This document shows, piece after piece, positions 1 to 64,000 of a DNA stretch of 64,000 nucleotides; the stretch's first letter is position 1, and the number at the start of each line of letters is the position of its first letter. The notes under the pieces were generated by a model. It searched no databases. It had not been told where the DNA came from and saw nothing but the letters and a program-made list of their open reading frames with translations. The position numbers were made by a program, and so were the translations under genes. Source of the DNA: Streptomyces sp. P3 (GTDB lineage Bacteria > Actinomycetota > Actinomycetes > Streptomycetales > Streptomycetaceae); contig JAFEKX020000001.1 of NCBI GenBank assembly GCA_016893485.2, forward strand, positions 434,001 through 498,000, read 5' to 3'.

Positions 1-690
1 CGCTCACCAGCGCGGCCACCGCCCGGCCGATGTCCGCCTCCGGGGCGCCGAGCCGGCCCAGCGGGATCTCGCGGGCGAGTTCCTCCGCCTTCTGGGGATG
101 CGCGGCCAGATAGTCCTCGGCCGCCGGGCTGAGCGCGGCCGGGCAGACGACGTTCACGCGGATCCCGTACCGTCCCCACTCCCGCGCGGCGACCCGGCTC
201 AGCCCGCGGATCGCCTCCTTGGCCATGGCGTACGCCGCGAAGGTCGCCTCGCCCCGCACCGCCGCCGACGAACCGAGGTTCACGACACTGCCGCGGCTCT
301 CCTTCAGATGGGGAAGGGCCGCCTGCATCGCGTGGAAGACGGCCAACGGGCCGCTGCGGTAGGTGAGTTCGACATCGTCGTACGACGTCTTCTCCAGCCG
401 TCGCTGCACCGAGGACTGGGCGTTGTTCACGAGCACGTCGAGGCCGCCGAACTCCCGTACCGTCTCGGCCACCATCCGGTCCACGTCGTCCCGCTCCCCA
501 CGTCCCCGACGACGGTGTACGCCCTGCCCCCGCGCTCGGCGATCTCCCCGGCGGTGTCCTTCAGCCTGCTCTCGGTACGGCCGGTGAGGACCACGGCCGC
601 GCCTTCGGCCGCCAGCGCGAGCGCGATGCCTCGGCCCACGCCCTGGCCCCCGCCGGTGACCAGGGCCGTCCTGCCTGACAACCGGGCCAT
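1..690 (-). CDS. SDR-family oxidoreductase, 3' end cut by window
   Basis: NAD(P)-dependent short-chain dehydrogenase/reductase, probably oxidising a hydroxyacyl-CoA or alcohol intermediate of the surrounding pathway. The N-terminus reads MARLSGRTALVTGGGQGVG, giving the glycine-rich cofactor motif at about residues 12-20. A YAMAK catalytic YxxxK lies near plus-strand 225-240. A G appears to be missing near 500: the frame reads VGDVGSGTT where VGDVGERDD followed by a normal SDR sequence is expected. The start ATG has an AAGGAGA ribosome binding site. It is the last visible gene of a minus-strand operon with the SnoaL-like protein and two ACAD subunits. The C-terminus lies outside the window, so the exact SDR subfamily is unknown. 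Confidence 0.85.
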
Positions 691-1203
691 CACGTCTCCT
701 TCCAGAAGGCCGACCAGGTGGGAAGGCGTCGGGCAGAACGCCGGTTCCCCCGCGCCCTCCCAGCCGGTGAAGCCCACCGCTTGGGGGCGGTCGGTCACGT
801 CGGCCGCGTACCAGTGCCGTTCGCGGCGCCGGGAGAAGTACCAGTCGCCGTCGACGCGGGCGTAGTCGTCGAAGTAGCAGATGGCCATCACGATCCACCG
901 GTCCCCGACCTCGTGCTCGGCACGGCAGTAGACCGCGCCGGTCGCGGTGTCGCGGCCGGTGAACTCGACGCGGTGGCCGCAGATCTGGTGCACCGACCGC
1001 TGGAAGCCGCGCACCTGTGGCTCGATGTACTGCCGCAGGATCTGCCGTCCCCGGCCGTGACGCCCCATGTCCACGTCGGGGCGGAAACAGCCGACCCAGG
1101 CGTCCAGGTCACGTGAGTCCACGGCCAGGGCGTAACGGATCGGCAGTTGCTGGATGGCCTGGTGGGACTCGACGCGGTCGAGGCGGTCCTCGGTCGAGGT
1201 CAT
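690..1203 (-). CDS. SnoaL/NTF2-like protein
   Basis: About 170 residues with the small alpha+beta barrel pattern of SnoaL-like proteins: an N-terminal helix (SHQAIQQLPIRYALAVDSRD), the 'LDAWVGCFRPDVDM' segment, and C-terminal strands with VYCRAEHEVGDRW and GDWYFSRRRERHW. Family members are hydratases, isomerases or ring-modifying enzymes, or have no known activity; the D and H residues here could be catalytic but this is not proven. The start ATG overlaps the stop of the upstream ACAD as ATGA, implying translational coupling. No stop codon separates it in frame from the following SDR. A TGA overlapping the SDR ATG (TGATG) exists one frame away, so a one-base error in its 3' part probably hides the true stop; I placed the end there. 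Confidence 0.75.
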
Positions 1204-2378
1204 GGCCGCGGCTCCCTCGGCAGACCGAGGACCAGCTCCCCGATGATGTTGCGCTGGATCTCGCTCGAACCGCCGTAGATCGTCTCCGCGAGGGAGAGCA
1301 GGAACGAGCGCTGCCGGGTGTCGAGTTCGTAGTCCTCGCCCACGATCTGTCCGGCGGGGCCGGCCAACTCCATGGCCAGATGCCCGAGTTGCTGGTGGCG
1401 TGTCGAGGCGTAGAGCTTCGCCGTGGTGGCCTGGGCGCCCGGTGTGCGGCCCGCGGTCAGTTCCGCGATGGTCCTCAGGTTGGTGGTGCGCATGATGCGT
1501 ACGGAGATCCAGGCGTCCACGATCCGGCGGCGCAGCATGGGGTCGTCGAGGGCGCCGCGCTCGCGGGCCAGGTCGATCAGTGCCTCGGCCTCGCGCTCGA
1601 AGGTGAGCTGCTGGGGCAGCAGGGTGGTGCCGCGTTCGATGCCGAGCGTGGCCATCGCCGTGCGCCAACCCTGACCGACCTTCCCTACGGCCATGTCCGC
1701 GCCGGTGCGCGCGTCGGACATGAAGACCTCGGCGAACTCGTCCTGGCCGGCGAGGTTGCGGATGGGGCGGATCTCCACACCGGGCTGATCGGTCGGCAGG
1801 AGCAGCAGGGTGAGGCCTTTGTGGCGCCGGGAATCGGGGTCGGTGCGGGTGAGGACGTAGAGCCAGTCGGCGTGGACGCCGAACGAGGTCCACACCTTCT
1901 GCCCGTTGACCACCCACTGGTCGCCGTCGCGCTCGGCCCGGGTACGGACGGACGCCAGGTCGGAGCCCGCGCCGGGCTCGCTGAAGCCCTGCCCCCACAG
2001 TTCCTCGACGGCGAGAATCGGTGGCAGGAAGCGCTTCTTCTGGGCCTCGTCACCCATCGCGAGGAGCATGGGGCCGAACAGGTCGAGAGCGTTGACGGTG
2101 GCGCGGTAGGGGGCGTTCGCGCGGGCGTACTCGTACTCGAAGACGATCTCCTCGATCAGTCCGAGTCCGCGTCCGCCGTACTCCGTGGGCCAGCCCACGC
2201 CGAGCCAGTTCCCGGCCGACAGCTCGCGGTCCCAGGCGAGGCGCACGTCCCAGGCCGCGCCGTCGGTGGGGCCGCCCACGCCCCGGTGCTCGGCGAACTC
2301 CCCCACGAGGTGGTCCACGAACCAGTCCCGCAGTTCGTCGCGGAAGTCGCGTACGGCGGGCCCGAAATCCACTTCCAT
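1200..2378 (-). CDS. Acyl-CoA dehydrogenase, alpha-type subunit
   Basis: An intact 392-residue flavoprotein. The N-terminal helical domain contains WPTEYGGRGLG. The FAD/substrate segment contains GFSEPGAGSDLASVRT and VNGQKVWTSF, and the C-terminal domain ends with IYGGSSEIQRNIIGELV. At the position of the usual C-terminal catalytic Glu (YEGTS in medium-chain enzymes) it has Gly, as in actinobacterial FadE proteins that work in heteromers. The gene directly follows a second ACAD whose C-terminus is of the complementary type. I infer an alpha2beta2 enzyme like the pairs known from cholesterol side-chain degradation. It would introduce a 2,3-double bond into an acyl-CoA and pass electrons to ETF. 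Confidence 0.9.
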   Translation of the reverse strand: MEVDFGPAVRDFRDELRDWFVDHLVGEFAEHRGVGGPTDGAAWDVRLAWDRELSAGNWLGVGWPTEYGGRGLGLIEEIVFEYEYARANAPYRATVNALDLFGPMLLAMGDEAQKKRFLPPILAVEELWGQGFSEPGAGSDLASVRTRAERDGDQWVVNGQKVWTSFGVHADWLYVLTRTDPDSRRHKGLTLLLLPTDQPGVEIRPIRNLAGQDEFAEVFMSDARTGADMAVGKVGQGWRTAMATLGIERGTTLLPQQLTFEREAEALIDLARERGALDDPMLRRRIVDAWISVRIMRTTNLRTIAELTAGRTPGAQATTAKLYASTRHQQLGHLAMELAGPAGQIVGEDYELDTRQRSFLLSLAETIYGGSSEIQRNIIGELVLGLPREPRP

Positions 2379-2395
2379 GTCTGCCTCTCCTGGGG

Positions 2396-3516
2396 TCAGA
2401 TGCCGAGCCTGGCGGCGAGCAGTTCCCGGTGGTACGCGGGCGTGCCGAGCAGCACCTCGGAGCTCTTGGCCCGCTTCAGGTAGAGGTGCGCGGGGTGTTC
2501 CCAGGTGAAGCCGATGCCCCGTGGACCTGGATGGTGTCGCCGGCGACCTTGGTGAACGCCTCGGAGCAGAAGGCCTGGGCGAGTGCCGCCGCGACGGCGA
2601 TCTCCGTCTCGTCACCTGCGTCCAGGGCCCACAGTCCGGCGTAGGCGGCCGAGCGGGCGGACTCGATCTCGACGAGCATGTCGGCGCACTTGTGCTTGAT
2701 GCCCTGGAACGAGCCGATCGGGCGGCCGTACTGCTCGCGGAGCTTCGCGTAGGCGACCGCCGCGTCCAGGGCCGCGGCGGCCCCTCCCACCTGTTCGACG
2801 GCCAGCAGCACGGCGGCCGTGGCGAGGGTCCGGGCGACCGCGGGCCAGGCCGTGCCGTCGGTGCCCAGCAGCCGGGCGGGGGTGTCCGTGAAGGTGATGC
2901 GGGCCTGTCTGCGGGTCTGGTCGAGGGTGGGGAGGTGCGTGTGGGTGAGGCCCGGGGCGTCGGCGCTCTCGACCGCGAAGAGGCTGATGCCCGCGGGCGT
3001 GCGGGCGACGACCAGGAGCAGGTCGGCGAGGTGTCCGTCCGGGACGTAGGTCTTCACGCCCGTGAGCCGCCAACCTCCCGTCCCCGCGCGGGCGGTGAGC
3101 CGGATGCCCGGCTCGTCCCAGCGCCCGCTGTCCTCGGTGAGGGCGAGCGTGGCCACCGTCTCGCCGGAGGCGATGCCCGGGAGCAGCTCGGCGCGGGCGG
3201 CCTCGTCGTCGCAGCGCAGCAGCGTCTCGGCGGCCAGGGCGACGGTGGAGAAGTACGGGGCGCACAGCAGGGCGCGGCCGGTCTCCTCGAAGACGACGCC
3301 GAGATCGACGTACCCGAAGCCGGAGCCGCCGTACTCCTCGGGTACGGCGAGTCCCTGGAGTCCGATCTCCGTGGCCATCCGCCGCCAGATCCACGGGTCG
3401 TGTCCGCTCGATTCGGCGGCCAGGCGGCGCACGTCCGCCTCGGTGGCGTGCCGGTTGAGGAACGACCGTACGACCGTGCGCAGTTCGTCCTGTTCCTCGC
3501 TGAAGGTGAGATCCAT
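2396..3516 (-). CDS. Acyl-CoA dehydrogenase, beta-type subunit
   Basis: About 373 residues, starting MDLTFSEEQDELRTVV. It contains LQGLAVPEEYGGSGFG, LALTEDSGRWDE, YGRPIGSFQGIKHKCADML and, after frame repair, VHGGIGFTWEHPAHLYLKRAK. This last motif marks ACAD subunits that lack the C-terminal catalytic glutamate and pair with a second subunit. One G is missing in a G-run near 2520 (VHGASAS instead of VHGGIGF). It is the first gene of the minus-strand operon and is followed 17 nt later by the alpha-type subunit. Transcription starts in the AT-rich divergent region 3517-3623. Confidence 0.88.
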
Positions 3517-3570
3517 GGCGAGCCTCCCGTCCTCGGTGCGCCCGTGTGCCCGACGCTTGCCGCCTGCCCC

Positions 3571-3597
3571 TCGATACAGTTAGATAATTATAGTATC
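3571..3597. promoter_or_regulatory. AT-rich divergent promoter/operator
   Basis: The 107-bp gap between the divergent ACAD and hydratase genes holds ATACAGTTAGATAATTATAG followed by TAT. Its ends (ATAC/GTAT) are inverted repeats, and it is far richer in AT than its surroundings. Similar TTAG/TATAG elements stand at most other divergent starts of the island, which suggests a common operator; this is inferred from repetition only. Confidence 0.5.
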
Positions 3598-3623
3598 CGC
3601 ACTGAATACACCAGGAGCGCGAC

Positions 3624-4447
3624 GTGACCGATCCCTACGCGCCGTTCACGAGCCTGACCTTCGAACGGCCCGCGCCCGGTGTGCTCCGCATCGTGCTCGA
3701 CGCCCCGAACCTCAACGCCGTGTCCCCGCGGATGCACGGGGAACTGGCCGACGTCTGGCCTGTCGTCGACCGGGACGAGGGAGACCCGCGCGGTGCTGGT
3801 CCAGGGCGCCGGCAAGGCGTTCTCGGCCGGCGGGACCTTCGACTCCATCGAGGCGATGACCGAGGACTACGCCGTGCGCGCCCGGACGATGCGGGAGGCA
3901 CGGGACATGGTCTACGGGGGTGATCAACTGCTCGAAGCCCGTGGTCTCCGCGATCCACGGCCCGGCGGTCGGCGCGGGGCTGGTCGTCGGCATGCTGGCG
4001 GACATCTCCATCGCCGGACGCACGGCGAAGATCGTCGACGGACACACCCGGCTCGGGGTGGCGGCCGGCGACCACGCGGCGATCTGCTGGCCGCTGCTGT
4101 GCGGGATGGCCAAGGCCAAGTACTACCTGCTCACCTGCGAGGCACTCACCGGCGAGGAGGCCGAGCGGATCGGCCTGGTGTCGAAGTGCGTGGCCGACGA
4201 GGACGTGCACGCCGAGGGACTGCGGGTCGCGACCCTGCTGGCCGCCGGGCCCGCCAGCGCGCTGAGCTGGACCAAGCGGTCCCTCAATCACTGGTACCGC
4301 ACGGCCCAGCCGCTCTTCGAGGCCTCGCTGGGGCTGGAGTTCTTCGGGTTCGGCGGGCACGAGGTCGTCGAGGGACTCGCCGCCCACCGCGGGAAGCGCG
4401 CCCCCGACTTCGAGGGCGTGGGCGGCAAGCACCCGATCGATCTGTGA
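3624..4447 (+). CDS. Enoyl-CoA hydratase/isomerase family protein (1)
   Basis: Crotonase-fold protein of about 274 residues. The first oxyanion-hole region reads [16 protein letters not shown] and the second [21 protein letters not shown]. The stretch [17 protein letters not shown] replaces the LGxxPGxGGTQ region of typical short-chain hydratases, so the reaction may be a specialised hydration, isomerisation or hydrolysis. Two extra G residues break the frame near 3778 (DRDEG for DRDEE) and near 3915 (VYGGDQ for VYGVIN). It starts the plus-strand operon with the MaoC-like gene and has an AGGAGCG ribosome binding site. Confidence 0.85.
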
Positions 4448-4479
4448 CCCACGGACGCACGAGGCACGAGGAGCGCGCG

Positions 4480-4979
4480 ATGACGGCAAAGCACACCCGC
4501 ACCGAAATCCCCCGCTGGTAAAGGGGTTGACCTTCGAGGAGATGCCCGTCGGGCAGGTCTTCCGCACCGCCCGCCGCACGGTCACCGAGACCGACCTCGT
4601 CAACTTCGTCACCTGGGGCGGTTTCAACGAACCGCTCTTCTGGGACGCCTCGCACGCGGCCGGCGGCGGCTACACCGGGCGGCTGGTGCCGGGCGCGCTG
4701 ACGTACTGCATCGCGGAGGGTCTCGTCCTCCAGACGAACGTGCTGCACGGCACGGGCCTGGCCTTCCTGCACATGGAACTGACCGTGCGGGGCCCGGTGT
4801 ACGTCGGCGACACTCTGTACGCCGTCGTCGAGACCACCGCCTCCCGGCCGTCCGGCAAGCCGGGCCGGGGCGTGGTGACGAGCCGCATCACCGTACGCAA
4901 CCAGCGGGACGAGGACGTGCTCGTCTACACGCCGGTACGGCTGATCCGGGGCCGCGACTACGAGGCTCCCACCCGCTGA
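4480..4979 (+). CDS. MaoC-like hot-dog dehydratase
   Basis: About 166 residues of the hot-dog fold. FNEPLFWD resembles the hydratase motif (D-x-N-P-x-H-x-D), and the following [16 protein letters not shown] is typical of MaoC proteins. It probably hydrates or dehydrates an enoyl-CoA. I placed the start at an ATG preceded by GAGGAGC; the frame [13 protein letters not shown] runs into the main domain if one G is restored near 4517 (TGGTAAAG for TGGGTAAAG). Otherwise a TTG at 4527 would be the start. The last 22 bp overlap the convergent GH1-like gene. Confidence 0.8.
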
Positions 4980-6366
4980 TCCCGAGGGCCGGGCGGCACC
5001 AGGGTCAGCCCGGCCGCCGGGCCGGGTGCCTCCGGTCCGGCGAAGGCTCCGGCCCGCAGCCAGTCCGAGGGCATCGGCGGGCGCGGCGGGGGCTCATGGT
5101 CGGGGACGGCCATCGCGTAGAGGCGGGTGTAGCGGAACTTCGCCTCCAGGTTGTCCAGCACCGACCAGTACTCGTAGCCGCAGACGTCGACACCGCGCTC
5201 GATCACCCGGCCCAGCCAGGACAGTCTGGCGCGCAGCAGGGACCGGCGCCGGGCCTCGTCGCCGTGGCCGGTCTCGTCGACGAGGTCGAGGTCGCCCATG
5301 CCGTTGTCCACGATGGACAGCGGCGGCAGCAGTTCCCCGTAGACGTCGTGGAGGTCCGCGACGGCGTCGGCCAGGCCCTCGGGGAGGATGGGCCAGCCGT
5401 ACGCCGTCGTCTCGACGTCGTCGAAGGGGACGACGGCGAAGCCCAGGCCGACCAGGAGGCGGTTGACCTCGTTGAGCCGGCTCTGGCACTTGTCGGCCGG
5501 CAGTGCGCGGGCGAGGTTCTCCGGCGCGGTGACGCGGAACGGGGTGTGCCAGGACAGGCCCAGCAGGTCCTGCGGGGTGGCGATGACGTCCAGGTCCCCG
5601 GGGCGCACGCTGCCGGTCTCCTCGACCGGTGGGACACCGTCCTCGGTCACCATGTGCTCGCCGAGCAACAGGGGGTCGAGGAAGAGCCGGTTGGTCCAGC
5701 TCAGCAGGCGGTCCAGGGCGAGGCGGTCGAAGGGGTCGTCGGTGGCCGCGTAGCCGCCGACGAGCGTGACCGTGGTCCCGATCCGGCCGCCGGCGCCCGC
5801 GGCCCGGAGCGCGCGGGTCGCGAGTCCGTTGCCGAGCAGGATGTGGTGGACGGCGGGCAGGCCTGCGCGGCCGACGCCCCGTCCCGGTGTGTACATCCCG
5901 GCCACATGGTCGGCGAGGGTGGGCCCCGCGAGGTCGGTGGAGGTGATCCAGCGGGTGACGCGGTCGCCGAAGCGACGGCCCAACTCGGCCGCGTAGGCCG
6001 CGAAGTACTCGGCGGTGTCTCGGTCGAGCCAGCCTCCGCGGTCCTCCAGCCACTGCGGCAGCGACCGGTCGAACAGGGTGAGGCAGGGCCGCAGGCCGAG
6101 TGCGAGCAGGGAGTCGAGTCCGCGGTCGCAGCGGTCGAGGGCCGCGTGGTCCCAGGTGCCGGGGCCGTCGGGCTGGAGCAGCGGCCATCCGGCCACCATC
6201 CGGTGCGTGTCGGGCGTGACGCCGACCAGCTGCCGGATGTCGTCGGTCCACTGCCCGAAGTGCCCAGCGCGCTCCGGCGGGGGCGGCGGGGGCGCCGCGA
6301 CGGCGTCCGCGGTGGCGACTCCCAGTCGACACCGTGGAAGGACTCGTGCAGGAAACCATCGCTCAT
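4958..6366 (-). CDS. GH1-like protein with both catalytic Glu replaced
   Basis: About 469 residues aligned by eye to family 1 glycoside hydrolases: GWPLLQPDGPGTWD, LTLFDRSLPQWLEDRGGW, RWITSTDLAGPTLADHVAGM, LSIVDNGMGD, and GYEYWSVLDNLEAKFRYTRL. In GH1 the acid/base lies in TFNEP and the nucleophile in TENG; here they read STDLAGP and VDNG, so both glutamates are aspartates (codon GAC at both sites). The N-terminus (MSDGFLHESFHGVDWES) continues as ATADAVAAPPPP after one indel near 6320. Activity as a glycosidase is doubtful. It may be a binding protein or have a changed mechanism. It stands alone between two hydratase units and has its own operator-like palindrome upstream. Confidence 0.8.
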
Positions 6367-6386
6367 GGTCACCGTCCCGGGCGGAA

Positions 6387-6410
6387 TAGCTAACGCATTC
6401 AACTGAATGC
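6387..6410. promoter_or_regulatory. Operator-like palindrome upstream of GH1-like gene
   Basis: ATAGCTAAC is followed directly by the perfect palindrome GCATTCAACTGAATGC (7-bp arms, 2-bp centre), 21-44 bp upstream of the start. ATAGCTAAC recurs before the aldehyde dehydrogenase gene and GCATTCAACT recurs before the hydratase at 8012. Confidence 0.5.
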
Positions 6411-6432
6411 CCGCCATCCGGACGCTAACACT

Positions 6433-6771
6433 TCAGGGAAACGACGACAATGTTTCGGACAGATCTCGCCGGTCCGTCAAAGCGTCGGGGCGAGGTCGGC
6501 CCGCGTCCTGGGCGGGGGCGACGGGCCGCCGGACCATGACCGTGACCGTCGCGTCGAAGTCACGGGAGAGCGTGGCCGACAGGGCCGAGCGGTCGACGAC
6601 CCGCAGGCCGTCGATGCCACGCGGGCGCGGACAGGCGTCCACGGGATCGTCCGCGGCCGGACGCACCGGGCGGATGCCGACCGCCTGCTGGTCGCGGAGG
6701 CCGTGGTCGGGGGCCGCGTCGATGATCTCCTCGTCGTCGCGGGCGATGGGCCCGCGGAGTGTTTCGGCCAT
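6433..6771 (-). pseudogene. Remnant of a GMC oxidoreductase C-terminus
   Basis: The frame reads IARDDEEIIDAAPDHGL, then QAVGIRPVR, then RGIDGLRVVDRSALSATLS and DATVTVMVRRP. This matches the end of glucose-methanol-choline oxidoreductases (…HxVGTCRMG…RVxGVDGLRVVDASVMP…NxxAPTxMI), but the conserved His and the GTCRMG motif are lost and no FAD-binding N-terminus is present. The stretch 6772-7057 upstream of it holds no recognisable coding sequence. I take this as a decayed gene; the call rests on motif recall, not on an alignment. Confidence 0.45.
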
Positions 6772-7057
6772 GATCCGGTCGGTGCTCGGAGTGGTCCGGG
6801 AGCCCTGACGCACACGGCAGAGAAGGCGACCCCGGCGCGGGGACGTGCTCGGAACCATCGTGGTTCGGCGTGGGCGGCCGCGGTGGCCGCCTCGATGTTC
6901 TCGCCGGAGGAGTTGTCGCAGCGAGTGGTGTCTCCGAGGCCGCGCGGCGCGCCCTCGACCGTCGGCGCGGGACACGACCGGGGCCCCTGCCGAGATGCCG
7001 CTGCGGCCCGCGCACGGGAGTCCGGAGGCGAGCGCGCCGCCCCGCCTCCTGCGACGC

Positions 7058-7922
7058 CTACTCCCCGAAGGGCCGGAACTCCTCTTCGGGCCACCAGGGA
7101 TAGACGGCCGGCATGTCCTTGCTGACCCGGCCCGGGAATTCGGGGGCCGCTTGGCGAGGAAGGACTGGACACCCTCCACGGGGTCCTGGCCGCCGCCGAT
7201 CTGACCCATGATCCGCGAGTCGAGCCGGTGGGCGGCCATCGGGTGGGGCTCGCCGAGCATCCGCCACATCATCTGGCGGGAGAGGGCGACCGAGACCGCC
7301 GAGGTGTTGTCGGCGATCTCCCGGGCGATTTCGTACGCCGCCGACAGCAGTTCCTCCGGCGGGTGCACGGAGCGCACGAGCCCGGCCGACAGGGCTTCGT
7401 CGGGGCCGAAGACACGGCCGGTGGCCACCCATTCCATGGCCCGCTGCATCCCCACGGCCCGGGGCAGGAACCAGCTCGCCGCGGATTCCGGCACGATGCC
7501 CCGACGCGCGAAGACGAAGCCGAACTTCGCCGAGGTCGAGGCCAGCCGGATGTCCATGGGCAGGGTCATGCTGGCCCCGACGCCGGCCGCCGGGCCGTTG
7601 ACCGCCGCGATGACCGGCTTGGTGCTGGAGAAGATGCGCAGCGCGACCCGGCCCCGGTGTCCCGGTGCCGGGCGCCCGCACTGCGGTGGTCGAAGGACGA
7701 CCCGCCGGAGCTGACGTCGGCGCCCGCGCAGAACCCGCGCCCGGCACCGGTCACCACGATCACCCGTACGTCGTCGTCGGCGTCGGCCGCGTCGAAGACG
7801 TCGAGGAGGTCGCCCATCATCTGCGGGTTGAAGGCGTTCAGCTTCTCGGGCCGGTTGAGCGTGACGGTGAGGATCCGGTCCCTCACCTCAGCCCGCACGG
7901 TCTCGTACCCCTGCTCCGGCAT
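7058..7922 (-). CDS. Enoyl-CoA hydratase/isomerase family protein (2)
   Basis: About 288 residues. It starts MPEQGYETVRAEVRDRI and has the classical LNRPEKLNAFNPQMM, VTGAGRGFCAGADVS (first oxyanion loop) and, after repair, VIAAVNGPAAGVGASM (second loop). The C-terminus ends WWPEEEFRPFGE. One G is missing near 7650 (TGAGSRCAS for TGAGVALRIFS) and another base near 7140. The presence of SFLAKRPPEFPGR near the end is typical of hydratases involved in aromatic or alicyclic acid degradation, but substrate cannot be assigned. It is divergent from the hydratase at 8012. Confidence 0.85.
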
Positions 7923-7973
7923 GCGCGTCCTCCGTCGGGCTCGCCACTCCGCGACCTGGTTCTCATAAAGCTC

Positions 7974-7994
7974 AATTAGTTATAGCATTCAACT
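7974..7994. promoter_or_regulatory. AT-rich divergent promoter/operator
   Basis: AATTAGTTATAGCATTCAAC lies midway between two divergent hydratase genes. It combines the TTAGTTATAG element seen near 3581 with the GCATTCAACT element seen near 6395, supporting a shared regulator. Confidence 0.5.
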
Positions 7995-8011
7995 CTACTG
8001 AACTGTTCGGG

Positions 8012-8815
8012 ATGGTGGTGGCGGTGGAGATGACGGATCTGGTGGTGACAGCCCTCGGGCCGGTCCGGCTGATCGAGCTGAACCGGCCGGACCAGCTCAA
8101 CGCGATGAGCGAGGAGTTGCACTCCGACCTGGCGTCGGTCTGGGACACGGTCGCCGACGACCCCGAGGCGCGGGTCGTCGTGCTCACCGGACGGGGACGG
8201 GCGTTCAGCGCGGGCGGCAACTTCGACGTCATGACCCGGGTCCAGCGCGACCCCGTCTTCCGGCAGCGGAACGTCGACGAGGCCCGGCGGATCATCACCG
8301 GCCTGGTCCGCTGCCCGCTGCCGGTGATCGCGGCGGTCAACGGGCCTGCCGTGGGCCTTGGTTGCAGCCTTGCCCTGCTGAGCGACCTGGTGCTGATCGC
8401 GGACGACGCCTATGTGGCCGACCCGCACGTCCCGGTCGGTCTCGTCGCGGGCGACGGCGGCGCGCTGGTCCTGCCGCTGCTCGTCGGCGCGACCCGGGCG
8501 AAGGAACTCCTGTTCCTGGGCGACCGGGTGAGCGCCGAGGAGGCGGTCCGGCTGGGCATCGCCAACCGTGTCGTACCGAAGGACAAGCTCCTGGACGAGG
8601 CCATGGATCTGGCCGGACGACTGGCCGCCCTGCCCGCTCAGGCGCTGCGCGGCACCAAGCGGGCGGTGAACCTGCATCTGGAGCAGGCCATGGCCGCCGT
8701 GCTGGAGCCGGCGCTGCTCGCCGAACGGGACAGCATGCACGACCCGGACCACATAGCCGCGGTGGAGGAGATCATCGCCTCGCGCGGGCGTCGCCGAGCC
8801 GGTGCGGAGGGCTGA
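8012..8815 (+). CDS. Enoyl-CoA hydratase/isomerase family protein (3)
   Basis: An intact 267-residue crotonase. Landmarks are LIELNRPDQLNAMSEELH, LTGRGRAFSAGGNFDVM (oxyanion loop 1), VIAAVNGPAVGLGCSLALLS (oxyanion loop 2) and VGLVAGDGGALVLPLLVG. The last is the GDGG variant shared with hydratase (1) and differs from the GAGGTQ of standard hydratases. MTDLVV at 8030 is an alternative start; neither candidate has a strong ribosome binding site. It leads the plus operon with an ACAD (5-nt gap) and an LLM oxidoreductase. Confidence 0.9.
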   Translation: MVVAVEMTDLVVTALGPVRLIELNRPDQLNAMSEELHSDLASVWDTVADDPEARVVVLTGRGRAFSAGGNFDVMTRVQRDPVFRQRNVDEARRIITGLVRCPLPVIAAVNGPAVGLGCSLALLSDLVLIADDAYVADPHVPVGLVAGDGGALVLPLLVGATRAKELLFLGDRVSAEEAVRLGIANRVVPKDKLLDEAMDLAGRLAALPAQALRGTKRAVNLHLEQAMAAVLEPALLAERDSMHDPDHIAAVEEIIASRGRRRAGAEG

Positions 8816-8820
8816 GCGGC

Positions 8821-9966
8821 ATGGACTTCGCCTTCGGTGACGAGCAGGACGAACTGCGGCGCACGGTACGGGCGTTCCTCGCGGACACCTCGCCCGAGAC
8901 CCAGACGCGGCGGCTGATGGAGACGCCGGAGGGCTTCGACCGGGCGCTGTGGCGCCGGATGGGCACGGAACTCGGCCTTCAGGGGCTGGCCGTCCCCGAG
9001 GAGTACGGCGGTGCCGGGTGCGGGCCTGTCGAAGTGGGCGTGGTCATGGAGGAGTTGGGCCGGGCGCTGGTGTGCGCACCCTTCCTCTCCTCGGCCGTAC
9101 TGGCGACGACGACGCTGCTGCGCTGCGCCGACGAGGACGCCCGCAAGCGGCTGTTGCCGGGACTCGCCTCGGGCGAACTGGTCGGGACGCTGGCCCTGAC
9201 CGAGGACTCCGCCCGCTGGGACGCGACAGGGGTCCAGCTCAACGCCCGTGCGTCGGAAGGGCGTTGGCTGCTCACCGGACACAAGACGTTCGTCCTCGAC
9301 GGTGCCGCCGCCGATGTCGTCCTCACGGTCGCCCGGACCGACGACGGCATCGGGGTCTTCTGGGTGGACGGCAACGCGGCCGGACTGACCCGCACGCCTC
9401 TGCCCACGATGGACCCCACCCGCCGACAGGCCCGCCTCGACTACGACGACGTACCAGCAACCAGACTGCGTCCTGGGCATGGCGACGGCTGGGATCTCGT
9501 CTCGCAGGTGCTCGACCGGGCCGCGGTCGCGCTCGCCGCCGAGCAGGTCGGGGTGGCCTCACGCGCGCTGGACATGGCGGTGGAGTACGCCAAGGTGCGG
9601 CACCAGTTCGGGCGGCCCATCGGCTCCTTCCAGGCCGTGAAGCACCTGCTCGCCGACGTCCTCCTCGAAGTGGAGTCGGCGCGTGCCGCAGCGCACTTCG
9701 CGCTCCTCGCGGCGGCGAACGAGGACCCGGAGCTGCCCGCGGTGGCGAGTCTGGCCAAGGCGTTCTGCTCCGACGCGTGTCTGCAGGCGACCGCGGAGAA
9801 CATCCAGGTCCACGGCGGCATCGGCTTCACCTGGGAGCACCCGGCCCACCTGTATCTGAAGCGGGCCAAGACGTCACAACTCCTGTTCGGGGACCCGGCG
9901 TACCATCGCGAACTCCTCGCGCGGCGCATCGGGTTGGACACGGTCACGGCAGAGGGAGCGGCATGA
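8821..9966 (+). CDS. Acyl-CoA dehydrogenase, beta-type, without adjacent partner
   Basis: Intact, 381 residues. It resembles the beta-type subunit at 2396-3516 closely: MDFAFGDEQDELRRTV, LQGLAVPEEYGGAGCG, LALTEDSARWDATG, FGRPIGSFQAVKHLLADV and VHGGIGFTWEHPAHLYLKRA. This C-terminal type lacks the YEGTS glutamate and normally needs a second ACAD subunit, yet no alpha-type gene is adjacent. It may pair with one of the alpha-type subunits elsewhere in the island or act as a homomer. Its TGA overlaps the next ATG as ATGA. Confidence 0.9.
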   Translation: MDFAFGDEQDELRRTVRAFLADTSPETQTRRLMETPEGFDRALWRRMGTELGLQGLAVPEEYGGAGCGPVEVGVVMEELGRALVCAPFLSSAVLATTTLLRCADEDARKRLLPGLASGELVGTLALTEDSARWDATGVQLNARASEGRWLLTGHKTFVLDGAAADVVLTVARTDDGIGVFWVDGNAAGLTRTPLPTMDPTRRQARLDYDDVPATRLRPGHGDGWDLVSQVLDRAAVALAAEQVGVASRALDMAVEYAKVRHQFGRPIGSFQAVKHLLADVLLEVESARAAAHFALLAAANEDPELPAVASLAKAFCSDACLQATAENIQVHGGIGFTWEHPAHLYLKRAKTSQLLFGDPAYHRELLARRIGLDTVTAEGAA

Positions 9967-10984
9967 AGGTCGACGGCAAGCTCAGCGTGTGGGGCACCAC
10001 GGAGGTCGTGGCGGAGGCCCTCCATCATGAGAAGGCGGGCTACGACGGCCTGTGGGCCTCGGAGTCCAAACACGACCCGTTCCTGCCGTTGCTGCTCGCG
10101 GCCGAGCACACCGACCGGCTGGAGGTGGGCACGGCCATCGCGGTGGCGTTCGCCCGCTCCCCCATGCAACTCGCCTACACGGCACACGACTTGCAGACCT
10201 ATTCCGGCGGGCGCTTCTCCCTCGGCCTGGGCAGCCAGATCAAACCGCACATCGAACGTCGCTTCGCCATGCCGTGGAGCCGCCCCGCCGCCCGTATGCG
10301 GGAGTACGTGAGCGCGCTGCGCGCGATCTGGGCCGCCTGGAACGACGGTGAGAGTCTCGACTTCCGCGGCGACTTCTACACGCACACGCTCATGTCCCCT
10401 TCTTCTCTCCCCCGCCCGCTCCCGGCGGCGCCCCGAAGGTCTTCGTGGCCGCGGTCGGCGAGGCGATGACCCGGGTGGCGGGCGAGGTCGCCGACGGGCT
10501 CCTGGCGCACGGCTTCACCACCGAGCGGTATCTGCGGGAGGTGACTCTCCCGACCGTCGAACCGGGCCTCGACCGGTCAGGTCGCACACGCGACGACTTC
10601 GCCGTCTCGCATCTTCTCCTCACCGCGACCGGCCGCACCGAGGAGGAGTTGGCCCGCGCGATCGACGGCACCCGCCGCCAGATCGCCTTCTACGGCAGCA
10701 CACCCGCCTATCGCGGCGTCCTGGAGCTGCACGGCTGGGGCGAACTCGGCGACGAACTGAACGCGCTGTCGAAGTCGGCCCGCGAGGACAGATGGGAGGC
10801 GATGGGCGGCCTCGTCGACGACGAGGTCCTGCACACCTTCGCGGTCGTCGCGGAGCCGGAGCGGGTGGCGGGCGAGATCAGGCGCCGGTACGGGAGTCTG
10901 GTCGACCGGGTGTCCTTCTACACCGCGTACGAGATCGACGCCGAGGTGTGGGAGCCGATCGTGCAGGAGCTGCACGGAAGTTGA
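9963..10984 (+). CDS. LLM-class (F420- or FMN-dependent) oxidoreductase (1)
   Basis: About 340 residues of the luciferase-like monooxygenase fold: YDGLWASESKHDPFLPLLLA, LEVGTAIAVAFARSPMQLAY, YSGGRFSLGLGSQIKPHIER and, after repair, PKVFVAAVGEAMTRVAGEVA. The pattern with APKVFVAAVG is that of actinobacterial F420-dependent LLM proteins. A C is missing in the C-run near 10395. It could catalyse a Baeyer-Villiger oxidation or an F420-linked (de)hydrogenation of a pathway intermediate; which one cannot be told. It overlaps the preceding ACAD as ATGA and converges on the GntR gene 7 bp downstream. Confidence 0.85.
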
Positions 10985-10991
10985 CGGTACG

Positions 10992-11748
10992 TCAGCCGAG
11001 CAGGTCCAGGACCGTCGTCATGGACCTGCTCTGCAGCAGGTAGTCCTCGGCCTCCTGGAGATGGAGCCGCCACAGCTCCTCGGCGGCCTCGGTCCGGCGC
11101 CCGGCGACCAGTTCGACGAGGGCGCCGTGGGCGCGGAAGCCCCGGCGGTTGGCCCGGATGTTCTCGGGGCTGCCGGCGTCGAGGTCGACGTGGGACCAGT
11201 TCGCCTGGTCGATGATGTGCCGGACCATGCCGTTGAGGACGCTCAGCGTCTCGTTGCCGGCGAGTTCGACGACGAGGGCGTGGAACTCCATGTGGGCGCG
11301 GATGAAGGCCGAGGGGTCGCCCATGAGCCGCTCCGCCCCGGCGACGGAGGCCCGCAGCCGCTCCAGGTCCCGGTCCGTGCGGCGCCGGGCCAGCAGACCG
11401 GCGCAGGGTGCCTCGATGACCGTCCGGGCGTCGTAGACGTCCTTGAGGGTCGTGCCCCGGTACTCCAGGACGACTCCCGCGTAGCGGGCGGCGACCGTGC
11501 CTTCCGGGACCTGCACCCGTGCCCCGCCCCGGGCGCCCCGGCGCACGCTGATCAGCGACCCGACTCCAGGACCCGGAACGCCTCGCGCAGTGTCGGCCGG
11601 GAGACGGCGAACTCCGCCATCAGGGCCGTCTCGGCGGGCAGCGCCTCCCCTCGGCCAGCTCCCCGCGCACGATCTTGCGGCGCAGCTGCGCCACCACCAG
11701 CTCGGCCATCTTGGGGACCCTCACCGGCGTGTTCACCACGGCGTCCAT
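10992..11748 (-). CDS. GntR-family transcriptional regulator, FCD type
   Basis: About 251 residues after repair. The N-terminal winged helix reads MAELVVAQLRRKIVRGEL, EALPAETALMAEFAVSRPTL and REAFRVLESGSLISVRRG. The C-terminal FCD ligand domain contains VYDARTVIEAPCAGLLARR, HMEFHALVVELAGNETL and RLHLQEAEDYLL, with D, H residues suited to the metal site of this family. Frame breaks lie near 11648 and 11562. It is the last gene of a five-gene operon (ALDH, CoA ligase, thiolase-like, DUF35, regulator) and is the only DNA-binding regulator in the first 36 kb. It is therefore the best candidate to read the repeated AT-rich operators, with an acyl-CoA or acid as likely ligand. Confidence 0.85.
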
Positions 11749-11753
11749 CTCCT

Positions 11754-12155
11754 TCAGTCGCCTGGGACGGGCACGAAGTACGGCAGGGTGATCTCGTCGG
11801 TGAGGGGCCGGAAGTCCACACGCACCCGCATGCCGATGGTCACGTCGTCCGGGTCGCCCGCGTCGACGTGGGAGAGCAGGGTGCCGCCCTCGTCCAGGTC
11901 GATCACGGCCAGCGCGAACGGTGTCCCGAAGCCGGGGCCAGGTGCGCGATGGACCACGGTCACCGAGTAGACGGTGCCCCGGCCGGCGCTCGGCACGTAC
12001 CGCCAGTCCGCCGCCATGCAGCCGGGGCAGGCGGGTTCGGGCACGAGGAAGCGCAGCCCGCAGGCCGGGCAGTGCGGGACGACCAGGTCACCGCGCCGGG
12101 CCGCGTCCCAGAACGGCCGGGACAGCGGAGTGGGCACGGGCACGGGCCGGCTCAT
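11754..12155 (-). CDS. DUF35 zinc-ribbon/OB-fold protein (1)
   Basis: Intact, 133 residues. An N-terminal rubredoxin-like zinc ribbon, CPACGLRFLVPEPACPGC (C-x2-C, then C-x2-C), is followed by an OB-fold with RGTVYSVTVVHRAPGPGF and FALAVIDLDEGGTLLSHV. DUF35 proteins bind acyl-CoA and form complexes with thiolase-like partners, for example the ChsH2 DUF35 domain with Ltp2. The start ATG overlaps the stop of the adjacent thiolase-like gene (ATGA), so equal synthesis and complex formation are likely. Confidence 0.9.
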   Translation of the reverse strand: MSRPVPVPTPLSRPFWDAARRGDLVVPHCPACGLRFLVPEPACPGCMAADWRYVPSAGRGTVYSVTVVHRAPGPGFGTPFALAVIDLDEGGTLLSHVDAGDPDDVTIGMRVRVDFRPLTDEITLPYFVPVPGD

Positions 12156-13302
12156 CGCGTCCTCCCCAGCACGCTCATCTCGTAGTGCTGCGCGCCGGAG
12201 CCGGCGTTGCCGACGACCGCCAGTTCCGCGCCCTCGACCTGGTGGACGGCGGTGCCGCGCAACTGCCGTACGGCTTCGACGACTTTGAGGGTCATCTGCT
12301 GGGTTCCGTTCCACGCGTACGCCAGGCAGCCGCCATCGGGATTGACGGGGTGCTTGCCGCCGACGGTGATGGCGCCACTGGCGGCCAGCGGGCCCCCTCG
12401 CCCTCGCCGCACAGCCCGAGGATCTCCAACTGCCGGATGATCTCGAAGGAGTTGGGGTCGTAGAGGGAGAAGACGTCCACGTCCTGCGGGCCGATGCCTG
12501 CCATGGTGTAGGCACGAGTGGCCGCGTCCCGGCCGAGCTGGCCGACCTCCCGGTACAGCGCGGGGTTGGCGTACGCGGCCTGGTGGTACTCCATGCCGCC
12601 GCCGAGCACGGCGACGGGCGGGTGGGGCAGGTCGCGGGCGCGTTCGGCGGTGGTCACCACGAGGGCGGCGCCGCCCTCGCCGACGATGCAGCAGTCCAGC
12701 AGGTGGAAGGGTGTGGCCACCATGCGGGAGGCGAGCACGTCGTCGGCGGTGTACGGACCACGGCCGTACATCATCGCCTCCGGGTTGGTGGTCCCGTTGT
12801 TGCGGACGGTGGCTGCGACCTCCGCGAGCTGACAGGCGGTCGTCCCGTACTGGTGCATGTGCCGGGCCGCCACCAGCGCGAACTGGGCGACGACGTAGCT
12901 GCCCCAGACGTCCGCGAACTCCAGCGCCACTCCGGCGCCGACGGGACCCGCACCGCGCGAGACGAGCTTGCAGCCGCCGACCACGACGGTGTCGGCGAAC
13001 CCGGCCCGTACGGCCGCCGCCGCCTTCAGCAGGCCCCGGGAACCGGCGTTGTCGAGCATCGAGTCGCTGGTCCAGCGCAGGTCGCGGCCGAGCATCCGCG
13101 CCCAGGAGCTGCCCTCGCCGGGCACCCCGCCCGGGCCGGGCCAGTCGACCTGGGCGCCGTCGACGTCCGCCGGGGCCAGCCCGGCGTCCTCGATCGCGCC
13201 GCGCACGGCTTCGAGGGCCAGGCCCATCGCGTCGCGGTGCGGGAGGGACAGGGCCTGCTCGGTGGCGTGCACGCCGACGACGACGGGTTGGCGGTCGTTC
13301 AC
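12152..13302 (-). CDS. Thiolase-like protein lacking the active-site Cys (Ltp2-like?)
   Basis: About 383 residues of the SCP2/lipid-transfer thiolase fold. Where thiolases have the nucleophilic Cys, it reads LDNAGSRGLLKAA, and the C-terminal GHP motif is replaced by GGCLAYAWNGTQQM. It keeps VDVFSLYDPNSFEIIRQLE and HPVNPDGG. Loss of Cys together with a coupled DUF35 partner is the pattern of the Ltp2-ChsH2 retro-aldolase of steroid side-chain cleavage, so a C-C lyase role is more likely than thiolysis; this is inference. A G is missing in a G-run near 12405. The GTG start has a perfect GGAGGTGA site. Confidence 0.8.
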
Positions 13303-13306
13303 CGGG

Positions 13307-14879
13307 TCACCTCCCCGCGCCGAGCGTGTCGCCACCGGGATAGCCACCGCCGCCGAAGCGCTCGTCGAGCGCCTCGTAGTCCTTGGCGAAGTCCTTGGTG
13401 CGTGGCAGCGCCTCGGCGAACTCCACGGTCTTCGGCTTCTTGTACGAGGCGATCCGGGCCCGGCAGTGCTCGATGACGTCGGCGGCCGTGACCGGGTCGG
13501 CGTCCGGGTGGAGGACGACGACCGCCTTGACGTCCTGCGCCCAGCGCTCGTTCGGGACGCCGATGACGGCGGCCTCCTTCACCGCCGGGTGGGACTCGAT
13601 GCAGTTCTCCACCTCGGCCGGGAAGATGTTCTCGGCGGCCGACTTGAGCATGCGGGTCGTGGTGCCGAGGAAGCTGATCGTGCCGTCGCTCTCACGTCGG
13701 CCGAGGTCGGTGGTGTGCCACCAACCGAAGCGGAAGCGCTCCTCGTTGATCCCGGGCCGGTTCCAGTAGCCGAGGTGTACGAGGTCGCCGCGGACGCAGA
13801 TCTCGCCCGCCTCGCCGATCTCGCACTCTTTGCCGGTGCCGTCCAGGACGCGTACGGCGGTGAGGGGGCCGGGGCGTCCCGCGTTGCCGGTGCCCGTGCC
13901 GCCGTAGGCGCCGGTCACGGCGAAGCCGGTCACCTCCGTCTGGCCGTAGCCGCGGCCCTCGCCGCCGCCGTTGCGGGTGAAGCGGCTGGTGTCGGTGGGG
14001 ACCGTGCCCTGCCACAGGGGGCGGCCACGCTGGCCCGCAGGTGCGAGAGGTCGTGGCCCGCCTCCCTGTTGAGGGCGACGAGTTGGGCGATCGTCGGCGG
14101 CATGAGGTAGGCGTGTGTGCAGCGCTCCGCCGCGAGCAGCGGGAGCAGTTCCTCGGCGACGACCCGGCGGACGACGACGTTCTTGCCGCCGTGCACGAAG
14201 GCCGGGACACCCCAGAACTGGTAGTTGCCGATATGGAACATCGGTCCGGCGCCGAGGAAGGCGGTCTCGGTGCCGATGTCCCCCATCCAGGCGGAACTCG
14301 CGCCCATGGCCTGGAGGTTGCGGTGCGAGAGCATCGACCCGGACTGGCGTCCGGAGATCGCCGCGGTGTAGATGACCAGGAGCGCGGAGTCCGGGTCGAC
14401 GTCGACATCCGGGTCCTCGGCCGTGCCGGCGGCCAGGAACGACTCGTAGGAGCCGGCGCCCTCCGCATCGTGCCGCAGCCACAACGCCCGGTGGTCGCTG
14501 CCCAGTTCGGCCCGCGCCTTGCCGACCGTGCCGCCGATCTCCTCGTCCTGCCAGACCACGACCTTCGGGTCGAAGTCCTCGACGGCGAAGGCCATTTCGG
14601 GGGCGGCCCAGCGCCAGTAGCCGGGACAGACCATGGCGCCGATCTTCGCGGCGGCGCCCAGCAGTTCCCAGATGCGGAAGGAGTTCTGTCCCAGCCAGAG
14701 GATCCGGTCACCGGGGCCGACCCCGGCGACCGTGGGGCCTGGGCGAGGCGGTTGGTGCGCTCGTCCAACTGCGGCCAGGTCAAGCGGACTTCGCCGTCGA
14801 CGAGGGCGACGCCGTCGGGGAAGGACCTACGGTGCTCACGGATGATGTCGCCGAACGTCAGGCGGCGGGCGGAATGCAT
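13307..14879 (-). CDS. AMP-binding acyl-CoA synthetase
   Basis: About 523 residues, adenylate-forming. The nucleotide loop is IYTAAISGRQSGSMLSHRN, a variant of the usual YTSGTTGxPKG; related loops occur in some actinobacterial FadD proteins. Further motifs are GYGQTEVTG, HTTDLGRRE (hinge) and LKSAAENIFPAEVE. The C-terminal catalytic-lysine region reads LPRTKDFAKDYEAL instead of PRxxxGK. Frame breaks lie near 14738 and 14025 (one C short in a C-run). It should activate the pathway acid to its CoA thioester. It sits between the aldehyde dehydrogenase, which would supply the acid, and the thiolase-like gene, 4 nt from the latter. Confidence 0.88.
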
Positions 14880-14912
14880 GCTCTTGGCTCCAAAGGCTTT
14901 CGGAAGGGGGAG

Positions 14913-16402
14913 TCAGACGCGGCCGATGCCGACACCCTTGACGCTGACGAACTCGTCAAGACCGGCCTTGCCGCCCTCCCGGCCGAACCCGCTCATGCCG
15001 ACGCCGCCGAACGGCGTGGCGGGTGAAGTGATGGGATTCGGGCCGGGGTTGACGTAGACCGTCCCGGCTTTCAGGCGCGGCACCAGGCGGTTGACGCGTG
15101 CGATGTCACGGGACTGGATGTAGGCGGACAGGCCGTACTGGGTGTCATTGGCGAGGGCGACGGCCTCGTCCTCCGTGTCGAAGGGGGTGATGGCCAGGAC
15201 GGGTCCGAAGATCTCCTGCTGGGCGAGGTCGCTCCGGTTGTCCACGTCGGCGAACACCGTCGGGGAGACGAAGTAGCCCTCGGCGTCGACGCGTTCACCG
15301 CCGAGCACGAGCCGTCCGGCGCCGGCCTCGACCGCCTTGTCGATCATGCCCTGGACGCGGCCCCGGGCGGCCTCGGAGATGAGCGGCCCGATGTAGGTCG
15401 TGGGGTCGAGAGGATCGCCGACGGGCAGGTGGGCCACGACACCGGCGACGCGCGCGACGACCTCGTCGTAGACCGGCCGTTCGACGAGGAGGCGGGTGGG
15501 CAGTGCGCAGCCCTGGCCGGTGTTGCTCATGGCGAAGGCCGCGCAGTAGGGCACGACGGTGTCCAGGTCGGTGTCGGCGAAGAGCAGGTTGGCCGACTTG
15601 CCGCCGAGCTCGAACAGGACGGGTTTGAGGCTCAGTGCCGCGTCGGCCATGATGCGGCGCGCGGTGGCGGGGCCGCCGGTGAAGGAGATCTTGTCCACGC
15701 CGGGGTGTGTGACCAGGGCCGATCCGGCGTCGCCGAGTCCGGTGACGACGTTGACGACGCCGTCGGGGATGCCCGCCTCGCGGGCCAGGTCGGCGAAGAG
15801 CAGCGCGGAGAACGGCGTGGACTCGGCCGGTTTGATGACCACGGTGTTGCCTGCGGCGAGCGCGGGCGGGACCTTCATCGCCAGGGACAGCGCGGGCGAG
15901 TTCCAGGTGATGATGTGGCCGATGACCCCGTAGGGCTGGGCAATGGTGTATTCGACGTTCTCGTGCGGGCTGTAGGCCGCGCCGACCATGCCCTCGATCT
16001 TGTCGGCCCAGCCGGCGTAGTACTCGGTCCACTCGGCGACGTGCGGACCGACGTTGTCCGCCCAGCCGCCTATGCAGACGCCGTTCTCCAGCGGGCAGAT
16101 CGCCGCGAAGTCGGGGATGTGGTCGCGCAGAAGCCCCGCGAAACGGGTGAGCAGTCGGCGGCGCTCGGCGGGGCGCATGCTCCCCACACCTCGAAGGCCC
16201 GGCGGGCGGCGGCCACGGCCCGGTCCACCTCGGAGGGGCCCGCGAGGGGGATGTGCGCCTGCACCAGTCCGGTCGCCGGGTCGCGGTGCTCGTAGAGGCC
16301 GCCGCTCGCGTCGGCGATGTGCCTGCCGCCGATGATCAGCCTGGGCTGCGGCAGGTCGTTCTCCGCCCTGTCCTGGTGCAGCTTCACGTCGACGTCGACC
16401 AC
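14913..16402 (-). CDS. Aldehyde dehydrogenase family protein
   Basis: About 496 residues. Canonical landmarks are PYGVIGHIITWNSPAL, FTGGPATARRIM, the general-base Glu in FELGGKSANLLF and the nucleophilic Cys in NTGQGCALPTRLL. QQEIFGPVLAITPF lies near the end. It oxidises an aldehyde to the acid with NAD(P)+; the acid could feed the CoA ligase encoded next. A break lies near 16183. The GTG start follows AGGAGGCATCC. It is the first gene of the five-gene operon ending with the GntR regulator, and its promoter region carries a clear palindrome. Confidence 0.92.
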
Positions 16403-16445
16403 GGATGCCTCCTTGAGCCCGTCCGTTACCGTGCACCCATCAGGC

Positions 16446-16464
16446 TAAATAGCTAACCTATTTA
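16446..16464. promoter_or_regulatory. Palindromic operator upstream of ALDH operon
   Basis: TAAATAG-CTAAC-CTATTTA, perfect 7-bp arms around a 5-bp centre, 44 bp before the GTG start of the aldehyde dehydrogenase. The segment ATAGCTAAC is identical to that before the GH1-like gene. This is the clearest copy of the island's AT-rich element and lies at the head of the operon that encodes the GntR regulator, so autoregulation is likely. Confidence 0.6.
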
Positions 16465-16493
16465 CCCAAGGTAGTCAATGCATGCATTCGCCG

Positions 16494-17635
16494 TCAGAGC
16501 CCCAGAGACCGGCCGATGATCTCCTGCATGATCTCCGAGGTCCCGCCGAACACCCGCTGCACCCGGCTGTCGCGCCAGATCCGGGCGATCTCGTACTCGT
16601 TGACGTAGCCGTAGCCGCCGAAGAGCTGCATACAGCGGTCGATGACCTGCCAGCCGGTCTCCGAGGTCCAGTACTTGGCCGCCGCGGCCTCCTCGGCCGT
16701 CAACTCGCCCTGGAACAGGGCCATGATGCAGCCGTCGACGTAGACGCGGGCGGCGCCCAGTTCGGCGTTGATGTCGGCGAGGGCGAATCGGTTGGCCTGG
16801 AACTCCCCGATCGGCCGCCCGAACGCGGTGCGGGTCTTGGCGTAGTCCAGGGCCAGTTCGTACGCCCGCTCGGCGGCGGCCAGCGAGGAGACGGCGATGG
16901 CGAGGCGCTCGGTCGGGAGGTTGCCCATCATGTGGTAGAAACCGCGGTTCTCCTGCCCGATGAGGTTCTCGGCGGGGACGCGGACCTCGCGGAAGAAGAG
17001 TTCGGCCGTGTCCTGCGCCTTCATCCCGACCTTGTCGAGCTTGCGCCCGCGCTCGAAGCCCTGCGTGTCCCGCTCGACGACGATCAGACTGATGCCCTTG
17101 TGCCCGGCGTCCGGGTCGGTCTTGCAGGCGACGACGACCAGGTCGGCCAGGATGCCGTTGGTGATGAAGGTCTTGGAGCCGTCGATCACCCACTCGTCAC
17201 CGTCCCGGCGGGCGGTGGTGCGGATGGCCTTGAGGTCGGAGCCGGCGGCCGGTTCGGACAGCGCGAGCGCGCAGATCGTCTCGCCGCTCGTCACCCGGGC
17301 AGCCAACGGGCCTTCTGCTCGGGGCTGGTGAGGTGTGTCAGATAGGGCGGGATGACGTCGTTCTGCAACCCGAGACCGATGCCGACCGAGCTGGTGGCCG
17401 CCATCTCCTCGGCCATGATGGCGTTGTAGCGGAAGTCCCAGATCCCCTGACCGCCGTACTCCTCCGGGAACTGCCAGCCGATGAGGCCGGCCTTGCCCGC
17501 CGCCGTCCACGCGGCCCGGCTCACCTGCCCGTCCCGCTCCCACTGCTCGGCGTACGGAGCGCATTCCCGCAGGTAGTAGGAGCGGGCGGTCTCCCGGAAC
17601 AGCTCGTGCTCCTCGGTGAAGATCGTTCGGCGCAT
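16494..17635 (-). CDS. Acyl-CoA dehydrogenase (homomeric type, 1)
   Basis: About 380 residues. It begins MRRTIFTEEHELFRETARSY and contains WQFPEEYGGQGIWD, LSEPAAGSDLKAIRTTA, VIDGSKTFITNGILADLVV, FGRPIGEFQANRFALADI and the C-terminal VFGGTSEIMQEIIGRSLGL. In this class the catalytic Glu is not in the YEGTS position (Gly here) but in an earlier helix, as in isovaleryl-CoA dehydrogenase. A C is missing near 17302 (LPG-stop for LPRVTSGE). It is transcribed alone on the minus strand, divergent from the SDR operon at 17721, and ends before the ALDH promoter. Confidence 0.9.
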
Positions 17636-17660
17636 GCTCGACTCCGCTCAGGCATCTCGC

Positions 17661-17690
17661 TTATTTAGCTGAAGTAGTTATACGATAGCG
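17661..17690. promoter_or_regulatory. AT-rich divergent promoter/operator
   Basis: The 85-bp gap between divergent ACAD and SDR genes contains TTATTTAGCTGAAG followed by TAGTTATACGATAGC. It shares TAGTTATA with the site at 7974 and TTTAGCT with that at 16446. The copy is less symmetric than others. Confidence 0.45.
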
Positions 17691-17720
17691 CTGTATCGAG
17701 AGCCGGGCGAGGGAGGGCGC

Positions 17721-18476
17721 GTGAGCGTACGGGACAAGGTGGCGCTCGTCACCGGAGCGGGCCGCGGCATCGGCGAGGCGATCGCCGGCCGACTCGCCGC
17801 CCAGGGAGCCGCCGTCGCCGTCTGCGACCTCGACGCGGAGGCGGCCGGCAAGGTCGCGGGCCTTCTCGCGGAGCGGTACGGCGTGCACGCCACGGGAGTC
17901 GGCGCGGACATCTCCGACAACGCGGCCGTCCGCACGGCCGTGGAACGGGTGGCTATCGAACTCGGCCCGGTGGACGTGCTGGTGAACAACGCGGCCGTCG
18001 ACGTCATCGGCCGGTTCGTCGACAGCGCCGAGGAGACCTGGGACCGGATCATCGCCGTCAATCTGCGCGGGACGATCACGATGACCCGGGCCGTCCTCGA
18101 CCCGATGATCGAGCGGGGCGGCGGCCGGATCGTCCACATCGCCTCGGACGCCGGCCGGGTCGGCTCGTCCGGCGAGGTCGTGTACTCGGCGACGAAGGGC
18201 GGGGTCATCGCCTTCGGCAAGGCCCTGGCCCGCGAGGTGGCCCGGCACGGCATCACCGTGAACAGCGTCTGTCCGGGGCCCACCGACACCGCGCTGCTCG
18301 GGCAGGTCGCCGAGTACAGCCAGAAGATGTACGACGCGACCGTGCGGGCGATCCCGCTGCGCCGCGTCGCCCAGCCCACCGACATCGCCGGTGTGGTGGC
18401 CTTCCTCGCGTCCGACGACGCCGCCTACATGACCGGGCAGACGCTCTCGGTCAGCGGCGGACTCACGATGGTCTGA
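17721..18476 (+). CDS. SDR dehydrogenase, BadH-like
   Basis: Intact, 251 residues. VTGAGRGIGEAIAGRL binds the cofactor, VLVNNAAVDV is the NNA motif, and the catalytic Ser and YxxxK lie in HIASDAGRVGSSGEVVYSAT with K next. The sequence SDAGRVGSSGEVVYSATKGG is very like that of 2-hydroxycyclohexanecarboxyl-CoA dehydrogenase (BadH). It would oxidise a 2- or 3-hydroxyacyl-CoA to the ketone. GTG start after GGGAGG. It heads a six-gene plus operon and is followed 1 nt later by a hydratase, the order expected for hydration then oxidation. Confidence 0.88.
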   Translation: MSVRDKVALVTGAGRGIGEAIAGRLAAQGAAVAVCDLDAEAAGKVAGLLAERYGVHATGVGADISDNAAVRTAVERVAIELGPVDVLVNNAAVDVIGRFVDSAEETWDRIIAVNLRGTITMTRAVLDPMIERGGGRIVHIASDAGRVGSSGEVVYSATKGGVIAFGKALAREVARHGITVNSVCPGPTDTALLGQVAEYSQKMYDATVRAIPLRRVAQPTDIAGVVAFLASDDAAYMTGQTLSVSGGLTMV

Positions 18477-18477
18477 G

Positions 18478-19256
18478 GTGGACGCCGTGCTGCGAATCGA
18501 ACTCCGGGACAGAATCGCCGTGTTGACGCTCGACCGGCCGGAGCGGCTCAACGCGATCGGCTCCGGGACCGTGGACCGGCTCACCGGGGCGCTGACCGAA
18601 CTGCGCGACAACGACGACGTGCGCGCCCTGGTCGTGGCCGGGGCGGGCCGGGCCTTCTCGGCCGGGGCCGACATCGGTGAGATCGAGTCGTTCACGGCAC
18701 CACGGCAGTTCCATTCCTTCGTCCAGCGACTCACCGACGCCTACGCGCTGTTGGAGGACTTCCCAAGCCCTCGGTCGCGGCCGTCCACGGGTTCGCCTTC
18801 GGCGGCGGTCTCGAACTCGCGCTCGCCTGTGACCTACGGGTGGCGGAGCGGGGCGCCCGGCTGGGCCTGCCCGAGATGAAACTCGGCGTGCTGCCGGGTG
18901 CGGGCGGCACGCAGCGCCTGCCGCGTCTGATACCTCCCGCGATCGCCAAGCAGATGATCCTCACCGGCGAACCGATCGACGCGGAGCGCGCGCACGCGCT
19001 CGGGCTGGTCAACGAACTCGCCGAGCCCGGAAAGGCGTTGAGTGCTGCCGAGGCACTCGCCGCCGCGCTGACGGCCGGGGCTCCGCTGGCTCTCGCGGCC
19101 GGCAAGCGACTGGTCGACTACGGCCTCGGGATGGACCTGGAGGCGGCGATCTCGTACGAGCGCGAGACCGTCTCGGTGCTGTTCTCCACGGAGGACCGGG
19201 TCGAGGGGCTCAAGGCTTTCCGGGAGCGCCGTCCCGGCGACTTCCGCGGCGAATAG
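18478..19256 (+). CDS. Enoyl-CoA hydratase (4), canonical type
   Basis: About 259 residues. [34 protein letters not shown] and, after repair, [20 protein letters not shown] form the two oxyanion loops. [20 protein letters not shown] carries the catalytic region of genuine enoyl-CoA hydratases. One C is missing near 18763 (DFPSPRS for DFPKPSV). With the preceding BadH-like dehydrogenase it forms a hydratase/dehydrogenase pair like BadK/BadH of cyclohexanecarboxylate degradation. It begins with GTG 1 nt after the SDR stop. Confidence 0.9.
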
Positions 19257-19287
19257 CGGGGCGTACCGACAGACAGGGAGGTGGGCC

Positions 19288-20453
19288 GTGCGGCCACTGG
19301 AGGGCATTTCGGTCGTCGAGCTGGGCATGTGGGTGGCGGCACCGGCCGCGGCCACCATGCTCGCGGACTGGGGCGCGGACGTGGTGAAGGTGGAGGCGCC
19401 GACCGGCGACCCCAACCGCTACACGCTCCGCCATGTCGGCCAGGACATCGACAGCGCGCCTCCGTTCGAGACCGACAACCGCGGCAAACGCGGGATCGTC
19501 CTCGACCTGCGCTCGGAGGACGGCAAGGCCGTACTGGAACGGCTACTGGAGCGCGCCGACGTCTTCGTCACCAACCTCCGTCCCGGCGCGCTGGAACGCC
19601 TGGGCCTGGCCCCGGACGAGCTGCGCGCCCGCCATCCCCGCCTGGTCGTCGGCACGTTGACCGGCTACGGCTGGACGGGGCGAGGAGCGCGACCGTGCCG
19701 GCTACGACGTCTCCGCCTTCTGGGCGCGGCCCGGCATCGCCGCGATGCTCAACCCGGCCGGTGAGCCACCGCCCGGCATCCGCCCCGGACTCGGCGATCG
19801 TACGGCCGCGGCCAACCTGGTGGCCGGTGTGCTGGCCGCGCTGCTGCGCCGCGAACGGACGGGCGAGGGCGGCGTGGTGGACGTATCACTGCTCCGCTCC
19901 GGCACCTACGCCAACGGGAACGACCTCGCCCTGCAGAACTTCTTCGGCAGGCGCGGCCGTACCCGGCACCGCACCGAGCACGAGTCCCCGCTCTACAACT
20001 CCTACCGGGCCGCGGACGACCGCTGGTTCTGGCTGGTCGGTCTGGAGGGCAGCCGGCACTGGCCCGGCGTCGTCAGGGCACTCGGCCGCGCGGACCTGGA
20101 GACGGACGAACGGTTCGCGACCGGCACGGCACGGCGTGGCCATGTTCGCGAACTGATCGCCGAGTTCGACGCGGAGTTCGCCCGGCGCCCCCTGGACGAG
20201 TGGGCAGCGCGGTTCGACGCCGAGGGCGTGTGGTGGGCGCCGGTGCAGACGCTCGCGGAGGTCGCGGCCGATCCACAGGCCGAAGCCGTGGGGCCTTCGT
20301 CGAACAGCCCGGCATGGGCGACGGGCCACCCTGCGGACCGTGGCAACACCCGTCAGTTTCTGGGGTGTTGACGACAAGCCACGCGGCGGTGCGCCGACGC
20401 TCGGCGAACACACCGCCGACGTACTCCGCGAACTCGACACAAACGGGAGGTAG
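19288..20453 (+). CDS. Class III CoA transferase (CaiB/BaiF)
   Basis: About 388 residues. The N-terminus is typical: LEGISVVELGMWVAAPAAAT, LADWGADVVKVEAPTGDPNR, then DNRGKRGIVLDLRSEDGK and FVTNLRPGALERLGL. The family's catalytic Asp is in GLGDRTAAANLVAG, followed by RTGEGGVVDVSLLRSGTY. Breaks lie near 19680 (extra base), 20293 and 20328 (missing bases); the repaired C-terminus ends GEHTADVLRELDTNGR. It would move CoA between an acyl-CoA and a free acid without ATP, a second activation route beside the ligases. GTG start after GGGAGG. Confidence 0.87.
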
Positions 20454-20456
20454 CAG

Positions 20457-21367
20457 GTGGGCATCCTCGACGACAAGGTCGCCGTAGTGACCGGCGGTGG
20501 CCGTGGCCTGGGCCGGGCGCACTGCCTGGCACTGGCCGAAGCCGGCGCGACCGTGGTGGTGAACGACCTCGGCTCCGGCGTGCACGGCGAGAGCACCGGC
20601 GACTCCCCGCCGACGAGGTCGTCGCCGAGATCACCAAGCTGGGCGGCCAGGCGGTCGCCAACCACGCGTCGGTGACGGACTGGGCGGCGACCGAGACCCT
20701 GGTGGCGGACACGGTCGCCGAGTTCGGACGCCTCGACATCGTCGTGAACAACGCGGGGATCGTGCGCGACCGCATGCTGTTCTCGATGACCGAAGCCGAG
20801 TTCGACGCCGTGATCGCGGTCCACCTCAAGGGCACCTTCGCGCTCACCCGGCACGCGTGCGCGTACTGGCGCGAGGCGTCGAAACGGGGTGAGCGCGTCA
20901 CCGGCCGCGTCATCAACACCACTTCGGGGACCGGCCTGTTCGGCAACCAGGGGCAGTCCAACTACGGTGCCGCCAAGGCCGGGATCGCCGGACTCACCGT
21001 CCTCACGGCCCTGGAGATGCGCAAGTACGGCGTCACTGCCAACGCCATCTCGCCGATCGCGGCCACCCGGATGACGGACGGTCTGTCCGTCGGTGAATCG
21101 CTGCGGGCCGTCGACGGCTTCGACCCGCGCGACCCGGCCAACGCCTCGGGCGTCGTTGTCTACCTAGCCTCCGACAGCGCGGCCTGGCTGACCGGCCAGG
21201 TCCTGCGCATCGAGGGCAACCGGCTCAACCGGCTCCAGGGCTGGACCGTCGCCGGCGTCCACCCCAGCACGTCGGGACAGGCTCTCACCTACGACGAACT
21301 CGTGGACGCCGTACCGCAGTTGTACGGTGTCGCCCCCGCGGGACGGGCCACGGGAGTCGGCCAGTGA
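20457..21367 (+). CDS. SDR dehydrogenase, 17beta-HSD type 4 / MFE-2 N-terminal type (1)
   Basis: About 303 residues. [74 protein letters not shown] and [20 protein letters not shown] are the marks of the (3R)-hydroxyacyl-CoA dehydrogenase domain of peroxisomal multifunctional enzymes, here as a single-domain protein. The YGAAK triad is intact. A base is missing near 20605. It overlaps the DoxX gene as GTGA and follows the CoA transferase by 3 nt. A close paralogue is encoded at 27075. Confidence 0.88.
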
Positions 21368-21887
21368 CGGCACGGGGCCACGACGTCGCCGCGCTCGTCC
21401 TGCGCGCGACGCTCGGCCCGATGCTCTTCGCGCACGGCTGGAACAAGGTCGCCGGGCCGGGCGGGCTCAAGGGCACGGAGGGCTGGTTCGAGGCACTCGG
21501 TCTGCGGCCCGCCGGGGTGCACGCGCGCATGGCGGCCGGGACGGAGATGGCGGCCGGCGTGGGGATCACGCTGGGCGCGGCGAGCCCCCTCCCGTGGCGG
21601 CAGCCGTCGGTCTGATGACCGTGGCGGCCCGAACCGACCATCGAGGCAAGGGCTTCTTCGTCTTCAAAGGCGGCTGGGAGTACGTCGGTGTCGTGGGCGG
21701 CGCGGCCGTCGCCCTGGCCGCGCTGGGCCCCGGCAGGTACTCGCTGGACGGAGTCCTGCGCCGCCAACGCGCGGGCGTGGGGCCCGCGTTGCTGGCCGTC
21801 GGGGTCGGTACGGCGAGCGCCGCCGCGCTGCTGGCCGTGTGCTACCGGCCGGAGCGGGAGCCCGATGAGACCGAAACAGCTGACTGA
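21364..21887 (+). CDS. DoxX-family membrane protein
   Basis: About 174 residues, with four predicted membrane segments: VAALVLRATLGPMLFAHGWN, around GVGITLGAASPLPVAAAVGL, YVGVVGGAAVALAALG and LLAVGVGTASAAALLAV. The HGWNK after the first segment and the GW-EYVG spacing fit DoxX/DoxD-like proteins, some of which pass electrons to quinone. A base is missing near 21592. The GTG start overlaps the stop of the SDR gene. Its place inside a beta-oxidation operon suggests a role in electron disposal, uptake or membrane docking of the pathway; none is shown. Confidence 0.75.
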
Positions 21888-21915
21888 GATCACTTAGGGC
21901 AACAAGGGAGTCGAC

Positions 21916-23074
21916 ATGGACGCGGCTGACTTCAGCGCGGTGCTGTCCGAGGTCCGGCGCTTCGTCCGCGAGCGCGTCGTACCGCTCGAGGCGGAGATCG
22001 ACGAGAAGGACGAGATGCCCGCGGAGGTACGCGAAGCGGCAAAGAAGATGGGCCTGTTCGGCTTCGCGCTTCCCGAGGAGTACGGCGGGCTAGGGCTGTC
22101 GATGTACGAGGAGGCCCAGTTGATGTTCGAGCTGGGGTACACGACCCCGGCCCTGCGCTCCATGTTCGGGACGAACAACGGCATCGCCGGACACGTCCTG
22201 ATGGTCGGCGGCACCGAGGAGCAGAAGGCGGACTGGCTGCCGAGGATCGCCTCCGGCGACGTCCTGGCGTCGTTCGCGCTCACCGAGGCGGAGGCGGGTT
22301 CCGATCCCTCGACCCTGACCACGAGGGCACACCTGGACGGCGACGAGTGGGTGATCAACGGTGCCAAGCGGTACATCACCAACGCCCCGCTCGCCGACGT
22401 CTTCATGGTCTTCGCCCGCACCGACCCCGACGCCCCGCGCACCCGCGGCATCTCCACCTTCCTGGTCCCGGCGGGTACCGGGCCTCGCCGTGGCTCCCAA
22501 GGACCACAAGATGGGCCAGTTCGGCGCCTGGACGGCGGATGTGTACTTCGACGACGTACGCGTACCCGCGTCCGCCCTGGTCGGCGGGGGAGGCCGGCCT
22601 CAACCGGGGTTCGCCACGGCGATGGGCTGCATCGCGCACGGCCGGGTGCACATCTCGTCCCTGTGCGTGGGGATGGCGGAGCGGCTGGTGGACGAGTCCG
22701 TCGAGTACGCCCGCACCCGCCGCCAGTCCGGGAAGCTCATCGGCTCCTTCCAGCTCGTACAGGGCCTGATCGCCGACTCCATGACCGACTACTACGCCGG
22801 CCGCGCCACGGTCCTGGAGGAGGCGGCCCGCGCGTTCGACGCCGGCACGGACACCAAGATCGGCCCGTCCTGCACGAAGTACTTCGCCAGTGAGATGGTG
22901 TGGCGCGTCGCCGACCGCGCGGTCCAGGTCCACGGCGGGGCGGGCTACATGCGCGGGGTCGCCGTCGAGCGCTTCTACCGCGATGCCCGCCTGTTCCGTA
23001 TCTACGAGGGCACGAGCCAGATCCAGCAGGTCATCATCGCGAAGGCGTTGCTGGGCGAGGCGGCCCGAGGCTGA
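21916..23074 (+). CDS. Acyl-CoA dehydrogenase (homomeric type, 2)
   Basis: About 385 residues. MGLFGFALPEEYGGLGLSMY, FALTEAEAGSDPSTLTTRA, INGAKRYITNAPLADVFMVF, RRQSGKLIGSFQLVQGLIAD and RLFRIYEGTSQIQQVIIAKA. The glutamate of IYEGTSQIQ is the catalytic base of medium- and short-chain enzymes, so this is a complete stand-alone enzyme, unlike the paired ACADs of the island. Breaks lie near 22480 and, as a compensating pair, between 22585 and 22605 (VGGGGRPQPG for VGGEAGLNRG). Last gene of the plus operon, followed at once by a strong terminator. Confidence 0.9.
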
Positions 23075-23078
23075 CCGG

Positions 23079-23134
23079 CACCGGAGACGAGGAAGGCCGG
23101 GGTCCCCACCCCGGGGCCTTCCTCGTCTCCGGTG
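23079..23134. terminator. Bidirectional hairpin terminator
   Basis: A perfect 20-bp stem (CACCGGAGACGAGGAAGGCC and its exact complement) closes a 16-nt G/C-rich loop, between two convergent ACAD genes that end 4 nt and 6 nt from its feet. It has no T-run, as is common in Streptomyces, and can serve both operons. Confidence 0.85.
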
Positions 23135-23140
23135 GTCTCC

Positions 23141-24255
23141 TCAGATCCCGAGTCGGTCGAGCAACCGCTCGTGGTACACGGCGGGCCCGCCGAACAGCAG
23201 TTGCGAGGACTTCGCCCGCCGGAAGTACAGATGCGCCGGGTGCTCCCAGGTGAAGCCGATGCCGCCGTGGACCTGGATGTTCTCCATGGCCGTGAACATG
23301 TACGCCCGGGAGCAGCAGGCGTGTGCCACGGCCGCGGCGACGGGGAACTCGGCGGAGCCCTCGTCGGCCAGTCGCGCCGCCTCCCGGGACGCGGCCTCGG
23401 CCAGCTCCACCTGGACGAGCATGTCCGCGCACTTGTGCTTGACCGCCTGGAAGGAACCGATCGGCCGGCCGAACTGGTGCCGTGTACGGGCGTGTTCGGC
23501 ACTCGCCTCCAGACACCTGCGCGCCCCGCCCGACTGTTCCGCCGCGAGCCCGACCGACGCGACGTCCAGCACCTTGGCCATCGTGCGCCCGGCCGCTCCG
23601 TCCGCGCCGACGAGCGTCGCGGGCACCGCGTCGAACGTCAGCCGGGCCATCGCCCGCGTGGGGTCCAGGGTCTCCATCGGTACGGCCGCCAGTCCCGTGG
23701 CATCCCGGTCCACGGCGAAGAGCGAGGGGCCGGCGACGGTACGGGCGACGACGAGAAGCAGCTCCGCGGTCGTACCGTCGATGACGAAGGACTTGCGGCC
23801 GCTCAGCTTCCAGCCGCCCTCACCGTCCGGCACGGCGCGTGCGGAGATCAGGGCGGGATCCCAGGATCCGCTGTCCTCGGCCACCGCGAGGGCGGCCGTC
23901 GTCCGGCCGGCCGCGATGCCGGGAGGTGGCGTGCGCAGGCCTCCCGGTCACCTGAGGCGAGCAGAGCCTGGGCCGCGAGCACGACCGTAGCGAAGAAGGG
24001 GGCGCACAGCAGGGCTCGGCCCGTCTCCTCCAGTACGACGCCGAGTTCGACGAGGCCGAAGCCGTCGCCGCCGTACTCCTCCGGGATCACCAGGCCGGGC
24101 AGCCGGAGTTGGTCGGCCGCCTGTGCCCACACCGCGGGGTCGAAGCGCGGCTCGCTCTCCATGAGTTTGCGGACGGCTTCCTCGGGCGACTTGGCCTCCA
24201 GGAACTCCCTTACGGAAAGCCTGAGTTCGCGCAGTCCGGTCTCGTCGGCGGTCAT
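23141..24255 (-). CDS. Acyl-CoA dehydrogenase, beta-type subunit (second pair)
   Basis: About 371 residues, of the same type as those at 2396 and 8821: LPGLVIPEEYGGDGFGLVEL, AEDSGSWDPALI, FGRPIGSFQAVKHKCADMLV and VHGGIGFTWEHPAHLYFRRA. The C-terminal catalytic Glu is absent. A base is missing near 23928 (HLPASRPAG for HLPGIAAGR). Its ATG overlaps the stop of the alpha-type gene upstream (ATGA), so the two are translationally coupled and should form one heteromeric enzyme. Last gene of a seven-gene minus operon. Confidence 0.9.
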
Positions 24256-25468
24256 GGCCGCACCTCCTTGGGCAGTCCGAGGACGCGTTCCGCGAGGATG
24301 TTCTTCATGATCTCCTCGGTGCCGCCGAGGATGCGCAACGCCGGGGTGGCGAGGAGGAGTTCGGACCAGGCGTAGGTGCCCCACTGTCCGGTGTCGGCGA
24401 TCAGCCGGGGTCCGAGTACGTCGGACACGAAGTGTGCGGCGCGGGTGAGGTTCTGGCCGTACATCAGCTTCGAGACGGACCTCTCGGGGCCCGGGTGCCG
24501 CCGGCGCGCAGACCGCGCAGGGCGCGGGTGTTGAGGTACTGCGTGGCCAGGGCGTCCACGAGGAGTTCCGCGAGGCGGGCCCGCAGGGCGCGGTCGTCCC
24601 AGGTCCAGGTGGCGCGCATCAGGGCCGTGAGGTGGTCCGGGGACAGTGCGGCGGCCACCGGGCCGACACCCTCGCTGCCGACGGTCGCGCGCTCGTTCAT
24701 CAGGGTGGTCAGGGCGACCGTCCAACCGCCGTCGACCTCGCCGAGCCGGTGGTCGTCGGGGATGCGGACGTCGGTGAGGAAGACCTCGTTGAAGTCCGCG
24801 CCGCCGGTCATCTGCCGCAGTGGCCTGACCTCGACGCCGGGGGCGTCCATCGGGACCAGGAAGGCCGTGATCCCACGGTGCTTGGGCGCGTCCGGGTTCG
24901 TGCGGGCGAGCGCGAGTCCGATCTGGCTGTGCTGGGCGACCGAGGTCCACACCTTCTGGCCGTTCAGCACCCAGTGGTCGCCCGCACGCACCGCTTTGGT
25001 GGCGACGCTCGCCAGGTCGGAGCCCGCCCGGGTTCGCTGAACAGCTGGCAGGCGATGGCGTCCCCGCGGTACAGCGCGGGCAACCACCGTTCCTTGATGT
25101 GGCGTTGGGCGTGGGCGAGGATCGTCGGTCCGATCATGCCGAGGCCGATCACGCTGAGCACGCCGGTGTCGGCGACGTCGTACCCGGACTCGAGGGTGTC
25201 GTAGACCAGGTCGTGGACGGGGTCAGGCCCCGGCCGCCGTATTCCACCGGGCCGGTGATCCAGCCGAAGCCGTTCTCGTGGCGGACGCGCTGCCAGTCGC
25301 GCGCCCGCTGTACGTGCTCCCGTTCCGCCTGGGGCGGAGGCTGCTGAAGTACGCCACCGAGTCGTCGCCTTCGCCCCAGGTGGGGGCGGTGCGGTCGGGG
25401 GCCTTGGCCGCATGGGCGTCGAGGAAGGCGCGTGCCTCGGCCGCGAAGTCCTGCATGTCGTCTGCCAT
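24252..25468 (-). CDS. Acyl-CoA dehydrogenase, alpha-type subunit (second pair)
   Basis: About 405 residues after repair of four breaks (near 25345, 25228, 25030 and 24490). Reconstructed landmarks are WITGPVEYGGRGL, IGLGMIGPTILAHAQRHIK, CQLFSEPGAGSDLASVATKA, LNGQKVWTSVAQHSQIGLAL, LMYGQNLTRAAHFVSDV and LRILGGTEEIMKNILAERVL. Gly replaces Glu before GTEE, the same C-terminal type as the alpha subunit at 1200-2378. It precedes the beta-type gene with an ATGA overlap. Such pairs oxidise bulky acyl-CoAs in actinobacterial steroid degradation. Confidence 0.87.
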
Positions 25469-25481
25469 GTCCGCTCTGCCC

Positions 25482-26629
25482 TCAGGTGCTCAGGATGGTG
25501 ACCGCCGACACGCCCGGCGCGCCGTACAGGTGGGTGTAGCCGACGCGAGGTGTGCCGGGGATCTGTCGGTCACCGGCCGTGCCCCGCAGTTGGAGGACGA
25601 TCTCGTGGAGCTGGCGCAGTCCCGACGCGCCGATCGGTTCGCCGTTGCCGAGCAGTCCGCCGTCGGTGTTGACCGGGAGTCTGCCGCCGATCTCGGTGGC
25701 TCCCTCGGCGATGAGGCGTTCCTGTTCGCCGTCCTTGCAGAGGCCGTTCTCGGCCATGTGGATGACCTCCGATCCGGCGTCGGTGTCCTGGAGTTGGGCG
25801 ACGTCGACGTCCTCGGGCCCGATGCCGGCCCGTTCATAGGCTTCCCTCGATGCGTCCACGGTCGGGCTCGCGACGGCCTCCCCGACCGGGAAGGACGGGC
25901 TCTGTACCTCGAAGGCGCCGAGTCTGCGGCTGCGCAGGGCGGTGGACCGGATCCGTACGGGTCGCCCGGTGTACTTGTGGGCCTGGTCGGCCCGGCACAG
26001 GACTAGGGCGGCCGCGCCCTCATCCGGACCGCAGTACATGTACTGGCGGAGGGGGTGATTGAGGACCGGCGAGGCGAGAATCTCCTCCACGGACAGCGGA
26101 GTGCGGCGCCAGGCCTTCTCGTTGCGGGCCGCGTTGCCGAAGTTCTTGGCCGCCACGCGCGCCAGCGTCTCGTGGGAGATGCCGTGGTCGTGCATGTAGC
26201 GGTTGATCTTCATGCCGAAGAAGTGCGTGGTGAGGAAGAGGCCGGTCTGTCCGTACCAGGAAGGGATGCCGGCCACGGACGGGTCGGCGGCGAAGGCTCC
26301 GCGCGGGTGCTTGTCGAGGCCGATCGCGATGGTCAGGTCGTGCTCGCCGGTCTCGATCGCGCGGGCGGCCAGCGCCAGCGAAGTACCGGCCGTGGCACAG
26401 CCGTTGAACACCCCGCGCAGGGGTACACCGGTCAGGCCGAGCCGGGCGACGATCGCGTCGGGGTTGGCGACCTCGTAGCTGCCGATGTAACCGCCCTGGA
26501 TCCGCGGCCAGTCGACGCCCGCGTCGGCGAGCGCGAGGCGTACCGCGTCCGCGCCCATGTCCAGCGCCGGCTTCCCGGGAACCGGCCGAAGGGGTGGAGT
26601 CCCACGCCGATGATCACGGCCTCGGTCAC
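25482..26629 (-). CDS. Thiolase, SCP2/lipid-transfer type, with active-site Cys
   Basis: About 382 residues. The N-terminus MTEAVIIGVGLHPFGRFPGK leads to FNGCATAGTSLALAARAIE with the nucleophilic Cys, and RLPVNTDGGLLGNGEPIGAS near the end. The usual GHP is GEP, a variant I associate with actinobacterial lipid-transfer thiolases. A break lies near 26578. The GTG start overlaps the stop of the DUF35 gene as GTGA, which mirrors the other thiolase/DUF35 pair. This copy keeps Cys and could perform real thiolysis of a 3-ketoacyl-CoA. Confidence 0.87.
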
Positions 26630-27070
26630 GGTGTCTCCTCCTCGGCCGGGGCGAACGCGAACGTCACGATCTCGGTGCCGTCGTCCCGCACGGTGTAGGG
26701 CACGAGCGTCAGCCGCATCTCCTGCCCGATCCTGAGCCTGTCCGGGTCCGGTTCGGTGAGGCGGGCCTCGACCAGCAGCTCACCGGGGAGTTCGACGTAC
26801 CCGACCGCGTACGGCTCGAAGGCCTCGGGGCCGTCGTACGGCGGGGACGGCGGCCGGAAGTCCTGGGTGGTGTACGTCCAGAGCGTCCCGCGGTCCGCGA
26901 GAAGCCGTTCCTTGGACTCCGTGCTCGCGCACCGGACACAGTCCGGGGCGGCGGGGAAAACTCACCAGCCCGCAGGCCGCGCACTCGGAGCCGATGAGAC
27001 GAAGGGGTGTCCTCTCGTCGGGTGGCCAGGTGAACAGGCCTTCGGCGACGGGTTCTTGAGTGGTCGTCAT
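26626..27070 (-). CDS. DUF35 zinc-ribbon/OB-fold protein (2)
   Basis: About 147 residues. MTTTQEPVAEGLFTWPPDER is followed by a zinc ribbon CAACGLVSFPAAPDCVRC (after removing one extra T near 26955), then an OB-fold with LWTYTTQDFRPPSPPYDG, FEPYAVGYVELPGELLVEAR and MRLTLVPYTVRDDGTEIVTF. Partner of the thiolase encoded immediately downstream, as an acyl-CoA binding or specificity subunit. The gap to the preceding SDR stop is 4 nt. Confidence 0.87.
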
Positions 27071-27074
27071 GTCT

Positions 27075-27985
27075 TCACGCTCCGTTCCGGTTGCCCAGGG
27101 CGTCGGCGTTCGGAGCCGCCTTCGCCACCAGGTTCGGGACGACCGAGGTCAGTTCCTCAGGGGTCCAGCGCGACTCCGCGCTCGCGCCGGGGCCGTTGGC
27201 CCACCCTTCGAGGACCGTGATGCGGTTGCCGACGACGCCGAAGACCCGGCCGGTGACCTCGCGCGAGGCGGCCGAGCCGAGCCACACCACGAGCGGGGAG
27301 ATGGCTTCGGGGGTGAGGTCCTGGGCCTCGGCGGCGCGTTGCATCATCTCGATGTCCTCGGTGAGCCGGGTGAGCGCGGTGGGCGCGATGGCGTTCACCG
27401 TCACGCCGTAGCGGGCGAGTTCGGCGGCGGCGATGACGGTGAGGCTCGCGATGCCGGCCTTGGCCGAGCCGTAGTTGGACTGGCCCGGGTTGCCGAAGAT
27501 GCCGGACGGCGAGGTCGTGTTGATGACCCGTGCGTCGTTGTCGTGACCGGACTTGGTGCGCTCGCGCCAGTACGCGGCGGCGTGGTGCAGGGTGGCGAAA
27601 CTGCCCTTGAGGTGGACGGCGATCACGCTGTCCCAGTCCCGCTCGGTCATCGACACGATCATCCGGTCCCGCAGGATGCCGGCGTTGTTGACCAGGACGT
27701 CCAGGCCGCCGTAGGTCTCGACGGCCTGCGCGACGAGCCGGCCGGCGCCGTCCCAGGCGGAGATGTCGTCCGTGTTGGCCACCGCCTCGCCGCCCGCCGC
27801 GACGATCTCGTCGACCACGGTCTGGGCGGGCCCCGTCGAGGCGCCCCCGCCGTCGCGCGCGCCGCCCAGGTCGTTGACCACGACCTTCGCGCCGTGCGCG
27901 GCGAAGGCCAGGGCGTGCGCCCGGCCGATCCGTTGCCGGCGCCGGTGACTACCACGACCCGGCCGTCGGCCACTCCTTCGGACAT
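27075..27985 (-). CDS. SDR dehydrogenase, 17beta-HSD type 4 / MFE-2 N-terminal type (2)
   Basis: About 303 residues; a close paralogue of the protein encoded at 20457. VVVVTGAGNGIGRAHALAFA (after restoring one base near 27931), KVVVNDLGGARDGGG, VNNAGILRDRMIVSMTERDW, VHLKGSFATLHHAAAYWRER and SPSGIFGNPGQSNYGSAKAG. The active-site Ser/Tyr/Lys are present. Expected to oxidise a (3R)-hydroxyacyl-CoA just before the thiolase step, which fits its place directly upstream of the DUF35/thiolase genes. It starts 2 nt after the small ligase-like gene. Confidence 0.88.
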
Positions 27986-27987
27986 CC

Positions 27988-28721
27988 TCAACTCCTCGAT
28001 GACGGTGACTTGTTGGTGGTCTCGGCGAAGTGGACCCGCGGGTCTTCGCTGCCACAGGCGCAGCGGCCGGTGGTCACGCGCCCGGCGATGCCGAGCGGGG
28101 TCTCGGGAAGCAGCGAGGTGCGCTCCTCCCCCGCCGCCACGGACAGCTGCCCGTCCCGCACGCCGACCCGCCACTCGGCGGCGTTGACGTGCGCGCCACC
28201 GCGCTCGGGGCACTCGAGGGCGAGGGCCGGTCCGACGGCCGCCATCAGGGCGGCGGACACGCCCACACCCCGCAGCACCGGTACGGCGGCGGGCCGGGCC
28301 AGTACGACCGGCGTCGCCCGGAACATCTCACCGACGTCGGCCGCACCGGCCAGCCCTCAAGGGTCTCGGCCGACAGGCCGATGACCGCGTGCGGGTCGAG
28401 TTCGCGATGGAAGACCGCGGTCCTGCGGTGGTCCCAGCCCATCGCCTCGGCGATGCCGTACGTCACCCGCAGCGCGCGCAGGGCGCCGATCATCGCGTGC
28501 CCCCAGAAGCCCTCGAAGCCGGAGGCGGTCAGCAACGCCCGCTGCCCCGCGGTCAGTCCGTGGTCCCGGAGCCTGGCGGTGGCCCAGTCGGTGTCGCGGG
28601 CGAGTTCGGCCCAGGTCAGTTCCACGTCCCGGATGCCGTCGGCGGTGGGGAAGCGTACGAGGTAGGCGAGTTCGGGCCGGTCAAGGGTCCTGGCCCGGGC
28701 CAGGGTGTCGGCGCGGGTCAT
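27988..28721 (-). CDS. Small acyl-CoA-ligase-like protein
   Basis: About 244 residues. The N-terminal part (VELTWAELARDTDWATARLR, LTASGFEGFWGHAMIGALRA and LRVTYGIAEAMGWDHRRTAV) looks like the N-terminal lobe of adenylate-forming or PaaK-like ligases. The end, GRVTTGRCACGSEDPRVHF, recalls the Cys-containing turn of phenylacetate-CoA ligases. No P-loop (SSGTTG) is present. A base is missing near 28358. The ATG start (after TTG) follows GAGGAG. It is wedged, 7 nt downstream, behind a full PaaK-like ligase. It may be a regulatory or second subunit; no function is proven. Confidence 0.6.
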
Positions 28722-28728
28722 CAACTCC

Positions 28729-30041
28729 TCACCACCCGGGGAACTTGGCGACGCTGGTCATGGTCTTCAACAGGTCCTCCTCGGTGCGCATGTCGAGCGC
28801 CGGCTTGACGCCGGTCCGCTCGCGCACGGCCTCGCCCAGGCGTCCGGCCAGAGCGTCGACGTCGTCGGTGAGACGGGGTCGTAGCCGACACGCAGGCGCA
28901 GTTCGTCGACCTCGCGTCCGCTCCGGACGATCTGGAAGACGCCCGCCACGGTCTCGGGCTGGTCCTCGACCGCCTGCCAGATGTCCCGCAGGACCACGGA
29001 ACGCCCCTGGACCACGGTCTCGTCGCCGCGCCGGCCGGCCACCCACATCCGGGCGTGGGTACGCCCGCAGCCGCAGCGGTCCCGGGACAGGCGGACGAGG
29101 TCCTCGCTGCGGTAACGGATCAGCGGCGCGGCCCGGTTGTCGAGGTCGGTGGCGACGAGTTCGCCGAGGTCGCCCTCCGCCGCGTCGCGCCAGCCGTGCT
29201 CGTCGACCTCGACGCACTCCGCGAAGACGGTGTCCTCCCAGAGGTGGAAGCCGTCGTGCTCGCGGCACTCCCAGGCGGTGCCGGTGTCGGCGGCGCTGGT
29301 GTACTCGTAGACGTCGATGCCCCAGTCCTCGCGAATCCGTTCGCGCATCTTCCGGCTGAGGGGCTGGCCGGCGCAGGAAGCGCCCTTGAGGGACGAGAAC
29401 GCCTCCTTGAGATCCGTCGTGCCGGCCAGGTGCTCCAGCTCGACCATCTGCGGATACATCATCTGCAGGTAGGCCGGGCGATAGGTGCGCAGGGCGTCGA
29501 CGACCTCGTCCATCTTTCCGAGCCAGGTGTCCACCTCGATGACGACCGCGCCGAGCGCCTGGTAGCCGGGGTCCATGAGGTTGCGGAAGGTGCCGGGCGG
29601 GCTCAGCACCCGATCCCCGGGCCGGAGGCCGAGTTCCCACAGGTCACGCACCTGTGCGGTGACCAGGGGTGGCGCTCCCTCCCAGATCTCGGCGAAGAAC
29701 TCGGGGTCGCCGGTGGTGCCCGAGCTGGAGGAGACGGAGGTCAGTTCCTCGGTCGGGACGCAGAGCAGCCCACCGAAGGGGTCACCGGTGCGGGTCCGGT
29801 GGGCGCGGACCATGTCCTTGGTGATGAACGGGATGCGTGCCCGGAAGTCGTCGAGGGTGCGGATGTCGCGCGGGTGGACCCCGTGCTCGTCCCACAGCGC
29901 CCGGTAGAAGGCGGAGTTGCCGTAGGCGTACTCGACGAGTTCGACCACCCGCTCTTCCTGCCGTGCCCGCAACCGGTCACGGGACATGGTCTCCACCTGT
30001 GGCTCGAAGTACCTGTCCCCGGTGACCCTGTCTCCGACCAT
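28729..30041 (-). CDS. PaaK-like phenylacetate-CoA ligase family protein
   Basis: About 437 residues. The nucleotide loop is SVSSSSGTTGDPEFFAEIWE. Further motifs are IDVYEYTSAADTGTAWECRE, LVATDLDNRAAPLIRYRSED and the Cys turn DRCGCGRTHARMWVAGRRGD, all typical of the PaaK/coenzyme F390 synthetase branch of AMP-forming ligases. A base is missing near 28875; the repaired C-terminus ends TMTSVAKFPGW. It likely activates the acid entering the pathway. The chosen ATG (MVGDRVTGDRYFEPQ) follows GAGGCGCC. First gene of the seven-gene minus operon. Confidence 0.88.
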
Positions 30042-30144
30042 GGCGCCTCCTCGCGGCTCAGCTGCCCAGATCTTCCAGCTATCAGCGCAATCAGTCAACT
30101 AATTGGACGGAATACCGGGAAAGTCTCGCACTCGCCCGATCTAT

Positions 30145-30156
30145 ATAGTTAACTAT
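30145..30156. promoter_or_regulatory. Palindromic operator ATAGTTAACTAT
   Basis: A perfect 12-bp palindrome within the AT-rich stretch CTATATAGTTAACTATTAGC, in the 309-bp divergent region between the PaaK-like ligase and the amidohydrolase. A second element, TCAGTCAACTAATTGG, lies about 55 bp to the left. These fit the shared TAGYTAAC motif of the island. Confidence 0.6.
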
Positions 30157-30186
30157 TAGCACTCATTGGCCTCTCGGGAGGGTGAT

Positions 30187-30327
30187 GTGAAGATCATCGA
30201 CTGGACCGCCGTCGACGCGGGCCGACACCCGCACGGCCAAGCACCGCGCGGGCATGCAGACCTCCACCTCCACCCCTCCCGGACTTCCGTCCGCCCGCCG
30301 ATACGATTAAAATCGCTTACTGATTAA
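30187..30327 (+). CDS. Possible small ORF, 46 aa
   Basis: GTG start with a well-spaced GGGAGG site and the operator/promoter element 30 bp upstream. The product would be MKIIDWTAVDAGRHPHGQAP and so on, Pro/His/Arg-rich, with no recognised domain. It ends 23 nt before the amidohydrolase ATG. It could be a leader peptide, a decayed first gene of the operon, or chance; the strong initiation signals are the main reason to list it. Confidence 0.3.
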   Translation: MKIIDWTAVDAGRHPHGQAPRGHADLHLHPSRTSVRPPIRLKSLTD

Positions 30328-30350
30328 ATCCATTGACCCGAAGGAGCGTC

Positions 30351-31429
30351 ATGACGAAGATCTGGGTCAACTCCGGGGACTCCCACGTGATGGAGCCCGA
30401 CGACCTGTGGACACAGGCACTGCCGCCACGCCTCGCCGACCGGGCGCCGCGCAGTGAGCGCGGCGACAAGTACGAGGTGCTGTACATCGACGGCGAGCGC
30501 ATCGACCGCCAGCTCAACGACTTCATGGACGCCATGCGGCCACCGGGCGCCCAGGACCTCCAGGTCCGGCTGAAGGACCTGGACCAGGAGGGCGTGTGGG
30601 GCCAACTGGCCTTCCCTCCATGGGGTTCTGGCTGGTGTCGATCACCGAGCGGGAACTCGCCCGCGAGACCGTACGGGCCTGGAACGACTGGGCGCACTCC
30701 GAGATCCTCGGGAAGCAGCAGCGCATCATCACTCCCGCCTGTGTGTCGACCGCCGACGTCGAGGACGCGGTCGCCGAGGTCGAGCGCGTGGCGGAGCTGG
30801 GCTTCCAGTCCGTCTTCCTGCCGTGCCAGACCCGGCCCGGCGAGGAGTACGCCCTCGACCGCTGGGAACCGCTGTGGACGGCGGCCGAACGGGCCGGACT
30901 GACCCTGGGCTTCCACATCGGCACGGGCGGCGAGAACGTCGTCTTCCGCGGACCCGGCGGCGCCGTCGTCAACTACATGGAGACCACGTACCCGGGCATG
31001 CGCGTCGTGTCCCACATGGTCGCGGGCGGCGCCCTGGACCGGCACCCCGACCTGAAGATCCTCATCGCGGAGGGCGGCGCGGGCTGGGTGCCGGCCATCG
31101 GCGACCGGATGGACGAGGCCTACCGTCAGCACGGCATGTTCGTCCGGCCGAAGCTCAGCCGGCTGCCCAGCGAGATCATCAGGCAGCAGGTGTACGCCTC
31201 CTTCCAGCACGACAAGAGCTCCGTGGAGATCGTCGAGTCGACGGGCTACCGCAACGTGATGTGGGGCGACGACTACCCGCACCTCGAAGGCACCTACGGC
31301 CACACGCAGTCCACCCTGCACGAGCTGTTCGACGGCGTCTCCGCGGACGTCCGCGAGCGGGTCACCCGAGGCACCTTCGACGAGCTGTTCCGGCTGCCCG
31401 AGCGGACTCCCCAGGAGGCGGCGGTCTGA
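30351..31429 (+). CDS. Amidohydrolase-2 family metal-dependent hydrolase
   Basis: About 359 residues. The metal-site start is SGDSHVMEPDDLW (D-x-H variant), then FHIGTGGENVVF around residue 185, MVAGGALDRHPDLKILIAEG and NVMWGDDYPHLEGTYGHTQ with the C-terminal metal/catalytic Asp. The family includes ring-fission decarboxylases and C-C or C-N hydrolases. A base is missing near 30617. The start ATG has GAAGGAG. Proteins of this type often sit beside LLM oxidoreductases in actinobacterial catabolic clusters, as here. First conserved gene of a four-gene plus operon. Confidence 0.85.
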
Positions 31430-31443
31430 GCGGCGACACCCCG

Positions 31444-33860
31444 ATGAGCAGTCCGCCGTATCCCGAGGATCTGGAACGGCCGGGCCTCGTGCGCACCGGT
31501 CGGTCGACCTTCGTCCGGCCCGTCCGGCCGGAGGACGCCGACCGCCTGGTCGCCTTCGTCGGCGGCCTGTCCAGGGCGACCCTGGCCTACCGCTCGCTCG
31601 GCCCGGTGGTCCGCGCCCGCGACGACGTGATCCGGCGCGGCGCCCGCGTGGACTACCTGAACGAGCTGGCGCTCGTCGCGCTGGCCGGCGACGAGATCGC
31701 GGGCCTGGTGCGCTACGTCCGTGATCCCGAGGAGCCGGAACACGCGGAGGTCACCTTCACCATCCGCGACGACCACCAGAGCGAGGGGTTCGGCAGGCTG
31801 CTCCTGGAGCACATCGCCGCCGCCGCGCGTGCCCGGGGCATCCGGGTCCTGGAAGCCGACGTCCTCGCCGACAACACCCGCATGATCAACGTGTTCCTCG
31901 GCTCCGGCTTCCGCGTCGAGTCCGGGCCGCCCGGTCAGATCGTCCACTTCGAGATCGCCGTCGACCCGCAGGCCCAGGCCGTCGCCCGCGCCGAACGCCG
32001 CGAGCACACGGCCGTACGACGTTCCCTGCGACCGCTGCTCGAACCCCGCTCGGTCGCGGTGATCGGCGCGAACCGCGGCCCCTTGACGATCGGCCACGAG
32101 ATCGTCGCCAACCTGCTGCGGGGCGGATTCCGCGGCAGCGTCTTCCCGGTGAATCCACGGGCCGAGCGGATCGCCGGCGCACGGTCGTATCCGAACGTCC
32201 GCGAGCTTCCCGAGGTCCCGGACCTGGCCCTGGTCGCCGTGCGGGCCGAGGCCGTACCCGACGTCGTACGGGAGTGTGCGGAGGCCGGCGTCAAAGCCGT
32301 GGTCGTCGTGTCGACGGGCTTCGGGAAACGGGAGCCCAAGGCCGCGCCACCGAACTGGAGTTGGCCCGCTTCGCCCGCGCCTCCGGGATGCGGCTGGTGG
32401 GCCCGAACTGCATGGGCGTGGTCAACACCACGCCCGCGGCCCGGCTGGCCGCGACCTTCTCTCCCGCGCTGCCGCTGCCGGGCCGGGTCGCGATGTCCAG
32501 TCAGTCCGGACCCCTCGGGCTCGCGGTGCTCGACTTCGCCCGGCGGCTGCGGCTCGGCTTCTCCGGGTTCGTGTCGGTGGGCCACGCCGTGGACGTCTCC
32601 ACCAACGACCTCCTTCAGTGGTGGGAGGAGGATCCCGAGACCTCGGTGGTCCTGCTGCATGTCGAGACCTTCGGCAATCCGCGCCGTTTCGCCCGCACGG
32701 CACGCCGGGTCGCGCCGCGCAAGCCGATCGTCGCGGTGCACCCGGGACACGCGGACGCGGCGGTCGACTCGCTCTTCGCCCAGTCCGGCGTCATCCGCAC
32801 CCGCAGCCTCCAGGAACTCTTCGACGTGGCACTCCTGTTGGCGCACCAGCCGCCCCCGCCGGGCAACCGGGTCGCCGTGATCACCAACGCGGGCGGCCCC
32901 GCCGCGCTGACCGTCGGAGCGTGCGAGGCGAGCGGCCTGCGGGTGCCCGGACTCGGAGCGCGCGTACGACACGCCCTGCGTACGGCGCTCTCGCCCCGCG
33001 CGGACGTCACCAACCCGATCGACCTCACCCCCATGGCCACCGCCGCGCACTACCGCCAGGCCCTGGACACCGTCCTGGCCGACGACGGCATCGACGCCGC
33101 CGTGGTCCTCTTCATGCCGCCGCTGGCCGACAAGCCCGACGAGGTGGCGGCCGCGATCCTCGACGCGGCCGAGGCCGCGCCGGAGAAGCCCGTGGTGGCG
33201 AGTTTCCTGGGCGGTGCGGGCGTCGCCGATCTCCTGCACCGGGGCGACCTCGTCGTACCGACCTACGCGTTTCCCGAGTCCGCGGCGGCCTCGCTCGGTC
33301 ACGCGGCGGCGTACCAGGCGTGGCGCAGCACCCCCGCGGGAGTCGTACCGGACCTCCCGGAGGTCGACACGGACCGAGGCCGCTCGCTGATCGCCGGGTG
33401 CGCTCCCGGAGCCGTACCGCCGCAGCTCGCCGCCGAGTTGCTGGATTCGTACGGCATCTCCGTACGGGACACACACGCGCCGGGCCCTGACGCGTTCCTC
33501 TCCGTGCGCGCGGACCCGGTCTTCGGCCCGGTGATCGCGTTCGGTCTCACCGGCGACTACGCCGACTTCATGGCCGACGTCGCCCACCGGATCACCCCGC
33601 TCAGCGACCGCGACGCCCGGGAGATGATCCGCTCGCTACGGGCCGCCCCGCTGCTGGACGGCCGGGTGGGCGGCCCCGGCGTGGACCTGGCCGCCCTTGA
33701 GGAGACCGTCCTGCGGATCTCCGCGATGGTCGAGGACCTGCCCGAGATCGAGTCGATGGAACTGCGCCCGGTACGACTCCTGCCTCCCGGGGACGGCATC
33801 GCCGTCGCCCGCGCCACGATCCGACTCGCCGACGCCCCAAGGAGAGGTGGCCCCTCATGA
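31444..33860 (+). CDS. GNAT acetyltransferase fused to NDP-forming CoA-ligase domains, ATP-grasp truncated
   Basis: About 805 residues. Domains in order: GNAT (residues 20-165, with DDHQSEGFGRLLLEHIAAAA), CoA-binding Rossmann (about 195-290, RSVAVIGANRGPLTIGHEIV), succinyl-CoA-ligase-like (about 300-620, GPNCMGVVNTTP and MSSQSGPLGLAVLD), and an ATP-grasp end (about 655-800). This last part passes from LLDSYGISVRDTHAPGP directly to FLSVRADPVFGPVIAFGLTG, so roughly 90 residues carrying the ATP-binding lobe found in homologues seem to be missing without a frame break. A base is missing near 32340. Full-length relatives (Pat-type) acetylate and silence acyl-CoA synthetases, so this protein may control the ligases of the island by lysine acetylation. 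Its CoA-ligase half is probably sensory. Confidence 0.82.
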
Positions 33861-34827
33861 ACGTCGGCATCTACTTCGACATGCGCAATCCCCGCCCTGG
33901 CGACAGAGTTGGTCGCGCGTCTACGGATTCGCCCTGGAGATGTGCGAGGAGGCGGACCGGCTCGGCCTCGACTCGGTGTGGTTCTCCGAACACCACGGCT
34001 TCGAGGACGGATACCTCCCCAGCCGCTCACCATGGCCGCCGCGGCCGCCGCCCGCACGAGCAGGATCCGGCTGGGCACCGCGGTCGTCCCCGCGCCCCTG
34101 CACGCGGCCCCCGAGCTCGCCGAACAGGCCGCGATCGTCGACATCATCAGCGACGGCCGCCTGGACCTCGGCCTCGGCACCGGCTACCGCGTACCCGAGT
34201 ACCGGCTCTACGGCGCCGATCTCGCCCGGCGCTACTCCACGACCGACCAGCGGGTGCGGGAGATCCGCGGCCTGTGGTCCGAGTCCCTGGTCACCCCGGA
34301 CCTGTCCAGGACCCGCTGCCGATCTGGCTCGGCTACCAGGGACCGCAGGGCGCGCGCCGGGCCGGGCGGCTGGGCACCGGGCTGCTCTCTCTCAACCCGG
34401 CTCTGCTGACGCCGTACCGGGACGGGCTGGCCGAGAGCGGCTACGACGTGTCGGCGGCCCGGATGCAGGGCTCGTTCACGACGTTCGTCACCGAAGATCC
34501 CGACGGCGACTGGCCGGTGGTGCGCAAACACCTCGCGTACCAGTGGGACAGCTACCGCCGGTACATGGTCGAGGGGACCGACCAACCGGCCCCCGCCCCA
34601 TCGACCCCGAGAAGTGGCGGGAGACGGGACTGAGGGCGGCCGGTGTCGGTCAGTTCCTCCACGGCACCCCGCAGGACATCGCCGACGCCGTCAAGGCGTA
34701 CGTGACCGGGTTGCCCGTGGAAGGGGTGTTCCTGTGGGCCTCGCTGGCCGGGATGCCCGAGGAGATGGTCGCCCGCCAGGTCCAGCTGATCGCCGGGAAG
34801 CTGCGACCGCTGCTTGCCGATGTCTGA
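33857..34827 (+). CDS. LLM-class flavin oxidoreductase (2)
   Basis: About 323 residues rebuilt over four breaks (near 33900, 34025, 34305 and 34597). It starts MNVGIYFDMRNP and has LGLDSVWFSEHHGFEDGYLP, TSRIRLGTAVVPAPLHAAPE, ISDGRLDLGLGTGYRVPEYR, LPIWLGYQGPQGARRAGRLG and LPVEGVFLWASLAGMPEEMV. The SEHHG motif and the RLGTAV strand place it in the bacterial luciferase superfamily. ATGA overlap with the GNAT-ligase gene. Monooxygenase or F420-linked dehydrogenase of a pathway intermediate; the cofactor cannot be fixed from sequence. Confidence 0.83.
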
Positions 34828-34856
34828 TCCAGGTGTCCGATCCGAGGAGAACCAGC

Positions 34857-35398
34857 GTGACGAGTGCGACTGATGGGGCCAGCACGCCGACGGGGTCCTG
34901 GGCGGGCGCGGACTTCCAGGATCCGCCCCGCACCCCCGGCGGCGTGGCGCTGTGCGGCGCGTGCCGTGTCGCCGGTTCCTGCCGGCTGGGCGTCGAGGGC
35001 GAACGGCTCGACCGGGACGGCGTGGCGGTGTTCGAACTCACCTGCCCCCGCGACCAGGAGGGCGGCCCGAATGTCGCGCACGGCGGCTGGACCGCAGCCG
35101 TACTGGACGACTGTCTCGGCCATCTCCCCTGCTGCACCGCGTGTTGAGCGTCACGGCGGAGCTGAGCGTGAGCTTCGTGAAGCCGGTCCCGGTGGAACGG
35201 CCGCTGGAGGTGCGGGCGCGGGTCGAGCGCCGGGAGGGCCGCCGCTGGTACATCGCGGGCGAGATGGTCCTGCTGCCGACCCGCGCCGTCCTGGCCCGGG
35301 TCTCCGGGATCTGGGTGAGCCGCGACCAGGGCCACTTCGCGCGGCATGAGGCGTGGCTGGCCGCGCAGGAGGCCAGGGGCGAAGGCGCGGGTCAGTAG
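34857..35398 (+). CDS. PaaI-like hot-dog thioesterase
   Basis: About 180 residues. NVAHGGWTAAVLDDCLGHL is the hot-dog thioesterase core (HGG with a following Asp), then SVTAELSVSFVKPVPVERPL and RRWYIAGEMVLLPTRAVLAR. An N-terminal CGACRVAGSCRLG segment is unusual for the family and could bind a metal. A base is missing near 35132. The GTG start is preceded by GAGGAG. It would release free acids or recycle CoA. It ends with a 7-bp overlap with the convergent ACAD. Confidence 0.83.
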
Positions 35399-36542
35399 GA
35401 CCGCAGCCCCATGCTCCGGGCGATCCCGTTGCGCTGGATCTGGCTGGTTCCCCGGAGATCGTGGCCACGATGGACTCCCGGTAGCGGAAGCTCATCACGC
35501 TCTCGGTCGAGAAACCGTGCCCGGCACAGACCTGCATCCCGAGCCGGGCGGCGGCCACATAGGTCTCCGAACCCTTGAGCTTGGCCATCGAGCCCTCCCG
35601 CGTGCACGGCTTGCCCTGGGCGAGCAGCCAGGCGGCGCGGTAGGCGAGCAGCCGGGCGGAGTCGATCTCGGTCTGCAGGTCGGCCATGGCGTGAGCGAGG
35701 GCCTGGAAGTTCCCGACCGGACGGCCGAAGGCGTGCCGGGTGCGCGCATACTCCAGCATCTCGTCCAACGTGGCCTGCGCGGCGCCCAGATATCCGCCGG
35801 TGATGATCACCTTCTCCAGCTCGATGTTGGAGAGCATGACCTTCCAGCCCTCGTCGCGCGGTCCGACGAGGTTCTCCTTCGGGACCAGGGCGTCGTTGAA
35901 GAAGACCTCGTTGGTGCCGAGGATGTGCCGGGCCAGTGTCGGCGTCCTGCGCACCTCGACGCCGGCCGTCGCGGGGTCGACGAGCAGCAGGCTGATGCCA
36001 CCGTGCTTGGGTTCGCGGGGTCCGGTGCGCACGTAGGTCGCGATGGTCGTGTCGGGCAGGCCGCCGCCCGTGCACCACGCCTTCTGCCCGCGCACGAGGA
36101 AGTGGTCGCCGTGGTCCACGGCGGTGGTGCGCAGGGCGGCGGCGTCGGACCCGCTGTCCGGTTCGCTGAGGCCGACGGCGAGGCGGTGGCGTCCGGTCAT
36201 CACCTGCTCACGGATGAAGTCACGCTGCGCCTCGCTGCCCCACCGGAACACGGTGATGCCCGGGATGAGCACGCCGATGTAGCACATGGCGACGTCGAAA
36301 CTCGCCCGACCCAACTCCTCGGCGATCAGGATGAGTTCGAGCGGGCCACCGCCGTCGCCGCCCTCCTCCTCGCCGAACGGGAGGGAGAACCACCCCAGAT
36401 CGGCCATACCGCGGAACAACTCGGGCGGCACGACGCCCTCCTCGTCCCACCGCTTCGCCTTCTCGGCCGGGCACACGTCGGCGACGAACTGTCGTGCCGT
36501 CGCGCGCAAGAGTTCCTGCTCGTCCGTCAGCCCGAAGTCCAC
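35392..36542 (-). CDS. Acyl-CoA dehydrogenase (homomeric type, 3)
   Basis: About 383 residues: FGLTDEQELLRATARQFVAD, FSLPFGEEEGGDGGGPLELI, VGLSEPDSGSDAAALRTTAV, HILGTNEVFFNDALVPKENL, FGRPVGNFQALAHAMADLQT and, after repair near 35450, VATISGGTSQIQRNGIARSM. Gly stands at the YEGTS Glu position. I prefer the second GTG (VDFGLTDEQ), 6 nt from GAGGAG; another GTG two codons upstream touches that site. Alone on the minus strand, it closes the catabolic island, with the last AT-rich element just upstream. Confidence 0.88.
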
Positions 36543-36574
36543 GGCCACTCCTCACCCACACCAGGCTAATCATC

Positions 36575-36597
36575 TATCTAATTATTCTATGTTAGCG
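36575..36597. promoter_or_regulatory. AT-rich promoter/operator at the island edge
   Basis: CATCTATCTAATTATTCTATG, flanked by GGCTAAT on one side and GTTAGC on the other, forms a loose inverted repeat 30-60 bp upstream of the last ACAD. It matches the TTAG/TAAC/TATAG elements upstream of the other island operons; no copy is seen further right in the window. Confidence 0.45.
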
Positions 36598-36884
36598 GAT
36601 GGTGGGGTCGGTAGGAATGCCTGCGGATCGGCGGCGCACCCGTGTACATCAGTCGCGCAGACCTGTGGCTCACCGCGCCCGCCCGTCACTGAACCGGGCT
36701 GCGGCCTCGCGTACGCAGTCGGCCGGATTTCAACTGTGCCGTTCGTGCCGCTCGCGTATCAATGGGGAGCGCACGATCCGACGGACCGTCAGATTCGATC
36801 CCCGCAGTGTGCCCGCACCCACTCGGCCCGGGGTCGCCATCCCACACATGGCACTCCCACCACTGGGAAGGGAACACGATCCCC
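36598..36884. other. Intergenic region without recognised gene
   Basis: Continuous reading frames exist but none shows a ribosome binding site plus a recognisable domain. It contains the promoter region of the secreted protein that starts at 36885 and marks the change from the catabolic island to unrelated genes. Confidence 0.5.
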
Positions 36885-37361
36885 ATGAAACGATTAACCA
36901 CAGGTGCGGCACTCGCGACCGGGGTCATCGCCGCCACGACGCTCGCACTCGCGCCCACCGCGTCAGCCGCCGTCACCCCAGCTCCGCCGGCATCACCGCC
37001 TCCTGCGGCATCTTCGGCGGCGGCGCGGCCACACTGACCGCCACGCAGACCAGCAGCACGTCGGCCACCATCACCCTCAACTCCACGGCCATCACCACAC
37101 CGCTCGCCCTGTCCGCGAACTCCATCAACTCAACCCTCACCATGACCAACTCCACCGGCGCCAGCCGGGTCTTCAGCGGCACCGTGAACCCGGCCATACC
37201 CGCAGGCGGCGCCGTCACCGTCGGCCCGCTTCCCGGCACCGTGGTCCGTCGGCGACAAGCTCGACTTCTACAAGGGCTCGCTGAAGATGGTCATCTTCGG
37301 CATCACCGTCACCTGTACATCGAGCGCGGCCCAGTCACCCGGACCCTTCGTCTTCAGCTGA
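36885..37361 (+). CDS. Small secreted protein with signal peptide
   Basis: About 158 residues. MKRLTTGAALATGVIAATTL continues to APTASAA, a Sec signal peptide with cleavage after ASA. The mature part is Thr/Ser-rich, with GITASCGIFGGGAATLTATQ, STLTMTNSTGASRVFSGTVN and FGITVTCTSSAAQS; two Cys could form one disulfide. Two opposite breaks lie near 36985 and 37248. No domain is recognised; the beta-rich composition suggests a small extracellular or wall-associated protein. Confidence 0.65.
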
Positions 37362-38152
37362 GCCAGCCATGAGTGAGTGACTCGTTCCGGATGCCGCAGG
37401 AACTGACGGACCTGATGGCCTGCCACGTTCTTGCGGCATCTCCACCGCCCTCCCCGAGCCGCCGCATTCGCGCCTGCGGACAATCGAACTGGGCATCGTG
37501 GATCTCCGGGGCGATGCGCACCCGCTCCTCGGCGGCGCCGACCCCGGCCAGAGCGAGGTGCACCGACTCGCCAAGCACGGCCCGCCACTCGAACGCGGCG
37601 ATGTAGGCGCGCCGGGCACGGACGTACTCGCCGCACGCCCAGCCCGTCCGGCAAGCGCCCCACGGCGAGCGGAGCGAGCCAGGACCCTCGGGCGCCGGGG
37701 CCGCCGTAGCCCCGCTGCCACGCGGGAATCCACAGCACGACACAGCCGGCGACACAGATCACTGTCGTCGCGGCGCCCATACGCAGGCCACGCACCGTGA
37801 AGATGAACAGGGCGAGGTCCCCGTCCCGCTCCTGTCCCCAGACCTGTCCGAGGTACTGCACGCGGAACCCGGCTATCGCCAGGGCCGCGACGAGCACCTG
37901 CCGACGGCGGCGCCACACCAGGGGCAGCACCAGGGCGATGTACAAGCCCGCCTGCACCCAGACCGGCTGCCACCCGGGCTCGGGGCGGATCACCGGGGGC
38001 AGGGCAACCAGCACGGCCGACAGAGGGCCCGGCAGCGGGTCCGGCAGCCGTGGATATCCGCGCCGCAGGCGGGACAAGGTCTCGGTCAGCTGTCGCACCG
38101 CCTCGCGCCACGGCCAGGACCCGGTCGCCCACAGCGTCCTGGCGGGCGTCAC
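37354..38152 (-). pseudogene. Remnant of a NarL-type sensor histidine kinase
   Basis: The N-terminal sensor part has several hydrophobic segments (VWVQAGLYIALVLPLVWRRR, TTVICVAGCVVLWIPAW). After a break near 37675 it reads VRARRAYIAAFEWRAVLGES and EERVRIAPEIHDA, which matches the start of a HisKA_3 dimerisation helix (normally RIAREIHDVVAH). The rest of the kinase, including the ATPase domain, is gone and the frame ends in unrelated sequence. No response regulator adjoins it. A complete kinase of the same class is encoded at 41146. Confidence 0.6.
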
Positions 38153-38179
38153 GGGGTCCTACGGCAGTCGTACAGACAC

Positions 38180-38628
38180 CGGCCGGGAAACGACCGGGGT
38201 GTTCACGGGCGATCCTCCCCGGCTCACGCCGGACCCACGACGCGTCGCGATCGAGCTCAACCCGGTACTCGCGGCACGGCTGTTGGTCACCCGGCGCCAC
38301 ACGCGCCTGACCGTGACACGCGGTTCGGCCCGCCGAGCTGACCGCGACGGTGGGCGAACCGACCGGAGCGGTGGTCTCCGGACTGCCGTGGACGGTCATG
38401 CCGCCGAAACGGCGCGAGCACACGCTGGACGCCGTAGCCGAAGTCCTCAACCCGGCGGCCGGTGCCCCACCTTCCTCTCCCTCCACGTGACTTGGGCACC
38501 GCCCGCCACCTCGCCGCCCGCCACCTCGCCTGCCGCTTCCACCGGCTGGAGCGCTCGAAGGCGGTGTGGGTGGACCCCGCGCCGGCGCCGGTGTCACGGT
38601 GGCTGAACACAGTCCGACAGCATGAACA
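38180..38628 (+). pseudogene. Remnant of a phospholipid-N-methyltransferase-like protein
   Basis: Three fragments in order recall SAM-dependent phosphatidylethanolamine-methyltransferase-like proteins: TGVFTGDPPRLTPDPRRVAI with ELNPVLAARL (SAM-binding region), VVSGLPWTVMPPKRREHTLD with AVAEVLNPAAGA, and RSKAVWVDPAPAPVSRWL (normally VWRNLPPAxVYR). The GxGxG start is lost and frames change between the fragments. Called from motif memory; it may be a frame-shifted but real gene, though its N-terminus is missing. Confidence 0.45.
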
Positions 38629-38656
38629 TTGATCCGATGTCTCATTGCCACGGTCA

Positions 38657-38684
38657 TTGACGTCTCATCTCGACCCCCTACCTT
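38657..38684 (+). promoter_or_regulatory. Promoter TTGACG-16-TACCTT
   Basis: A -35-like TTGACG and a -10-like TACCTT are separated by 16 bp. The first transcribed base would fall about 7 bp after the -10, at or next to the ATG of 38691, which raises the possibility of a leaderless mRNA for the beta-helix protein. Confidence 0.45.
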
Positions 38685-38690
38685 GCCAGC

Positions 38691-40728
38691 ATGTTTCCCA
38701 CAGGAGAGCACGCACACGTCACCAGACCCATGAAGCGAATTCACTTATTCATCGGGCCTTACCGGCTACTCATCGCGACCTTCCTCTGCGCACTCCTGCC
38801 CATCGGCGCACTCACCCTGCCCGCCCACGCCGCGACCGCGATCACCTACTTCGTCTCGCCCAGCGGCAGCGACGACAACACCGGGACCAGCGCCGCCGCC
38901 CCCTTCCGCACCCTCACCCGGGCGCAAGCGGCGGTCCGGACCGTCGACACATCGACGTCCGGCCCGGTCACCGTGACCCTGGCCGGCGGTGTCTACCGAC
39001 TGACCAGGACACTGACCTTCACCGCCGCGGACTCGGGCGGCGGCACGGCCGGCACCATCTGGTGGAAGGCCGCGGCGGCAGGGCAGACCCCGTCATCAGC
39101 GGCGGCACCCCCATCACCGGCTGGGCCAAAACCGGTACGGGCAGCACCATCTGGTCCGCCCCGGCCCCCACCGGACTCGACACCCGGCAGCTGTACGTGA
39201 ACGGCGTCCGTGCCCAGCGCGCGACAGGCTCCCTGCCGGTGTCGGCGACCCAGACGGCGACCGGATACACCACGGCGTCCGGTGACCCGATGGCCGGATG
39301 GCGCAACCGGTCAGCGATCGAGTTCGTCTACCGGGGCGGCCTGGGACTGTGGACCGAGCCGCGCTGCCCGGTCGCCTCCATCACCAGTACGGCCATCACC
39401 ATGGCCCAGCCCTGCTGGAACAACTCCACCCAACGGGCCATGCGCACCGACGACTCCGGCCGCACCTACAACCTGGTCGGCCGCAAGTCCATCACCGAGA
39501 AGCCGACAGCGGTGGAGAACGCCTACGAACTTCTCGACAAGGCGGGCGAGTTCTACCTCGACAAGAGCGAGCACCGGTTCTACTACATCCCGCGTTCCGG
39601 GGAGAACCTCACCACCGCGGACGTCGAGGCGCCGTCGCTCGACACGCTGGTGGCGTCCTCCGGCAAGGCCTCGGACGAGCCCACCCACATCGGCTTCCAG
39701 GGCATCCAGTTCAGCTACGCGAACTACACCACCTCCAACACCGGCACCGGCTTCTCCGAGATCCAGGCGACGTACCAGGTCACCGGTACCAAGGGCTACG
39801 CCACCCAGGGACTGTGCGACTTCGTGTCCGGCGGCACCTGCCCCTACGGCAACTGGACGAAGATGCCCGGCGCGGTGCGCTTCACCTACGACAAGAGCAT
39901 CCACTTCGACCACGACTACTTCGTCCACCTCGGCGCGGCCGGACTGGACCTCGGCGACGGCTCACAGAACGCCACCGTCACCGCCTGCGTGTTCACCGAC
40001 ATCTCGGGCAACGGCCTCGACCTGGGCGGCGTGGACATCCCCAGCCCAGCAGCGCCGCCCAGCACACCAGCGGGATCACGGTCAAGGACAGCCACTTCTA
40101 CGACACCGCCGCCGAGTACCACGGCGGCATCGCCATCGACGCCGGCTACATCGAGACATCGGCCATCACCCACAACCAGATCGACCACGTCCCCTACACG
40201 GCCATATCCATCGGCTGGGGCGGTTGGCCGGACAAGATCAGCCTGCCCGCACAACCCAACTACTCCCACGACAACACCATCTCGAACAACCTGATCCACG
40301 ACCACATGTCACTGCTCGGCGACGGCGGAGCCGTCTACACGAACGGGATCACGGGCACCTCGATGGCCACCGGTGAGCACGTGAGCGGCAACGTCGTCCA
40401 CGACCAGCTCAACACCTCCGGCGGTCACGTCCTGTACACCGACAACGGCGCCACCTACGTGTCGATCCTCGGCAACGCCGTATGGAACATCACCGTCTCC
40501 CCCTGGGGCAGCAAGCACGGCAACTACACCGCGGGCGACGGGACTTACGATCCGACCGACATCGAAGGCAACTACTGGCCGAGCGGTCCCTCGGACTACG
40601 ACAGCAAGGGCGTCCTGATCCAGAACAACCACGACATCACCGCAGCGAGCCAGGTCCCGTCGAGCATCATCGCGGCCGCCGGCATCGAGGCGCAGTACCA
40701 GGCGATCCTCTCCTGGCAGCCGGCCTGA
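38691..40728 (+). CDS. Secreted right-handed parallel beta-helix protein
   Basis: About 679 residues. The signal peptide KRIHLFIGPYRLLIATFLCA ends in LPAHAA. Mature start ITYFVSPSGSDDNTGTSAAA with PFRTLTRAQAAVR is typical of extracellular polysaccharide-active beta-helix proteins. Coil repeats follow, rich in Asn/Gly/Asp: TACVFTDISGNGLDLGG, ITHNQIDHVPYTAISIGWGG, NTISNNLIHDHMSLLGDGGA and ILGNAVWNITVSPWGSKHG. Breaks lie near 39082 and 40050. The start is uncertain: ATG 38691 may be leaderless, ATG 38730 (MKRIHLFIG) gives a cleaner signal peptide. Probably a glycosidase or lyase of plant or microbial glycans. Confidence 0.8.
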
Positions 40729-40747
40729 CACCCAGGCATCCCGGCGT

Positions 40748-40778
40748 GCGCCGCTCTCCGTGACTGCGGGAGCGGCGC
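40748..40778 (+). terminator. Hairpin terminator after beta-helix gene
   Basis: GCGCCGCTC and its perfect complement GAGCGGCGC enclose 13 nt, 20 bp after the stop codon. GC-rich stem without T-run, as usual in these bacteria. Confidence 0.65.
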
Positions 40779-41145
40779 CGCCCGGCGGCCAGGCCCACTC
40801 GACACAGCTCGTGACGTCAACCCGTGCAGCGTTCACCGTCGAGCGCGCCGCCGGGATCCCCGCGCCATCCGCGGATGGTCACCGCGGTCCCGGGGGTCAG
40901 CCGCATGCGAACCGGCCGCCCGCCTTCGACACCACCTCGCCCGCCCTGCCCATTCCCCCGCTCGCGCTGGGCGAGGAACATCTGGTCGGCTCCGACCGTA
41001 CGATCAGCTGCGACTCGGCGCACTGCTCGACCCCGCACGGCTGTACCCGCACCACCTCCGGAGACCTGCCGGAGATGCGGAAACGGACGGAGTTGGGCGC
41101 CTGCCTGACGCGAGGCGCGGCCCGGTCGCTGGATAGGGTCGGAAC
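40779..41145. other. Intergenic region without recognised gene
   Basis: 367 bp of GC-rich sequence. Open frames run through on both strands but none resembles a known domain or carries good start signals. It holds the promoter of the two-component system that starts at 41146. Confidence 0.5.
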
Positions 41146-42315
41146 GTGGACCGTAGCAGCAGGCAGCCGGGCGAGGCGTTCGGCATAGGCGCGCGGCGCC
41201 CTGCCGGCGCGGGTGGTGCGGACGTTGTGGTGGGGTCGGCCGGCCTGTGCTCGCCGTGGTCGGTACCGCGGTGGTGGTCGCGGGCGCCGGGGACGGCGGG
41301 CGGCTGTCCGTGGCCGTGGTCCTGGTCCTCACGCAGGTCGTCGCCTTGAAGTGGCAGGTACGCGCCCCGGTCGCCGTGCTGGCCGTGACCGCGGCGACGG
41401 GGCTCACGATGTGGGCGTTGTTGCCCGAGGTGTCCTTGACGGGGGCACTGCTCGCGGCGCAGGTCGTGTTGTGCGTGCTGTCGGCCACCCATCCGCGGCC
41501 GGTGTCGGTGCGGGCGCTCGCCGTGATGTGTCTGCCCGCGCCCCTGGCGTTCGGCTCGGGCGGTGGCCCTGCGGGGGTGACGGTCTATCTGCTGGCCGTG
41601 CTCCTCGCATGGACCGTGGGGCAGTGGCGGCGGGCGCAGCGGGCGAGGGCAGGGGCGGAGATGCGCCGGGCCGTGGTCGAGGAGCGGGCGCGGATCGCGC
41701 GTGAGGTGCACGACGTGGTGGCGCACACGCTGTCGGTGATGGTCATTCAGGCCGGCGCCGCGGACGATGTGTTCGCCCGGCGGCCCGACCAGGCCCGTCA
41801 GGCGCTACGGGCCATCGAGACGGGCGCCCGCTCGGCACTCGCGGAACTGCGCCTCCTGCTGCATGCGTTCGGGCCCGATGACGGCCGGGACGAGGAAGCG
41901 GACGAGAACCGGGAGCCGGGGCCTTCGCTCGGCCGTCTTGACGAACTGGCCGACACCGTCCGCGCGACCGGGATGACCGTACGCGTGTACCGCGAGGGCG
42001 TCTTCGACGGGCTGCCGGCCACGGTGGATCTGGCGGCGTACCGGATCGTTCAGGAGGCTCTCACCAACACACTGCGCCACGCGGTCGGCGCCGACGACGT
42101 GGCCGTGCGCGTGACGGTCGAAGGGGTGCGTGGAAATCACGGTGGTCGACAACGGACGTACGTCACAAGGGAGTTCGGTCCCGATGGGTGCAGGGCGCGG
42201 TCTCCTGGGGATGCGGGAGCGGGCGCGGCTCGTGGGCGGCAGTCTGCGCGCCGGGCCGCTGACCGGCGGCGGGTTCGAGGTGGCGGCGCGGCTGCCGGTG
42301 GAGCGTGTGTCATGA
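41146..42315 (+). CDS. Sensor histidine kinase, NarL/DesK class
   Basis: About 389 residues. An N-terminal set of membrane segments (VLAVVGTAVVVAGAG, LSVAVVLVLTQVVALKW, VAVLAVTAATGLTMWALLP and LLAAQVVLCVLSATH) precedes the HisKA_3 domain with the phospho-accepting His in ERARIAREVHDVVAHTLSVM. The ATPase domain has RIVQEALTNTLRHAVGADDV (N box), TVVDNG and GRGLLGMRERARLVGGSL. Breaks lie between 41190 and 41245 and near 42122. ATGA overlap with the regulator gene. The short input domain gives no hint of the signal. Confidence 0.88.
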
Positions 42316-42971
42316 CGCTGCGGGTGGTGGTGGCCGACGACCAGATCCTGGTCCGTACCGGATTCCGCATGATCATCGACGCCCGGGACGATCTGGAGGT
42401 GGTGGGTGAGGCGAGCGACGGCCGGGAGGCGGTACGGCTGACGCGGGACCTCGAGCCCGACGTGGTGCTGATGGACGTACGCATGCCCGTGGTGGACGGC
42501 ATCGAGGCGACCCGGCAGATCGTGGAGTCGAGCAGTGGGGCCCGGGTGCTCGTGCTGACCACCTGGGACGTGGACGCGCACGTGGTGGCCGCACTGCGGG
42601 CCGGGGCGAGTGGCTTCCTGCTGAAGGACATCCGCCCCGGTGAACTCGTCGACGCCATCCGCCTCACCGCGCGCGGCGACGCGCTGCTGGCACCGGCCGT
42701 GCTGAGCCGCGTCCTCGACCGCTTCCTGCGCACCACGCCCGATCCGGCGCCCCCGCCCTCGCTGCGGGACCTCTCGGGCCGGGAGCGGGAGGTGCTCACC
42801 CTGATCGGGCAGGCGTTGTCGAACGCGGAGATCGCCGACCGGCTGAGCCTGTCGGAGGCCACGGTCAAGAACCATGTCACCGCGGTGCTCCGCAAACTGG
42901 GCCTGCGCGACCGCGTCCAGGCCGTCGTCGCCGCGTACGACCACGGCCTCGTCGAGCCACGCCACCCCTGA
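42312..42971 (+). CDS. Response regulator, NarL/LuxR type
   Basis: Intact, 219 residues. Receiver domain (1-120): VVVADDQILVRTGFRMIIDA, phosphoacceptor Asp in DVVLMDVRMPVVDGIEA, conserved T in LVLTTWD and K in GFLLKDIRPGELVDAI. C-terminal LuxR helix-turn-helix: LSGREREVLTLIGQALSNAE, IADRLSLSEATVKNHVTAVL. It is translationally coupled to the kinase and followed directly by a terminator, so the two genes form a closed unit. Targets are not visible; the GPP34 and esterase genes downstream are candidates by proximity only. Confidence 0.93.
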   Translation: MTLRVVVADDQILVRTGFRMIIDARDDLEVVGEASDGREAVRLTRDLEPDVVLMDVRMPVVDGIEATRQIVESSSGARVLVLTTWDVDAHVVAALRAGASGFLLKDIRPGELVDAIRLTARGDALLAPAVLSRVLDRFLRTTPDPAPPPSLRDLSGREREVLTLIGQALSNAEIADRLSLSEATVKNHVTAVLRKLGLRDRVQAVVAAYDHGLVEPRHP

Positions 42972-43007
42972 CGGCCCGGCCTCCTCCTTGAGAAGGAGAG
43001 CGGGCCG
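42972..43007 (+). terminator. Hairpin terminator of the two-component operon
   Basis: CGGCCCG...CGGGCCG forms the outer stem and CTCCT...AGGAG the inner stem, beginning at the base after the response-regulator stop. Confidence 0.75.
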
Positions 43008-43084
43008 CAGTCCCCTGTGCTCCCAGTGCCGGCCCGTTCCCCAGGCCGATCCGCACCCGAGGCGGCCGGCCGTAGCGTCGAGGT

Positions 43085-43723
43085 GTGATCGACGACCTCC
43101 CTCCCTCCTGTACCTGCTCGCCCACGACGAGGCGGCCGCAGGCCCCTACGACCGTTCCCGCGCCCGGCTGCTGGTCCGTGCCGCCGCCCTGGTCGACCTT
43201 GCCATGCACGGCCGGCTGACCGAGGACGGCGAGGGCAGGGTCACCGTGTCCGGCACCCGGCCGACCGGTGACCCGGTCCTGACGGTGTGCTGCGTGACGC
43301 CACCGGCGGGCACGGCTGGAAGCATCTCGTACGCCGGCACCGCAAGCGGACTCTGACGGAGGTCGAGGACCGGCTCGTCGCGGCGGGGCTGCTCACCGCC
43401 AAGGCGCCCCGAGCCCCTTCGCCACCCGGCGCCTGACCGTCGGGGACCCCGCCGTGCCCGCCGCGGTCCGCGCCCGGGTGTCCGCGGCGCTGCACGGGGA
43501 CGGCCCGGTCGCCGGGATTCCGGCCGCCGATGCCGCCCTGCTGGCACTGGCCGCCGCGGGCGGCATCCGCTCGGTCGTGTCCCGGCGGGACCACAGGGTC
43601 CTCCGGGCCCGTATCGACGCCTGTACGCGTTCCCTCGCCGTCCTCGCGCCCGGCCTGGAGAAAGCCGTACGCACTCTGCCTACGACCATGATCGCCGCAC
43701 AGGGCGGCATGGGCGGCAGCTGA
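43085..43723 (+). CDS. GPP34-domain protein
   Basis: About 212 residues. The GPP34 (Golgi phosphoprotein 3-like) pattern is LYLLAHDEAAAGPYDRSRAR, LLVRAAALVDLAMHGRLTED, RPTGDPVL, WKHLVRRHRKRTLTEVEDRL and VAAGLLTAKAPR. Later it has SVVSRRDHRVLRARIDACTR. Breaks lie near 43105, 43290 and 43415. In eukaryotes the fold binds phosphatidylinositol-4-phosphate; in actinomycetes the proteins are numerous and of unknown role, probably membrane-associated. GTG start with a weak upstream site. Confidence 0.75.
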
Positions 43724-43743
43724 CCCGACCGAACGGGGAAACG

Positions 43744-45298
43744 ATGACCATGCACCGAGTCCTGACCGCTCTGGGGTGTGCCCTGACCGCCGTACTCACC
43801 GCGGCTTGGTCCGGCCCGCTGCCACCGGGCCGTCCCGCCACCGAGGTCGTCACCCTCCCACGGTGTGGTGCGGGGCGCCGCCCACGACGGCTACCGCACC
43901 TTCGAGGGCATCCCTTACGCGGCGCCCCCGGTCGGCAGCCTGCGCTGGACCCGGCCCCACCGCGCCGTCCCCTGGTCCGGAGTGCGCGACGCGACCCGGC
44001 CCGCGAGCGCCTGCCCGCAGCCGGCCGGCGAGGTGCCCGGCGGCAGCACCGACGAGGACTGTCTCCACGTCAACGTCACGACACCCGACGGCACGGGACC
44101 GGCACACCCCCCGCCCGGTGATCGTGTGGCTGCACGGCGGCGGCCTCACTACCGGCGCGGGCAACTCCTACGACGCCCACCGCATGGCGACCCGCGGCGA
44201 CGTCGTGGTCGTCACCGTCGACTACCGCCTCGGAGCCCTCGGTTTCCTCGCGCACAGCGGGCTGCCCGGTTCCGGCACCTTCGGACTGGCCGACCAGCAG
44301 GCGGCGCTGCGTTGGGTCCGCGCCGAGATCGGGGCCTTCGGCGGCGACGCGCACAACGTGACCCTGGCAGGTGAGTCGGCGGGCGGCTACAGCGTCTGCG
44401 CCCAGCTCGCCTCACCCGCCGCCGTGGGCCTCTTCGACCGGGCGATCATCGAGAGCGGCCCGTGCACCGGCAGCCCCGACCACCCCTTCGCCCCGTCCTC
44501 CACTCCCCTGTCCACGGCGCGTGCCACGGGCTCGGATCTCGCGGCCAAGGTCGGCTGCGGCGTCGCACACGATGTCGTCGCCTGCCTGCGACGGGTGAGA
44601 GTCACCCGCCTCCTCGCAGCTCAGGACACCGACCAACAACCCGCCTACGCCACCCCGTTGCTGCCCGACGATCCTGCGAAGGCCATCGCCGCGGGCCACT
44701 TCCATCGCGTCCCCGTCCTCCTCGGAAACAACCGCGACGAGGGCAACGGCTGGGCCGCCGGGATCATCCAGGCCGGCAACCCCGTCACCCCGACACCTGG
44801 CCCGACGTCGTCGCCGCCTTCTTCCCCTCCCCGGGCCAGGCCGACGCGATCGTCCACGAGTACCCGGTGCACGACACCGACGGGGGCCCGGCGTTCGGCG
44901 CCGTCATCGGCGACGCGGACTTCGCCTGCCCCACGGCACGCGCCGACGCCCTGCTCGCCGCTCACGTACCCACCTGGCGCTACGAGTTCGCCGACGAGCA
45001 CGCCCCGCCGCTCACCTCCGGCACACCACCCTTCCCGCTCGGCGCACCGCACGCGAGTGAACTGCCCTACCTGTTCGACCTGGGCGGCCGCCCCCGCGAC
45101 CTGACCGCCGCACAGCACCGGCTGGCCGACACCATGATCGACTACTGGACCCGCTTCGCCCGCACCGCCGACCCGAACGGCCCGACGTCCCCGCACTGGC
45201 CCCGGCACGAGCCACTGTCCCTGGCACCGGACCACATCGCCCCCACCCGCACGGCGCAACTCCGCCACCACTGCGCGTTCTGGAACACCCACGGGTGA
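43744..45298 (+). CDS. Secreted type-B carboxylesterase
   Basis: About 518 residues. The signal peptide is MTMHRVLTALGCALTAVLTA. The alpha/beta-hydrolase core has FEGIPYAAPPVGSLRW, STDEDCLHVNV, VIVWLHGGGL (oxyanion hole), the nucleophile in TLAGESAGGYSVCAQL, the acid in LLGNNRDEGNGW and the catalytic His in GAPHASELPYLFDLG, so the triad is complete. Cys pairs around DEDCLHV fit a secreted protein. Breaks lie near 43860, 44110 and 44800. It hydrolyses carboxyl esters outside the cell; the substrate is unknown. The 282 bp downstream, up to cydB, hold only a weak hairpin. Confidence 0.87.
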
Positions 45299-45580
45299 CC
45301 ACCAGGGGCCGGGCGCCCTGGCCAGCAGACAGACCCCAGACCGCTGGCCGGGGAGTTCAGTCCCCGGATCGTACGGAGGCGCCCGGCACAGGCAGGCCGC
45401 ATCGGACGCCCCCGCACCTACTACGCCCCCTCTACGAACCCCCAGCCCCATGCCTCCCTTGGCCAAACGCGTGGAGGTACCCCCAACCCGAACCTGGCCA
45501 GGTGGCGGCCCCTTGACCCCGGTATGACGACACATCCCGGACTCACCGACACCGACCATGGAAGCGCCGACTCCGGACGT

Positions 45581-46580
45581 TCACTCCTCGGGCGTGGCGC
45601 GCTGGAAGGTGGCGTACAGCAGCCCAGCAGCGGGGGACCAGTACGACCGCTCCGATGCCCAGCACCCACAGGACCGCCGACAGCACGGAGGCGTTCGCCG
45701 CGGCCTTGGGGACCGTGGTGCTGCCCACAAGCAAGGCCGGGTACTGGGCGGCGCCCCACGCCCACAGAATCGCGGCGACCGCCAGAGCCGCGGCGGCGCG
45801 AGCAGCGACGAAACGGTGCCGGAGGAGCAGTCCGAGTCCGGTGACCCCGGCCAGGGCGCTGACGATCACCAAGGGCAGGGCGCGGTGGGTCAGCCCGTGG
45901 AACAGGTCGGGGCGTCCGCGTGCAGCACCGCGATACCCGCCAGGGCGACGACGCCGGCCGCCAGGCCGCTGATCACGGCGTCCCGGGTGAAGGCGGCGGC
46001 CAGCTCCTCGCGGCCCTCGCGGTGCGCGTCGGCGCACAGGTACACGGCGGCCAGGTGGGCGCAGGTGACCACGGCCAGGACGCCGCCGAGCAGCGAGGTC
46101 GGGTTGAGCCAGCTGGTGAGGACGTCCCCTGGGCGAGCCCCGGAGGAACGCGTCCGGAGGCGACACCCCGGCCACGGCACCCAGGAAGAACGGTGTGACC
46201 AGCGAGGACACCGCGAAGCATGCCCCGAAGAGTCGCTGTTGCCACAGTTCGGCACTGGCCTTGCGGAAGGCGAAGGCGGCGCCGCGCGCGATGATGCCGA
46301 GGGCGGCGAGGGTCAGCGGGATGTACAGGGTCGACATCACGGCCGCGAACACCGGGAGAACGCCGACCACAGCATCACGACCACGAAGATCAGCCAGACA
46401 TGGTTGGCCTCCCAGATGGGCCCGATGCTGTGTTCGATGAGCGCACGGCGGTCCCGGCCGCGTTCGGCACCGCCGGCCAGCAGGTCCCAGACCCCGGCGC
46501 CGAAATCGGCCCCTCCGAAGAGGGCGTAGCAGGTAAGGCCCACCCACATGACGGCGAGCGCAGCGTCCCGCGCACGGCAC
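45581..46580 (-). CDS. cydB: Cytochrome bd oxidase subunit II
   Basis: About 333 residues, with MWVGLTCYALFGGADFGAGV, IEHSIGPIWEANHVWLIFVV, AVMSTLYIPLTLAALGIIAR, TSWLNPTSLLGGVLAVVTCA and QYPALLVGSTTVPKAAANAS. GADFGAG, EHSIGPIWEANHVWL and a many-helix profile are diagnostic for CydB/CioB. About five breaks occur (near 46560, 46350, 46130, 45910 and 45630); the end repairs to LLYATFQRATPEE. I chose the GTG preceded by GGAGGCGACC; the first codons are uncertain because a break follows. It forms the quinol oxidase with CydA. No cydCD genes are present here. Confidence 0.85.
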
Positions 46581-46619
46581 GGTCGCCTCCAGATGGTCGT
46601 AGAGCGGGCGGCGGAAATT

Positions 46620-48027
46620 TCACACGACGGGGTACTCGGTGACGTCCTCTTCCTGCGGTGCCAGGGGCACGGGTGTGCCGCGGGCCAGGCGTCGCAGGAC
46701 GTAGGCGGTGGCGATGGTCATGGCGGCGTAGACAAAGAGCACCAGCCACAGGCCGACCATCAGACCGGGGCGGGGTTGACGGCGTCGCGCACACTCATCA
46801 CGCCCCACACGATCCAGGGCTGGCGGCCCAACTCGGTCACTGTCCAGCCGCATTCCAGTGCCACGACCGCGGCCGGGCCGCCGATCGCGGCCAGCAGCAG
46901 GAACGGGCGGGCAAGGAGGAGTTCACCTCCGTGCCCCCGCCGCCGCCACCACATCCAGAGCAGCCACGCGCCCAGGGCGAGCAGGAAGAAACCGATGCCG
47001 ACCATCAGGTCGAAGGCCCAGTGCACACCGGTCACCGGAGGACGTTGGGCTGGCGGTACCCGGTCGAGCCCCTGGATGACGGTGCCGGGGCGGTAACCGA
47101 CCAAAAGGGACAGGCCGTCGGGGATCTCCAGGCCGTACTTCAGCCCGTGGTCCCCGGCGACACCGCCGATCGTCAGCGGAACGTGGGAGCCGGTCTGGTA
47201 GACGCCTTCGATGGCGGCGAGTTTGGCCGGCTGGTAGTCGGAGAGGAAGCGTGCCGCCCAGTCCCCCGCGAAGATCTGGAACGGTGTGACGATCGCGCCC
47301 AGCGTGAACGGAATGAAGAACCCCGCCCGGTGATATGCGTCGCGGCGTCCCCGCAGCATGGCTACGGCGTAGACAGCAGCGGTCAGGAACGACGCGACCA
47401 TGAAGGCGGCCAGGATCATGTGGACCGTCTCCGGCGGGCTGGCGGGGTTGAGCATCGCCGCCCAGGGGTCCACGGCGACGACCTTGCCGTGGCGCAGGGT
47501 GAAGCCGCGGGGCTGGTTCATCCAGGCGTTGGCGCACACCACGAAGAACGCCGAGGCTGTGCCCGCCACCACGATCGGGATGCCGGTCAGCAGATGACGG
47601 CGCGGTGACATGCGGTCCCAGGCGTACAGGTAGATGCCGAGGAAGATGGCCTCCACGAAGAAGGCGATGCCCTCCAGCGCGAAGGGCAGCCCTATCACCT
47701 GGCCGAAGGTGCCCATCAGACCGGGCCAGAGCAGCCCCATCTCGAAGCTGAGGATGGTGCCGGAGACGGCGCCCACCGCGAAGAGCACGCCCATGGCGCG
47801 CGCCCAGCGCCTCGCCAGCAGGCGGTGTGCCAGATTTCCGGTACGGATGCCGTACCACTCGGCGAGGAGCGTCAGGGCGGGCAGGCCGACCCCAGGCAGG
47901 CCACGATGATGTGCCAGGCCAGCGAGAAACCCATCTGCGCGCGGGCCGCAGCGAGGTCCCCCTCGGACACCCGGCGGATCGCGGACGTCACGAGCGTCGA
48001 CGGGACATCGAGCAGAGTTCGCATCAT
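46620..48027 (-). CDS. cydA: Cytochrome bd oxidase subunit I
   Basis: About 469 residues. Heme-ligand His lies in GFSLAWHIIVACLG and in ETVHMILAAFMVASF. The quinol/heme b595 region has FEMGLLWPGLMGTFGQVIGL, FALEGIAFFVEAIFLGIYLY and GRQPWIVWGVMSVRDAVNPA. The Q-loop is short, as in the CioA subgroup. Breaks lie near 47897 and 46770. The start is MMRTLLDVPSTL. It reduces O2 to water at low oxygen with high affinity and is coupled to cydB 40 bp downstream. I see no Rex-type operator in the 170 bp upstream. Confidence 0.9.
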
Positions 48028-48204
48028 GGGTTCGGGTAGTACCCGCGTGGAGAGGTCGAAACCGCGATGCCCCGGAACCGTACCCGCGCGGCACATCGTC
48101 GGCGGAAGCTGGTCGGGCCGCTGTCAGACGCCTGCTCGTGATCGAGGACGCAGCGGCCCGTTCAGCGCGGGTGCCCTGGCAGGTGGTGGTTACGCCCATT
48201 GGGC

Positions 48205-48530
48205 TCAGGGCCGCGCTGCCGGCCGCGAGCAGTACCGCCCGGTTTCGTCGTGGACGGGGTCGGTGGCGATGTCATCGACCATGACCCGGTGTCCGGAGCG
48301 TGCGGCAGGCGCGCAGGCAGTGCCGCTGCCGTCCACGACGCCGAAGTGGCCCCACATTCCTCCCTCGAAGCCGCGCTGCGACTCCAGCCACAGGGCACCC
48401 GTGCCCGGATCGGTCACGTGGACCCCGCCCCTGCCGGTGGCCACCGCCTGGCAGGCGGACTCGCCCAAGGAATACGGTCGGTGATGAAGTCCGGCGTGTC
48501 GTGGGCGGTCGGTTTCCCCGCTCGGCTTCC
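48205..48530 (-). pseudogene. GAF-domain protein remnant
   Basis: VATGRGGVHVTDPGTGALWL, ESQRGFEGGMWGHFGVVDGS, GTACAPAARSGHRVMVDDIA and TDPVHDETG follow the GAF sensor pattern of actinobacterial proteins with redox or ligand sensing roles. The end (GRYCSRPAARP) leaves the GAF pattern before its last helix, and the N-terminus (PTAHDTPDFITDRIP) joins only after a frame change near 48470. The next 290 bp upstream hold no recognised domain. Probably a broken gene, though a real short GAF protein with one error cannot be excluded. Confidence 0.5.
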
Positions 48531-48824
48531 CACATCAGTGCCATGCGTCGCGGCTCGCTCCACCGACTGCCCTCGGGAACGGCACGTCGGCGGTTGCGCA
48601 GGATGCGGAGGTTGGCCGGCCGCGCCCCGCTCGGCCACGGTTCGCCACCCCGCATGTTCCGCGAACGCGGATCAGCACCCGGTCGCTTCGAGCAGTCGTC
48701 GGGCCCCACTTCTCCAGCGGCCACTGAGGGCTGCTCGGTGGAGGTCGTACGGCCTGACCCTTCCGGTTGGGAGATCACCTGCCAGAGCGCGGCCCCGCCA
48801 CGGCGTCGCCGCCCGCCGGGGGCC

Positions 48825-49007
48825 TCAGTTTCGGCCGCGGCCCTCGAAGTCGCGTCGTACGGCCGCGCCCTGGTCCTCGACCAGGCTCGCTTCGCCGGGC
48901 ATCTCCAGGACGGCCGCGCACCACTCGCACAGCGGTCCGTCGTCGGCCGGGGTGCCGCACGCCTTGCAGTAGCGGACAGCCTTTGGCTCTTCGGTCTTCT
49001 CCGTCAT
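48825..49007 (-). CDS. Small zinc-ribbon protein, 60 aa
   Basis: MTEKTEEPKAVRYCKACGTP leads into a C-x2-C...C-x2-C ribbon (CKACGTPADDGPLCEWC), then an acidic tail with EASLVEDQGAAVRRDFEGRG. The ATG follows GGAGAGGTC. The four Cys are typical of small zinc-binding proteins in nucleic-acid or protein contacts; no partner is evident. Confidence 0.6.
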   Translation of the reverse strand: MTEKTEEPKAVRYCKACGTPADDGPLCEWCAAVLEMPGEASLVEDQGAAVRRDFEGRGRN

Positions 49008-49068
49008 GACCTCTCCGAAAGGGGAACAGCGCGTCTGTCTGCCGGGTGCCCCGAGCCGGGGCGGGCAG

Positions 49069-49233
49069 TCATGACGGGTGCGCCCAGGTGTCGGCCAGCC
49101 CGTCGACAACCGTGTCCGCCGAGGCGTTCCCGTTCGGCGGGGAGCCCAACTCATGGGTGAGCCTGCTGCCCCTGGATCTGGTGCCTGTCGCCTCGATCGG
49201 CGCAGGGACGGCGTTCTGCCGGTCGATGGGCAT
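49069..49233 (-). CDS. Possible small ORF, 54 aa
   Basis: MPIDRQNAVPAPIEATGTRS continues to a C-terminus GLADTWAHPS. No domain recognised and no clear ribosome binding site. The remaining sequence up to 49475 holds no convincing gene, apart from the promoter area of the flavoprotein gene. Confidence 0.25.
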   Translation of the reverse strand: MPIDRQNAVPAPIEATGTRSRGSRLTHELGSPPNGNASADTVVDGLADTWAHPS

Positions 49234-49475
49234 CGGTAGGCACGGGCGGCGAGGACGCCGCGCGCCGGACCGGTCCCTCGCCGAAACATCGTCCACAGGG
49301 CGACCAGCCGATCCCGAAGTCCCGGTCGTCCACGGTCCCGGATGGCGATCGGCCGCGTCTGCTCGGGCGCGCACGCATCCGTCTTCCGGCCCGGGCCGGA
49401 AGAAGACGTGAGTGTGGACGTGCACGTGATCAGGGGGTGCCCTGCCCTGCAGGCGCACCGGACGGGAGGCCGCAA

Positions 49476-50718
49476 GTGGCCGGCAGGTGGACATCTCAGC
49501 GGTGGGACGCGGTCGTGGTCGGTGGTGGCCTGGCGGGTTTGGCCTGTGCGCGCGACCTGTGTGCGCTGGGGCTGCGGGTGCGGGTGCTGGAGGCGGGCGA
49601 CCGCGTCGGTGGCCGGATGCGGACCGACCGGGTGGAGGGCTGTGTGGTGGACCGGGGTTCCAGGTCTTCAACACCGCCTATCCGCAGGTGCGCGCCCGTC
49701 TTCCGCTCCGGGAGCTGCGGCTGCGGCCCTTCTCACCCGGGATGCTGGTGCACGACGGTGGGCGGCGACTGCGGTTCGCCGACCCCACGCGTACCCCTCG
49801 GCAGGCCCTGCGTGGCGTGACCGATCGGCTGGCCGGGCCACGTGACCTGGCCGCGCTGGCCGCTCTGACCGGCTTCGACGCGCTGGCCCCCGCGGCTCTG
49901 GTACGGCGGCCACGTGACGCGTCCACACGGCAGGCGCTGGCGGCGGCAGGCTTCAGCGAGGGATTCGTGGAACGGTTCTTCCGGCCGTTCCTGTCCGGCG
50001 TGTTCCTCGAGGAGGACCTGGCGACCTCCAGCCGGTTCTTCCACCTGGTGTGGCGGAGCATGGCGCGCGGCACGCTCTGCCTGCCCGCGTCGGGCGTGGG
50101 GGCCGTACCCGAACTGCTGGCGTCCGCCCTGCCACCGGGGACGGTCGCACTTCAATCGCCGGTGACGGCGCTGACCGACGAGGGCGTGATCGACGCCGAC
50201 GGGCGAACGGTGCCCGCGCGAGCGGTGGTCGTCGCCACGGACGCTGCTGCGGCGACCCGGTTGCAGCCCGGGCTGACCGTGCCGCCGCACCGCACGGTCA
50301 CCACCTATTACCACCTCGCGTCCCGCTCACCGTTGCGCGAACCGACCCTCCTCACGGACACGCGCCGACGCTTCACCAACAGCGTCGTGCTGAGCGAGGT
50401 CCACGCCGACTACGCGCCGCGCGGGTACGCCATGATCGCCACCTCCGTACTGGGCGACGACAGCGAGGGACGGGAACGGGCGACGCGGACCGCGCTCGCC
50501 GAGTGCTACGGGACTGACACGTCGGGATGGGACCTGCTCACGGTCCGGACGATCGCCGGAGCACTGCCGGCCATGGAACCGGGACTCCCCCTCAGCCGCC
50601 GTACCCGGGTGGCCGCCGGGCGGTACGTCTGCGGCGACCACCGGGCCACCGGCTCGGTGCAGGGTGCGCTCGCCTCGGGGCCCGCGCCGCCCGGGAAGTG
50701 GCCGCCGACCTGCGCTGA
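49476..50718 (+). CDS. FAD-dependent amine-oxidase-like protein
   Basis: About 414 residues. The N-terminal FAD-binding motif is AVVVGGGLAGLACARDLCAL, with GGRMRTDRVEG. QVFNTAYPQVRARLPLRELR, FFRPFLSGVFLEEDLATSSR and the C-terminal FAD contact YVCGDHRATGSVQGALASG are typical of protoporphyrinogen/phytoene-desaturase-like flavoproteins. Breaks lie near 49660 and 50683. GTG start after GGGAGG. It converges on the photolyase-type gene with 23 bp between stops; flavoproteins of this kind often accompany photolyase genes in light-responsive clusters. Substrate unknown. Confidence 0.83.
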
Positions 50719-50741
50719 ACCGACCGGCCCGTGCGCCGGGC

Positions 50742-52292
50742 TCACGGCACCTCCTCGTCCCAGCGCCGGTCGGCGCCAAGCACCTCGGCCAGGTTGCCGA
50801 GCCGGTCCAGGCCCTGCACTGCGCGGGAGGTGCGCTGGTTGGCGGCCAGCAGGTCGCGATTGCGGTGGACGAAGGACCAGTAGCCCGTGGTGAAGGGACA
50901 GGCCCGGTCCCCGGCCCGGTCGCCGGGACGGTAGGCGCAGCCCCCGCAGAGGTCGCTCACACGGTGGATGTAGGCGCCGCCCGAGGTGTACGGCTTGGTG
51001 GTCATGCGACCGCCGTCGGCGTACTGGGACATCCCGGTGACGTTGGGCAGCATCACCCAGTCGTAGCCGTCGACGAAGCAACGATGGAACCAGTCGGTGA
51101 CCTGGCGTGGGTCCCAGCCGCGTTGGAGGGCGTGACTGCCGAGGACCATCAGGCGCGGGATGTGGTGGGTCCAGCCCGTGTCGCGTACCTGGGCGAGGAC
51201 CGTGGCGAGGCAGCGGGCGGTGACGGCGTCGGCGTCGAGTTCGAGGAACCACTCGGGCAACGCGGTGTGATGCCCCAGTCCGTTCTCGTGCCGGTAGTCC
51301 TCGCCGAAGTACCAGTACAGCTGCCACACGTACTCGCGCCAGCCGGCGACCTGCCGGACGAATCCCTCGACGCTGTTGACGGGAGCGCGGTCGGCACGCC
51401 AGGCCTCCTCCGCCGCGGTGACCGCCTCCCACGGGTCGAGCAGGCCGAGGTTGAGCGAGGAGGAGAGCAGGCTGTGGCTCATCACCGGGTCGGCGGCGAG
51501 CATGGCGTCCTCGTGCGGCCCGAACCCGGCGAGCCGGTGGTCGACGAACCGGCGGAGGGCCGCGAGCGCCTCCCGTCGGGTGGCGGGAAAGAGTCGGGGT
51601 CCGTCGCGGCCGACGAAACGGATGCCGTCCTCGCGCTCCCAGCGGTCCAGGTCGGCGCGCACCTCGGCGTCGATGTCGTCCTCGCGGGGCCGGTAGGGCC
51701 CGGGGGCACCGAGGGTCTGCGCACCACGAGGCGGGCGTTCCCTGTTTGCCTGGTCGTGGTTCCATCGCCCGCCGGCCGGGTTGTCGCCGTCCATCAGCAG
51801 GCCCAGCGACCGGCGCGTCCAGCGGTAGAAGTCCTCTTGCCGCAGGCGCCCTCCGCCGTGCTCGTCGGCCCAGGCGCGGAAGGCGTCCTGGGGAACCAGA
51901 AAGCCCCGCGCGGGGAGCAGTCGTACGTTCTCCAGGGACTGAACCAGGCCCAGGGCGGCTCGTGAGGTGGGGTGGTGGACGGTCACCGGGCTGTCACCGA
52001 CCGCCTCGTACAGCCCGTCGCGGTATGTGTCGGCGCGGACGTAGCGGACGCGGTCGCCCAGCTCGGCGGCGCGGTGGCGCATCGCGGAGAGCACCAGGTG
52101 AGCCTTGGCCCGGTGGAAGCGGCGGCGCCGGAACACCGAGCGAGCCTCGATCACCACGACCTTGCTGTCCCGGGCGGGACCGCCCTCCTCCGACGCGAGG
52201 AAGTGCGGGCCCAGCTGGTCGCCGAACAGCCAGTGCCAGTCGGTCAAGTTCACTCCGTGGGGTGGTGGGCCGGCGCGGAGGCCCGGGCTCAT
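50742..52292 (-). CDS. Iron-sulfur cryptochrome/photolyase family protein
   Basis: Intact, 516 residues. The N-terminus LTDWHWLFGDQLGPHFLAS and the core WREYVWQLYWYFGEDYRHEN, HHIPRLMVLGSHALQRGWDP and WVMLPNVTGMSQYADGGRMT belong to the FeS-BCP/PhrB group of (6-4) photolyase-like proteins. Four cysteines suited to the [4Fe-4S] cluster are visible: one in ARCLATVLAQ and three in LCGGCAYRPGDRAGDRACPF. It repairs UV photoproducts or senses light using FAD. The ATG given has a weak site; GTG at VNLTDWHW, closer to the family start, is an alternative. Confidence 0.9.
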   Translation of the reverse strand: MSPGLRAGPPPHGVNLTDWHWLFGDQLGPHFLASEEGGPARDSKVVVIEARSVFRRRRFHRAKAHLVLSAMRHRAAELGDRVRYVRADTYRDGLYEAVGDSPVTVHHPTSRAALGLVQSLENVRLLPARGFLVPQDAFRAWADEHGGGRLRQEDFYRWTRRSLGLLMDGDNPAGGRWNHDQANRERPPRGAQTLGAPGPYRPREDDIDAEVRADLDRWEREDGIRFVGRDGPRLFPATRREALAALRRFVDHRLAGFGPHEDAMLAADPVMSHSLLSSSLNLGLLDPWEAVTAAEEAWRADRAPVNSVEGFVRQVAGWREYVWQLYWYFGEDYRHENGLGHHTALPEWFLELDADAVTARCLATVLAQVRDTGWTHHIPRLMVLGSHALQRGWDPRQVTDWFHRCFVDGYDWVMLPNVTGMSQYADGGRMTTKPYTSGGAYIHRVSDLCGGCAYRPGDRAGDRACPFTTGYWSFVHRNRDLLAANQRTSRAVQGLDRLGNLAEVLGADRRWDEEVP

Positions 52293-52601
52293 ACCGTTGC
52301 CAGGGGTTCAGGCGGCCGCACCGGCAAGCGTCAGGGAACCGGTACCAACCGCAGCCAACGTAGGGGAGGCAACGGCCCTCGCCGGGTCGACACGCACGCC
52401 TTCGCGCAGTCCGGCCCCACCGGGGGCGGTCAGCCGGTGAAAGGGCACAGCGCCAGGAGCTCAGCTGTTCAGCGGGCCGAGTTGCCGGTTCATCTCGCCG
52501 AGGAGGCGCCGCCCATGCGTCAGGACCGTGCCGTGGTCGCGCCCTTGTCCGTGAGGGGACGAGACGGTGCCGAGAAGCCGCGGCATCTGTCTCTGCGGAT
52601 G
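52293..52601. other. Intergenic region without recognised gene
   Basis: About 310 bp between the photolyase-type gene and the end of the DUF2461 gene. Frames are open on both strands but no domain, start signal or repeat is evident. Confidence 0.5.
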
Positions 52602-53233
52602 TCAGGCCGTGCGCTTCACGTGCCGGACCAGCCACATCAGCAGGGCGTCCAGCTCAGCGGCGGCGGAGAGGACCCGGTCGACCGCCTCGGGAGTGTGCAG
52701 CCACTTCTCGCAGCCGAGGGGACGGGCCGCGATCAGCGAGCGATGACGCAGTAGATGCGCACGGGAGTGGTCCGCCGGAAACCCGCGCGGAGGGCGTTTC
52801 ATCACGTCCCCGGAGATGTCGTAGCCCTTCTTCCGCAGGGCCGCGACGACGGCGGAGAGCTCACGGCCGCTCCCTCGGAGGCGACGGCCTTGCGAAACAG
52901 GTCCACTTGGCCGGGATCGGGGTACCACCAGGCACCCTGGATCCGCAGACCGTCCAGGTCGAACCGGAGACCGATCTCGATCTTGCGACCGAGCCGGATC
53001 ACCGCGCCCTGGTGCTGCCACCACCAGGAGCCGGTGCGGTAATGCCAGACGGAGAAGTCCTCGTACCGGGGATCGCTGTCCGCGACCTCGTTCAGCAGAG
53101 CGATCATCGGCTGCCGGACCAGGCGTTCGCGATCCGCGCGACAGCGCTCGCGGATCGCGTGGGTCGGCTCACCCTGGAGTTGCCACAACACGTCCATGGC
53201 TTGCTCCGGCCAACCGGTGAACTGTCCGCACAT
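52602..53233 (-). CDS. DUF2461-family protein
   Basis: About 210 residues. SDPRYEDFSVWHYRTGSWWW and GRKIEIGLRFDLDGLRIQGA with WWYPDPGQVDLFRKAVA, then VVAALRKKGYDISGDVMKRP followed by PRGFPADHSRAHLLRHRSLI. The last piece (RxPRGFPxDHP…LLRxKSL) is the DUF2461 hallmark. A break lies near 52870. No function is known for the family. An internal ATG (MDVLWQL) is an alternative start. Confidence 0.78.
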
Positions 53234-53242
53234 GCGGGCAGA

Positions 53243-53389
53243 TTAGCTGACCGAGTCTGCTGGGATCGCGGCTATCGACGCCACCCCTGACTGCTCCAGT
53301 CGGAGACGTACCAGACGGGCGATGTACTGGCCCAGGTCCAGGCCGTAGTCCTTCGCGCGGCCCTGCGTCGATTCACCGAGACCAGCCAT
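53243..53389 (-). CDS. Possible small ORF, 48 aa
   Basis: MAGLGESTQGRAKDYGLDLG continues to QYIARLVRLRLEQSGVASIA. The ATG is preceded by AGAGGGAC. No known domain; the Arg/Leu helix could be amphipathic. It ends 9 bp from the DUF2461 start, on the same strand, and could be its leader gene. Confidence 0.3.
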   Translation of the reverse strand: MAGLGESTQGRAKDYGLDLGQYIARLVRLRLEQSGVASIAAIPADSVS

Positions 53390-53460
53390 GTCCCTCTGCT
53401 TGCCCGGCTGCCTGCGGCAGCGATCCCTCGCGGGCGCGTGAACGATCGCCATGGCGTCGG

Positions 53461-54351
53461 TCAGAGGCGCAGCAACGCGCCCGCTGCCTCCTCCAAGAGG
53501 GCTACGGCGAGGAGTTCGCCATCCACGGGTCCAAAGCGCTCCAGGGCCAGCCGGTGGATGCGCACGACCGCGTCGGCCATCTCGTGCGGGGTGCCGAGGT
53601 CGCGGGCCTCCTCCGTGATGACCGTGAGCTGGTCGTGGATGCGGTCGAGCCCGTAGGAGCGGAGGTAGTCCCCGGCGAACAGAGCCGGCAGGTCCCGGCG
53701 GATGAAGTCGCTCCCGGCCGCGCTGTCCGCCAGCGTGTCCCGGAGATCGGCGAGGTCGATGCCCGCTCGATGTCCGAGCAGAAGGGCCTCGGCGGTTGCT
53801 GCGGCCTGTCCGAACCAGAGGAGGTTGACGAGGAGTTTCGTCGTGTAGCCGGTTCCGGGACCGCCCATGTGGCGGATCCGGTCCGACGTCGTCACCGCCT
53901 CCAACAGTGGCCTGCACCGCTCAAGGATGTCGGCGGGACCGCCCACGAAGAGTGTCAGGCGCCCGTGTTCGGCATCGTCCGGGCCACCGCCCATGGGCGC
54001 TTCGAGGACATCGACGCCGTGGGCGGCGGCACGTTCCCGCAACTCCCCTGCGGCTGCCGGGGCGTTGCTCGTCATGTCGATCCACACCGCCCCGGGAGCC
54101 AGGGCGGCGAACACGGCCTCCGGCAGAGCTGCCGCCGCCTCGGCGGGCCCAGGGACCACGGTGACCAGTACGTCCGCCCCGGCCGCGGCCGTCGTGACGG
54201 AGGGAGCCCAGTCCGCTCCCAACGAGCGCACCGCTTCTTCCTGTTCAGGACGCAGATCGGACACGGTCACCGTGTGGCCCGCCGAGACGAGGCGCCCGCA
54301 CAGCGGCCTCCCCATCCGGCCGGCGCCGACGAGAGCTACACGCGAGGACAC
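53461..54351 (-). CDS. Beta-hydroxyacid-dehydrogenase-like NAD(P) oxidoreductase
   Basis: Intact, 296 residues. The Rossmann start is VALVGAGRMGRPLCGRLVSA, the substrate loop WIDMTSNAPAAAGELRERAA, VDVLEAPMGGGPDDAEHGRL, and the catalytic-lysine motif GPGTGYTTKLLVNLLWFGQA (GxGxxxKxxxN). It belongs with 3-hydroxyisobutyrate dehydrogenase and imine-reductase-like enzymes. I chose GTG in VSSRVALVGAG; a longer frame exists upstream but lacks similarity. No functional partner adjoins it. Confidence 0.85.
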   Translation of the reverse strand: MSSRVALVGAGRMGRPLCGRLVSAGHTVTVSDLRPEQEEAVRSLGADWAPSVTTAAAGADVLVTVVPGPAEAAAALPEAVFAALAPGAVWIDMTSNAPAAAGELRERAAAHGVDVLEAPMGGGPDDAEHGRLTLFVGGPADILERCRPLLEAVTTSDRIRHMGGPGTGYTTKLLVNLLWFGQAAATAEALLLGHRAGIDLADLRDTLADSAAGSDFIRRDLPALFAGDYLRSYGLDRIHDQLTVITEEARDLGTPHEMADAVVRIHRLALERFGPVDGELLAVALLEEAAGALLRL

Positions 54352-54604
54352 AGAATCACCACCGTGGCAGTCGTTGCGTCTGTCATGTCCCTCCGGCCCA
54401 CCCGAAATATCACGGCCGTCGGCTTGTTTGGAGCGACTGTGGATCATCCGGGACGGATTACGGCCACCCTACGAACTCGTCGCGTGATCATAAGTCAGCC
54501 CTCCTCGGTCGTCGTCGGCGCATGAACGCAACTCAACGAGACGGACGCGCCGTGGAGTCCGGGCGCCTACCAACGCAGAGCCAGACGCCGGAGCCGGTGG
54601 GGGG

Positions 54605-55636
54605 TCAGGGCCGAGGTTCGCTCGGTGCCGCACAGCTGCATCCGTCGAGGCACAGCCGGGAGGGGCAACGGAGTTGACCGGCGGGCAGTACCCGGCGGCC
54701 TACGGTGACGTCCTGAGCAGGCCGGTCAGCGTAGGTGATCGGTCGGCTCGGACGTCGGGGCGGGGAGGGGGTGGCTGCCAGGCTGGCGAGGAGTTTGAGG
54801 CGCTCTTCGGAGGTGCTGCCCGGTTCGGCCGTGTACAGGGTCAGATCGTGCACGGCCCGGTGGGACATGGGCAGATCCAGGGACTGGTAGGCGAGTTCGA
54901 GCAGACCCACCTCCGGATGCCGCACTCGTTTGGTGCCCTCGTGGCGGATGCGGACGTCGTGGGCCGCCCACTGGCTGCGGAAGTCGGGGCTGAGGGTGGA
55001 GAGTTCACCGATCAGCTCGCGCAGGGCCCGGTCGTGCGGTTCGCGTCCGGCCTCTGCGCGCAGGAGTGCCGTGGTGGCGGAGGTGGCGGCCTCCCAGTCG
55101 ACGAAGAAGTCCTGGGCACCGGGGTCGAGGAAGATGTAGCGCGCGACGTTGGGGCGGCCGTGTTTGTCGACGGTGCGGCTGTCGAACATCGGTGTGTGCA
55201 GGGCCCGGCCGAGCGCGTTGTGGGCGATGACGTCCTGACGGCCGTTGCGGACGAACGCGGAGGACATCGTCATGGAGTCGATCAGCCACTGGACGCGGGG
55301 TGGAACGGCGACGTCCTTGCGGCGGGACGGTGTGCGCGCGGCGGGCCGGGCGGCACGCGCCAGGTCGAACAGGTAGGTGCGTTCGTCCTCGTCGAGTTGA
55401 AGAGCCTGGGCGACCGCGGCGAGGACGTCTTCGGACACGCCGCTGATGTGGCCCTTCTCCAGGCGCGTGTACCACTCGGTGCTCACCCCGGCGAGCACGG
55501 CGACCTCTTCGCGCCTGAGCCCCGGGACCCGGCGCCGGCCGCTGGTGGGCAGCCCGGCCTGCTCCGGGGTGATCTTGCCGCGGTGGCTGGCGAGAAAGTC
55601 CCGGATCTCGGTGCGGTGGTCGCTTCGGTCATCCAT
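54605..55636 (-). CDS. XRE/HTH regulator with MmyB-like ligand domain
   Basis: 343 residues. The helix-turn-helix is PGLRREEVAVLAGVSTEWYT with RLEKGHISGVSEDVLAAVAQ. The C-terminal MmyB-like domain has VQWLIDSMTMSSAFVRNGRQ, DVIAHNALGRALHTPMF, FVDWEAATSATTALLRAEAG and HPEVGLLELAYQSLDLP. Such proteins are abundant in Streptomyces and usually control a divergent neighbour, here the MFS exporter 131 bp away. The last about 55 residues are low-complexity and may result from a break near 54770. A GTG six codons upstream is an alternative start. Confidence 0.87.
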   Translation of the reverse strand: MDDRSDHRTEIRDFLASHRGKITPEQAGLPTSGRRRVPGLRREEVAVLAGVSTEWYTRLEKGHISGVSEDVLAAVAQALQLDEDERTYLFDLARAARPAARTPSRRKDVAVPPRVQWLIDSMTMSSAFVRNGRQDVIAHNALGRALHTPMFDSRTVDKHGRPNVARYIFLDPGAQDFFVDWEAATSATTALLRAEAGREPHDRALRELIGELSTLSPDFRSQWAAHDVRIRHEGTKRVRHPEVGLLELAYQSLDLPMSHRAVHDLTLYTAEPGSTSEERLKLLASLAATPSPPRRPSRPITYADRPAQDVTVGRRVLPAGQLRCPSRLCLDGCSCAAPSEPRP

Positions 55637-55767
55637 GCGTTCCACGGTAGTCACCTGCTCGCGCCTAGGGAGGTTGAGCTTGTCCCCCTATAAACGCGAC
55701 CTTCCTCAAGGGCGGGGCGACCGGTTCTCTGGGAGACGTACACCGATCACGACCCCGGAGATGAACC

Positions 55768-57012
55768 GTGAGTACCCGAGGAGGAACCCTCCACGCCCCC
55801 GCCGAAGCACGGGCCGAGCGGCCTCACCGGACAGCGCCGGCCAGGCTTCCGCTCGTGGTCCACGTGCTCGCACTGGGCACGTTCTTGATGGGCACCACCG
55901 AGTTCGTCGTGGCCGGCCTGCTGCCCGAGATCGCGGGCGACCTTCAGGTGAGCGTCGCCCGGACCGGCCTGATGATCACGGTCTTCGCGGTCGGGATGAT
56001 CGTCGGCGCCCCGTCGACGGCGATGCTGACCCTGCGCTTGCCGAAGCGGCTGACGCTCATGCTCGCCCTGGGCGTCTTCGCCGCCGGGCACGTCATCGTC
56101 GCCCTCAGCTCGAACTTCACTCTGGTGCTGGCGGCACGGTTCCTGACCGCGATCGCCACCGGCGCCTTCTGGGCAGTGGCCAATGTGGCCGCCGCGCGCG
56201 CCGCGGGCCCCGCAGCGAGTTCCCGCGCCCTCGGTCTCGTCGGGGCCGGAGCCATGCTCGCCAATGTCGTCGGCGTACCGCTCGGCGCGATCGCCGGTCA
56301 GTTCATGGGCTGGCGCGGACCGTTCTGGGCCCTCGCAGCTCTGGCCGCGGCGGCCATCGCCCTCATCGCACGCACCGTTGGCCGCGACGGCGGTGACGGG
56401 GAGGCGGTGTCGATCCGCTCGGAGTTGACCACTCTGCGCTCCGGCCGTCTGTGGCTGGTGCTGGCGGCCTGCGCCACCACGACCGGCGGTGTCCTGGCCG
56501 CCTACTCCTACATCTCACCCCTGCTGACCGACCGGTCGGGCATCGCGTCCGGGATGGTCCCGCTGGTCCTGGTCGGCTTCGGCCTGGGTGCCCTGGCCGG
56601 CTCGCTCGTCGGAGGCCGCCTGGGCGACCGCCGCCCGCACACGGTGACCGTCACAGCCGCGACAGGCGCCACGCTCCTGCTTCTCGCGCTCTCCCTGCTG
56701 GCCGGCTACGCCGTCCCCACCATCCTCCTGGTCGCCCTGCTGGGATTCTTCGGACTCGGCGCGAACCCTGTGCTGATGTCCCTGGCCGTCCGCTTCACAC
56801 GCCAGGCACCCGTGCTGGCCTCCGCCCTGACCGTCTCGGCCTTCAACCTCGGCACCGCCATCGGCTCCTGGATCGCCGGCCTCACCCTCGACACCTCCCT
56901 CGGGACCACCGGCCCCGCCATGGTCGGCACCACCATCGCCGCCCTCACTCTCATCCCCACCACGGCCATCGCGCTCCTCCAACGCCGCGCCACATGGCGC
57001 ACAGAGGCGTAA
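55768..57012 (+). CDS. MFS exporter, AraJ/Cmx-like
   Basis: Intact, 414 residues with 12 hydrophobic segments. The first carries LALGTFLMGTTEFVVAGLLP, a signature of the sugar-efflux/chloramphenicol-resistance branch of the DHA1 transporters. VGMIVGAPSTAMLTLRLPKR is the loop-2-3 motif. A proton-driven exporter of small molecules, probably controlled by the divergent XRE regulator. GTG start; a TATAAA box at 55689 lies in the 131-bp divergent region. Confidence 0.88.
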   Translation: MSTRGGTLHAPAEARAERPHRTAPARLPLVVHVLALGTFLMGTTEFVVAGLLPEIAGDLQVSVARTGLMITVFAVGMIVGAPSTAMLTLRLPKRLTLMLALGVFAAGHVIVALSSNFTLVLAARFLTAIATGAFWAVANVAAARAAGPAASSRALGLVGAGAMLANVVGVPLGAIAGQFMGWRGPFWALAALAAAAIALIARTVGRDGGDGEAVSIRSELTTLRSGRLWLVLAACATTTGGVLAAYSYISPLLTDRSGIASGMVPLVLVGFGLGALAGSLVGGRLGDRRPHTVTVTAATGATLLLLALSLLAGYAVPTILLVALLGFFGLGANPVLMSLAVRFTRQAPVLASALTVSAFNLGTAIGSWIAGLTLDTSLGTTGPAMVGTTIAALTLIPTTAIALLQRRATWRTEA

Positions 57013-57121
57013 ATGCCAAGAAAAGCCGCTGAAAGTCGCCAGAGTGATGAGGGTGGCTCCGGCTCACTTCCCTCTGACAGCACTCGCAGCACACGCCCGC
57101 TCACTGAGCTGAGGAACGAAC

Positions 57122-57604
57122 ATGGCACGCCTGGACAACGCGGCCACGGTCGGCACGGAAGTGGGTGATGGTGCGGACCGCCAGGCGCACTTCAACTGGC
57201 CGCAGACGAATCGCGCGCAGGACTCACCGACCTGGACACCTCCTCACTGGAGGAAACCGCGGCCCTCGACGCCATCGGAGCGAGCTCCTTCGCGGGAGAC
57301 CCTCACACCGCCTCCCTGCGCGGACACACCGTCGTCTTCGGCGCGGCCAGCGGCTCCGCCGAACCCGTCTCCCCACCGTGCTCATGGAACGCTCGCTGTC
57401 GCTGCCCGGCGGCGACCTGTCGCACTGCACGCAGACCGGCGAGGACATGCTCCCCCGCGCCGACACGGTGATCGAGGGCATCGCGAACGGCCGGCTGACG
57501 CCGCGCATCTCCAGGGTTCTCCCCTGGCCGATACCACCGAGGCCCACCGCCTGCTGGAGGACCGCCAGACCATCGGCAAAGTCCTGCCCCCTACAGGCAA
57601 CTGA
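57122..57604 (+). pseudogene. Truncated quinone-oxidoreductase-like (MDR) remnant
   Basis: Pieces in different frames match the C-terminal half of NADPH:quinone oxidoreductases: LRGHTVVFGAASGSAEPVSP, DLSHCTQTGEDMLPRADTVI, EGIANGRLTPRISRVLP and LADTTEAHRLLEDRQTIGKV. The catalytic N-terminal half and the GxGxxG nucleotide motif are missing. Because the start is lacking as well as the frame broken, this is a real 5' deletion rather than only a sequencing error. It lies directly before an intact zinc alcohol dehydrogenase. Confidence 0.6.
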
Positions 57605-57650
57605 TCCGCCCCACCCCCATCACACCCCACGAGGAAATGGAGCATCCCTG

Positions 57651-58694
57651 ATGCGCGCAACACTCCTGTACGGCGCCGGCGACGTCCGCGTCGAGAACGT
57701 CCCCGACTCCGTCATCAAGCACCCCACCGACGCCCTGGTACGTATCACCGCCTCCTGCGTCTGCGGCAGCGACCTGTGGCCGTACGCCTCCCACAAGCCC
57801 GAGGACGGGCCCGCGAGGATGGGCCACGAGTTCATCGGCGTCGTCGAGGACATCGGCCCGGAGGTGACCACCGTCCAGCGCGGCGACCTTGTCGTCGCGC
57901 CCTTCGCCATCTCCGACAACACCTGCGCATTCTGCCGCGAGGGACTGCACACCTCCTGCGCCCACGCCCAGGCCAATTTCTGGGACGGCGAAGCGGAAGA
58001 GGGTGGCCAGGCAGAGGCGATCCGCGTTCCGCTCGCCGACGGCACCCTGGTCAAGCTGCCCGTCGCCCCGGACTCCGCGCTCATCCCGTCCCTGCTGACC
58101 CTCTCGGACGTCTTCGGCACCGGCCACCACGCGGCCGTAGCGGGCGGTGTCAACGAGCGCACCCGCGTCACCGTGATCGGCGACGGCGCCGTCGGCCTCC
58201 TGGCCGTCCTCTCGGCCAAGCGACTCGGCGCCGAGCAGATCATCCTCATGGGGCGGCACCAGGCGCGCACCGACCTGGGCCGCGAGTTCGGCGCCACCGA
58301 CGTCATCTCCGCACGTGGCGACGAAGGCGTCGCCCAGGTGCGGGAGTTGTCCGGTGGGCACGGCACGCACGTGGTCCTGGAGTGCGTCGGCAACATGCCC
58401 GCCTACCAGCAGGCCACCGGGATCGTCCGCCCGGGTGGCGTCATCAGCCGCGTCGGCGTCCCGCAGTACGAGGAGGCACCCATCGGCTTCGGCAGCCTCT
58501 TCCGCCACAACATCCGTCTCGCCGGCGGACCCGCGCCGGTCCGCGCCTACATCGAGGAACTGATGCCCGATATCCTCGACGGCACCGTTGAGCCCGGCAA
58601 GGTCTTCGACGTCACCACCAGCCTCGACGGCGTCCCGGCCGGCTATCAGGACATGGCCGACCGCAAGAGCCTCAAGGTCCTCGTCAAGCCCTGA
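57651..58694 (+). CDS. Zinc-dependent alcohol dehydrogenase (MDR)
   Basis: Intact, 347 residues. The catalytic-zinc Cys is in ASCVCGSDLW and the His/Glu in RMGHEFIGVVEDIGPE. The structural lobe has NTCAFCREGLHTSC. The nucleotide domain is VTVIGDGAVGLLAVLSAKRL, and the end KSLKVLVKP is typical. It oxidises alcohols or reduces aldehydes with NAD(P). The ATG is 14 nt after GGAAATGGAG. The preceding pseudogene suggests an older MDR pair. Confidence 0.92.
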   Translation: MRATLLYGAGDVRVENVPDSVIKHPTDALVRITASCVCGSDLWPYASHKPEDGPARMGHEFIGVVEDIGPEVTTVQRGDLVVAPFAISDNTCAFCREGLHTSCAHAQANFWDGEAEEGGQAEAIRVPLADGTLVKLPVAPDSALIPSLLTLSDVFGTGHHAAVAGGVNERTRVTVIGDGAVGLLAVLSAKRLGAEQIILMGRHQARTDLGREFGATDVISARGDEGVAQVRELSGGHGTHVVLECVGNMPAYQQATGIVRPGGVISRVGVPQYEEAPIGFGSLFRHNIRLAGGPAPVRAYIEELMPDILDGTVEPGKVFDVTTSLDGVPAGYQDMADRKSLKVLVKP

Positions 58695-59221
58695 CATGAC
58701 CCTCCCCGGGGAGGCGGGCCATCTGCACTGTCCGGCTCCTCCCCATCCGGGCCAGCGCTCCACAATGCAGCCGTGGCACGGCTGAAGAACGCTTACTGGA
58801 TCACCGACTCCTGCAACACCAACCGGCGCGCAAAGCGCCCGGCCGCCACGGACACGACACCACCGACCGTCGCGCCTTTCCCCACCGATCCGATGCGAGG
58901 TCCACTCCGCAGAACGCCGCAAAAGCGCTCGGACTGATCGCCGCCAAAGGCCTCAGCCAAAGGCGGCTGCGCCTTCGCGCTGGACAAGAACGTCAAGCGG
59001 ACCTCGGTGCGTTCAAGAACCGCCAGGGCATCAGGGTCTCCGCAGACCCCTCCTTCACCGGACGGAGCGACGCCGCGGTACGCGACCTGGGCTCGCCCGA
59101 GATCTTCACCGAGGACTTCAGCGACGCCGAGAACGGCACCTTCGCGCGCGGGTCCCACCGGGTCCCCTTCGACGAATGCGGCAACGTCGCTCCCTGCGGT
59201 CGTAGAAGAGGTGACTGCCGC
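58695..59221. other. Region without recognised intact gene
   Basis: About 530 bp. A plus-strand frame reading GIRVSADPSFTGRSDAAVRD and IFTEDFSDAENGTFARGSHR looks protein-like near 59030-59200, but it has no start signal and no family I recognise; it may be a decayed gene. A loop-poor palindrome CCTCCCCGGGGAGG follows the dehydrogenase. Confidence 0.35.
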
Positions 59222-60345
59222 TCATGACGTGCGTGTCTCCCGGTCGGTGGACGAGGAACGCCTCGCCGGAGGCAGCCAGCCGCCGGTGACTTCCTTGGCG
59301 GGCTTGTGGGGAAGCGGCGCCGGGCGTACTCCTGCGCGTGGGAGCCCGGCAGGACGTACAGGGTCTCCTTCTTGTCCTGGAGCGGTCGTAGCACGGTGTC
59401 CATGAACGCCTTGCGGTCGTCCAGGTACGGGCCCAGGACGTCCTCGCCGGCGGGGCAGACGGCCACGCAGTAGCCGGACTTGTAGCCAGGAGGAGAGGTC
59501 AGGCTCTGCCACATGGAGGCGCTCTCGGAATCGGTGACCCGGGAGCGGTAGTCGGCGGCGTCCTCGCTGTCGGCCACGGTCTGGGCCCAGTCGGTGAACC
59601 CGCTCATGAACTCACGGTAGTTGTGCGTGGTGCAGGCCAGCGCGTCGAAGGCGCCGTCCTTGGCGATGGCGCCGACCGGGCAGGCGGCGACGCACAACTT
59701 GCAGTCGATGCACGGGTTGTAGTCCAGCGCCTGCCCGCACTCGCTCACCTCCGCGTCCACCAGCACGGTGACCAGCAGGACGAAGCTGCCGAACTTCGGG
59801 TGGATGACGTTGCGGTGCAGGCCCATCACACCAAGCCCGGCGGCCACCGCGACCGTCTTGTGCGCCACCACCCAGATCCGCTCGCGGGGGAAACGGTCCA
59901 TCTCCTGAGGGAAGCCGACGGACGGGTTGAGCGCACGGTATCCGGCGTCCTGGAGCACCCGGGTGACCGCGCGGGCGGCATGGTTGGCCTGCTCGTCGGC
60001 CTGATGGAACTCCTGGTTGGCCACACTGCGGGCCGGGGAGCGGCAGTTGTCGCGGTTCATCCGGACCGCCATCGCGATCAGGGTGCGGGTGCCGGGCAGC
60101 GCGGACTGCGCGTACTCGCGCTCGCCGGTCAGGTCGGGGTGGTCCAGGCTCACCGCGGCCGCGTCGTCCGCGCCGGCCGCCAGGCACACCTCGCGCAGCC
60201 AAGCCCCGTCGATCACGGTCGGCGGGCGCACCACGTCACCGGTTCCGCGCCGGGCGAGTACGGCCTGTACCGACGGGTGGGCGGACAGTTTCGCCGGAAG
60301 CCTGGGATGAGCGGGTTGCGCGTCGGTGTCGTGCGCGGCAGTCAT
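59222..60345 (-). CDS. QueG/reductive-dehalogenase-like double [4Fe-4S] protein
   Basis: About 374 residues. The first cluster motif is CIDCKLCVAACPVGAIAKDG and the second GYCVAVCPAGEDVLGPYL. Upstream, TVAVAAGLGVMGLHRNVIHP with KFGSFVLLVTVL matches the cobalamin-contacting region of epoxyqueuosine reductases (GWIGKNxLLIxPxxGS). The N-terminus has VCLAAGADDAAAVSLDHPDL. A break near 59300 precedes the C-terminus KPAKEVTGGWLP. The function is probably a reductive step on a xenobiotic or cofactor; cobalamin use is inferred. Two AAACCGATCGGTTT-type operators precede it. Confidence 0.8.
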
Positions 60346-60392
60346 CCGTGCTCCTAGGGAAGCGGCTACGAGGTTCGCCGCCACGGGAGAGG

Positions 60393-60429
60393 AAACCGAT
60401 CAGTTTCAGCACCGTAAACCGATCGGTTT
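60393..60429. promoter_or_regulatory. Tandem TetR operators upstream of the FeS protein
   Basis: AAACCGATCAGTTT at 60393-60406 and the perfect palindrome AAACCGATCGGTTT at 60416-60429, 23 bp apart start to start, 48-84 bp before the ATG. Confidence 0.8.
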
Positions 60430-60563
60430 TCGCACACAAGCCCAAGCGGCGACCCTGCCCTTCGACCTGTCGAGTCGAGCAGGTTCGCCGCGGGCGTCGG
60501 CGTTCGGCCGTCGACTGATGGGGGCACGGCGCGCGAAGCAGCGCGCGGATCGGGCCGGGGTGC

Positions 60564-61280
60564 TCAGCCTTGGTCGGCCACGGGCGTGGGAGCTGGCCCC
60601 AAGGCAGTTACTCCGTCACCAGGAAGTGGCCGCGACGGGTCGTAGCGCATCGCTCGCCACGGCCGTCCGTCACGAGCGTCGCCCGGCCGTGACTCCCCGT
60701 CACGCGAGACGTCAGCGCATGCCCCCGCATCGAGCAGGGCGGCCACGGTGGGTGCGACGAGCCCGGGCCGCGTGTCGGCCTTGATTCCCGCACGGGCGCT
60801 GGCGCCGTCGAAGACCAGGATCAGCTGACGGGCCAGCAGGTCCGGGTCGCTCGCCCCGCCCTGTTCGGCCTCGGCACGGAAGAAGGCCGTCAGGTTCTCC
60901 TTGACCTGACGGGCCACCCGGCTCGCGGGGTGGCCCGGGTCCTTGAGCTCGATCTGCACGACGAGGTAACGGCAGCCCTGGAAGTCGGGTGCACCCGCCT
61001 GCGCTTCCGCCCGTTCGAAGACGTGCATGATCCGTTCGCGAGGTGGACGGTTGTCGTCGGGCGCGGGAAGGAGTGCGGTCACATAGGTGGAGGCGCGTTC
61101 CTCCAGGCTTGCCGCCAGCAGTTCGCCTTTGCTCTCGAACAGCTGGTACATGGAACGCTTCGACACCCCCGCCGCCTTGCACAGCGCGTCGACGCCGATG
61201 TTGACGCCGTCTCGGTAGGTGAGTGTGGCCGCCGCCTCCAGCAGTCGTTCTCGGGAGCTTGGCATCGCTTCGCTGGTCAT
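60564..61280 (-). CDS. TetR-family repressor
   Basis: Intact, 238 residues. The N-terminal helix-turn-helix is SSRERLLEAAATLTYRDGVN, IGVDALCKAAGVSKRSMYQL with FESKGELLAASLEERA. The C-terminal ligand domain has FQGCRYLVVQIELKDPGHPA and ends in a long Pro/Arg-rich tail. A single copy of the palindrome AAACCGATCGGTTT lies 33 bp upstream, indicating autorepression. The same palindrome precedes the flanking FeS, exporter and hydrolase genes, which it should repress until a ligand is bound. Confidence 0.92.
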   Translation of the reverse strand: MTSEAMPSSRERLLEAAATLTYRDGVNIGVDALCKAAGVSKRSMYQLFESKGELLAASLEERASTYVTALLPAPDDNRPPRERIMHVFERAEAQAGAPDFQGCRYLVVQIELKDPGHPASRVARQVKENLTAFFRAEAEQGGASDPDLLARQLILVFDGASARAGIKADTRPGLVAPTVAALLDAGACADVSRDGESRPGDARDGRPWRAMRYDPSRPLPGDGVTALGPAPTPVADQG

Positions 61281-61312
61281 ATTCTGAGGTTAACTCGTAT
61301 CCGGTCCATTAG

Positions 61313-61326
61313 AAACCGATCGGTTT
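61313..61326. promoter_or_regulatory. TetR operator at the regulator's own promoter
   Basis: Perfect palindrome AAACCGATCGGTTT, 33 bp before the start of the TetR gene. The other 268 bp up to the exporter's stop show no gene. Confidence 0.8.
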
Positions 61327-61594
61327 ACGGGTGAGTGCTGCGAGAAGCGGCAGAAGCGGGACGGCACTCGACGGGGTGCCGCCCGGACGTCGGCAACCCC
61401 TTCGCGGTCTGCTGAATCGCTGCGCTCACCCTGCCCCGCCGCGCTCGGTTCGCCCGATGGCCAGCGGGTCCACCGGCCTCGGAATTCAGCCTGCATCGTG
61501 CGCGTCCTCCACCGGCGACGATCGGAGCGCAGGGCATTCCCGCCGCGGTGGGGTCGATCAGTCCGCTGGGCAAGCTCACGGGGCTGCTCGTGTT

Positions 61595-63091
61595 TCAGTG
61601 CGCGATCACGGGCTCGCCCTCCGACGGCGCCAGCGCCGAATTGGGCAGCAGGAACGCCGTGAGCACCGCACCGACCACGAAGATCCCGGCCCCCACGCCA
61701 GGGTGGCCGTGTAGCTCTCGACCCCGGCCTGGGCCACGGTCAGTGCGGTGGGCTTGTGCGCGGACAGGTAGTCGGTCGCCGCCGACGAGGCGACGGTGGT
61801 CAGCAGCGCCGTACTGATCGAACCGCCCACCTGCTGGCTGGTGTTGATCAGCGCCGATGCGACGCCCGCGTCCTCGTGGTGCACGCCTGCGGTCGCACCC
61901 TGGAACGCGGTGGTCATCACCGCGCCGATACCGAGACCCAGCAGGATCATGCCCGGCATGATGTCGGCGACGTAGGCGCTGTCCAGCGCGAGCTGCGTCA
62001 GCAGGGCCATACCGGATGCGGAGACCAGGAAGCCGGCGCTGACCACCGCCTTCGGTCCGACCCTGGGCAGCAGGAGTGCGGGCACCGTGGTCGACGAGGC
62101 GACGATGGCCGTGACCATCGGCAGGAAGGACAGACCGGCCTCGATCGGCGAGTAGCCGATGCTGGCCTCCAGGTAGTAGGTCAGGAACAGGAAGATCGAG
62201 AACATCCCCATGCCCAGGACAAACACGGCAAGGAACGAACCACCTCGGGTCCGGTCCAGCACGAGTCGCAGGGGCAGCAGCGGATGCGCGACCCTGGTCT
62301 CCAGCCACGCGAAGACCGCGAGCAGCACCACGCCGCTGATCATGGAGCCGAGGGCGACCGGGTCGGTCCAGCTGGTGGATTCGACGTGTGCGAACCCGTA
62401 GACGATGCCGAACAGCGCGGCGCTCACCACTGCCGTGCCAGGAATGTCGATATTGGGTCGCTCGGTGAGCACGGGCTTGGCCAGCAACAGCAGCGCACCG
62501 GCCAACGCGACGCCCGCGAAAACGACGTTCACGTACATCACCCAGCGCCACGACGCCCATTCGGTGAGCATGCCGCCGAGCAGGAGTCCGACCGCGGCGC
62601 CCGCGCCGGACAGCGCGCTGAAGATGCCGAACGCCTTCGGCCTCTCGGCCGGGTCGGTGAAGGTCACGCTGAGCAGCGAGGCGCCGCGGGCGCGAGCAGC
62701 GCGGCGAAGAGGCCCTGGGCCACGCGGGCCGCGACGAGCATGTCGAAGCTGGTGGCCGCTCCGCCGACGACGGACGCGGTCGCGAAACCGATCAGGCCGG
62801 TCACGAAGGTCGTACGCCGGCCGAACAGGTCACCGAGTCGGCCCCGAGCAGCAGCAGGCTGCCGAACGCCAGGGCGTACCCCGTGATGACCCACTGCCGA
62901 CTGCCGTCACTGAAACCGAGCGCATGTTGCGCCTCGGGCAGTGCGATGTTCACGACGGTCGCGTCGAGCGTGACCATGAGCTGCGCCACGCCGAGCACGA
63001 CGAGAACCCACCAGCGCACGGCATGTGAGCCGCGGCGGCCCGAGTCTGTTTTCCCGGAGGCGGGCGCCCCGTGGTCGTAGGTGGTACTCAC
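61595..63091 (-). CDS. DHA2-family MFS exporter (EmrB/QacA-like)
   Basis: About 498 residues, 14 hydrophobic segments expected. LVVLGVAQLMVTLDATVVNI with ALPEAQHALGFSDGSRQWVI is the DHA2 signature of helix 1. RLGDLFGRRTTFVTGLIGFA is the loop-2-3 motif. Later come MLTEWASWRWVMYVNVVFAG and ASALINTSQQVGGSISTALL. Breaks lie near 62838, 62685 and 61695. GTG start after AGGGGA. It exports hydrophobic compounds using protons and should be derepressed with the TetR unit: two operators lie 42-79 bp upstream. Confidence 0.9.
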
Positions 63092-63132
63092 TTTTCCCCT
63101 TAGTCGCTGGGCATGGACCGACCATCGGCCGG

Positions 63133-63170
63133 AAACCGATCTGTTTCCGGCTAGGAAAACAGATCGGTTT
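63133..63170. promoter_or_regulatory. Tandem TetR operators upstream of the exporter
   Basis: AAACCGATCTGTTT at 63133-63146 and AAACAGATCGGTTT at 63157-63170, 24 bp apart. The two are mirror images of each other. Confidence 0.8.
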
Positions 63171-63300
63171 CCCAGGCGCAAGCGAGCGGGTGCTTCCGCC
63201 CGGAGCAGCCCTGCAACACGGCCCGGAGAGCCCACCGCCCAGGGTCCGCGGACGCGGCGCGACAGGGTGAAGACCGGACCCCTGGCGGGCTTGCGCTCGG

Positions 63301-63338
63301 AAACCGATCGGTTTACGGTGACCAAAACCGGTCGGTTT
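63301..63338. promoter_or_regulatory. Tandem TetR operators upstream of the hydrolase
   Basis: AAACCGATCGGTTT at 63301-63314 and AAACCGGTCGGTTT at 63325-63338, 24 bp apart, 64-101 bp before the ATG. Confidence 0.8.
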
Positions 63339-63401
63339 CTCGTTCTCCGGAGAGAGTCGTGGCCGCTTTCACAACCCCCTCAGACGCAAGGAGTCGGCGA
63401 G

Positions 63402-64000
63402 ATGGCCAGCCAGGAGTCACGTCCCACGATTCACATCCCGGGGACCACCAGTCACACCCTCGCCCCGCGCCCGGGACGCGGCCGCGAGGGGACGCTGCGC
63501 TACCTCAAGGCGGGCACCGGCGCCCCGCTCGTCCTGCTGCACACCGTGCGCACCCAGGCCGAGCACTTCCGCCACCTCATCCCGCTGGTCGCGGACCGGT
63601 ACACCGTGTACGCCCTCGACCTGCCGGGGATGGGCTACTCGAGATCGTGCCGGGGGCGTCGTACGACGAGCCCGCGATGCGTGCGGGAGTCGAGCGGCTG
63701 CTGACGGAACTCGACCTGCACGACGTGACGTTGGCCGGGAGTCCATGGGCGCGGTGCTCGCGCTGACCACCGCGGCCGATCTCCCCGAGCGGGTCCGCCG
63801 GGTCGTCGCGGTCAACACCTACGACTTCCGCGGCGGCATCGCACGCTCCGGCCTCCTCGCCCGCGTGGTGGTCAGCGGCGTCCTCGCGCCCGGCGTGGGT
63901 CCCGTCATCGCCGGTGTCGAACCCAGGCCCGCCCTGCGCAGGATCCTTCAGGGCGGCCTCGGCGACCGACGCGCGCTGCGCGAAGACTATGTGGACGAGC
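63402..64000 (+). CDS. Alpha/beta-hydrolase, 3' end cut by window
   Basis: At least 200 residues visible. LRYLKAGTGAPLVLLHTVRT is the first core strand, then FRHLIPLVADRYTVYALDLP and GMGYSEIVPGASYDEPAMRA. The nucleophile elbow is restored as LAGESMGAVLALTTAADLPE. Breaks lie near 63640 and 63745. AAGGAG 9 nt before the ATG sets the start. Esterase, epoxide hydrolase or haloalkane-type activity cannot be separated because the acid and His are beyond the window. It is under the paired TetR operators. Confidence 0.85.

Follow-up and report, generated by a model that had tools for sequence, protein, structure and literature searches.

A 14-bp palindrome marks a candidate TetR-family regulon spread over several loci in Streptomyces sp. 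P3

The window, by which we mean the whole stretch of 64,000 nucleotides of Streptomyces sp. P3 that was analysed, ends in a cluster of genes for an Fe-S protein, a TetR-family repressor, an exporter, and a hydrolase. The Fe-S gene (59222–60345, minus strand), which is broken in frame once close to its 3′ terminus, was assigned to the QueG/RdhA superfamily by profile matches. It is followed by the TetR gene (60564–61280, minus strand), an open frame of 238 aa whose helix-turn-helix domain TetR_N (PF00440) scored 33 bits and thus above the gathering cut-off of 24; the relatives of this protein end at about 189 aa. The MFS (DHA2-like) exporter gene (61595–63091, minus strand) starts with GTG and contains three frame breaks. 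Its match to Pfam MFS_1 reached 84.6 bits (cut-off 33.4), and TIGR00711 (DHA2/EmrB) remained below its curated cut-off of 230.2, with 125.6 bits for the main piece of the broken exporter and 211 bits for the intact relative at locus L045. The alpha/beta hydrolase gene begins at 63402 on the plus strand, contains two frame breaks, and runs past the end of the window at 64000 to about 64272; it was recognised by Pfam on the intact L045 relative. In the 3′ neighbour of the window (L007, about 10260–10300) the hydrolase gene's final bases, including the stop, occur as a tandem repeat.

Seven matches to the 14-mer AAACCGATCGGTTT were found in the window at a tolerance of three mismatches, all within 60393–63338. 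Shuffled sequence gave a mean of 0.80 and a maximum of 3 at the same tolerance (100 shuffles), which rules out a chance origin of the seven sites. The earlier note on this DNA had counted seven copies as well; three are exact and four carry one mismatch, and its remark that four of them differ by at most one base per half-site needs correction, as all seven are at most one base off the consensus in total. The Fe-S promoter has a downstream site with one mismatch (60393–60406) and an exact upstream site in the gap between the −35 and −10 boxes (60416–60429), a pair that is conserved in relatives. At the exporter promoter, the downstream (63133–63146) and upstream (63157–63170) sites each have one mismatch in the inner half, and the hydrolase promoter combines an exact upstream site (63301–63314) with a downstream site with one mismatch (63325–63338). 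From start to start, the two sites are 23 bp apart at the Fe-S promoter and 24 bp apart at the other two. This spacing agrees with the earlier description of paired sites, and its equation with two helical turns does not hold, 24 bp being about 2.3 turns. The tetR gene has a single exact copy (61313–61326), as had been noted, which lies 32 bp from the ATG and provides the palindromic operator at the own gene that is typical of the TetR/AcrR family. We infer that the seven sites are operators of the window TetR.

The genome scan that the earlier note had proposed counted 6 exact copies of the 14-mer over 10.0 Mb, half of them within the window, so that it is rare. The exact copies beyond the window lie at C1:72882 and, as a pair, at C1:1268920 and C1:1268952, and two further copies with one mismatch lie at C1:71247 and C1:1265844. 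Eight places matched with two mismatches genome-wide, one of them (72909) again at the 72-kb locus, and the reversed pattern matched at 2 places at two-mismatch tolerance. The 72-kb locus encodes a second TetR, which is 71 and 73% identical to that of the window in two pieces; the site at 71247 is located upstream of its gene, and a gene for a DUF3533 membrane protein adjoins the sites at 72882 and 72909. At the 1.27-Mb locus, an SDR gene stands 32 bp from the site pair, which itself has a spacing of 32, and a MoxR-type gene is found downstream of the site at 1265844. These SDR and MoxR sites are 0.77 Mb away from the window cluster, and a search of the genome for similar TetR proteins revealed none of the window subfamily near them. 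The operators at both loci indicate a regulon that reaches beyond the window, and the term "compact" used for it earlier is therefore not upheld.

The distribution of the motif was followed through a sample of 295 genomes from the genus, taken out of a larger group, with a TetR match threshold of E ≤ 1e-40. A close TetR match was present in 83 genomes and the exact 14-mer in 89, with 81 genomes having both, 2 the TetR alone (G148 and G169, in which the exact motif is missing), and 8 the motif alone (G031, G047, G074, G099, G113, G165, G257, and G278). The 81 genomes with both contained 321 exact copies, compared with 8 in the 212 genomes that lack a close TetR, where no genome has more than one copy (Fisher value for co-occurrence 2e-60, which ignores relatedness). 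The reversed 14-mer was absent from all 295 genomes. A reading of the 14-mer as a common motif was rejected on the counts in its own genome and in the genus, the exact 14-mer being rare where this TetR is absent.

Relatives of the locus were fetched by TetR similarity alone. Forty regions hand-picked from the TetR match list, 80 named loci obtained by TetR protein similarity, and the window made up 121 loci with 113 distinct TetR genes; as these rows are related sequences, counts taken from them are not independent. Upstream of tetR, a site no more than one mismatch away from the 14-mer was found in 111 of the 113 distinct genes, the two exceptions being L078 without a site and L083 with only a two-mismatch site, and all 12 listed loci from other genera carry TetR and site together. 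Sites were more conserved than their flanks in every promoter class, with values for the exporters of 0.97 versus 0.58–0.63. The operator set of the window recurs, as Fe-S, exporter, hydrolase, and tetR genes all have operators in 7 of the 113 distinct loci, including the window. Together with the rarity of the 14-mer elsewhere, this recurrence supports the earlier proposal, and the sites look like one TetR regulon holding these four genes. The set of targets varies strongly over the 113 loci: one SDR oxidoreductase (SDR1) was the only operator-bearing target in 18 and another (SDR2) in 13, 16 loci had no site at any of six target classes, and 18 operator groups had no assignable target. The two SDR oxidoreductases are the commonest partners in relatives and are absent from the window cluster. 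With these partners, and with an operator at the paralogous TetR, the unit does not appear self-contained as the earlier note had described it.

Site arrangement differs between tetR and its candidate targets. In relatives, 127 of 136 distinct tetR cases show just one operator, with one common distance in 118 of the 127, and target genes carry operator pairs with a spacing fixed by promoter class. A spacing of 24 was found in 34 of 40 exporter, 51 of 69 SDR1, 30 of 40 SDR2, and 27 of 27 hydrolase pairs, and a spacing of 23 in 24 of 28 Fe-S pairs, while 11 SDR pairs are spaced by 30–34 bp. These counts omit a few single sites and one triple, and some rows belong to the exporter and the hydrolase class alike, since the divergent gap between these genes holds two pairs that both fall inside the 320-bp limit and were counted per gene. 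At most target promoters other than that of the exporter, site 1 fills the 17-bp spacer between a TTG-type −35 and a TAnnnT −10 box, and site 2 lies over the predicted transcription start, which would explain the spacing of 23–24 bp. Counted from the start of site 1, TTG occurs at −10 in 23 of 27 Fe-S, 19 of 26 hydrolase, 56 of 64 SDR1, and 28 of 38 SDR2 promoters (8 further SDR2 promoters have it at −11), and DUF3533 pairs have it at −10 in 3 of 7 and at −11 in 4. TAnnnT at +13 occurs in 26 of 27, 20 of 26, 58 of 64, 38 of 38, and 7 of 7 of the Fe-S, hydrolase, SDR1, SDR2, and DUF3533 promoters, respectively. In the exporter class, TTG lies at −11 in 28 of 38 promoters and a TAnnnT box in the expected place in 0 of 38, which counts against a uniform layout.

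Box positions in relatives allow the promoters of the window to be predicted. The Fe-S gene has a putative −35 TTGTGT (60434–60439) and −10 TACGGT (60411–60416) on the minus strand, and the hydrolase gene a putative −35 TTGCGC (63291–63296) and −10 TACGGT (63314–63319) on the plus strand. For the exporter, a predicted −35 TTGCGC (63176–63181, minus strand) is accompanied by no TAnnnT in its place. A conserved stretch before the tetR ATG contains TAACCT (61287–61292, minus strand), a possible −10 box from which a leaderless message would start. The mismatches of the pairs in relatives are distributed unevenly over outer and inner half-sites, with 6 versus 64 in exporter, 3 versus 34 in Fe-S, and 6 versus 25 in hydrolase pairs, whereas SDR pairs are hardly skewed (13 versus 20 and 7 versus 12) and DUF3533 pairs not (10 versus 5); p-values for this asymmetry assume independence. 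In exporter and Fe-S promoters of relatives, and at 63133–63170 for the exporter of the window, the mismatches of a pair fall in the two facing half-sites, which makes the exporter pair itself a larger inverted repeat.

Within the TetR proteins, the recognition helix (residues 38–47) is conserved at 0.97 compared with 0.86 for residues 60–185 (125 distinct TetR and that of the window), and both operator and recognition helix are nearly alike between paralogues. The structure PDB 3jsj belongs to the same subfamily (aligned residues 1–186 of 188, E 4.8e-87), and we take it to be SAV143 of Streptomyces avermitilis; the PDB search result for 3jsj names no operator or ligand. The terms SAV143, SAV_143, and 3JSJ, the 14-mer, and its inner 12-mer were not found in the literature searched, and in a wider literature search the operator was named in no title or abstract opening among the matches listed.

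The Fe-S protein belongs, by alignment and modelled fold, to the QueG/reductive dehalogenase superfamily, with putative cobalamin binding. TIGR00276 (QueG) stayed below its curated cut-off of 200 with 51.5 bits for the window protein, where the match is confined to the ferredoxin stretch, and 53.4 bits for its relative from locus L048, in both cases over about 80 residues. TIGR02486 (reductive dehalogenase) likewise stayed below 160.35 with 27.6 and 25.9 bits, respectively. Profile matches to structures gave values of 2e-13 for QueG 5d6s and 1.4e-8 for PceA 4uqu. A first fold model built from six near-identical Fe-S sequences was set aside (mean pLDDT 32.8), and the model used was built from 22 sequences for the L048 relative instead of the window protein, with a mean pLDDT of 69.9. 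It was closest to PceA 4ur3_A (Z 18.1, 233 residues, 3.4 Å), nearly tied with NpRdhA 4ras_B (Z 17.2), and followed by QueG 5d6s_A (Z 15.2); the next-best structures were B12 chaperones at Z of about 9. Foldseek TM-scores were modest (≤0.47). The model thus has the B12-binding and ferredoxin domain fold of class III cobalamin reductases at Z 15–18.

The cluster ligands of QueG, the numbering of Cys-236 at its B12-side cluster, and its conserved active-site Tyr are given in PMC4646009. The Fe-S protein has the CxxCxxCxxxCP motif, and seven cysteines are invariant in the 22 aligned Fe-S sequences. At the position equivalent to QueG Cys-236, where an eighth ligand is expected, 19 of the 22 have Ser or Ala and the three most divergent sequences have Cys, so that the two clusters with eight cysteine ligands typical of class III are kept in only 3 of 22. 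The model has a pLDDT <50 at residues 272–290, where the cysteine is replaced, and the claim accordingly rests on the sequence alignment; the HMMER stretch that covers this place is insignificant by itself. The DYH motif was found in 0 of the 22 sequences, and by our own matching its counterpart appears to read EFH in 14 and AWH in 5. With DYH absent, one cluster cysteine gone, and TIGR00276 under its cut-off, the protein is ruled out as QueG itself, and the label "QueG-like" given to it earlier is apt at superfamily level only, the modelled fold being nearest to PceA. Within the class, relatives of the Fe-S protein are encoded in 26 of 394 genomes and in 4 of 137 genera. They were also found on three plasmids of Nostoc and Priestia with 50–55% identity; both plasmid relatives scanned have a C-terminal SCP2 domain, and genes for a TetR, an ABC permease, and an SDR lie close to one Priestia copy.

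The explanation that we consider highly probable is a self-controlled TetR repressor acting through paired operators on a regulon of several loci. Two dimers would sit 23–24 bp apart at the target promoters, the first within the 17-bp spacer that separates −35 from −10 and the second over the transcription start, which would keep RNA polymerase off. The single site of tetR, near the likely −35 region, would impose lighter control. A putative small molecule would bind the C-terminal domain of TetR and make the dimers leave, upon which Fe-S oxidoreductase, MFS exporter, and hydrolase would be made together. The regulon would extend to DUF3533 and the second TetR and to SDR and MoxR, and is probably common to both TetR paralogues. 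The system has the look of a genuine, strongly conserved detoxification switch of an ordinary kind that regulates itself, and it is wider than the earlier note supposed. The chain of modification, hydrolysis, and export by the Fe-S protein, the hydrolase, and the exporter that the note proposed is a guess.

Alternatively, each TetR paralogue may govern its own locus only, with the 14-mer inherited, the circuits separated by accessory contacts or location, and the window unit self-contained. Both TetR genes of this genome indeed adjoin their own sites, but the SDR and MoxR sites have no subfamily TetR nearby, and site and recognition helix are nearly identical in the paralogues, so we regard this as doubtful. 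A different regulator could also bind the 14-mer, tetR being merely one of its targets. At several loci (L049, L063, L068, L071, and others) the operator pair of SDR2 lies between that gene and a divergent one for an unrelated second TetR, TetR2, so that one site may be shared by two different TetR proteins. The reading of another regulator would also suit the eight genomes with the motif and without a close TetR. The near-complete coupling of motif and TetR in the genus and the joint presence of both in all listed loci of other genera nevertheless make it improbable.

The frame breaks of exporter, hydrolase, and Fe-S gene could finally mark a decaying remnant in which these genes are pseudogenes and the sites relics. 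Breaks also occur in the paralogous TetR and in MoxR at the two other loci, identity to intact relatives is 76–95% on either side of them, and assembly completeness is 74.7% despite 10 Mb in two contigs, which together indicate sequencing error. As the operators are also intact, the pseudogene reading was rejected as very improbable. Returning to the self-regulated multi-locus regulon, a further-reaching version may be put forward tentatively: TetR paralogues with a near-identical recognition helix and more variable ligand domains would share one 14-bp operator over scattered, changing detoxification genes. Among these would be an undescribed QueG/RdhA subfamily, in which one cluster cysteine is exchanged and some relatives are fused to SCP2, and which would act in this aerobic soil bacterium by reducing a toxic hydrophobic compound.

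Efflux control of the QacR type works by a dimeric repressor and its operators. The predicted system resembles both TetR/tetA and QacR in its dimeric repressor, its palindromic operators, and the control of the own gene together with an exporter. Unlike in these systems, tetR of the window is not divergent to its targets and is arranged in tandem with the genes for the Fe-S protein and the exporter, and control would extend to several promoters and loci that are separate from one another. PMC3511530 describes the TetR/tetA paradigm as a dimeric repressor with palindromic operators that controls its own gene and an exporter, and reports 250 of 372 TetR-family genes in three streptomycetes as divergent to a neighbour. 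A TetR subfamily with a solved structure, for which no printed operator was found in the literature searched, gains a testable operator, a promoter layout, and a list of candidate targets in many actinomycetes. Two details stand out, the putative operator sharing between paralogues and the odd Fe-S enzyme. If the paralogues share sites, they would offer a tidy system for how duplicated repressors divide work, and the Fe-S subfamily would add a putative branch to a small class of cobalamin-linked enzymes.

Two other TetR proteins of the same genome, at L011 and L012, are 37 and 39% identical to that of the window, respectively. A related perfect palindrome, AGACAGATCTGTCT, is located about 30 bp upstream of the L011 match (position 1457, near C1:9382612), and no related palindrome was found for L012 at up to four mismatches. 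Within the window, a zinc-dependent alcohol dehydrogenase gene (57558–58694, plus strand) without the 14-mer adjoins the Fe-S gene, and a further MFS exporter (55768–57012, plus strand) is close to the Cmx/CmrA chloramphenicol efflux family, with 344 bits against a cut-off of 400.
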